DNA of 48,713 bases from NCBI GenBank assembly GCA_905480575.1, contig CAJQQZ010000013.1, positions 1 through 48,713 of the forward strand. Reading direction: 5' to 3'. This document shows positions 1-48,713 of the stretch, in pieces. This DNA comes from an uncultured Alphaproteobacteria bacterium (GTDB lineage Bacteria > Pseudomonadota > Alphaproteobacteria > UBA7985 > CAJQQZ01). The position numbers and the translations under genes were made by a program. The notes beneath the pieces are model-generated. The model was not told where the DNA came from. It saw only the letters and a list, made by a program, of their open reading frames with translations, and did no database searches. Position 1 is the first letter of the stretch; each line of letters begins with the position of its first letter.

Positions 1-1
1 G

Positions 2-178
2 GCTACTGTGAAACAGCAAAACCCACATCCCAAGGGCACACTCGCTCGAGCTGCTTGGATCATCGCAAGACTAGGGGGATGGGATCCCTACTATGGAAAA
101 CCTGGGCCAATTGTTATGTACGATGGCCTAAAACGATTCAATGCCATCAGATATGGATATGCAATCAGAAATGTGTGA
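2..178 (+). mobile_element. C-terminal end of an IS4/Tn5-type transposase, cut by the window edge
   Basis: The frame starting at base 2 is open from the window edge to a TGA at 176-178 and gives 58 residues. It contains ARLGGWDPYYGKPGP followed by a GL-rich helix, which resembles the C-terminal (dimerisation) end of IS4-family/Tn5-like transposases, where an ARLGGW...PPGP...GL pattern is common. No start codon is visible because the gene begins outside the window. I could not find a convincing terminal inverted repeat in the next 130 bases, so neither the element end nor its completeness can be judged. The family call rests on motif memory. Confidence 0.65.
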
Positions 179-314
179 ATCCGGTAGGCCCTGAGCGGGG
201 ATCTTTCTTTCCGGGAGGCCAACCTGATCTAGGAGTGCCCTCTTCGCTTGACTAAGCGTCTCACGTAACTGAGAACTATCTGAACCGCTTTTTCCCAAAG
301 AGAAAACAAAAGCA

Positions 315-701
315 ATGAAACAACTCCCATCCCTGCCCTTTTCAAAAACATACACGCGCGAAGTGTCCTTTGAACACACCGCCGCTGCTCTGGGAAATCC
401 TGGGGTTAACGTCGTGTCAACGCCCCATCTCATTGGGGAAATTGAGTTTGCTTGCACATACAATGTAATGCCGTTTTACGATGATGATGACGCAACGGTT
501 GGGACACATGTTTGCATCGACCATCTAGCGGCAGCGGTACCGGGCACACCAATTAAGATTGAAGCCACGCTGGAAGAAGTAGATCGGCGGCGGTTACAAT
601 TCTCTGCCACCATCACACAAAACGGCACAGTGATCATGAAAGGTCGGCACGATCGGTTCATCGTCTCAAAAGCCAAGTTCGAGGCCATGAGCAAACCTTA
701 A
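315..701 (+). CDS. FlK-like hotdog-fold acyl-CoA thioesterase
   Basis: A 128-residue protein of the fluoroacetyl-CoA thioesterase (FlK) type, a single-domain hotdog fold that hydrolyses short acyl-CoA thioesters in the cytoplasm. The FlK catalytic triad (Thr42, Glu50, His76) has counterparts at Thr36, Glu44 and His70 with identical spacing of 8 and 34 residues. The segment GTHVCIDHLAAAVPG matches the family core. Family members other than FlK itself usually act on unknown acyl-CoAs, so fluoroacetate as substrate is not implied. The ATG at 315 has only a weak purine-rich leader. The gene stands alone between the transposase remnant and a convergent lipoprotein gene. Confidence 0.82.
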   Translation: MKQLPSLPFSKTYTREVSFEHTAAALGNPGVNVVSTPHLIGEIEFACTYNVMPFYDDDDATVGTHVCIDHLAAAVPGTPIKIEATLEEVDRRRLQFSATITQNGTVIMKGRHDRFIVSKAKFEAMSKP

Positions 702-736
702 ACCTGAGACCTGTTTTAGCAGTTAGGCACCTAAGC

Positions 737-1372
737 CTAACGCCAGATTAAGTCTTCGTTTCCTGGCAAGGTTTCTTGCTGCACTGGCACTGGAACACTT
801 GTTCTGGTCGTTGTTTGAGGCACCGCTGTTGGTTGTCTGGGCTGAACGAGTCTTGGGTCCTGCTCAATGCCAATGGACAAAACAAAGTTGTGTTTGCGTG
901 TGTCGACAGAATGTTCAATTATTTCCACGGTTTCAAAGGGCTTACCGGCACTGAGAACTGGGAAATATGAGGTGTAGTATTTCTTGGCTTTGTTCTTGCC
1001 GTCGGCGTCAGATGCCGTCACGTAGTAACGCGTCTCAGCCAGCTGTGTTGTGTTACCTGGTCCCGCCAGAACCCTAAATTTGATCTTTATTTGGGTCAGC
1101 ACATCACTGCCAAGGACATCACAAGCTGTTTTAGCACCGGCAATATCAACACGATAAGATTCCCCGGGTTTTGAGGCCCGAAGAAGACTGCGTTGCCCCG
1201 CAACCATTTGCACTTTAGGGCAAACGACCTTGGGTTTCTCTCCACCCATGTTCTCTGGCACTTCTAGCCCCTGCGACTTCCACCAAATTTCTTTGACGAT
1301 CTCTCCGCAACCGGTCAATGCAAAGAGCGCCAGAAGAACAAAAATGTATCGTATTGCTCGCATTTCTTTCAT
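737..1372 (-). CDS. predicted outer-membrane or periplasmic lipoprotein, function unknown
   Basis: This 211-residue protein begins with a short basic stretch, a hydrophobic core and a lipobox LTGC, so Cys22 should be lipidated by Lgt and cleaved by LspA. The mature part is polar, with no further membrane segment, and ends in a low-complexity tail rich in Pro, Thr, Val and Gln. I recognise no catalytic motif. The start could be the ATG at 1372 or the in-frame ATG three codons later. The gene is divergent from ispH and convergent with the thioesterase gene. Confidence 0.75.
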
Positions 1373-1480
1373 TGCCTAAACCTTGCTGGATCACCATCTT
1401 TGCTTTATGCCCTAGCCAGAGCTTTTAGCTGCTCTCGGCCTGATAACCTAGCCTCTTTTACACAAATGAACGACAGAATT

Positions 1481-2443
1481 ATGGCGTCCGAAACGACAAG
1501 ATCAAAGAAACCTCTGCGAATCCTCCTGGCCAACCCACGCGGCTTCTGCGCTGGTGTTGTTCGTGCCATTGATATCGTGGAGAAGGCTCTCGAAAAATAT
1601 GGCGCGCCCGTCTACGTCAGGCACGAGATCGTCCACAATCGCTACGTGGTGGAAGACCTGCAGAACAAAGGCGCTATCTTTGTCAAAGAGCTAGACGAAT
1701 GCCCAGATGACCGCCCTGTCATTTTCTCTGCTCATGGCGTACCAAAGTCGATCCCTGCCGAAGCCGAACGACGAGAATTGCTGTACGTTGATGCGACTTG
1801 CCCTTTGGTGAGCAAGGTTCATAGAGAGGCCGAACGCAATCACAAGGACGGCAAGACCATTGTGTTGATCGGCCATGCGGGCCACCCCGAAGTCGTCGGC
1901 ACAATGGGTCAACTGGCGGCCGGTGTTGTGAAGCTGGTTGAAACTGTAGCGGATGTAGAGACGTTAGAAGTCAGCAATACAGACAATTTAGCCTACGTTA
2001 CGCAAACAACTTTATCGGTGGATGACACGGCAGAGGTCATTGCAGCCCTCAAGAAACGCTTCCCAACCATTTCCGAACCACGTGCTCAAGACATCTGTTA
2101 CGCGACGACCAACCGTCAAGAAGCGGTCAAGCTGATCGCCGATGAATGTGACGCTTTCCTAGTTGTCGGCGCGCCCAACTCTTCGAATTCCAACCGACTT
2201 GTCGAGGTCGCCGGGCGTCGTGGGGTTCACAAGGCTGCACTGATTGAAAAGGCACCTGACATTCATTGGCCGGATTTTAAAGATGTGAGTACATTGGGCA
2301 TTTCGGCAGGGGCTTCCGCTCCAGAAGTTTTAGTCGATTCAATCATCGCCGCCTTTAAAGAGCGTTTTGATGTCACCGTTGAAAACACGGTTTTCAAAAA
2401 AGAAAACGTAACATTCAAACTGCCAAAGATTTTGGAAGCTTAA
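1481..2443 (+). CDS. ispH: 4-hydroxy-3-methylbut-2-enyl diphosphate reductase
   Basis: IspH (LytB) carries out the last step of the MEP pathway, reducing HMBPP to IPP and DMAPP with a [4Fe-4S] cluster. The three cluster cysteines sit in GFCAG (Cys23), DATCP and the later ICYAT motif. [11 protein letters not shown] near the C-terminal third is also characteristic. The frame is open further upstream (TTG at 1400, ATG at 1466), but 320 residues from the ATG at 1481 fits the usual family length, and the conserved region begins ten residues later. The gene is followed after 6 bases by rnhA, so the two are probably co-transcribed. Confidence 0.96.
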
Positions 2444-2449
2444 CCCAAC

Positions 2450-2896
2450 ATGACTGAAACTAACGAAGTCGAGATTTTCACAGATGGCGCTTGCAGCGGT
2501 AATCCCGGCCCAGGTGGCTGGGGTGCCATACTGCGCTATGGCGACCATGAAAAAGAGCTCAACGGTTGGGCCAAAGATACGACGAACAACCGTATGGAAC
2601 TGATGGCCGCTATAGAAGCATTGAACGCTCTAAAGCGCCCAATGACAGTGTCTCTGACGACGGACTCTGTCTACGTCAAAGATGGCATAACCAAATGGTT
2701 GGAAGGCTGGAAAAAAAAGGGCTGGAAGACCGCGGCGAAGAAACCCGTTAAGAACAAAGAGCTTTGGGAAGCTCTAGATGCAGCGGCGTCAAAGCACAAC
2801 GTGACCTGGAAATGGATCAAAGGCCACGCCGGCCACGAAGACAATGAACGCGCGGACGCCCTCGCCCGCGCAGCCATCGAAGAATTAAGAGCCTAG
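2450..2896 (+). CDS. rnhA: ribonuclease HI
   Basis: This 148-residue protein has the usual length of RNase HI, which cleaves the RNA strand of RNA-DNA hybrids. The catalytic carboxylates Asp12, Glu50, Asp72 and Asp136 and the assisting His126 correspond to E. coli D10, E48, D70, D134 and H124 with a constant offset of two. The basic helix ([13 protein letters not shown]) used for hybrid binding is present. It lies 6 bases after ispH. Its TAG stop overlaps the stop of the convergent peroxiredoxin gene within one CTAG palindrome. Confidence 0.97.
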
Positions 2897-3375
2897 AGTT
2901 TCGACAGAATTGTCTCTGCACTAGAGTTACCGAACTCACCAGGCTTAGCATCCAAGTTAATGAACTGGACTTCGCGGTCCTTCGCGACGAGCGCAAAACG
3001 CAAGCAACGAACACCAGCATTGATCGCTGATAGATCGAGTTCCAGCCCCATGGCCTTGGTCAAATCGCAGTTGCCATCTGGCAACATGAATACTTCGTCC
3101 TTAACACCCAACGAAGAAGCCCAAGCGCGCATGGTCCATGGATCATTTACTGATAAGCAAACAACTTGGTCGACGCCTGCAGCCTTTAGCTCTTCTGCTT
3201 TCTCCACATAGCCGGGCACATGCTTGTCAGAACAGGTTGGAGAAAAAGCAGCAGGTAATCCGAACAACACCGTCGTTTTACCATCGAAAAGGTCGGCAGC
3301 GGTCGCTTCTTCCATTCCGCCAGCGGTCATGTGTTTAATGGAAAAATCTGGTATTCTTTGGCCAGCTTCAATCAT
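2893..3375 (-). CDS. peroxiredoxin, Prx5 type
   Basis: A 160-residue thiol peroxidase of the Prx5/AhpE-like group that reduces peroxides through a cysteine. The motif PAAFSPTCS (41-49) is the PxxxS/TxxC active site with peroxidatic Cys48. Further cysteines lie in VVCLS, GNCDL and VRCLR; which of them resolves is unclear. Three consecutive ATGs are available at the 5' end. I chose the last (3375) because it places an AAGAG motif at proper spacing. The gene follows the DsbD-type reductase on the same strand with a 51-base gap, a sensible redox pairing. Confidence 0.92.
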
Positions 3376-3426
3376 CATCATCTCTTGTAATAGGTTAAGT
3401 AAGAACAAACGGATTGATAGTCAGTC

Positions 3427-5544
3427 TTAGAGCGAACGTCCATCACTAATAGCAGTCAGCACAGCGGTCTTAGTCAACAATTCAGGCAAGGGCTGGCCTT
3501 TTGGGGTGGCAGAGCTATAGACCACATTGAAGGGAATACCGTAGCGCCCAAAAGAAGCGAGGTATTTGGCAATCGCTGGGTCTGGGTTGGTCCAGTCTGC
3601 TTTCATCGTGACGACGTCACTACCGCCAAACACGGACAGGACTTCCTCACTTTCGAGCACTACTTTCTTGTTCACCTTACAGGTCAAGCACCAATCTGCT
3701 GTGACATCGACAAAAACGACCTTCCCTTCAGCCAGCAAGAGCGGGATTTTCTCTTGATCGAATCTAATCCAATCAGAGTCAGATGCAGCGGCTACTGGCT
3801 TCTCAGCAAACAACGTCGGCATGACCAACAAGGCAACGGCCAGCATAGAAGCCGTGAATTTCATGCTCCGACGTTGGGTTTTACCAAGCCAAAAGACACC
3901 CAATATGAGAACCACTAAAGAACCGGCAATCAGCAGCCCAACTTGTCCGATTTGCGCCGAAAGCACCCAAAGCAGCCAAACTACAGTTGCAAGTAGAGCC
4001 AAACCCATGACGACCTTCAAAACAGACATCCATCTGCCTGGCTTGGGCATCAGCTTGACCATCGAAGGAGCCAGCATGACAAGGAAGTAAGGCAGAGCCA
4101 TACCAATTCCCAGAAACAGAAAGATCACAAAAATCTCGATTGCGCCACGGGTGAGTGCAAAAGCCAACGCCGTTCCAAGAAACGGTGCGCTGCACGGTGT
4201 TGCCAACAATGTCGCCAAGACGCCTGTTGAGAAGTTCTTTGTAAAGGCAGAATTACTGCCCTCTTGTCCTGCGCTGGAGGCCCAACCACCCAAGAAATTA
4301 GGCAGAGTTATCTCAAACCAGCCCATCATGTTAGCAGCAAAAACCGTAATCACAGCAATCATAAACAGGAGGAACAAAGGTTGCTGGAACTGCATTCCCC
4401 ACCCAACCGAGTGGCCCAAATACTTCAGGGCAATAGCGCCGACGGCCAACAAAAGGAACGATGCCAATATGCCAAGAGCAGTGTAGAAAAAACTTGCGCG
4501 TATTGTTGAAGACGACGACTGGCCATGCCCCAAGGCTGACATCAGTTTGATCGACAAAACGGGCAAAACACATGGCATCAAATTCAGAATAAAACCGCCC
4601 AGCAATGCAATGCCCAAAATGTAGAGCCAAACGTCAAAAGCTATCTCAGGCTTAACACTCGACAGCGTCTCTATTCCCCTGTCACCTGCCAAGACCTCTC
4701 CCGCTGTATAAAGGACTTCAAACCCGCGTTTTTCGTCAAAAACGGTGAGCGTAAAAACGCTTCCCTCGAACTTCTGATCCAAATAGCTTGGGATTTCTAT
4801 CGGTTGCACCAAGCTTGCAGTCATTCCATCTTCGGAAATTTCGACCTTTGGCTTGGCATAAAAGAAGCCCTCCGGTCCTTCAACAATCAAATCTGGGGCA
4901 TCAAACGCCGTAAGAGAAGCCACCTCAATGCGAAGCTCATGTTGCTCGCCGGTAGATGTCGAAGTAAGTCGTTGCAGTTCGAAACCCTGATGCGAAGCTG
5001 TTTGAGGAACCAGGCTTTCATAAACATTAATTCTCTGAGACTGTTCACTTGGCGAGGACGGCCCATCGGTGAGGTTTAGACTAACATTGGCAGCACCAGG
5101 AACACAGATATCAGCACAAATCAGATAGTTGATTGCAGCACTTAGTTGAAGCGGTTGCCCTGGCTCTTTGACGGTCGCAACAAGAGGGAAAATGATTTCC
5201 TCTCCATAACCGAACGTATCCATACCAAAGGAAGAAAATCTCGCTGGCACAGGCCACTTCTGCTCAATCGTCTTCAGGTTTTTGGATTTCGACCAATCAA
5301 TTTCGGGTGGTATGCCAGCATCACCCGGTGACCGCCAATAGATCTTCCAACCAGGGTTTAGGACGAACTCTAACCCCAACCCAATTTCTTCGAGGTCGCC
5401 CGTTCCAGAAGTCGACGACACCAATCGGACTTTCGCTTCGTGATCCTGAAACCACTCACCTGTCGCCGCGTTAGCGGTCTGAAGCATTCCAATGAGCGAG
5501 AACAACAGCGAGAGGAGAGCCAGGAATCTAATTTTTTCAGTCAT
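3427..5544 (-). CDS. dsbD: DsbD-family protein-disulfide reductase (ScsB/DsbD type)
   Basis: A 705-residue inner-membrane protein that passes electrons from cytoplasmic thioredoxin to periplasmic thiols. A signal peptide (cleavage near TANAA) precedes a periplasmic beta domain with the cysteine pair CADIC. The CcdA-like membrane core follows, with the paired cysteines in LMPCVLP and ATPCSAPF and about eight transmembrane helices. A C-terminal thioredoxin-like domain carries WCLTC. The ATG at 5544 gives a clean signal peptide; the upstream frame adds only seven residues. Likely clients are cytochrome c maturation or periplasmic repair proteins, which is inference. It is divergent from yqgE. 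Confidence 0.93.
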   Translation of the reverse strand: MTEKIRFLALLSLLFSLIGMLQTANAATGEWFQDHEAKVRLVSSTSGTGDLEEIGLGLEFVLNPGWKIYWRSPGDAGIPPEIDWSKSKNLKTIEQKWPVPARFSSFGMDTFGYGEEIIFPLVATVKEPGQPLQLSAAINYLICADICVPGAANVSLNLTDGPSSPSEQSQRINVYESLVPQTASHQGFELQRLTSTSTGEQHELRIEVASLTAFDAPDLIVEGPEGFFYAKPKVEISEDGMTASLVQPIEIPSYLDQKFEGSVFTLTVFDEKRGFEVLYTAGEVLAGDRGIETLSSVKPEIAFDVWLYILGIALLGGFILNLMPCVLPVLSIKLMSALGHGQSSSSTIRASFFYTALGILASFLLLAVGAIALKYLGHSVGWGMQFQQPLFLLFMIAVITVFAANMMGWFEITLPNFLGGWASSAGQEGSNSAFTKNFSTGVLATLLATPCSAPFLGTALAFALTRGAIEIFVIFLFLGIGMALPYFLVMLAPSMVKLMPKPGRWMSVLKVVMGLALLATVVWLLWVLSAQIGQVGLLIAGSLVVLILGVFWLGKTQRRSMKFTASMLAVALLVMPTLFAEKPVAAASDSDWIRFDQEKIPLLLAEGKVVFVDVTADWCLTCKVNKKVVLESEEVLSVFGGSDVVTMKADWTNPDPAIAKYLASFGRYGIPFNVVYSSATPKGQPLPELLTKTAVLTAISDGRSL

Positions 5545-5678
5545 AAACAACCACATTACGGACAAACAACAGAATACTTCATTTTACTTAGCGTTAGTTG
5601 GCGACAAAATCTTGTCACAACTCGGTGTTCTAACTATTTCTAAGAACAGAATTCATCACAATCGCAGTAGTGCAACCA

Positions 5679-5706
5679 CTTGGCAAAATCTCCTTGGCAA
5701 AATCTC
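5679..5706 (+). repeat. 14-bp perfect tandem repeat in the yqgE leader
   Basis: CTTGGCAAAATCTC occurs twice head to tail (5679-5692 and 5693-5706), ending two bases before the chosen yqgE ATG at 5709. It takes up the place where a Shine-Dalgarno sequence would sit; none is visible there. Confidence 0.85.
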
Positions 5707-5708
5707 AA

Positions 5709-6287
5709 ATGAGCAAAGATAAATCAAACGACCTCGGCTACCTGACCGGCAAACTATTAGTTGCTATGCCAAATCTTCACGACTCATGGTTTGAGCGAAG
5801 TGTCATCTACATTTGCTCTCATGACGAAGATGGTGCCATGGGGTTAGTCATCAACAAAGAAAACGATGAAGTTTCCAGCCACGACATTGCCAAGCAATTG
5901 GATCTGCCCAACCCTTCGGTACCTAAGTTGGGTGTTTTAAGACATGGCGGCCCTGTTGAAGAACAACGAGGCTTTGTACTTCATTCGACAGATTTCGAAC
6001 AGGAAACCACCGTCAACGTTGCATCAGAATTCGCGTTGACAGCTACCGTCGATATTTTAAAGAAGATCGCCAACAATGATGGCCCTGAAAGCTTCATTGT
6101 TGCACTTGGTTATTCTGGATGGGACGCTGGTCAGCTTGACCAAGAAATCCAACAGAACTCTTGGCTCAGTGTTGAAGCGGACAAAAGCCTGGTTTTCAGC
6201 ACGGCGCTCGACAAGCTTTGGACAGAAGCGATCGGAAAACTTGGGATTACGGCGGCTAGTCTATCAAGTGATTGGGGACACGCCTAA
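5709..6287 (+). CDS. yqgE: YqgE/AlgH family protein
   Basis: A 192-residue member of the YqgE/AlgH (DUF179) family, a widespread conserved family of unsettled biochemical function. Typical features are YLTGKLLVAMPN at the N-terminus, IYICSHDEDGAMGLVIN, the HGGPVE segment and YSGWDAGQLDQEI. The ATG at 5709 places the YLTG motif close to the N-terminus as in relatives; an in-frame GTG at 5670 would add 13 unusual residues. The gene is divergent from dsbD and convergent with the M16 peptidase gene. Confidence 0.93.
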   Translation: MSKDKSNDLGYLTGKLLVAMPNLHDSWFERSVIYICSHDEDGAMGLVINKENDEVSSHDIAKQLDLPNPSVPKLGVLRHGGPVEEQRGFVLHSTDFEQETTVNVASEFALTATVDILKKIANNDGPESFIVALGYSGWDAGQLDQEIQQNSWLSVEADKSLVFSTALDKLWTEAIGKLGITAASLSSDWGHA

Positions 6288-6305
6288 GCGATCCCCTCAC
6301 TCAAC

Positions 6306-7562
6306 TCAATGAATGGCTTGTTCGAAGCCTTTTACCTTATCCACACTGCTTTCTGGGCCAATTGCAACCATTGTTGGTTTGCTTTGGGTGACTTGTTCGG
6401 CCACTTCACAAACATCAGAAATTTCAACTGAACTCACTCGATCAATGAATTCCTTGGTTGCCAATGGACGACCATACGTGATCATTTGATAGGCGAGTTG
6501 CTCACAGCGCGTGTGGCTGCTTTCCCTAGACATCAAAACGTGTGCTTTGAATTGATTTCTTGCTCTATCGAGTTCTTCCACCGTCAGAGATTTCGGCATC
6601 TCTTTCAAGATTTTACCGACGAGGCCAACAAGCTCATCCACCATTTCAGAGCTTGTACCGGCATAGATACCAAGAAGCCCGGTGTCTTTATAGGCTGAGG
6701 TGAAACTGGAAACAGAATAGGCTAGTCCACGCTGTTCTCTAACTTCCTGGAAAAGGCGAGAGGACATGCCGCCGCCCAAAAGTGCAGAATACAGACAAAG
6801 TGGGTAATAGTGATCATGTTGCGTTGGCAGACCTTCGAACCCAAGCACCAAATGAACTTGCTCAAGGTCTCGAGATTCCTGATAAAGACCGCCAGAATAG
6901 TGACCGGGATCACTTTCCTTCTTTTCACCCGAAGGAATGCGATTAAACAAACGCTTGGCCTGCTCGACAAGTTTGTCATGGTCAACTTTACCAGCTGCTG
7001 ACAAGACCATCGATTGTCCGACGTAATGCTCTCTCATGAAAGCTCGGACATTGTCAGAGCCGAGGCCCTCAATGATTTCCGCCCGCCCCAAAACTGGTCG
7101 GCCTAATCCTTGATTAGGAAAAGCAGTTTCTTGGAAATGATCAAAAATAATATCATCAGGCGTGTCCAGTGATTGGCCCAATTCCTGAAGGATAACCGAA
7201 CGTTCACGTTCAATTTCTTCTTCGTCGAAAACTGAATCAAGAAGGATATCTGACAAAATTTCGAGCGCTATTGGCACGTCATCGCCAAGCACCTGAGCGT
7301 AGTAGGCTGTGCTTTCGCGGCCGGTGTAAGCATTGAGGAAACCACCAACGGCTTCTATCTGGGCCGCTATATCAAACGCGCTACGCGTTCTTGTGCCCTT
7401 GAATGCCATATGCTCAAGCATATGAGCTACACCATTAATCGGAGCTGTCTCATTGCGGGTGCCGGAACCCACCCAAACACCTAGTGTAGCTGTTTCCACA
7501 CCCGTCATCGGATCTGTTGCGACGGTCAACCCATTGGCTAGTACTGTAAAACGTGCGGTCAT
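6306..7562 (-). CDS. M16-family zinc peptidase (mitochondrial processing peptidase-like)
   Basis: A 418-residue M16 (pitrilysin/MPP-like) peptidase with the inverted zinc motif HMLEH at residues 47-51 (HxxEH) and the usual GGFLNAYTGREST that follows it. Two M16 domains fill the length. Alphaproteobacterial members of this group are related to the beta subunit of mitochondrial processing peptidase. It begins within the stop of thrC (ATGA overlap at 7559-7562), so it is translationally coupled, an arrangement common next to thrC in alphaproteobacteria. It is the last gene of the long minus-strand block. Confidence 0.95.
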   Translation of the reverse strand: MTARFTVLANGLTVATDPMTGVETATLGVWVGSGTRNETAPINGVAHMLEHMAFKGTRTRSAFDIAAQIEAVGGFLNAYTGRESTAYYAQVLGDDVPIALEILSDILLDSVFDEEEIERERSVILQELGQSLDTPDDIIFDHFQETAFPNQGLGRPVLGRAEIIEGLGSDNVRAFMREHYVGQSMVLSAAGKVDHDKLVEQAKRLFNRIPSGEKKESDPGHYSGGLYQESRDLEQVHLVLGFEGLPTQHDHYYPLCLYSALLGGGMSSRLFQEVREQRGLAYSVSSFTSAYKDTGLLGIYAGTSSEMVDELVGLVGKILKEMPKSLTVEELDRARNQFKAHVLMSRESSHTRCEQLAYQMITYGRPLATKEFIDRVSSVEISDVCEVAEQVTQSKPTMVAIGPESSVDKVKGFEQAIH

Positions 7563-8962
7563 GAAATAGTCGCTGCCCCCTCTGACATGACCAAAGCCTG
7601 TAACATGGATAGATCATTGGACAAAAGCTTATAATTTTCAGGAATCGAAAAAATATGGGATAAGTGTGGGGGTAACTCCGGCGTGACTCCTGAGGCCTTT
7701 TTTACGGCCTCTCCGAACTTTGCAGGATGCGCAGTCGCCAACACGATCGTTGGTATGCCCGTGGACTTATCCAACGAATCTGCGTGCGCAGTCGACACAG
7801 CTGTATGAGGGTCAATCAGTTCCTGGTTTTGCTCAAAGACCCTCTTTATTTCCTTTAGAGTGCCTTCATCGTCGAGGCTGAAACCTTCGAAGAACTCTGT
7901 CGCTTTGGTAAAGGCCGAGTTTGAAAGCGGTAACTTTCCATCTTTCCGGAAAGTAGTCATTGCTTCCGCAAGCGCTTGACCATCTTCATCTAAAACAAAA
8001 TAAAGGTAGCGTTCGAAGTTGCTCGAAATCTGGATATCCATGCTCGGCGACAAGCTTGGTTCAACCGATCGAATAGACATGTCATTTGCATTGAAAAAGC
8101 GAGAGAGTATGTCGTTGCGATTGGATCCAACTAAGAATTTCGCAATCGGAAGGCCCATTTTCTTCGCTGCATAGCCTGCAAAAACATTACCAAAGTTGCC
8201 CGTTGGCACGGCAAACTGAACTTCACGCTCTGGTGCGCCAAGCCTCAAAGCCGAATAGAAGTAGTAAACGATCTGGGCCATAATGCGCGCCCAGTTGATC
8301 GAGTTCACCGCCGACAAGCCGACTTTGTTCCGAAAGTCCAGATCATTGAAACAAGCCTTAACCAAGTCTTGGCAATCGTCGAATGTGCCATCGACTGCAA
8401 GGCAATGAACGTTGGCGGAATCAACGGTTGTCATTTGGCGGCGTTGAACCTCTGACACCTTGCCATCAGGAAAGAGAATAAAAATTTCGATGCCTTGCCT
8501 GTCACGACATGCCTCAATGGCGGCCGAGCCTGTGTCGCCCGACGTGGCGCCAATGATGGTGATAGCCCGATCTTTCTTTGCCAGTGTATGCTCGAAGAAC
8601 AGCCCCAACATCTGAAGCGCGCAATCCTTAAACGCCAAGGTCGGTCCTTGGAACAACTCCTGAAGCCAAACCTGACTGCCCAATTGTTTAATCGGTGTAA
8701 CGGCTTCGTGTCTAAAACGTCCATAGGCTTTGTGACAGAGTTCGGTCAAAGTCTTCCGGTCAATGCACTCGTGTACAAAGGGCTCCATTACTTCGACCGC
8801 GAGGTCGGCATAGGAGAGTTTAGCCCAGTCTTGCATTTTCTCTTTGCTGATCTGAGGCCAAAATTCTGGCAGGTACAGTCCGCCGTCTTCGGCCAACCCG
8901 GTCAGCAAAACATCGTCAAAGTCGAGTTTGGGCGCCTGCCCTCTTGTGCTTACATATTTCAT
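7559..8962 (-). CDS. thrC: threonine synthase
   Basis: A 467-residue PLP enzyme converting O-phosphohomoserine to threonine. The PLP lysine is Lys112 in PTLAFKDCALQ. The phosphate-binding ATSGDTGSAA and the VPTGNFGN segment fit the longer, fungal/proteobacterial-type threonine synthase. The length matches this clade. The start ATG at 8962 gives MKYVSTRG, the usual N-terminus. It lies 21 bases downstream of the M32 carboxypeptidase gene and overlaps the M16 gene by four bases. Confidence 0.97.
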   Translation of the reverse strand: MKYVSTRGQAPKLDFDDVLLTGLAEDGGLYLPEFWPQISKEKMQDWAKLSYADLAVEVMEPFVHECIDRKTLTELCHKAYGRFRHEAVTPIKQLGSQVWLQELFQGPTLAFKDCALQMLGLFFEHTLAKKDRAITIIGATSGDTGSAAIEACRDRQGIEIFILFPDGKVSEVQRRQMTTVDSANVHCLAVDGTFDDCQDLVKACFNDLDFRNKVGLSAVNSINWARIMAQIVYYFYSALRLGAPEREVQFAVPTGNFGNVFAGYAAKKMGLPIAKFLVGSNRNDILSRFFNANDMSIRSVEPSLSPSMDIQISSNFERYLYFVLDEDGQALAEAMTTFRKDGKLPLSNSAFTKATEFFEGFSLDDEGTLKEIKRVFEQNQELIDPHTAVSTAHADSLDKSTGIPTIVLATAHPAKFGEAVKKASGVTPELPPHLSHIFSIPENYKLLSNDLSMLQALVMSEGAATIS

Positions 8963-8983
8963 GCTGTTTCTCTGCCTTTGAAA

Positions 8984-10480
8984 TTAGGCTAAATAACGGT
9001 CGATGAGATGCTTTTTGAACACCTCGGTTGTCAAACTTGACCCGGTTGCTTGTTTTACGATTTCGTCTGAGGATTGGCTCGAAGCTTTAGAGTGAACATT
9101 CTCTTTTAGCCAAGTCATCAACGGTGCGAAATCCCCATTTCTTAAAGCCGATGGAATTTCTGCCTTCTGGGTTTTTGCCGCTCCGAAAAGCTGTGCCGCC
9201 GTCATAGCGCCAAGAGTGTAGGTCGGGAAATATCCCCAGGCCCCCGAATACCAATGGATGTCCTGAAGGCAGCCGAGACCATCGTTGGGCGGTGTCACAC
9301 CCAACAGCTGTTCCATTCTATCATTCCAAGCGGTCGGTAACTCGGAAAGCGTCAGGTCACCCTCGATCATTGCTTTCTCAAGCTCAAACCGCAAAATAAC
9401 ATGGGCCGGATATGTGGCCTCGTCCGCCTCAACACGGATAAAACCGCGCTCAACTTTTGTGTAGAGTTGAGAAAGGTTCTCCCCGGTCCATCCATTGCCC
9501 TTGCCGTGAAAGACTTCTTTTGCTTTAGGCGCAAGATAGGACAAGAAGTTCTCACCTCGACAAACCTGCATCTCAACCAACAAGGATTGGCTTTCATGGA
9601 CCGACATTCCTCGCGAAGAGCCAACAGGTTGGTAGCGCCACTCGCTAGGCAGATTAGCCTCATACATTGCATGCCCAGTTTCGTGCAAAACACCCATCAG
9701 AGCCGAAGTGAAATCATCCTCTGAATAGCGGGTGGTGATACGCACATCATCTGGAACCCCACCGCAGAAAGGATGGGCAGATACGTCAAGACGACCTTTG
9801 TTGAAATCGAACCCGACCGTGTTCATAAGTGCTTCGCCAAGACTTTTTTGATTTTCAATTGAGAAATCACCATCAAGCGGCAGAGGTGCCGGCTGACTTT
9901 CTTGTTTCTCTATGGCATCCCCAATGAGCTTCGGCAGCCAGCTTTGCAGATCTGAGAATAGGGCCTCGATCGTAGCGACCGAGCCATCAGGCTCATATTG
10001 ATCCAACAGGGCATCGTAAACCGATTTATTGAAAGCTTCAGCTTTCGCCTTCCCACTTTCGATGGTCAGGTCCAAGACCCTTTGCATTTGGTCTTTTACT
10101 GCAGAAAAGTCACTAGCGGCACGCGCTTGACGCCACTGAATTTCACAATCGTTGGAAGCTTTTGCCATTTTCTCTACGAGTTCTGAAGGCACTGCATTGG
10201 CATGCAACCATTGGCGGCGCATTTCTTTCAAATTTGCAGCCTGCCAATCGTCCAATTCAAACGTGGCTTCCTCCGCTTCATCCAACAGATCGGCGGTTTC
10301 CGAACCAGTTAGCGTTTCATGTGCGAGGACAGCCAAGACTGAAAGCTGCTCACCTCTTCCTTCACTGGACCCTGCAGGCATCATTGTTGCCGCATCCCAA
10401 TGCAGGATTGAACTTGCCTGTTCTATGGCCATTTGCCGACGAAACTTAGCTTCAAGCTTTTGATAAGCACTCGTAGTCAT
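8984..10480 (-). CDS. carboxypeptidase M32 (Taq type)
   Basis: A 498-residue zinc metallocarboxypeptidase of family M32, which removes C-terminal residues from peptides and acts in the cytoplasm. HETGH at 266-270 is the HExxH zinc site; the following SRGMSVHESQS and the late IHWYSGAWGYFPTY stretch are family hallmarks. There is no signal peptide. The gene starts 3 bases after the SURF1 stop, so it is embedded in the cytochrome oxidase operon, although it has no evident role in oxidase assembly. Confidence 0.95.
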   Translation of the reverse strand: MTTSAYQKLEAKFRRQMAIEQASSILHWDAATMMPAGSSEGRGEQLSVLAVLAHETLTGSETADLLDEAEEATFELDDWQAANLKEMRRQWLHANAVPSELVEKMAKASNDCEIQWRQARAASDFSAVKDQMQRVLDLTIESGKAKAEAFNKSVYDALLDQYEPDGSVATIEALFSDLQSWLPKLIGDAIEKQESQPAPLPLDGDFSIENQKSLGEALMNTVGFDFNKGRLDVSAHPFCGGVPDDVRITTRYSEDDFTSALMGVLHETGHAMYEANLPSEWRYQPVGSSRGMSVHESQSLLVEMQVCRGENFLSYLAPKAKEVFHGKGNGWTGENLSQLYTKVERGFIRVEADEATYPAHVILRFELEKAMIEGDLTLSELPTAWNDRMEQLLGVTPPNDGLGCLQDIHWYSGAWGYFPTYTLGAMTAAQLFGAAKTQKAEIPSALRNGDFAPLMTWLKENVHSKASSQSSDEIVKQATGSSLTTEVFKKHLIDRYLA

Positions 10481-10483
10481 CTG

Positions 10484-11191
10484 TTACTTCTCTGAAGATT
10501 TCGGATCTTTTGTCCGTTGAAACGATAGAATGAGATATATCGTGAACAGGCTGATCGCCAAGAACAGCCAGATTAGGGCATATTGCAAGTGAGAGTTCCG
10601 TATGTTTGCAGTGGGCGTCAAAACGAGCGGAACTGAGGCCTCGGACAAAGGGCTAGCCAATTGTAAAAAATGTGTCTCCACAGCCTTCAATTTTCTGTGT
10701 CGAGACATTTCTTTGGGGTTAACAATGAACCAAATTTCATTCTCAGGATCATTCCCTCCAATAAAGGCACCGCTTTGCTCGCGATAAACTTTCAAAACCG
10801 CCTCAATTTTCAGCCCGTTTTGGCTTGGAACAGCATTGAGAGAATGCTCGACATCCGGTGACCATCCCCTGTCCATCCAAAACATCAATCCACTTTCTGT
10901 AGCGAAGGGCGTGAACACTCTGACACCGCTTCGACCCTCATGCGATTGCCCAGTGACAAATAAGTTTTCATCTGCAAGGAAATGACCGCTCGCTTGAACA
11001 CGTTGATATGGAGGAAGACTTTCGAAATCCAATCCCAAGGAAATTGGCGATGAAGTCATTCTCTGACCAATTTCAGACAACAGTGCCTCTTTCCATTGGA
11101 GACGCTGATATTGCCAAACCGATAGAGCCAGCAACACAAAGATGGCCGTAGCAGCGACCAATGTCAGAAAGGGTTTAAAGTGAAAACGCAT
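10484..11191 (-). CDS. SURF1-family cytochrome c oxidase assembly protein
   Basis: A 235-residue inner-membrane protein of the SURF1/Shy1 family, which helps place heme a into subunit I of aa3 oxidases. It has the expected layout: one N-terminal helix (about 10-28), a periplasmic domain, and one C-terminal helix (about 205-228). VWQYQRLQWKE right after the first helix, the central WMDRGW and the late HLQYALIWLFLA are typical. It follows the DUF983 gene by 13 bases in the oxidase operon. Confidence 0.92.
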   Translation of the reverse strand: MRFHFKPFLTLVAATAIFVLLALSVWQYQRLQWKEALLSEIGQRMTSSPISLGLDFESLPPYQRVQASGHFLADENLFVTGQSHEGRSGVRVFTPFATESGLMFWMDRGWSPDVEHSLNAVPSQNGLKIEAVLKVYREQSGAFIGGNDPENEIWFIVNPKEMSRHRKLKAVETHFLQLASPLSEASVPLVLTPTANIRNSHLQYALIWLFLAISLFTIYLILSFQRTKDPKSSEK

Positions 11192-11204
11192 GGTAACTCA
11201 GTGA

Positions 11205-11588
11205 CTACTCATCGTAATCGATTTCGTTGGACTGTGTAGCCCGATGATGAAACTGTAAAGCAATCATCAACGACTTGGCAGGTCGGAGCATTGAAATTGT
11301 CATCCCAGCAATAACCGGTGCCCAAATAATTGCGTGTAACCAAAGTGGCGGTGCAAATTTGGCGTCGACAACAAAAGCCATGATCACCACCAGCGCTCCA
11401 ATGAAGAAAATCAAAAATGAGACGGGGCCATCCCCACTATCTTCGTTTTCCAAATCGAACCCACATTCACCGCAGTTCTCTCGAACAGACAAAAGGCCGT
11501 CATAAAGACGGCCTTTGCCACAAGAAGGACAGCGACATTTTAGGCCGAGGACGATCGCTTCATTCTGCGATCGTTTTGAACTAGCCAT
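11205..11588 (-). CDS. DUF983 zinc-ribbon membrane protein
   Basis: A 127-residue protein of the DUF983 family. A four-cysteine zinc ribbon (CPSCG around residues 20-24 and ENCGECG about 15 residues later) precedes two hydrophobic helices. Family members regularly sit between coxC and SURF1 in alphaproteobacterial oxidase operons, as here, but the function is not established. Gaps to ctaE (18 bases) and SURF1 (13 bases) support co-transcription. Confidence 0.9.
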   Translation of the reverse strand: MASSKRSQNEAIVLGLKCRCPSCGKGRLYDGLLSVRENCGECGFDLENEDSGDGPVSFLIFFIGALVVIMAFVVDAKFAPPLWLHAIIWAPVIAGMTISMLRPAKSLMIALQFHHRATQSNEIDYDE

Positions 11589-11606
11589 AGTCGCTTAACT
11601 CCAAAA

Positions 11607-12428
11607 TTAGTGAGCAGCAACTCCGCTACTCGCAGCGAAGATTCCCCAGTAAACAGCGACATAGAGGAACAACCAAACAACATCAACGAAGTGCCAATAC
11701 CAAGCCGCTGCTTCAAAACCAAAGTGTTGATTTGGCTTGAAGTGCCCTGCCATTCCGCGGAGCCAACATACTGTCAGGAACAACGTACCAATGATAACGT
11801 GGAAACCGTGAAAGCCAGTTGCAAGATAGAAAGTTGTAGGGTAGATGCCGTCGCCAATGCCCCAGAAATCATGGGCCGCGTGATAGTATTCATACCCCTG
11901 CACACAAGTAAACAAGATACCAAGAAGGATTGTAACACCAAGGCCAAGCTGAAAGGACTTACGGTCGCCTTCACGAAGAGCATGGTGTGCCCAAGTTACT
12001 GTTGTGCCTGACAAAAGCAATATGATGGTGTTGTACAAAGGCAGATCCATCGGATCAAACACACGTACACCCTCAGGAGGCCACACACCGCCTGTTGCTT
12101 CTCTTGGGAATATTGAGAAATCAAAGAACGCCCAGAAGAAAGCCACGAAGAACATTACTTCGGAAGCAATGAAAAATAACATACCATATCTAAGGCCGAG
12201 CTGAACAATCGGCTTATGGTGACCTTGGTGCTCTGCTTCGTTTGTGACATCGCGCCACCAAAGGAACATGGTCGCCAGGACCAATACAAAACCAATAATC
12301 ATAACTATCGGCGTTATGCCGTGCAAATAGGCAACACCACCGCCGGTTAGTACGCCTGCAGCAATAGAGGATACGAACGGCCAAAGGCTCGCATCTACTA
12401 AGTGGAAATCGTGATTTGGACTGCTCAT
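11607..12428 (-). CDS. ctaE: cytochrome c oxidase subunit III
   Basis: A 273-residue, seven-helix subunit III of the aa3-type oxidase. Landmarks are HDFHLVDASLWPF at the N-terminus, WWRDV, the SEVMFFVAFFWAFF segment and HGFHVIIGT, with the C-terminal AWYWHFVDVVWLFLY. Subunit III stabilises the catalytic core and binds lipid. It is located after ctaG and before the DUF983 gene in the oxidase operon. The ATG at 12428 gives the standard N-terminus. Confidence 0.97.
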   Translation of the reverse strand: MSSPNHDFHLVDASLWPFVSSIAAGVLTGGGVAYLHGITPIVMIIGFVLVLATMFLWWRDVTNEAEHQGHHKPIVQLGLRYGMLFFIASEVMFFVAFFWAFFDFSIFPREATGGVWPPEGVRVFDPMDLPLYNTIILLLSGTTVTWAHHALREGDRKSFQLGLGVTILLGILFTCVQGYEYYHAAHDFWGIGDGIYPTTFYLATGFHGFHVIIGTLFLTVCWLRGMAGHFKPNQHFGFEAAAWYWHFVDVVWLFLYVAVYWGIFAASSGVAAH

Positions 12429-12455
12429 ATCCGGCCTCTTATTTTCTCTGAGAGA

Positions 12456-13061
12456 TTAGTTAACTAGGTTGGCGTTCGAACTGTCGAGTTGAGAAAGTTC
12501 CACTGTCTCAGGCTCTTCGTCAGAACGGAAAAAAGTATAAGACAAAGTAATAGCTTTCACCTCGTCCAGATTTGGGTCTTGGTCGATTGCTGGATCAACG
12601 TAGAAAGTGATTGGCATGTCGACAGATTGCCCAGGCTCTAGCCGCTGCTCATTAAAGCAGAAACAATCGATCTTGCTAAAGTATTTGCCAGCTTTGAGGG
12701 GTGTCACGTTGAAAGTGGCAACACCGATAGAAGCCTCACTTTCTTCATTCGTCGCACGATAATAGGCGAGTTTTTGTTCGCCTACATTGACTTGAACCGT
12801 ACGTTCGACGGGCCTAAATTCCCACCCCAATTCAGCATTAACATTAGCATCAAAGACAACCTTGATTTCTCTGTCACCAACCACTGCTCGTGCCGCATCG
12901 GCTTTTTGTGTTGTGCCACCATAGCCGGTAACCTGACAGAAGATTTTGTAGAGCGGGACCGAGGCAAAAGCCAAGCCAACCATACCACAAACCGTGCCAG
13001 CAACAAGCAAAGCAACAAATCTGTTACGGCGCTTCAACTGATTGTCGTCGAAGTCAGCCAT
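12456..13061 (-). CDS. ctaG: cytochrome c oxidase assembly protein CtaG/Cox11
   Basis: A 201-residue copper chaperone that helps build the CuB centre of subunit I. It has one N-terminal transmembrane helix followed by a periplasmic domain with the copper motif CFCF and GQSVDMPITFYVDP. The ATG at 13061 is preferred over the longer open frame because it gives MADFDDNQLKRRNR directly before the helix and overlaps the end of the small coxF-like gene, as expected for coupled genes. Confidence 0.95.
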   Translation of the reverse strand: MADFDDNQLKRRNRFVALLVAGTVCGMVGLAFASVPLYKIFCQVTGYGGTTQKADAARAVVGDREIKVVFDANVNAELGWEFRPVERTVQVNVGEQKLAYYRATNEESEASIGVATFNVTPLKAGKYFSKIDCFCFNEQRLEPGQSVDMPITFYVDPAIDQDPNLDEVKAITLSYTFFRSDEEPETVELSQLDSSNANLVN

Positions 13062-13194
13062 TCCAATATTCCAACATCTTGGTAACGGAAATAAGATAAA
13101 CCAAACCAATGAAGCCAAGTAAAAGCCCTAGTACAATCCAGTTCTTTTTGTTCTGCTTACGGTGAACCTCACTTCTAAACCATTTCCAAGCCAT
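13054..13194 (-). CDS. coxF: small CoxF-like single-helix membrane protein
   Basis: A 46-residue open frame that begins MAWKWFRSEVHRKQ, continues with a hydrophobic helix (about residues 20-38) and ends KMLEYWNG. It lies exactly between ctaB and ctaG, starts 5 bases after the ctaB stop and overlaps the ctaG start by 8 bases. Alphaproteobacterial oxidase operons often hold a tiny membrane protein at this place, called CoxF. The basic N-terminus suggests the N-in orientation. The call rests on position, size and topology, not on a conserved motif. Confidence 0.72.
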   Translation of the reverse strand: MAWKWFRSEVHRKQNKKNWIVLGLLLGFIGLVYLISVTKMLEYWNG

Positions 13195-13198
13195 GAGC

Positions 13199-14134
13199 TT
13201 ACATCCATCCTGTCACTAAAGTTAAACCGTCTGTACGATCCATCATCAGCACAGCAAATAGTCCGAACAAATAGATAATGGAATAGCCAAACATTTGCTT
13301 GGCAGGTTTGTGATCTGGTTCTACTTTCTTGTACTCAAGCATGACGCGGATAGCGCACAGAAGAAAAAGCGAAGACAAAACACAAGCTGACGCAGCATAG
13401 AACAGTCCAGCTGTCCCTAGATACCACGGCGCAAGAACCACGGGAAAAAGCAACAACGTATAAACAAGCATCTGTCGCGTTGTTGCTTTACGTCCAGCAA
13501 CGACCGGCAACATCGGGATTTTGGCTGCTGAATAATCGCCTTTGTGATAAAGCGCCAAAGCCCAAAAATGAGGTGGCGTCCACAAAAAGATGATTAGGAA
13601 CAAAGCCGCAGAAGCCAAAGTTACATCACCTGTAACGGCCGCCCACCCTATCATTGGAGGGAAAGAACCAGCGGCACCACCGATGACGATGTTCTGTGGC
13701 GTACTGCGCTTGAGCCAAACGGTGTATATGAAAACGTAAAATGCGTTAGCTGCAACTAACAAAGCAGCAGCAGTCCAGTTTGTGACTAGCCCCATTAAAC
13801 CTGCGGAGAAAACAGACAAGCCAATGCCAAAAGCCAAAACGTCGTCAGCCGCTATCTTCCCAGCAGGAATTGGGCGTTTTTGAGTACGAGTCATGACGGC
13901 ATCGATATCGCGGTCATACCACATGTTGATGGCCCCCGCTGCGCCTGCATTAATCGCAATGCAAAGAACGGCAATAGCGGCCATGACAGGATCCAACGAT
14001 CCAGGGGCAACCCACATCCCTGCAATAGCAGTAAAAACCACCAGCAGCATGACACGAGGCTTCAACAAAGAGAAATAGTCTCTAGCTGTTGCTTCATGAA
14101 TAGGTTGGTTTATGTCCATCGACAAAGTTGCCAT
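13199..14134 (-). CDS. ctaB: heme o synthase (protoheme IX farnesyltransferase)
   Basis: A 311-residue UbiA-family prenyltransferase with about nine helices that adds a farnesyl group to heme b, making heme o for the aa3 oxidase. The first prenyl-diphosphate/Mg site is NMWYDRDID (NxxxDxxxD), followed by RTQKRPIPAG. It stands between ctaD and coxF. The start at 14134 has a GAAG motif upstream. No heme a synthase (ctaA) gene lies in the window, so that must be elsewhere. Confidence 0.96.
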   Translation of the reverse strand: MATLSMDINQPIHEATARDYFSLLKPRVMLLVVFTAIAGMWVAPGSLDPVMAAIAVLCIAINAGAAGAINMWYDRDIDAVMTRTQKRPIPAGKIAADDVLAFGIGLSVFSAGLMGLVTNWTAAALLVAANAFYVFIYTVWLKRSTPQNIVIGGAAGSFPPMIGWAAVTGDVTLASAALFLIIFLWTPPHFWALALYHKGDYSAAKIPMLPVVAGRKATTRQMLVYTLLLFPVVLAPWYLGTAGLFYAASACVLSSLFLLCAIRVMLEYKKVEPDHKPAKQMFGYSIIYLFGLFAVLMMDRTDGLTLVTGWM

Positions 14135-14182
14135 GATTTTTCTTCAAAAGATGCCGGGTCTCGAAAGACCCGGCTAACCCAA

Positions 14183-15766
<1,584 letters not shown>

Positions 15767-15776
15767 TTACGCCGGT

Positions 15777-16670
15777 TTATTCAGCTGTTGCGACAAAAGT
15801 AGAAGAGGATGTCCCGTTCTTTCTCTGCGCAATCATCTTATCTACATTAGGCATGTCACGCCCCTCACCCATCGCGAGTTTCGCTTCTGCAAGCCAGCTC
15901 GCATAGTCTTCTTTGGAAACGATCTTCACTTCGATTGGCATATACCCGTGGTTAAGGCCGCAAATTTCAGAACACTGGCCATAGTAAGTGCCTGTCTCGC
16001 GCGCATTGAACCAAACGTGGTTGGTTCTGCCGGGCGTCGCATCTTTTTTGACGCCAAATGATGGGATCGTCCATGAGTGGATAACGTCTGCTGCGTTGAT
16101 CAACACTTCAATATTTGTATCCACCGGCAAGACCACTTGATTATCAGTAGTCAGCAAACGAGGTTCTCTCCATTTGCCAGTTGCAGGGTCATCACCTTCA
16201 AAATCAGGGTTCGCATCGAAACTGACCCCGGCTTCAGGGTATTCGTAGGACCAATACCACTGATTACCTGTGACTTCGATCGTCAGTTCGGTTTCAGGAA
16301 CCACTTCTTGGTCATAAAGAATTCTGAAAGATGGAATTGCAATCACCACCAGAATCAAAATTGGAACACCCGTCCAGATCACTTCCAACAATGAATGATG
16401 TGTCGTTGAAGATGGGTTTGGATTTCTTTTCGCTGAGAAGCGCCACATTACATACAGCAACAGCGCCAATACAAACACAGTTGTTAGAGTTATTATCGGC
16501 ATCAACAATACGTCGTGAAACCAAACGATATCATCCATCAGTGTCGTAACAGACGGTTGAAAACCTAGACCGCCATCGACTGGCTGTTGAGCCAGAGCCG
16601 AAGTGGCAAAGAGAGTTGAAGAGCCGCCCAATACAGCCCCAAATACCTGTTTTAAACTAGCCATAGCCAT
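15777..16670 (-). CDS. ctaC: cytochrome c oxidase subunit II
   Basis: A 297-residue subunit II with a cleavable signal peptide (cleavage near SALA-QQ), two transmembrane helices and a periplasmic cupredoxin domain. The CuA site is complete: HSWTIPS supplies one His, and CSEICGLNHGYMP supplies both Cys, the Glu carbonyl, the second His and the Met. WYWSYEYPE is the aromatic electron-entry patch. The ATG at 16670 has a GGA-type Shine-Dalgarno; a second ATG two codons on is also possible. No heme c domain is fused. First gene of the oxidase operon, divergent from tldD. Confidence 0.96.
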   Translation of the reverse strand: MAMASLKQVFGAVLGGSSTLFATSALAQQPVDGGLGFQPSVTTLMDDIVWFHDVLLMPIITLTTVFVLALLLYVMWRFSAKRNPNPSSTTHHSLLEVIWTGVPILILVVIAIPSFRILYDQEVVPETELTIEVTGNQWYWSYEYPEAGVSFDANPDFEGDDPATGKWREPRLLTTDNQVVLPVDTNIEVLINAADVIHSWTIPSFGVKKDATPGRTNHVWFNARETGTYYGQCSEICGLNHGYMPIEVKIVSKEDYASWLAEAKLAMGEGRDMPNVDKMIAQRKNGTSSSTFVATAE

Positions 16671-16818
16671 CGATAATCCGTTTATGGAATTTGGAATTAG
16701 TTGTGCAATAGTCGACGGGTCGGTACAAGCAAAGTGAAAAAGCACCAAGCGCAACGCTTTGACGCATATTTTCTCGACCTCACATTAACTGTTGTTCAAA
16801 AGAGTTAAAACACCCCTC

Positions 16819-18252
16819 ATGACCGCAATCGAGACGACAAACAAAATTTTCTTTGATAACAGTGACTTAGAGCCAGAAAGGCTCACGTCCATTCTTGGGA
16901 AAACTCTTGAATCGAGCAGTGACGGCGAACTGTACTTCGAGTATTCACTTTCGGAGGGAATGGTCTTAGACGACGGTCGCATAAGATCAGCCTCATATGA
17001 CACCGATGCGGGATTCGGGTTTAGGGCCGTGGCTGGTGATATTACTGGATTTGCCCATTCCAGCGACTTAAGCGAGGCCTCAATTCGGCGTGCTGGAGAG
17101 TCGATTTCCGCTGTCACTAGAGGCTATAGTGGGACAATCACCTCCGCCCCCGCCGGCACCAATCAGAAGCTCTACATCAGTGATAACCCTTTGGAGGCAC
17201 TGTCTTTCGCAAAGAAAGTCGCGCTTCTGGAAAGTGTTGATAGCTTTGCGCGGTCCAATTCACCTAAAATCAAACAGGTTTCGGCCTCTCTTTCCGGTTC
17301 TTGGAAAGCGGTTCAGATCAGACGCGCTGACGGTTATGTCGGAGCAGACATTCGCCCACTCGTTCGTTTCAATGTTTCGGTTACGCTGCAAAGTGGCGAC
17401 AAGATGGAATCTGGTTCTTGCGGATTCGGCGGTCGGTCACTTTACGCCGAGTGGATAGAACCCGAGAGATGGCAAGCGGCAGTCAATGAGGCGATCCGAA
17501 TTGCAGAAGTTAATTTGGAAGCCAAACCTGCACCAGCCGGAGAGCAGACTGTCGTCCTGGGCGCGGGCTGGCCGGGCGTCATGCTCCATGAGGCCGTGGG
17601 TCACGGCTTAGAAGGGGATTTCAACCGTAAAGGGCTCTCGGCTTTCTCAGGGCGGATCGGTGACCAAGTCGCCTCCCCTGGTGTAACGGTCGTAGATGAT
17701 GGCACAATTGCCGACCGCCGTGGCTCTATCACGATAGATGACGAAGGAACCCCTTCCGCACATAACACATTGATTGAAAATGGGAAATTGGTCGGCTACA
17801 TGCAGGATCGGCAGAACGCAGCCCTCATGGGTGTCAAGCCGACGGGCAATGGTCGCCGTGAATCCTACGCTCACGCGCCTATGCCTCGGATGACAAATAC
17901 TTACATGATGGGTGGAGACAAAGACCCGGCTGAAATTCTCGCCTCGGTCGACAAAGGCGTCTACATGGTGAACTTCGGTGGTGGCCAAGTTGACATCACA
18001 AGCGGCAATTTTTCATTCAGTTGTACCGAAGGCTATTTGATCGAAAATGGGAAGATCACTGCTCCCATCAAAGGCGCTACCCTTATTGGCAACGGCCCAG
18101 ATGCCATGATGAAAATCTCCATGTTAGGCAACGACATGAAGCTCGATGATGGCGTCGGCACATGTGGCAAAGCCGGGCAAGGTGTTCCTGTGGGCATTGG
18201 TCAACCAACCCTCAAGATGGACGGAATCACCGTCGGCGGAACCGCGCTCTAA
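16819..18252 (+). CDS. tldD: TldD metalloprotease
   Basis: A 477-residue TldD, which pairs with PmbA/TldE to form a heterodimeric metalloprotease acting on unfolded peptides and on peptide antibiotics or modified peptides in known cases. The zinc motif HEAVGH (HExxxH) lies at 257-262. GIGQPTLKMDGITVGG closes the C-terminus as usual. ATG 16819 was chosen over an in-frame TTG at 16792, which lies in the divergent promoter region. The likely partner pmbA is in the same window at 29-30 kb. The stop overlaps the tadA start (TAATG). Confidence 0.95.
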   Translation: MTAIETTNKIFFDNSDLEPERLTSILGKTLESSSDGELYFEYSLSEGMVLDDGRIRSASYDTDAGFGFRAVAGDITGFAHSSDLSEASIRRAGESISAVTRGYSGTITSAPAGTNQKLYISDNPLEALSFAKKVALLESVDSFARSNSPKIKQVSASLSGSWKAVQIRRADGYVGADIRPLVRFNVSVTLQSGDKMESGSCGFGGRSLYAEWIEPERWQAAVNEAIRIAEVNLEAKPAPAGEQTVVLGAGWPGVMLHEAVGHGLEGDFNRKGLSAFSGRIGDQVASPGVTVVDDGTIADRRGSITIDDEGTPSAHNTLIENGKLVGYMQDRQNAALMGVKPTGNGRRESYAHAPMPRMTNTYMMGGDKDPAEILASVDKGVYMVNFGGGQVDITSGNFSFSCTEGYLIENGKITAPIKGATLIGNGPDAMMKISMLGNDMKLDDGVGTCGKAGQGVPVGIGQPTLKMDGITVGGTAL

Positions 18253-18713
18253 TGTTCCGCCCTTCCTCTATGGGACTGGCCCTTGAAGAAGCTAGGAAAG
18301 CTTCGAGCTTAGGTGAAGTGCCTGTCGGAGCAGTGATAGTAACAAGTCAAGGAGACCTCGTTTCCTCCGCCCACAATCTGGTTGAAACAACACAAGACGG
18401 AACAGCGCATGCCGAGCTTCTAGCAATCCGGGAAGCATGCCAAAAGCTCGGCACTAAGTGGCTGAGTGACTGCGATCTTTACGTCACTCTCGAGCCCTGT
18501 GCGCAGTGTGCCGGTGCAATCGCAAATGTTCGATTACGACGTCTGTTTTTCGGGGCCTTTGATCCCAAATCTGGCGGTGTTGACCACGGTGCCGCCGTGT
18601 TCTCTCACGACAACTGCCATCACTCCATCGAAGTCTTTGGCGGGATCGATGAAAGAGCCTGCAGCGATCTCCTTAAAGCTTTTTTTCAAGGTAAAAGAGA
18701 CGGCCAAAAATAG
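18252..18713 (+). CDS. tadA: tRNA-specific adenosine deaminase
   Basis: A 153-residue cytidine-deaminase-fold enzyme that converts A34 of tRNA-Arg(ACG) to inosine. The zinc site is complete: HAE at 53-55 (Glu55 catalytic) and PCAQC at 82-86, with GEVPVGAVIV at the N-terminus. The start ATG shares its A with the tldD stop codon, showing translational coupling; the frame is open upstream, but that region lies inside tldD. The gene ends 75 bases before a convergent gene. Confidence 0.93.
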   Translation: MFRPSSMGLALEEARKASSLGEVPVGAVIVTSQGDLVSSAHNLVETTQDGTAHAELLAIREACQKLGTKWLSDCDLYVTLEPCAQCAGAIANVRLRRLFFGAFDPKSGGVDHGAAVFSHDNCHHSIEVFGGIDERACSDLLKAFFQGKRDGQK

Positions 18714-18788
18714 CCTTTTGCCTCTTTCACTAGACTAGATTATCGCTTTCCTTGCCAAATTTGACGAGTTCAGGCTGACCTTTGGTTC

Positions 18789-19211
18789 TCAAGCTACTTG
18801 ACTAAAGCTATTCTCGTCTAACTCGTTCGAAGCCGAGATCATTGACGGGGCGAAAGTTATGACTTCCACCATCGTCTGATCAACGTGAACCGGAATGTTG
18901 CACTCCTGACAGAGCTTCTCCATTTTTGCCACTTGATTAGTGACAACTAAAATTTGCCCAGCTGGTTCGGTCATCAATCTGACCAATTCATTTTCTTCCC
19001 GTGGCGTCGGTTGCTCCATATCAATTGGCATTTGATCGAAGCCGATAAAAAGGTTCTTTAGCCTGCGGTAAATTAGTTCAGAAATAGGGAAAGCTTTCGC
19101 TCTCTTGTCACGTCTTGCGTCAACAACATGGACGAAGGGGAAATCTCCCGCTCGCGCCAAAGCTTCCAATTTCAATTCTGTTGTGATGGTAACACCGTAT
19201 TCGTATTTCAT
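18789..19211 (-). CDS. unknown protein, possibly a degenerate dual-specificity-phosphatase-like fold
   Basis: A 140-residue soluble protein with no signal peptide. An AAGGAT motif precedes the ATG at 19211 and it follows the aminotransferase gene by 11 bases, so the two should be co-transcribed. The order of segments (HVVDARRD, then FDQMPID, then TPREENELVRLM and a strand ILVVTNQ) recalls the DSP-like proteins of the TIGR01244 kind, but the expected HCxxGxxR phosphatase loop is absent at the place where VVTNQVAKM stands. I cannot assign a function; an accessory or binding role in aminotransferase metabolism is speculation. Confidence 0.7.
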   Translation of the reverse strand: MKYEYGVTITTELKLEALARAGDFPFVHVVDARRDKRAKAFPISELIYRRLKNLFIGFDQMPIDMEQPTPREENELVRLMTEPAGQILVVTNQVAKMEKLCQECNIPVHVDQTMVEVITFAPSMISASNELDENSFSQVA

Positions 19212-19222
19212 TGTATCAATCC

Positions 19223-20425
19223 TTATGCCGCTTGTTTCAGCGAAACTCGATTATTCAGTAAGAAGGTTTCTTGAGCGGCAGCAACACCTGAGCCAAGCTC
19301 AATTTGAATGCCGCAATCTTTCATAGCTAGTTCAGCACCTGCAAGTGCTTGCAGAACCATAATCTCGTTCATGTTCCCGAGGTGTCCTATGCGGAAAACT
19401 TTGCCCGCAACCTTGGACAGCCCAGATCCCAATGAAAGGTTGTATCGATAGTAAGCAGCCTTCAGCACTTCACCGCTGTCAAAGCCTTCAGGCACTACAA
19501 TTGCAGAAACCGTATCGGAATAGAGCGCCGGATCCTTGGCACACAACTCTAGGCCCCAGGCCTCTACACCACATCGAACCGCATGGGCCAATCGCCAATG
19601 ACGATCAAAAACGTTTTCCAAACCTTCCTCAAAAAGAAAATCCAGCGAGGCACGCAAACCATGTAACAACGACGTTGCAGGCGTGTAAGGGAAATGCCCA
19701 GTTGCATTGTGTTTCATCATATCGTCGAACGATAGGAACGAACGTGGCAAAGTTGCCTGTGCACGAAGCGCAATGGCTTTCTGACTAACAGCAACGATAC
19801 CGAGACCTGTTGGCATCATCAGGCCTTTTTGTGATCCCGTCACAACGGCATCAACACCCCATTCATCCATTCTGAAATCAATCGCGGCAACAGATGAAAC
19901 AGCGTCGACACAAAGCAGAGCCGGATGGTTCAAGTCATCCAGGATTGTACGAACCTGCTTGATGTCTGAAGTGACACCAGTGGCGGTCTCGTTATGGCAA
20001 ACAAACAGGCCCTTGATTTTATGTTCTTTGTCTTGCTCCAAAATTCTCCGGTAATCTTCAAATGGCACACCCAGGCCCCATTCAACTTTGCAGTGCTCGA
20101 CATCAAGGCCAAAGCGCTGTGCCATATCAACCCACAGCGTTGAAAATTGGCCAAAGGAACTCATCAAAACTTTGTCGCCTACAGAAAAAAGATTGGTCAA
20201 CGTCGCCTCCCAGCCGGCAGTGCCACTGCCAGGGAAAATGAAGACTTCTGCACTTTCTGTTTTAAAAACTCGCTTCAGGTCGCGGAACAAAGGCAAAGTG
20301 AATTCGCCAAAATCTGGTGCGCGCATATCTTGTGAGGCAACGTTCAAAGCCTGGCGTACTTGGTCAGGAATATTGGTTGGTCCGGGAATGAAAAGCCCGT
20401 TGTTACCGCTCGTGTTTCTAATCAT
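19223..20425 (-). CDS. class V aminotransferase, alanine/serine/aspartate--glyoxylate type
   Basis: A 400-residue fold-type I PLP enzyme of the alanine-glyoxylate / serine-glyoxylate aminotransferase group, which makes glycine from glyoxylate. PGPTNIP at the N-terminus, PGSGTAGWEA, the PLP-binding Asp174 in CVDAVSS and the Schiff-base Lys200 in TGSQKGLMMP are all present. GAGG precedes the ATG at 20425, whereas an upstream extension looks non-coding. The amino donor (Ala, Ser or Asp) cannot be told from sequence. The divergent RamB-like regulator, a family tied to glyoxylate metabolism, supports the glyoxylate link. Confidence 0.9.
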   Translation of the reverse strand: MIRNTSGNNGLFIPGPTNIPDQVRQALNVASQDMRAPDFGEFTLPLFRDLKRVFKTESAEVFIFPGSGTAGWEATLTNLFSVGDKVLMSSFGQFSTLWVDMAQRFGLDVEHCKVEWGLGVPFEDYRRILEQDKEHKIKGLFVCHNETATGVTSDIKQVRTILDDLNHPALLCVDAVSSVAAIDFRMDEWGVDAVVTGSQKGLMMPTGLGIVAVSQKAIALRAQATLPRSFLSFDDMMKHNATGHFPYTPATSLLHGLRASLDFLFEEGLENVFDRHWRLAHAVRCGVEAWGLELCAKDPALYSDTVSAIVVPEGFDSGEVLKAAYYRYNLSLGSGLSKVAGKVFRIGHLGNMNEIMVLQALAGAELAMKDCGIQIELGSGVAAAQETFLLNNRVSLKQAA

Positions 20426-20516
20426 GTCCTCGCCCTTTACTTTCGAACTGAAACAAAGGTTAAGCGAGAAATCAGAAAAAAAGAACCTCAAGCGTGTCAC
20501 ACTGTATGCCTTTGTC

Positions 20517-20549
20517 ATTTACAAAATTGACATTTGTAAGTTTGTAAAT
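20517..20549. promoter_or_regulatory. cluster of TTTGTAA boxes, candidate RamB/ScfR operator
   Basis: Three copies of a TTTGTAA-type box lie in the 168-base gap between the divergent aminotransferase and regulator genes: ATTTACAAA (20517-20525, inverted), ATTTGTAAG (20532-20540) and TTTGTAAAT (20541-20549). The first and third form a perfect 9-bp inverted repeat, and the last two are direct repeats 8 bp apart. RamB of Corynebacterium binds a TTTGCAAA-like site, so these boxes may be the target of the adjacent RamB-like protein. This is inference. Confidence 0.5.
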
Positions 20550-20593
20550 ATCATTAGCGACATAAAGCCATAACAATCTAATGATCAGTCCCT

Positions 20594-22009
20594 ATGTCAC
20601 GTGAGAAAATTTTCATCGGCCCCAAAGTTCGGGAACTTAGATCGAAGCGTGGATTGACCCAGGCTGAGATGGCGTCTCAGTTGGGAGTCAGCCCAAGCTA
20701 CATCAACCTGATTGAACGAAATCAACGCAGCGCGAGCCTGCGGTTTCTTATATCTTTGTCAGATAATCTGGGCATCGATTGGCGAGAGTTGACCGAGAGC
20801 TCCAGCGATTTGTCCTTAGCCGACTTGAGAGAGATGACGCAAGACCCGGCCTTTGGAGATGTTACGGTCGACATCGAAGAACTACGGTCAGCAATGGAGC
20901 GGGCGCCTAACTTCACACGGGGAATGTTGGCTATATTTAAAACCTATCGATCGTACGGAGAGTTGATAGCGTCGCAAAATGAAGCTTTGTCAGATGTTCA
21001 GGGAAGCAGCGCCGTTAGTAGTGAACAACCCGTTCATGACTTTTTCCGTGAACATCAGAACTATTTCGATCAGGTCGATAAAGCCGCTCATAGATTGAGG
21101 TCCAAACTTTCCATCGATCGAGATGAAGCCTTTTCCCAACTCAAAGCCCATTTGCACAACAAGCACGAAATCAAGGTTCGCCCTATCCCCGAAGATTTGT
21201 TGGAAAGCAGTCTCCGTTTCTTCGACCGTCATAAGAAAGAAGTCTACCTCTCTGACGGTCTCGACCACATTAACAAAGTATTTCAACTAGCTCATCTTGT
21301 TGGCATGCTAGAGTTTTCCGAAATTCTCAGCAAAACTATCAAAGGCTCTGGTATAAGCGATGAAACTGTTGCAGCTCGATGCAGAGTAGAACTTGCCAAT
21401 TATTTCGCTGCTGCCTTCCTTATGCCCTACGATGAATTCCTTGAGGCAGCGCAGTCCTATTTTTACGACATTGAGAAGCTTGCTGCTCGGTTTGCCGTCT
21501 CCTATGAGCAAATCTGTCATCGACTCACCACCCTGCAGCGCCCCGGTAATGCGGGCGTCCCCTTCTTCTTCCTGCGTGTAGATAAAGGCGGCAACGTTGC
21601 CAAACGATTTAATGCCACCCCAATTCAACTGGCGCGATTTGGCGGGGCCTGCCCGCGTCTCGACGTTCATTACAGCCTGCGTATTCCTGGCAGAATTCTC
21701 ACCCAAGTCGTCAAGATGCCAGACAATTCCAAGTACTTGACCATCAACAGAACAGTTGACCGCCCTTCCTCGCGTTTTTCCAATGAAGACAAACGCTTAG
21801 CGGTCGCTCTGGGGTGTCCAATTGAATACGCAGAGAAGCTGATTTATGGACAGCAGATTGACCTTGGCCCCAAAGGGCCAGTCACGGAAATTGGGGTCAA
21901 CTGCCGCCTTTGCCCTCGTCACAATTGTGACCAGCGTGCACACCAACCCTTTTTCCAAAATCTATCTATCGATGAAGACCGTCGAGGTCCGACGAGGTTT
22001 GAAAGCTAG
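20594..22009 (+). CDS. RamB/ScfR-type XRE transcriptional regulator
   Basis: A 471-residue regulator. Residues 8-65 form an XRE helix-turn-helix (LRSKRGLTQAEMASQLGVSPSYINLIERNQR). The middle carries a degenerate ImmA/IrrE-like segment (RVELANYFAAAFLMPYDEFLEAA) without an intact HExxH, and the C-terminal part ends in a cysteine-rich motif NCRLCPRHNC. This layout is that of the short-chain acyl-CoA-responsive RamB/ScfR family, which controls acetate, propionate and glyoxylate genes. It is divergent from the aminotransferase gene, and the gap holds TTTGTAA boxes. Autoregulation is plausible. Confidence 0.88.
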   Translation: MSREKIFIGPKVRELRSKRGLTQAEMASQLGVSPSYINLIERNQRSASLRFLISLSDNLGIDWRELTESSSDLSLADLREMTQDPAFGDVTVDIEELRSAMERAPNFTRGMLAIFKTYRSYGELIASQNEALSDVQGSSAVSSEQPVHDFFREHQNYFDQVDKAAHRLRSKLSIDRDEAFSQLKAHLHNKHEIKVRPIPEDLLESSLRFFDRHKKEVYLSDGLDHINKVFQLAHLVGMLEFSEILSKTIKGSGISDETVAARCRVELANYFAAAFLMPYDEFLEAAQSYFYDIEKLAARFAVSYEQICHRLTTLQRPGNAGVPFFFLRVDKGGNVAKRFNATPIQLARFGGACPRLDVHYSLRIPGRILTQVVKMPDNSKYLTINRTVDRPSSRFSNEDKRLAVALGCPIEYAEKLIYGQQIDLGPKGPVTEIGVNCRLCPRHNCDQRAHQPFFQNLSIDEDRRGPTRFES

Positions 22010-22110
22010 ATTTCTCACCCCAAACAATCTTGCGGTCTTTCTCAGAAGGTTTGTTGAACTTTGAGGTCAAGCATCCCATTTGTACACTGTTCTAGTTCGG
22101 GAGAAATGCT

Positions 22111-22461
22111 ATGTCGATTTCGATGAAGACCGGTTTGTTCGTTGCAATAGGCTATATGCTTTTGCTCGCATTCATCATTTTTGCGACGCAAGGCATCGAA
22201 GTGCCAAAAGCAATGAAAATAGGGTTTGACGGGTCAGCATCGTCCTTTGCTCCGGCTTACAAAGCAATGCTGATCCTGCCGTTTGTCGCCGCGTTTGTTT
22301 ATGCAATTCTCAATTGGGCACTCAGACAGGATAACTACAAAATCCTGTCGCGTCCGGTTAGCGAACAAAGCAAGCCCAAAGTCAGACGCTTCATGACCTA
22401 TTTATTCTTAAGCGTGTTGGCAATTTTTTGCAGTGTGCAGACGCTAATTTTCTTTTCATAA
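22111..22461 (+). CDS. small three-helix membrane protein, unknown
   Basis: A 116-residue protein with hydrophobic segments at about 8-25, 48-67 and 93-114 and a basic stretch (KPKVRR) before the third. A GGGAG motif stands in front of the ATG at 22111. I recognise no family motif. It is convergent with purD (9-base gap) and follows the RamB-like gene by 101 bases, so it probably has its own promoter. Confidence 0.72.
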   Translation: MSISMKTGLFVAIGYMLLLAFIIFATQGIEVPKAMKIGFDGSASSFAPAYKAMLILPFVAAFVYAILNWALRQDNYKILSRPVSEQSKPKVRRFMTYLFLSVLAIFCSVQTLIFFS

Positions 22462-22470
22462 GATACCAAT

Positions 22471-23739
22471 TTAGACCGCTCGCCAGCCTATATCACGACG
22501 GCAAAAACCGTCCGGCCAATCAATTTGATCAACAGCCTGATAGGCCCGAGCTTGAGCGGCTTTCACATCTTCGCCAGTTGCGGTTACTCCAAGTACACGC
22601 CCACCGATTGACAGTAACTCCCCGGCTTTTGAATTGGTTGTTCCTGCGTGGAAAACCTTAACCTGATCATGAGCTTCTGCTTTTTCCACACCTGCAATAA
22701 CCGTGTTCTTTTTGTAAGAACCTGGGTAGCCCTCTGCCGCCATCACCACTGTCACAGCTGCTTCATCCTTCCAGCGAAGGTCGAAGGAGCTAAGCATGCC
22801 GTCGGCAGTTGCCATCAGTGCCGTTAAAACGTCAGTCATGGCCCTTGTCATTAAGACCTGACACTCTGGATCACCAAAACGAACGTTGAATTCCAACACT
22901 TTCGGTCCGTCAGAAGTCATCATCAAACCAACAAAGAGAACACCTTGGAAAGGGGTTCCTCTCGCTGCCATCGTCTCGGCGACAGGATCAATAACCAGCT
23001 CCATGATCTCAGAGCGACGGTCATCCGGCAGTGCCGGAGCCGGGGAATAAGCCCCCATGCCGCCAGTGTTGGGACCAGTATCACCCTCGCCAACTGCTTT
23101 ATGGTCTTGAGCAGAGGCTAGTGCGACCGCGGACTTGCCATCCATCAACGCAAAGAAAGAAATTTCTTCGCCTTCAAGAAACTCTTCAATGATCAACTTC
23201 GATCCGGCTTCCCCAAATTGACCTGCTACCAGGATATCGTCTATGGCTTGATCTGCCTCTTCACGATTTTGAGCGATGATAACGCCTTTACCGGCTGCTA
23301 AGCCGTCAGCTTTAATAACGATTGGCAGCGTCTGGTCATCCAGAAAGGCTTTGGCGGCGTCAGCGTCTGAAAATTCGCCATAAGCCGCGGTTGGCACGCC
23401 GGCTTCGATCATAATCTCTTTCGCGAAGGCCTTGGATCCTTCAAGAGCCGCCGCAGCTGCACTTGGGCCGAAGACGGAAATGCCCTCTTCTCTCAAACGG
23501 TCAGCCAGCCCTAAGACCAATGGTGCCTCTGGTCCAACAACGACAAAGTCAATCGCTTGATCTTTGGCAAAGCCGACCAAAGCATCAATATCTTCAGCCC
23601 CAATAGCAACGAGTTCCGCTTCTTCAGCAATCCCTGCGTTCCCCGGCGCGCAGTAGAGGGCCTCGCAAAGGGGTGACTGTTTTATTGCCCAACAGAGCGC
23701 GTGTTCACGACCACCAGAGCCAACCACCAAAATACGCAT
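22471..23739 (-). CDS. purD: phosphoribosylamine--glycine ligase
   Basis: A 422-residue ATP-grasp enzyme that joins glycine to phosphoribosylamine, the second step of purine synthesis. [18 protein letters not shown] is the classical N-terminus, which fixes the start at 23739; [12 protein letters not shown] and the ATP-grasp segment [14 protein letters not shown] follow, then [12 protein letters not shown] near the C-terminus. The 57-base gap to the divergent xseA must hold promoters for both. Confidence 0.97.
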
Positions 23740-23796
23740 AAAAATTCCCTCAGTTCTTCTCGATTTTTGCACGACTCTATTGCATAAGTGATCACT

Positions 23797-25239
23797 ATGA
23801 GTGATTTCACGACTATCGAACCGCAAATACCCTTAGGTGACAACACACCTGCTTACTCCGTCTCAGAGCTTTCTATGGCGATTCGTAAGACGGTTGAAGG
23901 TGCCTTTGGTCGCGTCCGTGTTCGCGCTGAGATCAGTCGCCCAACTTACGCCCGCTCAGGCCATCTCTACGTGACCTTGAAAGATGAGAACTCTGTCATC
24001 GACGGGGTCTGTTGGAAAGGCACCGTCAACCGCCTGTCAATCCGGGCGGAAGAAGGTATGGAGGTTGTCGTTACTGGCAAGCTCACCACCTACCCTGGCA
24101 GTTCCAAGTACCAGATCGTCATCGAACAAATGGAGCTGGCAGGCGAAGGTGCCTTGCTCAAACTTTTGGAAGACCGCAAAAAGAAACTCGCAGCGGAGGG
24201 CTTGTTCGACGCCGATAGAAAGCGAGATCTCCCCTTTTTGCCAAGCCGGATTGCTGTTGTCACCTCACCAACTGGAGCTGTTATCCGCGACATTCTTCAC
24301 CGTCTGTCAGACCGCTTTCCGATTCACGTCATGGTTTGGCCAACGCAAGTTCAGGGCCAAGGTGCCGCTGAAAAAGTGGCATTTGCGATAGACCAATTAA
24401 ACCGTTTGCCGGATACACATCCTGAGCAAGCTCCCGATCTCATCATCGTCGCGCGGGGTGGCGGCAGCCTGGAAGACCTTTGGTGTTTCAACGAAGAAGT
24501 CGTGGTTCGTGCCGTCGCTGATTCAAAAATCCCTCTCATTTCGGCTGTTGGCCACGAAACCGACACAACGCTGATTGACTTTGTATCAGATGTTCGAGCG
24601 CCGACACCAACAGCTTCTGCTGAGATGGCTGTGCCGGTGAGAGCTGAACTGGTCGCTTTTCTCGCTGATCTAAAAAGCAGAACATTCACAGCGCTCACCC
24701 GAAAGCTAGATCAGTGGCAAAGCGAGCTCGGCTTCATGGCACGCGCTCTTGGTGATCCAGTTCGCCGGATTGAAGATCTCACTATTCGCCTGGATGATCA
24801 CGGCGAGAGGCTTCACCAAGCAGCGTCAAGGATGATAACAGACCGCCATTCCTCCTTAAATCAAGTTTTTGCGCGTTTGCGGCGCCCGGACCAAGTTTTG
24901 GAACTGAGGCATGAAGCACTAAACTCTCAAGTCCAACGCCTTACGCAAGTAAAATCCCGACTGTTTGCTGACAGAGAACAACAGATAACAACATTAGCGA
25001 CTTTGCTTGAGGGTTTTCACAAAGCCATTCACCTGCCACTGGAAAACGGTTACGCAATGGTCAAAAACTTAAATGGCAAACCGATCACGTCCGCCGCTAA
25101 TGCACAAAAAGAAAATGAATTAGAACTGACTTTTGCAGATGGCTCGTTAAACGTGAGTCAAGGCAAGAGCATGACTGCACCAAAACCGAAGAAGCCTCGC
25201 GCTAAGCCAGACAATCAAGCACAAGGACAATTGCTTTGA
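23797..25239 (+). CDS. xseA: exodeoxyribonuclease VII large subunit
   Basis: A 480-residue XseA, which with XseB forms the single-strand exonuclease VII. The N-terminal OB-fold (YSVSELSMAIRKTVEGAFGRVRVRAEIS) is followed by the catalytic domain with PTGAVIRDI, ARGGGSLEDLWCFNEE and GHETDTTLIDFVSD, then a long helical region and a lysine/proline-rich tail. The ATG at 23797 is preferred to a GTG three codons earlier. No xseB is visible nearby. Its stop overlaps the TTG start of the M23 peptidase gene. Confidence 0.96.
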   Translation: MSDFTTIEPQIPLGDNTPAYSVSELSMAIRKTVEGAFGRVRVRAEISRPTYARSGHLYVTLKDENSVIDGVCWKGTVNRLSIRAEEGMEVVVTGKLTTYPGSSKYQIVIEQMELAGEGALLKLLEDRKKKLAAEGLFDADRKRDLPFLPSRIAVVTSPTGAVIRDILHRLSDRFPIHVMVWPTQVQGQGAAEKVAFAIDQLNRLPDTHPEQAPDLIIVARGGGSLEDLWCFNEEVVVRAVADSKIPLISAVGHETDTTLIDFVSDVRAPTPTASAEMAVPVRAELVAFLADLKSRTFTALTRKLDQWQSELGFMARALGDPVRRIEDLTIRLDDHGERLHQAASRMITDRHSSLNQVFARLRRPDQVLELRHEALNSQVQRLTQVKSRLFADREQQITTLATLLEGFHKAIHLPLENGYAMVKNLNGKPITSAANAQKENELELTFADGSLNVSQGKSMTAPKPKKPRAKPDNQAQGQLL

Positions 25240-26066
25240 TCCTGCGCTCGTTTCTGGCTTCCGTTTGTCTCTTTCTTCCGGCAACAATTGCTCAAGCGCT
25301 GTCGCTGCAATTCTCCGGTGATCTAATGCAGGGCGGGCTGGCATGGACAAGAGTCCCACCCAACGCTCAAGTCTGGTTGGATAAACAGCAGGTTCCAGTC
25401 CTGCCCGACGGGCGTGTGCTCCTCGGGTTTCATCGCGACGAACCAGCTGAAGTCACTTTGACTGTACGAATAGCTGATAGCCAAGTCACTAGCAAGCGGC
25501 TCTCGATTGTCCAACGCAAATATAAGATCCAGCGTATCAACGGTCTTGCAAAGAATAAAGTCAAAGCACCACCTGATCCCGCCATCCAGGCTAGAATCTC
25601 CCGCGAAAACGCAGAAGTCAAAAGCGCACGCGCTGTCATAACCCCCTACCCGCTTTTTGACACAGGCTTCATCTGGCCTGCGCGCGGCAAAAAAACCGGT
25701 GTTTACGGCAGCCAGCGCATCTTAAACGGCAAACCAAGCCGCCCCCACTACGGGGTCGACGTTGCAGCACCACGGGGGACAAGGGTCATTGCGCCAGCTG
25801 ATGGAATTGTCAGGTTAGTCCAAGGTGACAACTACTACAGCGGCGGCACCATCATCCTCGACCATGGTTATGGTCTCAGCTCATCTTTCCTGCACTTGCA
25901 GTCGTTCAACGTCACCGTTGGGCAGGCTGTACGTCAAGGCACGATGATTGGCACCATCGGGTCGACAGGCCGATCAACAGGCCCTCATCTGGATTGGCGC
26001 ATGAACTGGTTTGGCAAACGGATAGATCCAGAGCCATTAATCCGAGACAAACTGCTACCCTATTAA
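25236..26066 (+). CDS. secreted M23-family peptidase (LytM type)
   Basis: A 276-residue envelope protein with a signal peptide (cleavage near AQALS) and a C-terminal M23 domain of the peptidoglycan endopeptidase type. HYGVDVAAPRGT supplies the HxxxD zinc ligands and HGYGLSSSFLHL the next conserved part. The final motif reads GPHLDW instead of the usual HxH, so the third zinc ligand is replaced by Asp; whether it still cuts peptidoglycan is open. The start is a TTG overlapping the xseA stop by four bases, implying coupling. It runs 12 bases into the convergent lpxK. Confidence 0.9.
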   Translation: MILRSFLASVCLFLPATIAQALSLQFSGDLMQGGLAWTRVPPNAQVWLDKQQVPVLPDGRVLLGFHRDEPAEVTLTVRIADSQVTSKRLSIVQRKYKIQRINGLAKNKVKAPPDPAIQARISRENAEVKSARAVITPYPLFDTGFIWPARGKKTGVYGSQRILNGKPSRPHYGVDVAAPRGTRVIAPADGIVRLVQGDNYYSGGTIILDHGYGLSSSFLHLQSFNVTVGQAVRQGTMIGTIGSTGRSTGPHLDWRMNWFGKRIDPEPLIRDKLLPY

Positions 26067-27026
26067 ATTTCCGGCAAGCCAAGAGCGAACCTGAGCCTCA
26101 TCTTCAAAGACCACCTCAATCGGCAACTGTTGGACAGAAGCGCGTAATTTTTCCGGCAGACGCACCCAATCCTTTTCTGTCGTCACAAGCGGAACATCTA
26201 AGTCTTTAGCTTTGCCGATCAAGGCCTCGATCTCAGATATCGTGAACTTATGATGATCGGCAAAGGCTTGAAAAGAAACGACATTCGCGCCTAAGGCTTC
26301 AAGGGTTTTGCGGAACTTCTCTGGCAGACCAATGCCCGCAAAAGCAACAACATCTTGGCCGTTTAATCGCTGGCTGGCTGCATTGTCGGCCTGAATTCTT
26401 GCCTTGAGCAGCGCTTTGCCCTCTGCATATTCTCCAACGTTGTGAACATCTTCACCAATGATAAGCATGCCTTGAGAACGCGCCAACCCGGAAGAGAGCC
26501 CCTCCCGCAGCGGTCCGGCAGGCAACAATCGTTGGTTACCAAATCCATAGCTTCCACCAACAACCAGAAGCGACAGATCTTTGTTCAGCGACGGATTTTG
26601 AAAACCATCATCCATTATCAACACCGTAGCACCGGCAACGATAGCCGCCTTTGCAGAAGCCACTCTGTCTTTCCCAATCCATACAGGGGCATGGCGGGCC
26701 AGCAACAATGGTTCGTCCCCTACCTCACCAGCGCTGTGTTTGTCTGGATCGACTTGCAACGGACCCGACAACGAACCACCGTATCCTCGCGACAAAACAT
26801 GGGGCACAGCACCAAGTTCCCTAAGAAACTCAACCAGCGCAACGACAGTCGGCGTTTTGCCCGCACCACCAGCCGTCAGGTTTCCAACACAAAGAACCGG
26901 CACATTCACTTTTACAGGCTTTGTTAGCAGGGGCCGGACTTGTGCCCCCAGGAAGTAGAGGCCAGAAAGGGGGAGAAGCAATGTTGAGACAAGGGAAAAT
27001 TTGGTCCAAAACCCAGGTGTTTTCAC
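26055..27026 (-). CDS. lpxK: tetraacyldisaccharide 4'-kinase
   Basis: A 323-residue membrane-associated kinase that phosphorylates the 4' position of the lipid A precursor. VGNLTAGGAGKTP is the Walker A loop and VLIMDDGFQNPSL the conserved DDGFQ motif. The N-terminal hydrophobic helix (about 11-28) anchors it to the inner membrane. The start is a GTG at 27026 preceded by GAGGGGG at good spacing. It ends the pmbA-acyltransferase-waaA-lpxK operon. Confidence 0.95.
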   Translation of the reverse strand: MKTPGFWTKFSLVSTLLLPLSGLYFLGAQVRPLLTKPVKVNVPVLCVGNLTAGGAGKTPTVVALVEFLRELGAVPHVLSRGYGGSLSGPLQVDPDKHSAGEVGDEPLLLARHAPVWIGKDRVASAKAAIVAGATVLIMDDGFQNPSLNKDLSLLVVGGSYGFGNQRLLPAGPLREGLSSGLARSQGMLIIGEDVHNVGEYAEGKALLKARIQADNAASQRLNGQDVVAFAGIGLPEKFRKTLEALGANVVSFQAFADHHKFTISEIEALIGKAKDLDVPLVTTEKDWVRLPEKLRASVQQLPIEVVFEDEAQVRSWLAGNLIG

Positions 27027-27028
27027 CG

Positions 27029-28333
27029 TTACCCCCTCGTACTACCTATCTTGGGCTCAATCGAGGCTTTCGCAAGAAGCGGTCTTAGCTCGTCATAGAC
27101 AGCGTCGAGGACTTTTGTTTCTTCCGCTGCCAAACCCAGGGCTGATGCTATCTGCTTCGTTCGGGCCTCCTCATCAATTAGGAGATTATCAACAGCATCA
27201 ACCAACTCACTAGTGTCACGGACTTGCAGTGCAGCTCCCTGGTTCACGAAGGCTTCAGATAACATAGCAAAGTTACCCATATCGGGACCATAGACCAAGG
27301 CACTAGAGAGGCGTGCTGGTTCCACAATGTTATGACCGCCCGCGCCGACGTTCATGGAACCGCCCATAAAGCAGATCGGCGACAAGGCACAAAAGAACGG
27401 CAAATCGCCGAGAGTATCGACCAGGAATACTTGATCAGACGGATGTGGCACTTTTGTTTTGGACCATGACGAAAACTTCAAACGAGCCTGGCGTAAATCA
27501 GCCTTAACGTCATCAGCGCGTTCCGGGTGACGCGGCACAATGACGGTCAGCAAATCTCTATGCTGTTTTTGCAGTTCCTTGTGAACCTCAATCGCCGCCA
27601 GTTCTTCACCGGCATGTGTGGAGGCTGCCATCCAGACAGGGCGCCCTTTGATCTTTCGTTGAAATTGAGAGAGCTCATCAGGGTCAACATTCAAGTGCTG
27701 ACCAGCAAATTTCAAATTTCCAACCGACTTAACCGATTTCACACCCAGCTTCGACAAGCGATCTGCCTGTAACTGATCTTGAGCTAAGCAAAAATCGAAA
27801 CATTTCAACAGAGAACCCGACAAGCTTTTTGCTCGACTCCAACGTTGAAAACTCTTCTCCGAAATCCTAGCGTTCAACAAAGCCAGCGGGATATTGCGTG
27901 CATTTGCCTGACGTAATAAATTAGGCCAAAACTCCGATTCAACCCAAAGCCCAAGGGAAGGTTTCCAGTAATCTAGGAACGAGGCCACCCATCTTGGCTG
28001 GTCCAAAGGAACAAACTGGTGAATCACACCTTCTGGCAACAAATCCGCCAACAAATTCGCAGACGTCACGGTTCCACTAGTCACCAATAATGACGCCGCA
28101 GCATGCTCCTTATTCAGGCGTTTTATCAAAGGCAGGACAGAAAGGCTTTCGCCAACACTGGCCGCATGAAGCCAAATCAAATCTCCATCTGGTCTCTCGA
28201 CCGTAGCCATGCCTCGACGCTCAGACAAGCGTTCTGCCTTCTCCTTACCTTGCGCTAACCGCTTTTTCAGCAGACGTTCCAATAACGGCGTCGCGATCGA
28301 AGTGGCAGCAGTATAGATATTCAGGAGAGGCAT
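27029..28333 (-). CDS. waaA: Kdo transferase (3-deoxy-D-manno-octulosonic acid transferase)
   Basis: A 434-residue GT30 glycosyltransferase that adds Kdo to the lipid A precursor. WLHAASVGESLSVLP has the acceptor-side catalytic glutamate, and PRHPERADDV plus the later GGSMNVGAGGHN are donor-side motifs. The start ATG follows directly on the TAA of the acyltransferase gene with no gap, and lpxK starts two bases after its stop, so the three genes form a tight lipid A unit. Confidence 0.95.
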   Translation of the reverse strand: MPLLNIYTAATSIATPLLERLLKKRLAQGKEKAERLSERRGMATVERPDGDLIWLHAASVGESLSVLPLIKRLNKEHAAASLLVTSGTVTSANLLADLLPEGVIHQFVPLDQPRWVASFLDYWKPSLGLWVESEFWPNLLRQANARNIPLALLNARISEKSFQRWSRAKSLSGSLLKCFDFCLAQDQLQADRLSKLGVKSVKSVGNLKFAGQHLNVDPDELSQFQRKIKGRPVWMAASTHAGEELAAIEVHKELQKQHRDLLTVIVPRHPERADDVKADLRQARLKFSSWSKTKVPHPSDQVFLVDTLGDLPFFCALSPICFMGGSMNVGAGGHNIVEPARLSSALVYGPDMGNFAMLSEAFVNQGAALQVRDTSELVDAVDNLLIDEEARTKQIASALGLAAEETKVLDAVYDELRPLLAKASIEPKIGSTRG

Positions 28334-29074
28334 TTAACCCTTTGTTACCCTTATTTTTTCAGCGGCAGGCTCAATTAGTTCCCTCCCGCACTTCCGATCA
28401 GCTTCTTGCGTTAGCGCTATCAGTTTCTCTTCGACATGCACACGAAATTCTTCATGGTTCTGCTCGAATTTTTGCGGATAGATCGGCTCTCCGCACATAA
28501 TGACGCCCTTGTTGAATGGGTATGGTAACAAAAATCGATCCCATGTTTTAAGAAATGGGCCTCGCTTAGCGGAACAGGCCAAAGGCACTACCGGGGCGCC
28601 CGTTGCCATCGACAACCGAGTGCAGCCCTGTTGCAATCTCATCCTTGGCCCACGTGGACCATCGGGTGTTATCGCGATTGCTTCCCCTTTTTCCAGAACG
28701 CGCCTGAGAGAATTTGTTGCGGCTCTACTGTCGCGATTACTCGATCCTCTAACGGTCCCAAATCCAAAAAACTTTATTGCTTTGGCGATAATCAATCCAT
28801 CTCGATGCCCTGATATGAGCATCTTAACGTCCTTTTTCCCCTCCCAAAAAGGCGCTATCATCAAGAGACGAGAATGCCAAAAAACACCGATCCCTGCTTC
28901 ATCTTTAGTCATGAGGGCTTCAGCTTCGGGATGCATAACAACGTCCCAGCGCGACGTTTTGTAAATCAACCGAATACAAATCGCCGCCACCCAGGCAATT
29001 GACGATTGCATCCAGGGGCGCTCAAAAAGGTAGCGGACTCTAAACTCGCGCGTATGACGACCAAAGATCATCAT
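28334..29074 (-). CDS. DUF374 lysophospholipid-acyltransferase-like protein
   Basis: A 246-residue protein of the DUF374 acyltransferase family, which resembles LPLAT acyltransferases. FWHSRLLMIAPFW carries a histidine at the expected motif I place, with GTVRGSSNRDSRAATNSLRR and ITPDGPRGPRMRLQQG as the conserved blocks. Alphaproteobacteria often keep this gene next to waaA and lpxK, suggesting a role in lipid A or lipid precursor acylation (inference). The ATG at 29074 avoids overlap with pmbA; a GTG at 29086 is the alternative. Confidence 0.88.
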   Translation of the reverse strand: MMIFGRHTREFRVRYLFERPWMQSSIAWVAAICIRLIYKTSRWDVVMHPEAEALMTKDEAGIGVFWHSRLLMIAPFWEGKKDVKMLISGHRDGLIIAKAIKFFGFGTVRGSSNRDSRAATNSLRRVLEKGEAIAITPDGPRGPRMRLQQGCTRLSMATGAPVVPLACSAKRGPFLKTWDRFLLPYPFNKGVIMCGEPIYPQKFEQNHEEFRVHVEEKLIALTQEADRKCGRELIEPAAEKIRVTKG

Positions 29075-29075
29075 A

Positions 29076-30422
29076 TCAAGTTTCACCCGCGATGGTCATC
29101 TGTGGCACGAGAAGCGTTGGACTGTTTACGCCACGTTCAAATGTTAAATCGTTAGCAAGGATTAAGGAACTAAAGATCTCTTGCAAAGAACTCGCGATGG
29201 TCACGCCGGTGACAGGGAAAGCTATCTTACCATTCTCAATCCAAAAGCCCGACGCGCCGCGCGAATAGTCACCGGTAACAATGTTGGCGCCGTGTCCCAT
29301 CATTTCTGTAACATAGAGCCCCTGGTCAATCGAGCTGATCAAATCTTCAGGACTCTCTCGACCAGGTTCGAAATGCAAATTCGTAGCGCTCGGTGACGGT
29401 GGAGAAGATACGCCGCGCGCCGCTCGTCCATTGCTTTGCAAACCGAGTTTGGCAGCCGTCGCCAGATCCAGCAACCAAGTCGTCAACCGGCCTTCTTCGA
29501 TAAGATTTAGCCTCTGCCCCACTAAACCCTCACCGTCAAAGGCACGAGAACGACGGCCACCGATGCGATGAGGATCGTCAACAATGGTGATGTTGTCGGA
29601 GAAAACCTGTTCATCCATCTTGTCTTTCAAGAAGGACGTGCCTCGAGCGATGGCTGCACCATTGATTGCATTGGCAAAAGTACTCAAAAAAGAATTTGCA
29701 ACACGCGGTTCAAAAACAATTGGGAACGTACCAGATTTCACGCGCCGCTGGCCCAAACGCTTGGTCACACGTTCACCGGCTTCCAAACCGACTTCAGCCG
29801 CAGATTTCAGGTCTTTCGCGAAGATGGCGCTTGATTGAGCGTAATCTCGAACCATACTGTTGCCTTCACCCGCAATCAGGCTGAGCCCCATAGAAAAACT
29901 CGAAGATTTGTAGTTTCCCAGAAAACCGTTACTGCTTGCCATCCAAACTTCTGAACTTGACCACCCCGCCGAGGCGCCGCCTGAGTTAGCCACGCCCTTG
30001 ACGGCTAAGCCTGCTTCTTCGGCAGCAAGAGATTTCTCGAAAAGTGCTTCCGTGGAAACTTCAGTGTCATCAAAGGTTTGAAGATCACCTTCAAACTTAG
30101 AAAGCTGGTCGCTGTCCGCCAATCGTACAAAAGGATCTTCCGGAACCGCTTGAGCCATAGCAATCACACGATCCACAAGATCATCTGGACGGAACAGGTT
30201 CTTTGAAAGAGTCGAGGAGACGATAGCTTGTTGTTTTCCCACAAGAACCCGGAATCCCAGATCGGCTCCCTCAGAGTGATCCCGATCTTCTCTTTTACCT
30301 TGCCTGACAGAGGTAGAACTCGACCGTCCTTTTACACAAACAACGTCAGCACCGTCGGCTCCCCTCGCTCGAGCAGCAGAGAGTAAATCCTCAAGGATTG
30401 ATTGAATAAACTCGTCCTGCAA
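29076..30422 (-). CDS. pmbA: PmbA/TldE, TldD partner protein
   Basis: A 448-residue TldD/PmbA-family protein. Unlike TldD it has no HExxxH motif, which identifies it as PmbA (TldE), the non-catalytic partner of the heterodimeric protease. EGADLGFRVLVGKQQA in the N-terminal domain and GVSSPPSPSATNLHFEPG and MMGHGANIVTGDYSRGASGFW in the C-terminal domain are typical. The only suitable start is TTG at 30422 with AGGGG upstream. It heads the lipid A operon; the pairing partner tldD lies at 16819-18252. Confidence 0.92.
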   Translation of the reverse strand: MQDEFIQSILEDLLSAARARGADGADVVCVKGRSSSTSVRQGKREDRDHSEGADLGFRVLVGKQQAIVSSTLSKNLFRPDDLVDRVIAMAQAVPEDPFVRLADSDQLSKFEGDLQTFDDTEVSTEALFEKSLAAEEAGLAVKGVANSGGASAGWSSSEVWMASSNGFLGNYKSSSFSMGLSLIAGEGNSMVRDYAQSSAIFAKDLKSAAEVGLEAGERVTKRLGQRRVKSGTFPIVFEPRVANSFLSTFANAINGAAIARGTSFLKDKMDEQVFSDNITIVDDPHRIGGRRSRAFDGEGLVGQRLNLIEEGRLTTWLLDLATAAKLGLQSNGRAARGVSSPPSPSATNLHFEPGRESPEDLISSIDQGLYVTEMMGHGANIVTGDYSRGASGFWIENGKIAFPVTGVTIASSLQEIFSSLILANDLTFERGVNSPTLLVPQMTIAGET

Positions 30423-30532
30423 AAAAGGCCCCTATTTTGACAGTTTGGTACAGACCATCTGGCCGGTTGCACTTGCTCGAACAGCTTATTAATGGTCTTC
30501 TTAAAAAAGTCCAGCATTCTAAGAAGATTCCG

Positions 30533-31501
30533 ATGCCCAGAAGCAACCCTCTCGACCGTGATTTATACCCTAGCATAGAAGCGTCGGCGACAGGACACCA
30601 CTTAACTAACGATGGCCATTCCATCTATTGGGAAACCGTTGGCGTTCCGGATGGCATCCCAGTGATTTTTCTCCATGGTGGGCCGGGTGGGGGGCTTTCG
30701 CCTAGTTTTAGGCGATTTTTCGACCCTTCCCATTTCAAGGTCCTGCTTTTTGCCCAAAGGGGTTGCGACAAGTCAAAACCTCATGGCTCTATGGAGAACA
30801 ATACAACTCAACATTTGATTCGCGATATCGAGGCACTGCGAAAGCTTCACAATATCGACAAAGCAATCATCTTCGGTGGGTCCTGGGGCAGCACCCTAGC
30901 CCTGGCTTACGCCCAAGCCCATCCCGATAAATGCTTGCATCTCGTCTTAAGAGGCATCTTTTTGGGTCGCTCACAGGAAATCGATTGGTTTATGAATGGC
31001 ATGAACGCTTTCTTTCCAGAAGCGACGAAGGAATTCCTTCGGCAAGCTGACGGCCTAAGCGGAAAAGCTCTTTTGAATTTCTATTACGAAAGACTGATGG
31101 ACCCCGATCCGGAGGTGCACAGACCGGCCGCACTCATCTGGGCCAATTATGAGGGAGCCTGCGCGTCTATCAGCCCCGCGAAAACGCCGCACTATTCTCA
31201 AGCTAATATTGATGAAGCTTTAGCCATCGCTCGAGCGGAAGCCCATTATTTCGTAAACGATCTATTTCTCAAAGACGCACCACTTCTTACAAATATTGAT
31301 AAGCTCACGGAAATCCCTGGCACCATTATCCAGGGTCGCTACGATGTGATCTGCCCTCCGGTCTCTGCTTATGAACTCGCAGAAGCCTGGCCGTTATCCG
31401 ACCTCAGAATAATAGACACAGCGGGGCATTCCTCTATGGACACCGGCATTCGAAGAGCCTTGGTAGGGTCAATGGAGAAACTGAAGAAAAGCCCTGCCTG
31501 A
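30533..31501 (+). CDS. pip: proline iminopeptidase (alpha/beta hydrolase, S33)
   Basis: A 322-residue S33 peptidase that releases N-terminal proline from peptides. HGGPGG (48-53) is the oxyanion region and GGSWGS holds the nucleophile Ser117; the catalytic Asp lies in QGRYDVICPP and the His in DTAGHSS. The motif normally written DQRG reads AQRG here, a mild departure. AAGAAG precedes the ATG at 30533; the frame is open upstream, but that part lacks family similarity. It is divergent from pmbA and is followed by the tRNA gene. Confidence 0.92.
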   Translation: MPRSNPLDRDLYPSIEASATGHHLTNDGHSIYWETVGVPDGIPVIFLHGGPGGGLSPSFRRFFDPSHFKVLLFAQRGCDKSKPHGSMENNTTQHLIRDIEALRKLHNIDKAIIFGGSWGSTLALAYAQAHPDKCLHLVLRGIFLGRSQEIDWFMNGMNAFFPEATKEFLRQADGLSGKALLNFYYERLMDPDPEVHRPAALIWANYEGACASISPAKTPHYSQANIDEALAIARAEAHYFVNDLFLKDAPLLTNIDKLTEIPGTIIQGRYDVICPPVSAYELAEAWPLSDLRIIDTAGHSSMDTGIRRALVGSMEKLKKSPA

Positions 31502-31567
31502 GACTTGCTCTCACCCAGCTATGAAGTTATGAAAGGCACCGCTGTTTCACATCTCTGACACAGCATA

Positions 31568-31644
31568 GCGCCCGTAGCTCAGTAGGATAGAGCGCAGGAT
31601 TCCTAATCCTGAGGCCACAGGTTCGAATCCTGTCGGGCGCACCA
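31568..31644 (+). tRNA. tRNA-Arg (anticodon CCT)
   Basis: A full cloverleaf can be drawn: acceptor GCGCCCG pairs with CGGGCGC, the D arm is GCTC/GAGC, the anticodon stem CAGGA/TCCTG closes the loop TTCCTAA with anticodon CCT, and the T arm ACAGG/CCTGT holds TTCGAAT. The CCA end is encoded. The anticodon reads the AGG arginine codon. The accessory part of the window begins just after it, as is common near tRNA genes, but I see no direct repeat marking an attachment site. Confidence 0.97.
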
Positions 31645-31681
31645 AATACCAGTTTTCAGGGCAACCTCAACTGTGAGTATT

Positions 31682-32449
31682 TTACCCCTCGCGGCGTTCG
31701 GCCCATCCTGCAAATATGCGTTCTAAAGCAACAACAACATAGTAAAGCACGATCCCCATGAACGCGAGTGCGATCAACACGGCGAACATCAGTGGATAAT
31801 CGGCATTCTGCTCTCCACTTGAGAATAGATGGCCAAGACCGCGACCGTGCGGAGAGATAATTTCCATTAGGTTCGTACCAATAAAGGCAAGCGTTACGGC
31901 AACTTTCAGCGCTCCAAAGAATTCTGGCAGTGTTTTCGGCAAAGCTATTTTCCAAAAAATGGTGAATGGGCTCGCCCCCAAGGAACGCAAGATATCACGA
32001 TATTCGGGTTCCAAGGTTGAAAGGCCGAGGGCAATTGAAACCGCTATCGGGAAGAACGAAATCATAAAGGCAATTAGAACCGTATTGAAATCATGGCTTC
32101 CAACAAAGAGCAGTGCAATTACGGGCACCACAGTCGCTTTGGGTATTGCGTTAAAACCAACCAACAAAGGATAGAGCCCTTCGTAAGCGATACGAGACAG
32201 CCCCATGATCATGCCCAAGAAAGTTCCAAAGATCACTGACAAGATCAAACCTAATACAGTGCGCCAAAGAGTCTGCCACCCATACTCCAGAAACAATCCT
32301 TTATAGGTCCAAAATGCCGGCCATAGATCAGAGGGTGAGGCCATTTTATAATTTGGCCAATTGTTAAACCAAACCAACCATTCCCAAAACAATAGGAACA
32401 CAATAATAAATGACAGTGGAATTAGGATAGCGCGAAGCGTAGAGTTCAT
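31682..32449 (-). CDS. ABC transporter permease (SsuC/TauC type)
   Basis: A 255-residue inner-membrane permease of the BPD type-1 family with about six helices. The EAA loop region (SLGASPFTIFWKIALPKTLPEFFGALK) that docks on the ATPase is clear. It belongs with the ATPase gene, whose stop it overlaps by four bases, and with the NMT1-type binding protein upstream. The family imports sulfonates, nitrate-like ions, thiamine precursors or aromatic compounds; the substrate is not deducible here. Confidence 0.93.
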   Translation of the reverse strand: MNSTLRAILIPLSFIIVFLLFWEWLVWFNNWPNYKMASPSDLWPAFWTYKGLFLEYGWQTLWRTVLGLILSVIFGTFLGMIMGLSRIAYEGLYPLLVGFNAIPKATVVPVIALLFVGSHDFNTVLIAFMISFFPIAVSIALGLSTLEPEYRDILRSLGASPFTIFWKIALPKTLPEFFGALKVAVTLAFIGTNLMEIISPHGRGLGHLFSSGEQNADYPLMFAVLIALAFMGIVLYYVVVALERIFAGWAERREG

Positions 32450-33240
32450 ACGGCTTCTCCTATGGTTTGACGTTTCTGGCCAATTGCGATTTGCTCTCTA
32501 AGATCGGCAAGCATACTGATCGCTTCTGGCTTAAAGAGAACATCAAGACCTCGATCCTCCGGCAAATCTACATCTTGAACATACTGAGTCCCACCAGGTC
32601 GGCCGGACAAAACGACTACTCTGTCGGCCAAATAAACAGATTCACGTAAATCATGAGTGATCAACATACAGGTAAACTTTTCTTGACGGCGTAGTTCCCT
32701 CATCACGACCCACAGGTCTTCTCGTGTAAAAGCATCCAAGGCCCCAAAAGGTTCGTCAAGGATAAGGACCTCCGGTCTATGCACTAACGCTCGACATAAA
32801 GAAGCGCGCTGGCGCATGCCGCCTGACAGCTCACTGGGCCGTTTATTCTCAAAGCCTTCCAAGCCAACCATCGCCAAAAGCTCGCTAACACGCTCTTTTC
32901 TTTGCCTCGCGTCCAAGCCATGACCCTTAACAATTTCCAGAGGCAAAAGAATGTTTTGCTCAATAGTACGCCATTCCAACAAAACTGGGTTTTGGAATGC
33001 CATACCGACATTCGAGCGAGGACCTTTAACCCGCTCACCATCCAGCATGACGTCGCCCTCATCGGGTATTAACAAGCCAGCCACCAGTTTCGTTAGCGTA
33101 GACTTGCCGCACCCGGAGGGGCCGACGACAGCAACAAAGTCACCATCACCTATTTCCAGATCAAGCTGATCGAGTACATGTAAAGGGCCGGAGTTGGTAT
33201 TGTAGGTATGACATACATTCTGGATTTTGATATCGGACAT
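32446..33240 (-). CDS. ABC transporter ATP-binding protein (SsuB/TauB type)
   Basis: A 264-residue ATPase with all ABC motifs: Walker A GPSGCGKST, Q-loop AFQNPVLLEWRT, signature LSGGMRQRA, Walker B VLILDEPFGALD and the switch histidine in ITHDL. It energises the adjacent permease. ATG 33240 is preferred to a TTG four codons earlier, giving MSDIKIQNV. A 9-bp-stem hairpin separates it from the upstream binding-protein gene. Confidence 0.95.
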   Translation of the reverse strand: MSDIKIQNVCHTYNTNSGPLHVLDQLDLEIGDGDFVAVVGPSGCGKSTLTKLVAGLLIPDEGDVMLDGERVKGPRSNVGMAFQNPVLLEWRTIEQNILLPLEIVKGHGLDARQRKERVSELLAMVGLEGFENKRPSELSGGMRQRASLCRALVHRPEVLILDEPFGALDAFTREDLWVVMRELRRQEKFTCMLITHDLRESVYLADRVVVLSGRPGGTQYVQDVDLPEDRGLDVLFKPEAISMLADLREQIAIGQKRQTIGEAV

Positions 33241-33266
33241 GGAAACACCCAAAACAGAGGGGTAGA

Positions 33267-33309
33267 GCGAGCCTCATACGTTCATCTCTTCAGCGCACGA
33301 GAGGCTCGC
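33267..33309 (-). terminator. intercistronic hairpin between binding-protein and ATPase genes
   Basis: GCGAGCCTC (33267-33275) and GAGGCTCGC (33301-33309) form a perfect 9-bp GC-rich stem with a 25-base loop. On the minus-strand transcript no T-run follows, so it is more likely an mRNA-stabilising or partial-attenuation structure that keeps binding-protein levels above the membrane components. Confidence 0.55.
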
Positions 33310-33346
33310 CTTTTACTAGCTTTCAGTTTTCGGAAAACCGGGCAGT

Positions 33347-34363
33347 TTACTTGAGCATGCGGTCAGCCGCCGCGGGCAAATAGGCATCGGTAAAGTACAA
33401 AGATGCATCCGGCGCATTCTTAAACTCATATGTCTCTGCCAATTGCTTTAATCCGGCCGCAAACCGATCAGCATCTATTCCGCCGATGCCATTTTCCATT
33501 GTGTAGTCAGTGAGAACATTGCCATCGATAGCGATTTGTAGACGACGTTGCTCTAATGCTGTGTCAATTGCAGGATTACGCTTTGCGACAGCCGCCGCAC
33601 CCATTGCAGGATCAGCAATAACGTCTTTCCAACCCGCAACTACAGCTCCCAAGAAAGCCGTGACTTTTTCTGGGTTGGCTTTGGCATAGTTCGTGTTTGC
33701 AATAATTGCGTTGCCATAGAGTTCAAGACCATGATCGGCCATCAGAATGACTTTGATATCATCCTCTGGCACCCCTAGGCGCACAAGATTCAAAAATGAT
33801 GAGAACGAGAAACCGGTGATGGCGTCAACGTTGCCCTCTGCTAACATCGGCTCACGTGTTGGGAAGCCAACCGGCTCAACGGTCACAGAAGCCATATCGA
33901 TTCCGTTTGCTGATGCAAAAGCGGGGAACTGTGCCCAGGCACCATCTGGTGGTGGCGCGCCCAAAACTTTACCAGCAAGGTCGCCAGGAGCCGAAACTCC
34001 GCGGCTCGCTCGTCCAATAACCGCAAATGGCGGCTTATCATAAACCATCATTACTGCAGTCACCGGCGCACCTGGATTTTGATCCAAAAACTTGATCAGG
34101 CTGTTGATGTCAGCGAAGCCAATCGGAAACGCGCCAGTGGCAACCTTGGGAATGGCATCTAAAGATCCACGACCAGCAGCGGTTTCAACCTCTAATCCTG
34201 CCGCTTCAAAATGACCATTGTCTGCAGCAGCAAAGTAAGCCGCGGATGGACCCTCAAATTTCCAATCCAAAGTAAAAGCAATTTTCGTCGTATCCGCAGT
34301 CGCAGCAACAGAATTGCCCATAACCGCAAAGGCGAAGCCTGCGGCAGCTATAAATTTCTTCAT
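33347..34363 (-). CDS. NMT1/SsuA-type ABC substrate-binding protein
   Basis: A 338-residue periplasmic binding protein with a signal peptide (cleavage near SVAATA-DT). TKIAFTLDWKFEGPSAAYF begins the NMT1/THI5-like fold, and GVSAPGDLAGKVLGAPPPDG matches the family. The AAGGGAG motif before the ATG at 34363 is a strong ribosome site. It heads the three-gene importer operon. Its ligand is unknown: relatives bind sulfonates, pyrimidine thiamine precursors or aromatic acids, and the neighbouring broken pobA hints at an aromatic compound only weakly. Confidence 0.92.
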   Translation of the reverse strand: MKKFIAAAGFAFAVMGNSVAATADTTKIAFTLDWKFEGPSAAYFAAADNGHFEAAGLEVETAAGRGSLDAIPKVATGAFPIGFADINSLIKFLDQNPGAPVTAVMMVYDKPPFAVIGRASRGVSAPGDLAGKVLGAPPPDGAWAQFPAFASANGIDMASVTVEPVGFPTREPMLAEGNVDAITGFSFSSFLNLVRLGVPEDDIKVILMADHGLELYGNAIIANTNYAKANPEKVTAFLGAVVAGWKDVIADPAMGAAAVAKRNPAIDTALEQRRLQIAIDGNVLTDYTMENGIGGIDADRFAAGLKQLAETYEFKNAPDASLYFTDAYLPAAADRMLK

Positions 34364-34738
34364 TGGTTTATCTCCCTTTTATTGTCCCCGCAGCATGTTC
34401 TGTGTGTGCTTTGCAGGTAATCTCGGTGGATTCGTTGAAAGAACCCTCGCCGTCCAAATAGTTTGCCCCAAAAATAAAACTTTGTCCTGTTTAACTTACA
34501 GCCCAGCCTTTTAGTGACGGTTCATACAACTTCGCCTAACCCGTTTTACCTGAAGAAATCGAGCCGCAAGGGTTGAATAAGCGCTTCACAGGCTAAATGC
34601 AGTCACTATTTTCTTGGATTTTCAGAAACTCTTTACTCAAAGATTTGAGAATTTCAGCGCGACAAAACCCTCGAATTCATATTTCGTCCTTTGGCTCGTT
34701 GCTTTCCTAGCCTTGTTACCTGATGAACGTAACGGCTT
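34364..34738. other. 375-base non-coding gap upstream of the ABC importer
   Basis: No gene is supported here. It holds the leader of the binding-protein gene (minus strand) and the region beyond the 3' end of the broken pobA. I looked for a thiamine riboswitch because of the NMT1-type binding protein and saw no match to its conserved core. No clear terminator for pobA was found, only a weak 5-bp GTTAC/GTAAC stem at 34717-34735. Confidence 0.5.
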
Positions 34739-35909
<1,171 letters not shown>

Positions 35910-36158
35910 GATCGCCGCCTTCGCATCCCCAATTTTAGGTCACCTTTATCTTTTATAAAAAAGGAGCCAAGATTGCATGTAAGAAAAGCAAAGCCGACGC
36001 AATGAATGTTAGGAAAGTCCTATCAGCGTAATCAATATACAAGAACTAGTGACGAGAATTGAATTTGGATTTGACTTCTGACCCTAAATATTCGAGGTTT
36101 CTTGCCACCGCGTCAGGAATAAGGCGTGCAAATCAATTTGTCTCTAAGGGAGGACTAA

Positions 36159-37163
36159 ATGAAAAAACTCTTAACTGGCATTAGTGCCGTTGTACTGGCC
36201 TGTACAGCAACCGCCGCTTATGCGGAAACAGTGCTCACAGTGTCATCTTGGGCAAGCCCACGACACAGCATGAATTCAAAAACATTCCCACGCATGAATG
36301 AAATATTGCAGGAGTGCTCTGGTGGCGATTTGAGCCTCAAAATCGAGTACGGTCTTGCGCCGCCACCAGCACAGTATGATACCGTTCGCGACGGTGTTGC
36401 TGATCTCACTTGGATTGTTCATGGCTATACACCTGGTAAGTTTGTAACAACAAAGCTTGCTGAACTTCCTGGTATCCAGGGCAATGCAGAAGCAATTTCT
36501 GCTGCTTTCATGGCGACACACGAGAAATACCTGGCTGCGGCTGGTGAAGCCAAAGGCGTAGAAGTTCTCGCTAACTTCGTACACGGCCCCGGCCTCTTGA
36601 ACACCAAGGAAAAACTGGAAGACGGCTATCGCTCTATTGATGGCATGAAGCTGCGTGTCGGTGGCGGTGTTGCAAACGCAGTCGGCACGGCTCTTGGTGT
36701 TGCTGGTGTAAACGTTCCTGCTCCGGCTGTTTATGAAACAATTGCTTCTGGTGTTGCTGACGGTGTATTCTTCCCAATCGAAACCATGTTTGCATTCAAG
36801 ACCGCTGAATTGGTCAAGTACAGCTATGTCAATCCAGACGGCATGTACACTACCTCCTTCGGTATCATCATGAACGGTGACAGCTATGATGCTCTTTCAG
36901 ATGCAAACCGTAAGTGCATTGACGACATGCGTGGTGTTGAAATGTCACGCTGGATCGGCAAGATCTGGGACGAGGCTGACGATTTCGGTCGTGAAAGAGC
37001 GGTAGCCGACAACGGTTTGAACATCGTTGAGATGGATGCCGATCAGCGTGCTTACTTTAAAGAAAAGACAGCACATATCGAAGCGGACGTTGTCGCAGAA
37101 GTCACTGGCAAAGGTGTCGATGGTGCAGCGGCTCTCGAGTTCCTGAAATCACAAATCAAGTAA
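36159..37163 (+). CDS. dctP: TRAP transporter substrate-binding protein, DctP family
   Basis: A 334-residue periplasmic binding protein with a signal peptide (cleavage AYA-ET). SSWASPRHSMNSKTFPRM and the central LRVGGGVANAVGTALG with the usual Arg are DctP-family features that bind a carboxylate ligand. A strong GGGAGGA ribosome site stands before the ATG. First gene of a complete dctPQM operon. The ligand is probably an organic acid; the divergent pobA suggests an aromatic acid as one option. Confidence 0.94.
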   Translation: MKKLLTGISAVVLACTATAAYAETVLTVSSWASPRHSMNSKTFPRMNEILQECSGGDLSLKIEYGLAPPPAQYDTVRDGVADLTWIVHGYTPGKFVTTKLAELPGIQGNAEAISAAFMATHEKYLAAAGEAKGVEVLANFVHGPGLLNTKEKLEDGYRSIDGMKLRVGGGVANAVGTALGVAGVNVPAPAVYETIASGVADGVFFPIETMFAFKTAELVKYSYVNPDGMYTTSFGIIMNGDSYDALSDANRKCIDDMRGVEMSRWIGKIWDEADDFGRERAVADNGLNIVEMDADQRAYFKEKTAHIEADVVAEVTGKGVDGAAALEFLKSQIK

Positions 37164-37184
37164 TCTGAAAGATATAGATCGCAC

Positions 37185-37712
37185 ATGCGTGAAATCTTAA
37201 AGAAAACGGAAAGGCTGGCAGACTCTGTCAGCCTTTTCTTCGCTAACGTAGCTGCATTTATTCTACTGATGCTCGTCGCACTCACCGTGGCCGATGTTAT
37301 TGGTCGCTACTTTTTCTCCAGCCCGGTTGTGGGTGCTGTGGAATTGGTCCGCATTTGTATGGCAGGCATTATCTTCTTCTCATTCCCTCTGATGTTCCTG
37401 CGCAACGATCACATCATTGTCGACCTACTGTCAATTTTTCGACAAGGCTGGCTGGCTTGGATTACTTCAGTTGTCATCCTGTTGGTCACAATCTATGTCG
37501 CCTACCGGGTTGGGGACCGGGTCTTTGATTATGCCGTCCGCGCGTTAGAAGATAATGACGAAACCGAATACCTCGGCATCCCTAGATGGCCAGTGGTTGG
37601 GTTTATCACAATCTCTCTTTTTTCTGCGGCGGCTATGGCTTTCCTAAGGCTGCTTACCATCCTTGTCACGCCAGGTAGGGTGCCAGAAGAACATCACGAG
37701 GAAAACGTATGA
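37185..37712 (+). CDS. dctQ: TRAP transporter small permease, DctQ family
   Basis: A 175-residue four-helix small TRAP subunit. LVALTVADVIGRYFF and AGIIFFSFPLMFLRNDHIIVD are typical of DctQ, and helices lie at about 22-45, 57-77, 96-117 and 141-163. It follows dctP by 21 bases, and its TGA overlaps the dctM ATG by four bases. Confidence 0.93.
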   Translation: MREILKKTERLADSVSLFFANVAAFILLMLVALTVADVIGRYFFSSPVVGAVELVRICMAGIIFFSFPLMFLRNDHIIVDLLSIFRQGWLAWITSVVILLVTIYVAYRVGDRVFDYAVRALEDNDETEYLGIPRWPVVGFITISLFSAAAMAFLRLLTILVTPGRVPEEHHEENV

Positions 37713-39001
37713 CCTTTGCACTTATTGGCTTTGCTGCCATTCTTGTTTTGGCTTTTATGCGCATGCCTCTAGGTGTTGCGCTGGGTCTCATTGGTGTTGT
37801 TGGTTTCTCGGAACTTTCAAACTACCGGGCTGGGATGTCGAATGCCGCGCGTCTGGTGATTGACTCCGGCCAGTCCTACGGCCTTTCCGTCGTTCCTCTC
37901 TTTATTCTGATGGGCCTAATGGTCGATCGCGGCGGTATGGCGAAAGAGCTCTATCGCGCCGCCTACACCTTCCTTGGCCATCGACGTGGCGGCCTCGCGA
38001 TGTCAACGATCGTTGCTTGCGGTATGTTCTCGGCCATTTGCGGCTCATCCTTAGCCACAGCAGCCACCATGTCGAAGGTCTCTATGCCGGAGATGCGACG
38101 CTACAAATACCACGATTCACTTGCCACGGCTTCAATTGCCGCTGGCGGTACGCTTGGTATCCTTATTCCACCCAGTGTTATTCTGGTCATCTACGGCCTG
38201 ATCACCAATGCCTCGGTCGGCAAACTGTTCATAGCAGGCGTGCTGCCCGGTATTATCGGTGTGCTTTTCTATCTGGCGGCTGTCCTGTTTGTCGTAACAC
38301 GTAATCCTGAAGCAGGCCCTGCTGGCGACAGATCAAACTGGGGTGAACGCCTTATTGCGCTCAGAGATGTTTGGACGACATTGGGCCTCTTCATCTTCGT
38401 CATCGGCGGCATCTACGTCGGTGCTTTCACGCCGACTGAGGCCGCCGGCATGGGAGCCGCCGGTGCTATTGCAATCGCCTACTTCCGAGGTGCCCTCACC
38501 TGGAAAGTCATGTTGGAAGTTTGCCGCGAAACAACACTGACAACCGCCAAATTGTTCCTCGTTGTTTTTGGTGCGATGATCTTCTCTAACTTTGTGAACC
38601 GTGCTGGTCTGCCTGATGCATTGCTCGACATTGCTCAAAGCCTGGAAATCGGCAGCCTTGGTGTCATCATCATGATCATCATCATCTATCTGCTTCTTGG
38701 CTGTGTGTTTGAATCACTCTCCATGATCTTGCTGACAGTGCCAATTTTTGCACCACTGGTGGCTGGCCTGGGATTTGATCTCGTTTGGTTCGGTATTTTG
38801 GTTGTTGTCGCAACAGAAATCAGTTTGATCACTCCGCCGATTGGCATGAATGTCTTCGTTCTTAAGGGGGTGCTGAAAGACGTTTCTGTTGGTACGATCT
38901 TCAAAGGCGTCACGCCGTTCTGGGTCGCTGATATCTTCCGCATTATCCTTATTGCTTTGGTGCCCGGCATTGCACTGTGGCTGCCATCCATGATGCATTG
39001 A
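37709..39001 (+). CDS. dctM: TRAP transporter large permease, DctM family
   Basis: A 430-residue, roughly twelve-helix permease that uses the sodium gradient for uptake together with DctP and DctQ. LFILMGLMVDRGGMAKELYRAAY, SAICGSSLATAATMSKVSMPEM and GGTLGILIPPSVILVIYG are DctM signatures, and ITPPIGMNVFVLKG near the C-terminus is the second conserved repeat. Coupled to dctQ and followed by a strong terminator at 39030. Confidence 0.96.
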   Translation: MTFALIGFAAILVLAFMRMPLGVALGLIGVVGFSELSNYRAGMSNAARLVIDSGQSYGLSVVPLFILMGLMVDRGGMAKELYRAAYTFLGHRRGGLAMSTIVACGMFSAICGSSLATAATMSKVSMPEMRRYKYHDSLATASIAAGGTLGILIPPSVILVIYGLITNASVGKLFIAGVLPGIIGVLFYLAAVLFVVTRNPEAGPAGDRSNWGERLIALRDVWTTLGLFIFVIGGIYVGAFTPTEAAGMGAAGAIAIAYFRGALTWKVMLEVCRETTLTTAKLFLVVFGAMIFSNFVNRAGLPDALLDIAQSLEIGSLGVIIMIIIIYLLLGCVFESLSMILLTVPIFAPLVAGLGFDLVWFGILVVVATEISLITPPIGMNVFVLKGVLKDVSVGTIFKGVTPFWVADIFRIILIALVPGIALWLPSMMH

Positions 39002-39029
39002 GGCGATGCCAAATTCAAAACGCATGATC

Positions 39030-39067
39030 ATACCCGTTTGTGTTAGCGCGCAAGCGGGTATTTTCTT
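39030..39067 (+). terminator. rho-independent terminator of the TRAP operon
   Basis: ATACCCGTTTG (39030-39040) pairs with CAAGCGGGTAT (39051-39061) in an 11-bp stem with one G-U pair and a 10-base loop, followed by TTTTCTT. It lies 29 bases after the dctM stop. Confidence 0.88.
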
Positions 39068-39168
39068 CGGGGAGAAACAACAATCGATCTTCAGCAGATT
39101 CTTAATGGGTCACAAGCGATGATAAAACACCAGACATGTAGTTGAAACAAAACTCAGGAGTACAAACC

Positions 39169-39534
39169 ATGACACCAACATCTTTCCGCCTGCTCCCAAA
39201 CGGCCACCCGACTGAAGGCATGGGGCCTTCTGACATGACAGCCGCCGAATGCTTCACGAGCGATAACAAGACCGAAACCAATCACACGTTCTTCCAAACT
39301 GAAGATGAATCGATCCTAACGGGTGTTTGGGAATGTGCGCCCTGCTTAGAAGAAATCGAGGCTTATCCAGTTCATGAAATGATGACCATCATTTCCGGAG
39401 TGTTAACAGTCACGAACGGCGATGGTAGCGCTGAAACCTACACCGCCGGTGACAGCTTCTACATAGCTAAAGGCGCCAAGGTGACATGGCATATCAAAGA
39501 AACCCTGCGGAAATTCTACATGATTGCGGCTTAA
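39169..39534 (+). CDS. cupin-domain protein
   Basis: A 121-residue single-cupin protein similar in pattern to cupin_3 proteins (ureidoglycine-aminohydrolase-like). EAYPVHEMMTIISGVLTVTN is cupin motif 1 and AGDSFYIAKGAKVTWHI motif 2. The metal ligands are less obvious than in classical cupins, with one His-Glu pair (HE) in motif 1. AGGAG sits 8 bases before the ATG at 39169. It is preceded by the TRAP terminator, so it is its own unit. Enzymatic role unknown. Confidence 0.82.
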   Translation: MTPTSFRLLPNGHPTEGMGPSDMTAAECFTSDNKTETNHTFFQTEDESILTGVWECAPCLEEIEAYPVHEMMTIISGVLTVTNGDGSAETYTAGDSFYIAKGAKVTWHIKETLRKFYMIAA

Positions 39535-39557
39535 GGAGCAAAAAATCGTGTTCTTCT

Positions 39558-39571
39558 GTGACTTAAGTCAC
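39558..39571. promoter_or_regulatory. 14-bp perfect palindrome upstream of the SH3-VHL gene
   Basis: GTGACTTAAGTCAC is its own reverse complement and lies 24 bases after the cupin stop and about 100 bases before the SH3-VHL start. A dimeric regulator could bind it. No matching regulator is identified in the window. Confidence 0.4.
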
Positions 39572-39670
39572 TTTCAATTCTGAGGTTCTTGTTAGGTTTA
39601 GTTCAAACACAAAACTCTCAAGAGCTCGGCAGCGCAACAACGAAGACGGGCAGAAGAAAGGATAGACACC

Positions 39671-40324
39671 ATGCGGTACATCACATTGATAGTGGCCTTC
39701 TTTGCAATCACAGCCGCTGCACAAGCGCAGAGTTTTGAAGCAGGCTCCTGGGGCGGCAAGGTGCGTTCCGGTCCTGGCATGCATTACAAGAAAGTGGCTA
39801 GTCTTCGTAACGGCGACCCTATTAAGGTTTTGAAGCGAACCAACGAATACATGAACGGCTATCCTTGGTATCGCATTTCTTTCCGTGGTGGTCGTAAAGG
39901 TTACCAGTGGGGCGGCATCATGTGTGCCTACGACCATCCCATTGATGGACTGCACCAAACCTGCGACATTGACCGTCGCCACAACGCATCAGGCAACGGT
40001 GGCAACACAAATCCCAACACCAGCGGCGAATGGGGCTGTGAATGGGACGGCAAACTGAATTCGGTGAATTCAAACCAACCAATTCGTATCAAAATCAGGA
40101 ACAAATCTGGTGAATACAGGGCCGTGTTCTGGATTAACTATCAGGGCCAACCTGTTCATTACTTTGACCTAGAACCTTGGGAAACCCGCACTCAAGACAC
40201 CTATGCAGGCCATCCATGGATGTTCACTGATGGCCCTGGAAACTGCATTGAACTGCATAACCCAGATCATAGAACTAGGAAGATTACACTAAGACGCAAA
40301 AGCCCCGGCTTCGGACCTGAATAA
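39671..40324 (+). CDS. secreted SH3 - von Hippel-Lindau beta-domain fusion protein
   Basis: A 217-residue exported protein. A signal peptide (cleavage AQA-QS, residue 20) is followed by a bacterial SH3 domain (about 22-88: GGKVRSGPGMHYKKVASL...WYRISF). A Gly/Asn-rich linker follows, then a VHL beta domain (about 122-200). In the VHL part Asn144, Trp154, Tyr164, Thr177, His181 and Trp183 align with human pVHL Asn78, Trp88, Tyr98, Ser111, His115 and Trp117 at exactly the same spacing; Trp88, Tyr98, Ser111, His115 and Trp117 line the hydroxyproline pocket in the human protein. SH3 domains of this type often bind cell-wall or matrix material. The ligand here is unknown. Confidence 0.85.
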   Translation: MRYITLIVAFFAITAAAQAQSFEAGSWGGKVRSGPGMHYKKVASLRNGDPIKVLKRTNEYMNGYPWYRISFRGGRKGYQWGGIMCAYDHPIDGLHQTCDIDRRHNASGNGGNTNPNTSGEWGCEWDGKLNSVNSNQPIRIKIRNKSGEYRAVFWINYQGQPVHYFDLEPWETRTQDTYAGHPWMFTDGPGNCIELHNPDHRTRKITLRRKSPGFGPE

Positions 40325-40375
40325 GCTCGGTTAGACGCCCTTAAAGAACCACAGCATACCTTGATTGAAGTGTAA

Positions 40376-40417
40376 GCAGTTGTCGTTTCCTTGGAGCACC
40401 AAGAAAACAACAACTGC
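40376..40417. terminator. long imperfect hairpin between convergent genes
   Basis: Arms GCAGTTGT...CTTGG and CCAAG...ACAACTGC form a 19-position stem with two mismatches and an AGCA loop. It lies between the convergent SH3-VHL and hydrolase genes. No strong T-run follows on either side, so it may be a bidirectional terminator without a U-tract or an mRNA-end protector. Confidence 0.5.
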
Positions 40418-40445
40418 AAAAGCATCAGAGGTTTGCGTGAATATT

Positions 40446-41162
40446 TTATAAGGTTGCTAAAACTTCCTCAATGAACTGATCCAGAACCAGCTTGGTTTCC
40501 ACCGGCTTTTCCAGAATAGCGTAATGACCAGCCCCTGCTATTGAACAAAACCTACTATTTGCCATTTTTGACGACAAGTCAGATAAATAAGCAGAGCCAG
40601 GGTGGGTATCTGAAGATCCAGAAATGAGAACTGCAGGTTTTGCCCAACTCATCGCAACTGCCTGTCTATCCACACGTGTATGAAATGCATTAACGCCGTT
40701 GACCTGATCGCTTACGGCGATGTTTGACGCAATTTTATGGGCATTTTTGATGATCTCGTCGCTGGTCATATCATCAAACAAAGGTCGCCAGTAACGTGTC
40801 CAGGCTGTATCAAACCCTTGTTCCAGCAGCACTCGAACTGCTGATTTCCTGAATTCATGGTTTGGAGTGCAACTTGCTTTCGAGCCAATGAGACCAAGTC
40901 CGATCACTCTGTCAGGAGCTAAGTTTGCTATTTCTAATGCACATGAACCACCAATCGAGGAACCGACAACAATCAACCGTTCTTCTGATACACAACGAAG
41001 GGCTTCTTTGGCCCAGTCCGTCAATTGATCACCACATTGATAGAGCGTAGGTGCATAGGTCGCACCCGGCAAAAGATCCATGAAGCCGGACCAAATGGAA
41101 CCATCAAAAGGCAAAGGATGAAGGAGTATCAGTCCGATTTTCTGCAGTCGTTTATCGCTCAC
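40446..41162 (-). CDS. alpha/beta hydrolase
   Basis: A 238-residue alpha/beta hydrolase. LLHPLPFDGSIW is the oxyanion part, VVGSSIGGSCALE the nucleophile elbow (GxSxG with Ser), and AGAGHYAILEKP carries the catalytic His. The acid is probably the Asp in SGSSDTHPG. I place the start at a GTG whose G is shared with the stop of the upstream ureohydrolase gene (TAGTG); a TTG six codons earlier is possible. Substrate unknown; tight coupling to the ureohydrolase suggests a shared pathway. Confidence 0.85.
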   Translation of the reverse strand: MSDKRLQKIGLILLHPLPFDGSIWSGFMDLLPGATYAPTLYQCGDQLTDWAKEALRCVSEERLIVVGSSIGGSCALEIANLAPDRVIGLGLIGSKASCTPNHEFRKSAVRVLLEQGFDTAWTRYWRPLFDDMTSDEIIKNAHKIASNIAVSDQVNGVNAFHTRVDRQAVAMSWAKPAVLISGSSDTHPGSAYLSDLSSKMANSRFCSIAGAGHYAILEKPVETKLVLDQFIEEVLATL

Positions 41163-42130
41163 TAACCTCTTGCCAAACAACCGATGACATTGGCCACAAT
41201 CCGAGCAGCAGTCAGTGTTGCCGTTCCATTTGTATCGCGCTCAGGGACAAACTCAATCATATCAAACCCTACAAGATTGGCTTTCTGGACAACGGCCGCA
41301 ACCAAATCAATGGCTTGGTAATAGCTCAAGCCACCGGGTGTCGGTGCCATAACCGCTGGCATGATCCCGGCGTCTAGTGCATCGCAGTCGAAAGTGATCA
41401 TACAATTAGCACCGGCGGGGACATGCTGCATAACTGCCCCCAGACCGTCTGCGTGAAGCTTTCGCGCGGTGATAATCTCTGCCCCCCAAGCCCGTGCGAT
41501 TTCCACTTCCTCACGTCGCGCAGATCCCAGCCCTCGCATGCCGACCTGAATGATCCGTTCTACATGATCCATTTCCGAGGCGCGACGCATGGTGCTGGAA
41601 TAACCCAGCGGTTCTCCTCTGCGCTCATCACGCCAGTCGATATGAGCATCGACCTGGATAAGAGTCAGAGGCCCTTTCGGAGCCAGCGCCTCAATGAAAG
41701 GAATGGGGACTGAGTCATCCCCACCAATCATGATTGGCACGGCATCAGAGGACAAGATCAAAGAAGTCGCCTCTTTGATTTTTGCCCGATTACCAGGCCC
41801 ATCTTCCCAGGTCGTTTTGAGGTTGCCAGCATCCGCGAGCTTGAAACCTTTGTCGCCCATCAACGGACCATCCAAATCGTAATCCCAATGATCCAGCCAC
41901 CGAGCATCGTCTTCTAACGAAACCCGCATGGCATCCGGAGCGGAAGCGAAAGGTTCGTTCGCGATGTTGAGATAAGGCGTCCCATGTAGCGCACCGAATA
42001 GAACTGCGTCCGCCTGCTCTAAGGGCAGCGCGTTTTCGGACCCCATAAACGGGATTTGCGGTGTAACAAACAGGTTCTTCATAATGCTTTCCAAGGCGGT
42101 TCGAATTTGTGGTTCAGTTAATCTGCTCAT
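41162..42130 (-). CDS. agmatinase-family ureohydrolase
   Basis: A 322-residue arginase/agmatinase-family protein. The dimanganese ligands are in DAHIDWRD (DAHxDxxD) and FDCDALDAGIMP (DxD), with APTPGGLSY following. The first ligand motif, usually GGDHS, reads GGDDS (His to Asp), so metal binding or substrate may differ from ordinary agmatinases; guanidino acids or agmatine are possible substrates. The ATG at 42130 gives MSRLTEPQ. It is coupled to a downstream hydrolase. Confidence 0.88.
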   Translation of the reverse strand: MSRLTEPQIRTALESIMKNLFVTPQIPFMGSENALPLEQADAVLFGALHGTPYLNIANEPFASAPDAMRVSLEDDARWLDHWDYDLDGPLMGDKGFKLADAGNLKTTWEDGPGNRAKIKEATSLILSSDAVPIMIGGDDSVPIPFIEALAPKGPLTLIQVDAHIDWRDERRGEPLGYSSTMRRASEMDHVERIIQVGMRGLGSARREEVEIARAWGAEIITARKLHADGLGAVMQHVPAGANCMITFDCDALDAGIMPAVMAPTPGGLSYYQAIDLVAAVVQKANLVGFDMIEFVPERDTNGTATLTAARIVANVIGCLARG

Positions 42131-42295
42131 GTCATGTATGTCGAGAAAAATAGCGCCTAATGAACGAACCTATCAAATTGGGTAGGTTTATTGTTTCAGT
42201 TTTGCCTTACACTTCTTTGATCATTGAAGGTTCTTCTGCGGTTGTCCAACCCCGAGGGAAGCTCCAATCAAACTGACATGAAGAGGAGGATCAGC

Positions 42296-42769
42296 ATGTC
42301 AACACCCGCACCTATCGACCAAGACCGCCAGCCCTTTGTTGAAATTTCTGAGGAGGTTGCTGCCAGCTTAGACTTGATGAACCAGGTAACGCACCAGCAC
42401 ATGCTCGGCTCAATAGAACTGGTCGCTGAAATCGTTAAACTGATTGAGGCCGCTGGAAACTCTAAATCCGGAGCTCAAGCCGCTGCAGCAAAAGTCGATC
42501 AACTTGCAAACAATGGTGACGCCAGTGAGGCAGAACAGCTCGTCGAAACAACCTCTAGCAAACTGGCTGAAACCGCGAAAGCTTCTCCCAATCAAACCCC
42601 TCCACCAGATGTAATCTTGGGACAAGTCGCAGGCCACGCCATTGGGATAGCCTCTGAAAACACGATCAGAACCCAAGATCAGATCAATATCTTGACACTA
42701 GCAGCCGTTAATGAAGGCATCAGCTTGCTCTATCAACCGGCAGCTGGTGATGGAAAAGGTGGGAAGTAA
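42296..42769 (+). CDS. possible RebB-like protein
   Basis: A 157-residue soluble protein with an excellent AGAGGAGG ribosome site before the ATG at 42296. It is mostly helical and rich in Ala, Gln and Asn. The C-terminal part (AIGIASENTIRTQDQIN, then ILTLAAVNEGISLLYQ) resembles the RebB killing-trait family, whose proteins show an EN...QQ...I..AA...G...LY pattern and take part in R-body formation in some bacteria. Only one copy is present and no RebA/RebC gene is near, whereas R-body loci usually hold several. The family call is therefore tentative. Confidence 0.5.
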   Translation: MSTPAPIDQDRQPFVEISEEVAASLDLMNQVTHQHMLGSIELVAEIVKLIEAAGNSKSGAQAAAAKVDQLANNGDASEAEQLVETTSSKLAETAKASPNQTPPPDVILGQVAGHAIGIASENTIRTQDQINILTLAAVNEGISLLYQPAAGDGKGGK

Positions 42770-42907
42770 GAAACTAACTGTCCAAAACACAAACTATCCA
42801 TTTCAATCCCGATCAAGATTTTGCGCAACAAAGCCCTTTAACCCGGTCACAAACAAGCTAGAGTGGCTGGGCTAGGAAGTTCGGCAGAATTCGAGGGAAG
42901 GATTATC

Positions 42908-43285
42908 ATGTCTAAGGCCCAATGTTGCTGTGGGAAATTAAGACTAGAGATTGATGGTGATCCAACAATCAATGTCGTTTGCCACTGTGCCGACTGTCAA
43001 AGGTGGTCTGGCTCCGCTTTTGGCTGGTCGATGTATTTCGAAGAAACCAGCGTCCACGCTTCCGGCAACAAAAGCGAGTATTTGCCCGGCAACGGTCAGA
43101 AACGATATTTCTGCCCTAGCTGCGGTTCAACTTTGTTCTGGTTCTCACCGGATTTCGCGGGATTGATTGGCGTCGCGGTTGGTTCTCTGTTTGGCGAGCG
43201 ACGGCCAACGCCTATGGCATCCTATTCTGAAAATAGCGTCTGTGATTGGGTGAACATACCGACAGATTGGGAACACCATGACTAA
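42908..43285 (+). CDS. GFA-family (CENP-V/GFA) zinc protein
   Basis: A 125-residue member of the glutathione-dependent formaldehyde-activating (GFA) fold family. Cysteines in QCCCGK (6-8), VCHCADC (25, 27, 30) and FCPSCGS (69, 72) supply the two zinc sites. AAGG stands 8 bases before the ATG at 42908. Most family members have no proven activity; S-(hydroxymethyl)glutathione synthesis is the named one. The gene is single, between the RebB-like and GH64-like genes. Confidence 0.9.
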   Translation: MSKAQCCCGKLRLEIDGDPTINVVCHCADCQRWSGSAFGWSMYFEETSVHASGNKSEYLPGNGQKRYFCPSCGSTLFWFSPDFAGLIGVAVGSLFGERRPTPMASYSENSVCDWVNIPTDWEHHD

Positions 43286-43346
43286 AGACAACGAGCCATC
43301 GACGTATGAAGCCAATAATCGCAAGTAATCGTAAGGAACGAATACA

Positions 43347-44801
43347 ATGACCTTGAATTTGATATTCGACAATCAAACGGGCCTCCCTGACGAGCAAGTG
43401 TACATTACGTTCCAGGACGCACCGAATACTTTGGAAGCGACGTATGGGCCTGCCGATACGAAGGTCAACCGTGGCGGTACAACAGCCAAACCAGATTTGA
43501 TGACTGAGTCAGTGAGCCTCAAAGACATTGGTGCCAGTGGGCTATCAATCACCAATGCTGAAGGGCCGGTTGGCTTTGTTTCCTACGAGGCTATCCAAAG
43601 AGATCAACATTTCATAATGGACGCCGATCTCTCTGGCAACGAACAGCCGAGTTTCATTGGCAGCGGTGGCGCGAACTATAACAAGGCTTTTCAGCCTTTT
43701 GAGATCACTGCCAAAAAAGGGGAAACGGCAGGGCAAGGCAATCTGACCAACATCAACTACTTCTGTGCCCCGATCAGCCTGCAAAGTTACAACGGTGGTG
43801 TTCATGGCAGCCCCTTGCAGAACAAAGGGTATTACAACGGCACAGCGACGGGCACGGCAAAACTCAACAGGCAACTTGCCGCTCTCGTCAAGGGACCCCA
43901 TTCTGGATTGGCAACGGTTACAAACTCCGGGAAGACTTTACGCTACATCGGCCCTTCTTCTTATGGCGCTGGGACGAACCCTTACCCCAATTTCGATGCC
44001 TACTTGCAGTCTTTGCACACGAACTCTGTTACGACAGTGATCCAAAACGCCAACGCCTTCAACACGATGAAGGACCCTGCAGCAGGCAACATCAACTACG
44101 AATATGGGTTGGATTTCACCGCGACAGTTGCAGCAGACAACACCATTACGCTGAAGGGTGATATCACAACAACTATCCGACCACACGGTGGTGCAGCCAA
44201 GGCAGGAACCACTTACAAAGGGGCTGTGTTAACCTTGTCACCAAAGACGGGCCCCGACACATCGTCTGATATCTTCAACAACACAATCTACGGCCAAGCC
44301 GACCCCAAGGGGATGGGCAAAGGCTCAACCACGTGCAACTCCGTGTGGGACCAGTTGCTCACCGATATGCATGCCGCCAAGTTGTTTTTGAATAAAATCC
44401 CAGGCTCAACAAAACAGAAGGACACAACCTATACAACCACTCAGAGCCTTGCTGTTGGTGAAGTGACCACCGGATTGTTGGGTGGCTTCCTAGGCAGTGA
44501 CACCGTCTACGCCGGTGGTAAAGGTGACTATGCACAATACAACGGCAAAGCCTACAAAGACATCCCTAGTGCGGCCTGGTGGAACAGCGACACGATTCCG
44601 TCGCCCGCGACGCTACAACCGAGCAATGCTTTCTACAGCGCTTACTCGGACATAATATTCGATGCCACGGACAATCAAGTCTACTCTATCCCCTTCAGTG
44701 ATCGCTTCGGCGATGGACCGTTGATGCAGACACAGCTCTATGACAACAAGGTGGTTGATACTTGGGTCGTGACACTAGGCAAACCGTTGTTCTTGCTATG
44801 A
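43347..44801 (+). CDS. GH64/thaumatin-like beta-1,3-glucanase-related protein
   Basis: A 484-residue protein without a recognisable signal peptide. Its segments follow the order of glycoside hydrolase 64 beta-1,3-glucanases: an N-terminal beta part (VYITFQDAP), LTNINYFCAPISLQSY in place of the conserved domain-core strand, LRYIGPSSY...FDAYLQSL, DIFNNTIYG and a late VYSIPFSDRFGD. The resemblance is by pattern only, and I cannot place the catalytic Glu and Asp with confidence. Absence of a signal peptide argues for an intracellular or non-classically exported role. The translation looks intact and unusually rich in Asn, Thr and Gly. Confidence 0.62.
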   Translation: MTLNLIFDNQTGLPDEQVYITFQDAPNTLEATYGPADTKVNRGGTTAKPDLMTESVSLKDIGASGLSITNAEGPVGFVSYEAIQRDQHFIMDADLSGNEQPSFIGSGGANYNKAFQPFEITAKKGETAGQGNLTNINYFCAPISLQSYNGGVHGSPLQNKGYYNGTATGTAKLNRQLAALVKGPHSGLATVTNSGKTLRYIGPSSYGAGTNPYPNFDAYLQSLHTNSVTTVIQNANAFNTMKDPAAGNINYEYGLDFTATVAADNTITLKGDITTTIRPHGGAAKAGTTYKGAVLTLSPKTGPDTSSDIFNNTIYGQADPKGMGKGSTTCNSVWDQLLTDMHAAKLFLNKIPGSTKQKDTTYTTTQSLAVGEVTTGLLGGFLGSDTVYAGGKGDYAQYNGKAYKDIPSAAWWNSDTIPSPATLQPSNAFYSAYSDIIFDATDNQVYSIPFSDRFGDGPLMQTQLYDNKVVDTWVVTLGKPLFLL

Positions 44802-44862
44802 CAGCTGGATAGCGCACCACCGAAAATGCTGTTAGTTTGCCCGGCAATATAGGAGGTCTGTT

Positions 44863-45612
44863 GTGTTGTCTGCTTCAACATCTAACAAGGGAAAAGCGCT
44901 GGTCACTGGCGCCACCAGCGGTATTGGCAAAGCCGTATCGTTGGCTTTGGCTGATAAGGGTTATTCCGTCACCGCCTTGGGCCGCAATGAGCAGGCACTG
45001 GAGGAATTAGGTGGCATAAAAAACATCCGCCCTTTTGCTCTTGACCTGTCTGATAGCAGCGCCCTCGAAGCCGCTTTGGCTTCTGAACCAATAGACGTTC
45101 TCGTCAACAACGCGGGCATCATGCCGCCCAATATCAAATTCAGCGATATGGAACAAGCAGACATCGACTGCACAATTGAAGTCAACTTGAGCGCTGCCTT
45201 GCGGGTCACAAGACTAGTTCTGCCTGGCATGATTGAGCGAAAATCGGGCCACCTCTTTTTCACAGGCTCAACAGCTGGCCAAGCCCCCTTCCCCAACATG
45301 GCGGTCTACGGCGCCTCCAAAGCCGCCATCTCCAGTTTCGCCGCCGCGCTGAGGTGTGACTTGTCAGGCTCTAACGTTCGAGTAACCGAGATCGTTGCTG
45401 GCCGGGTGGAAACTGCTTTGTACCGCGATGCCTTGGACGAAGATGACCGCGAACGGATGTACTCGACCTTTGATGCTGTCCAGCCTGAGAACGTCGCCGA
45501 GATGCTGCTAACCGTCCTGCAAATGCCTGCCCACGTCGACGTCACAAGGTTCGATATTTTGCCGACTGCGCAATACGTCGGTGGCGGTGGGTTTGCGGGG
45601 AAGACGGGATAA
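44863..45612 (+). CDS. short-chain dehydrogenase/reductase
   Basis: A 249-residue classical SDR. TGATSGIG is the NADP(H)/NAD(H) loop, NNAG the structural motif, and the catalytic Ser (FFTGSTAG), Tyr and Lys (YGASK) are present. It resembles the YdfG/serine-3-dehydrogenase-like group in size and the IVAGRVETALYRD tail, but the substrate is unknown. A perfect AGGAGG at 44851-44856 precedes a GTG start. Five bases separate it from the next gene. Confidence 0.92.
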   Translation: MLSASTSNKGKALVTGATSGIGKAVSLALADKGYSVTALGRNEQALEELGGIKNIRPFALDLSDSSALEAALASEPIDVLVNNAGIMPPNIKFSDMEQADIDCTIEVNLSAALRVTRLVLPGMIERKSGHLFFTGSTAGQAPFPNMAVYGASKAAISSFAAALRCDLSGSNVRVTEIVAGRVETALYRDALDEDDRERMYSTFDAVQPENVAEMLLTVLQMPAHVDVTRFDILPTAQYVGGGGFAGKTG

Positions 45613-45617
45613 TAACA

Positions 45618-46088
45618 ATGCCAGACAGACAACTACCAACTAAAGCGACTGAAGACGACTTCCGGAAAGCAGACAGGTTGTGGGGACGAATGACATTCGA
45701 AGTCAACTTGCTAACAACACGCATGAATTGGCTGGTTTCAAGCCAGGCTTTCTTGTTCGCTGCCTACTTTCTAGCGTTAGACAGAATTTCTAACGGCGTT
45801 CAATCGATTGAGGCTTTGATTTTTGCTGTTCCAATCATAGGGCTCATGATTTGCCTCGTGACGGCGATGTATGTGAAAGCAGCGAACGTAATCGTAAGTG
45901 CCTGCCGAGATGAGTTGTTTGAGCTAAAAACCAAGTACCCTGATCAGCTAAAGGACGAGGTAGATGACAACGTCGCAGCAGTTGGCAGTCGCCTCCGCGC
46001 TCAGCTGGCTTCGAAGGTTCTTGTTCTAATGTTTGCTCTGTTTTGGGTGGTGGCGTTCTTGTTGCTCGTTAGTCAGAAAGGTTCTTGA
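45618..46088 (+). CDS. three-helix membrane protein of unknown function
   Basis: A 156-residue protein with predicted helices at about 38-55, 66-86 and 133-151 and a charged amphipathic stretch between the second and third (88-130) that could form a cytoplasmic coiled coil. It starts 5 bases after the SDR stop, so it may be in that operon. No family motif is recognised. The STAND-type ATPase gene follows 206 bases later on the same strand; small membrane proteins next to such ATPases can be effectors, but nothing here proves this. Confidence 0.72.
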   Translation: MPDRQLPTKATEDDFRKADRLWGRMTFEVNLLTTRMNWLVSSQAFLFAAYFLALDRISNGVQSIEALIFAVPIIGLMICLVTAMYVKAANVIVSACRDELFELKTKYPDQLKDEVDDNVAAVGSRLRAQLASKVLVLMFALFWVVAFLLLVSQKGS

Positions 46089-46294
46089 GTAGCTTCATTT
46101 CTGCTGCGGGCTCCCATATTAGAGCAAAGGACGTGAAGGGTTTTGGCGGCAGTGGGTTAGCTCGCCATGAGGACAGCAACACTTGAAAGCCTCAGAATTT
46201 TCCGTCTTGATTTAAGGCTCGGTTTTACTTGTACTTGTATTTCGCAATTCTTCGCACTAGCTATTACTTATAAGAATAAGGGGAAGGCGGAGCC

Positions 46295-47908
46295 TTGCAG
46301 CCATCGCAAGACAACATTTTTGTGAACCGGCATCAGTCGATTGAGAGCGTTGTTGAGGCAATCAACAAGTTGTCCGTCGAGGGTTCAACGGTACGCGTGT
46401 TCTATGGTCCCGGTGGTCAGGGAAAAACCGCGCTTTGTCGTCACCTGTTCCGGCGTGAGTATAAAGAAGCAGAGACCGGCAAGCTCAAGTTACACCGAGC
46501 CTTTCTCGATCTCCATGCCAGACACTCAGCGCTCGAGCCTGAAAAAGCACTGGTTATCATCCGTAATGAATTTGCCAAGTCCGGCGTTTCTATGCCCGCC
46601 TTTGACCAGGCATTAGCTTTGATGTGGGAAACCACAAGAGGTGAAGAGCCCTTCCCCGTTCTAACCAATCCCTGGCTTGGCAAGACTTCAGAAGCTTTCG
46701 GAGCCGTTGCGCCAGAAGCCGTTGTAAAAGTTGGCGAAACAATGGCTGACATTGTGGCGATGGTGCCTGGCATAGGCGCAGGGCTTTCCTGGGCTGGCCG
46801 CTGGTCAATTGACAAAACCAAGCTGGCGCTGCTGAAACGCAGTCATCATCACCTCGCACGGTTGTTTCGTGACGGTGAACCAAAGTACGGCGAAGAATTG
46901 AAGGAATTGCTGCCGTGGATGCTGGCACAGGATTTGGCTTATCATTTAGATAAAAACCCCAGGGATCGCTTTCTATTGCTCATAGACGAATACGAAGGAC
47001 TTTTTGATCAAGGGGGTGCGGGCAACCGCCGACAGGAAACGCCTCTTGATGACCTACTACGATCTTTGATCAAATGCTCCAAAGGGATGTTGGCATGCTT
47101 CTTCTCCAGGGAGCCCTTTGACAAAATCTGGCAGCATGACAGGGACATGACACAAGCCCTGATTGGCAGTCAAACCAAACTGGAGGGCCTGAGCGACGAC
47201 TTCGCCGATGAATGGTTGCAAGAAATTCCCATCCAACGGGCTGACATTCGTCAGGCCATCATTGATGGCTCAAAGGAGGACAAAGACCCTGACGCTCTGG
47301 TTTATCCGCTCCTACTGGAACTTCAGGCCGATCATTGGGCCTGGCTAGTGGACAATCATCGTCCTATTCAGACAGATGACTTTGCGCTGAATGAAGAAAA
47401 ATTCAAGGAGCGTTGTCACAGCCTGATCAACCGACTGCTCAGAAACTATGGCGAAGAAACCCAGAACACCATCAAACGCCTGGCACTGGCCAATCGATTT
47501 GATAAAGCTGCCTTTGATCACCTGATCAAAACCTTTCCCGATGAGAAACTATTGCAATCTTCAGCCTTCGAACGGTTAACCAGGTTGTCCTTTATCTCTT
47601 CCGATGAAGACGGCTTCTTCTCCCTCCACCGGGCGATTGCCGAAGCCTTGGCGGCAGATCTGAACAAAGAAGAAAAAAGCCAAAGCCTCAATGCACTCTT
47701 CGATCATTTTGACCAACGAGCCATTGCCGAAAATCACTGGCTAGTCGACAGTGACAAAGCAACCGCCTTGATTGAAGCCGTGGCTTTGGCAAGGCAGCTT
47801 TCTAAAGAAGATTACATCCCTTGGCTTTATCAAAGATCGGAACCCTTTCGAGTGGCCGCATCAAAGATCGGAACCCTTTCGAGTGGCCGCGCGCTTTGGG
47901 TTTGTTGA
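46295..47908 (+). CDS. STAND/NACHT-like ATPase, N-terminal part of a frameshifted gene
   Basis: A P-loop ATPase of the STAND kind. Walker A is GPGGQGKT (38-45) and Walker B LLLIDEYE (227-234), followed by an arginine-bearing sensor-like segment (FFSREPFDKIW) and a helical arm with a winged-helix-like region around 390-450. The start is TTG at 46295 with GGAAGG upstream. Homology continues to about residue 521; then a 31-bp tandem duplication throws the frame into a short junk tail and stop at 47908. With one repeat copy removed the frame runs on into TPR repeats, giving 733 residues. Related STAND-TPR proteins serve in signalling and anti-phage defence. Confidence 0.85.
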   Translation: MQPSQDNIFVNRHQSIESVVEAINKLSVEGSTVRVFYGPGGQGKTALCRHLFRREYKEAETGKLKLHRAFLDLHARHSALEPEKALVIIRNEFAKSGVSMPAFDQALALMWETTRGEEPFPVLTNPWLGKTSEAFGAVAPEAVVKVGETMADIVAMVPGIGAGLSWAGRWSIDKTKLALLKRSHHHLARLFRDGEPKYGEELKELLPWMLAQDLAYHLDKNPRDRFLLLIDEYEGLFDQGGAGNRRQETPLDDLLRSLIKCSKGMLACFFSREPFDKIWQHDRDMTQALIGSQTKLEGLSDDFADEWLQEIPIQRADIRQAIIDGSKEDKDPDALVYPLLLELQADHWAWLVDNHRPIQTDDFALNEEKFKERCHSLINRLLRNYGEETQNTIKRLALANRFDKAAFDHLIKTFPDEKLLQSSAFERLTRLSFISSDEDGFFSLHRAIAEALAADLNKEEKSQSLNALFDHFDQRAIAENHWLVDSDKATALIEAVALARQLSKEDYIPWLYQRSEPFRVAASKIGTLSSGRALWVC

Positions 47909-48527
47909 AAATCTCTGGCAACAAGCGCTTGTTTTTTGCCTCAAAACCCACGGCGAAAACCACCCCTCTACCGCCGCCTCATACAACAATGTTGCCTATA
48001 ACTTGAACGCGCAAGGACGCTTGCCAGAGGCCGAGCCCCTTGTCCAAAAAGCGCTGGAGATCAGGAAGCGGGTGCTGGGCGAAGACCATCCCGATACCGC
48101 AGGATCATACAACAATGTCGCCTCAAACCTAGATGACCAAGGACGCTTGCCAGAGGCCGAACCCCTTTTCCAAAAAGCGCTGGAAATCAGGAAGCGGGTG
48201 CTGGGCGAAGACCATCCCGATACCGCCGCCTCATACAACAATGTCACCTCAAACTTGAACGCGCAAGGACGCTTGCCAGAGGCCGAGCCCCTTGTCCAAA
48301 AAGCGCTGGAGATCAGGAAGCGGATGCTGGGCGAAGACCATCCCGATACCGCAGGATCATACAACAATGTCGCAACTAATTTGTATTATCTTGGACGGTT
48401 TCAGGAAGGGTTCGAGTATGCCGAAAAAGCCGTTGCGATAGCGCTGAAACGGTTGGGACCAGAGCACCCCAACACCAAGTCTATGCTATCGGTGCTAACT
48501 GCCATCAAGGCCAAATTGGGCCAATAA
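47772..48527 (+). CDS. TPR (kinesin-light-chain type) C-terminal part of the frameshifted STAND gene
   Basis: This frame joins the ATPase gene at the second repeat copy (after about 47860: QRSEPFRVAARFGFVENLW) and continues through about five TPR units of 42 residues with the pattern GRLPEAEPL..KALEIRK..LGEDHPDTA.SYNNVA.NL, typical of kinesin-light-chain/TPR_12 repeats. The first residues encoded upstream of the duplication are out of frame and not meaningful, and no ribosome site supports separate translation. In STAND proteins such repeats sense the trigger, so loss of connection should inactivate the sensor. Confidence 0.85.
   Translation: MKPWLWQGSFLKKITSLGFIKDRNPFEWPHQRSEPFRVAARFGFVENLWQQALVFCLKTHGENHPSTAASYNNVAYNLNAQGRLPEAEPLVQKALEIRKRVLGEDHPDTAGSYNNVASNLDDQGRLPEAEPLFQKALEIRKRVLGEDHPDTAASYNNVTSNLNAQGRLPEAEPLVQKALEIRKRMLGEDHPDTAGSYNNVATNLYYLGRFQEGFEYAEKAVAIALKRLGPEHPNTKSMLSVLTAIKAKLGQ
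47829..47890 (+). repeat. 31-bp perfect tandem duplication that breaks the STAND-TPR reading frame
   Basis: Two identical 31-base copies stand head to tail (47829-47859, 47860-47890). The unit begins ATCAAAGATC and ends GTGGCCGC. Because 31 is not a multiple of three, the extra copy shifts the frame by one. Confidence 0.97.
48015..48392 (+). repeat. three near-identical 126-bp coding repeats (TPR units)
   Basis: Units at 48015-48140, 48141-48266 and 48267-48392 each start GGACGCTTGCCAGAGGCC and encode one 42-residue TPR. Units one and three are almost identical over their first 110 bases, with one mismatch. Confidence 0.95.
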
Positions 48528-48659
48528 GATCTTTTTGGCCCTGGCGGCGCGTTTTTCTCCTTACCTGTTCACCACCATTCCATTTGACACTTTACTTCCC
48601 GCCGCTTAATCCTAAATCCAGTACAAATTCGAATTTCAAAATAACAGGACAGGCTTTTC

Positions 48660-48713
48660 ATGAGATATGAAGCTCCAGGTTCCTTTGAGGCTGCATCGGC
48701 ATTGCTGGCGGCG
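48660..48713 (+). CDS. start of an FAD-binding (CoxM-type) molybdopterin dehydrogenase subunit, cut by the window edge
   Basis: The last 54 bases encode 18 residues beginning MRYEAPGSFEAASALLAA, the pattern that opens CoxM/xanthine-dehydrogenase medium subunits, which carry FAD. An ACAGGACAGG purine-rich stretch precedes the ATG. The remaining subunits (CoxS, CoxL) would be expected just outside the window. Too short for certainty. Confidence 0.55.
   Translation, partial: MRYEAPGSFEAASALLAA

Follow-up and report, generated by a model that had tools for sequence, protein, structure and literature searches.

An exact 31-bp tandem duplication that breaks the frame of an accessory STAND-TPR gene in an uncultured alphaproteobacterium

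Organization of the locus

The window, that is, the whole stretch of 48,713 nucleotides analysed here, is one entire contig of a 189-contig draft genome that appears to be a metagenome bin. Near its 3′ end are two overlapping open reading frames, one for a STAND-like P-loop NTPase and the other for an array of TPR units, and a pair of 31-bp repeats is located in the overlap (Table 1). The two copies are letter-for-letter equal and directly abutting in a script comparison, and Tandem Repeats Finder gives period 31, 2.0 copies and 100% matches at 47829–47890, confirming the exact direct tandem that an earlier, sequence-only reading of this DNA had reported. By chance, about 1e-14 exact 31-bp tandem repeats are expected in 48.7 kb. 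The repeat is not extendable in either direction, since the flanking bases are T and G against the last C and the first A of the unit, and thus there is no microhomology at the duplication. No further occurrence of the unit is found in the organism's own genome, even when up to three mismatches are allowed.

Table 1. Features at the STAND-TPR locus (window coordinates)
Feature	Position	Strand	Remarks
8xMP membrane protein family (PF24838)	45618–46088	+	Upstream neighbour; conserved in the same-genus genome
Segment with the STAND-TPR gene	46089–48572		Missing at the syntenic place in the same-genus genome (G001)
ORF1, STAND-like P-loop NTPase half	46295–47908	+	TTG start; 537 aa
ORF2, coding frame for the TPR half	47772–48527	+	
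Duplication copy 1	47829–47859	+	31 bp; ATCAAAGATCGGAACCCTTTCGAGTGGCCGC
Duplication copy 2	47860–47890	+	31 bp; same sequence as copy 1
TPR half	47891–48527	+	Four TPR_10 units of 126 bp; original 3′ part of the gene, now out of frame

ORF1, whose TTG is immediately preceded by a purine-rich stretch, AGGGGAAGG, follows its native frame up to around position 47860, and then about 15 out-of-frame residues lead to a stop at 47906–47908, so that the translation over the lesion ends with ...YIPWLYQRSEPFRVAASKIGTLSSGRALWVC. ORF1 and ORF2 overlap at 47772–47908, and both are open there. The repeat tract imposes a +1 shift, and because 31 equals 3 × 10 + 1, removal of one copy joins the two frames. 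The one-copy version has 2233 − 31 = 2202 bases, i.e., 733 codons and a stop, and this coordinate arithmetic agrees with the 733-residue product that had been proposed for deletion of either copy. The description of the halves as intact apart from the lesion also holds, in that both are otherwise open. The TPR units at window positions 47952–48473 are themselves 126-bp repeats, the first three being 85–93% identical, and they form a second, in-frame layer of repeats that could alter the length of the sensor.

Protein class of the two halves

No NTPase model of Pfam reaches its gathering score on the NTPase half, which has 20.4 bits for NACHT (cut-off 26.7), 19.8 for nSTAND1 (27.1) and 13.4 for NB-ARC (23.5), and the label "STAND" therefore derives from weak profile matches together with homology to NTPase-TPR proteins. 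A Walker A sequence, GPGGQGKT, is present at residues 38–45, with G38, G41, G43 and K44 invariant in four homologues, and is followed by an acidic Walker B sequence, LLLIDEYE, in which D231 and E234 are invariant in the four homologues. Both motifs are kept in distant homologues from Flavivirga, Salipiger and Acaryochloris. As to the question of an NTPase fold with a winged helix and helical arm after it, an AlphaFold2 model made from only two aligned sequences has a mean pLDDT of 36, too low for use. The second frame matches TPR_10 (6e-65) and TPR_12 (1.5e-63), and a C-terminal TPR array is thus present.

Neighbouring genes and patchy distribution

In G001, the only same-genus genome, 25 bp stand in place of the 2.48-kb STAND-TPR segment, while the neighbours are common to both genomes: a cupin, a GFA enzyme, a short-chain dehydrogenase and the 8xMP membrane protein, followed by the same downstream sequence. 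Since G001 keeps these neighbours without the STAND-TPR gene, the gene is accessory. Between the short-chain dehydrogenase and 8xMP genes, the same-genus genome harbors an ORF of 216 aa (L119, 5590–6240) that is absent in the window's genome, and both flanks of the 8xMP gene are therefore variable.

The neighbouring genes examined are mainly for metabolism, transport and small membrane proteins. PADLOC gives no match on the neighbours scanned and marginal matches on the gene (SngB, E = 0.008; generic TPR). The defence function suggested from the sequence is thus a guess from the protein class. An ORF at window positions 42224–42769 has a C-terminal match to RebB, of the R-body "killing trait" family, and a similar ORF occurs in the same-genus genome.

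Relatives encode a single frame

The STAND-TPR gene has no close relative: a protein search finds no homologue in 95 relatives, 386 other genomes of the class, phages or viral contigs, and a profile search of the class gives four weak matches (E about 3e-4 to 9e-4) over short stretches only. The own genome holds no intact second copy of the gene, and a one-copy allele is found neither there nor in the relatives searched. Homologues of the ORF1 NTPase are found in Flavivirga, Acaryochloris and Salipiger. For example, the Flavivirga homologue is a 1176-aa protein in one frame with a TPR_12 repeat. Furthermore, two genomes of the same phylum, G477 and G572, encode an NTPase and TPR arrays in open frames of 1212 and 1164 codons, and in forms of about 605 aa from several genomes of one same-phylum family the equivalent junction is also uninterrupted.

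The linker itself was compared by eye, without the full multiple alignment, which had put the final residues of the window protein wrongly. Several relatives have in common a W-x7/8-F ... W pattern and then a G-x-[DE]-H-like motif before the first TPR. In the window, the first frame, read through copy 1, contributes W510 and the F, and the second frame contributes the other W together with GENHP. Because the linker is uninterrupted in the relatives and is jointly supplied by the two frames in the window, the lesion falls within a segment that relatives encode without a break. Two naturally separate genes are rejected, as the TPR-bearing relatives are single frames over the equivalent junction. 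The earlier view of one STAND-TPR gene split by a duplication is thereby supported.

Two further observations concern the relatives. The homologue on an Acaryochloris plasmid (L003, 5877–6901) is broken too, at a different place further downstream within the TPR region. The NTPase relatives of about 605 aa (L122–L130, all in the one same-phylum family) adjoin a small gene whose N-terminal sequence is receiver-like; in L122, this small gene is a response regulator by Pfam and a histidine kinase gene comes next. Such a gene order suggests that these relatives may be linked to two-component signalling.

The repeat within its genome

To see how unusual the repeat is, 1.2 Mb of the own genome (about 30% of the whole) was scanned. 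The sample contains 12 exact tandem repeats of at least 12 bp, the longest of which is the 31-bp pair. The others located inside long ORFs have lengths divisible by three (12, 15 or 18 bp); only the 31-bp pair splits a clear gene. No second exact tandem of period 31 is present in the 1.2 Mb. As a yardstick, 400 kb from two other genomes yielded one exact tandem of at least 12 bp, numbers too small to claim an excess here. A 14-bp exact tandem repeat in the window (5679–5706) lies just 5′ of the point where an AlgH-like gene probably starts, and it disrupts nothing.

The ends of the contigs bear on how the sequence was assembled. Overlaps of exactly or nearly 141 bases are frequent between contig ends, which points to a short-read graph with k = 141; this length matches the largest default k of MEGAHIT. 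The final 141 bases of the window (48573–48713) recur without a difference at the end of a same-genus contig (L119, 6889–7029), and both contigs stop at the same base, although their neighbouring genes are 74–86% identical. Either the two ends are the same graph node, or this segment was exchanged recently. From the shared length of 141, the own and same-genus genomes were probably both binned from a single metagenome assembly.

Origin and fate of the duplication

A misjoin during assembly might have produced the second copy. The draft is fragmented, the contig ends 823 bases 3′ of the repeat, and the array of 126-bp TPR repeats lies about 60 bases downstream. With k = 141, however, both copies fit inside one k-mer: the 62-bp array is contained within single 141-mers, and reads bearing the junction should therefore have existed. 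When three of the TPR units are compared in register, exact identity extends over at most 72 bases, shorter than k. As the sample holds no other exact 31-bp tandem, there is no k-related pattern, and an assembly fault would have to be unique. An overlap artefact of k = 31 was also considered and rejected, given the one period-31 tandem in 1.2 Mb and contig ends that point to k = 141. A systematic artefact is thus unlikely, and we consider an artefactual second copy of any kind improbable.

If the duplication is real, the two frames might still be used, jointly or separately, through frameshifting or internal initiation to give a split or regulated protein, and the open overlap of ORF1 and ORF2 would allow this. 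Against it, there is no in-phase X-XXY-YYZ slippery site from the repeat to the stop, the candidate starts for the TPR frame are TTG or GTG only, none with a clear Shine-Dalgarno sequence, and the TPR-bearing relatives are single frames. With the signals for either process absent, this use of the two frames was rejected as very improbable. A different proposal is a contingency switch, in which a 31-bp copy is gained and lost so often that the population holds both ON (one-copy) and OFF (two-copy) cells for a costly signalling or defence protein. Apart from the lesion both halves are intact, copy-number variation of promoter repeats in Mycobacterium tuberculosis provides a precedent (PMC12817950), and the literature connects STAND proteins with conflict systems (PMC7159879). 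Yet only one allele is seen, neither microhomology nor any sequence feature promoting recurrent duplication is present, and no second gene in the 1.2 Mb bears such a repeat. Moreover, duplications may stay put, as one in agrA of Staphylococcus aureus yielded no revertants (PMC6686034). A contingency switch is accordingly doubtful; that the reversible duplication serves as a natural on/off switch parting the NTPase from its TPR sensor in an environmental population seems a long shot, and regulated switching of the gene is unsupported.

Among the three readings offered from the sequence, an on/off switch, a fresh inactivation and an assembly error, fresh inactivation fits best; the assembly error is unlikely, and with a single repeat pair, one allele and no other such gene in the 1.2 Mb sampled, nothing positive speaks for a selected switch. 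We therefore favor, as the likely explanation, a real and recent 31-bp duplication by which an accessory STAND-TPR gene was inactivated; revertible in principle, it is most simply a loss-of-function allele of the sampled population and no dedicated switch. A slippage or template-switch error inside the accessory NTPase-TPR gene may have generated the tandem duplication. The +1 shift would then give a 537-residue protein with the NTPase and without the TPR array, and the TPR part of the two-copy allele is probably untranslated. Because the NTPase is kept and the TPR array is lost, one would expect the allele to be either inactive or unregulated. A deletion between the copies would restore the frame, making the allele revertible in principle. 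The event is probably recent, since there are no differences between the copies.

If switching were true, immune-like STAND receptors would be held as restorable OFF alleles, a cheap reserve for a costly receptor. If there is no switch, the locus is a clear example of the loss of an accessory NTPase-TPR gene, and also a caution that gene callers would report two proteins for one former gene.

Comparison with known systems

The window's gene resembles STAND NTPase-TPR proteins (NACHT / nSTAND / NPHP3_N-like) in having a P-loop NTPase followed by 42-residue TPR_10/TPR_12 repeats. It differs from them in that the relatives are single frames and the window's copy is frame-broken, and in that its NTPase is under the curated Pfam cut-offs and has no recognised N-terminal effector domain.

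As for the repeat, spontaneous intragenic tandem duplications are described in pneumococcal capsule genes, namely the type 3 capsule locus, cap8E and tts, in the passages of PMC4022640 that cite Waite et al. (2001, 2003). According to the same passages, a short tandem duplication in an ORF turns the gene off, and it can be restored when one copy is lost, as would be the case here. The pneumococcal phase variation is reported there from culture, whereas the present case is a single allele, seen in one assembly, of an accessory gene for an NTPase-TPR protein. In M. tuberculosis, phase variation through tandem-repeat copy number takes place in promoters, for example with a 57-bp unit at dop (PMC12817950). 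Reversible copy number and units of tens of bases are the points of likeness, but the M. tuberculosis repeats act on the level of expression, with subpopulations that were measured, while the repeat in the window acts on the reading frame.
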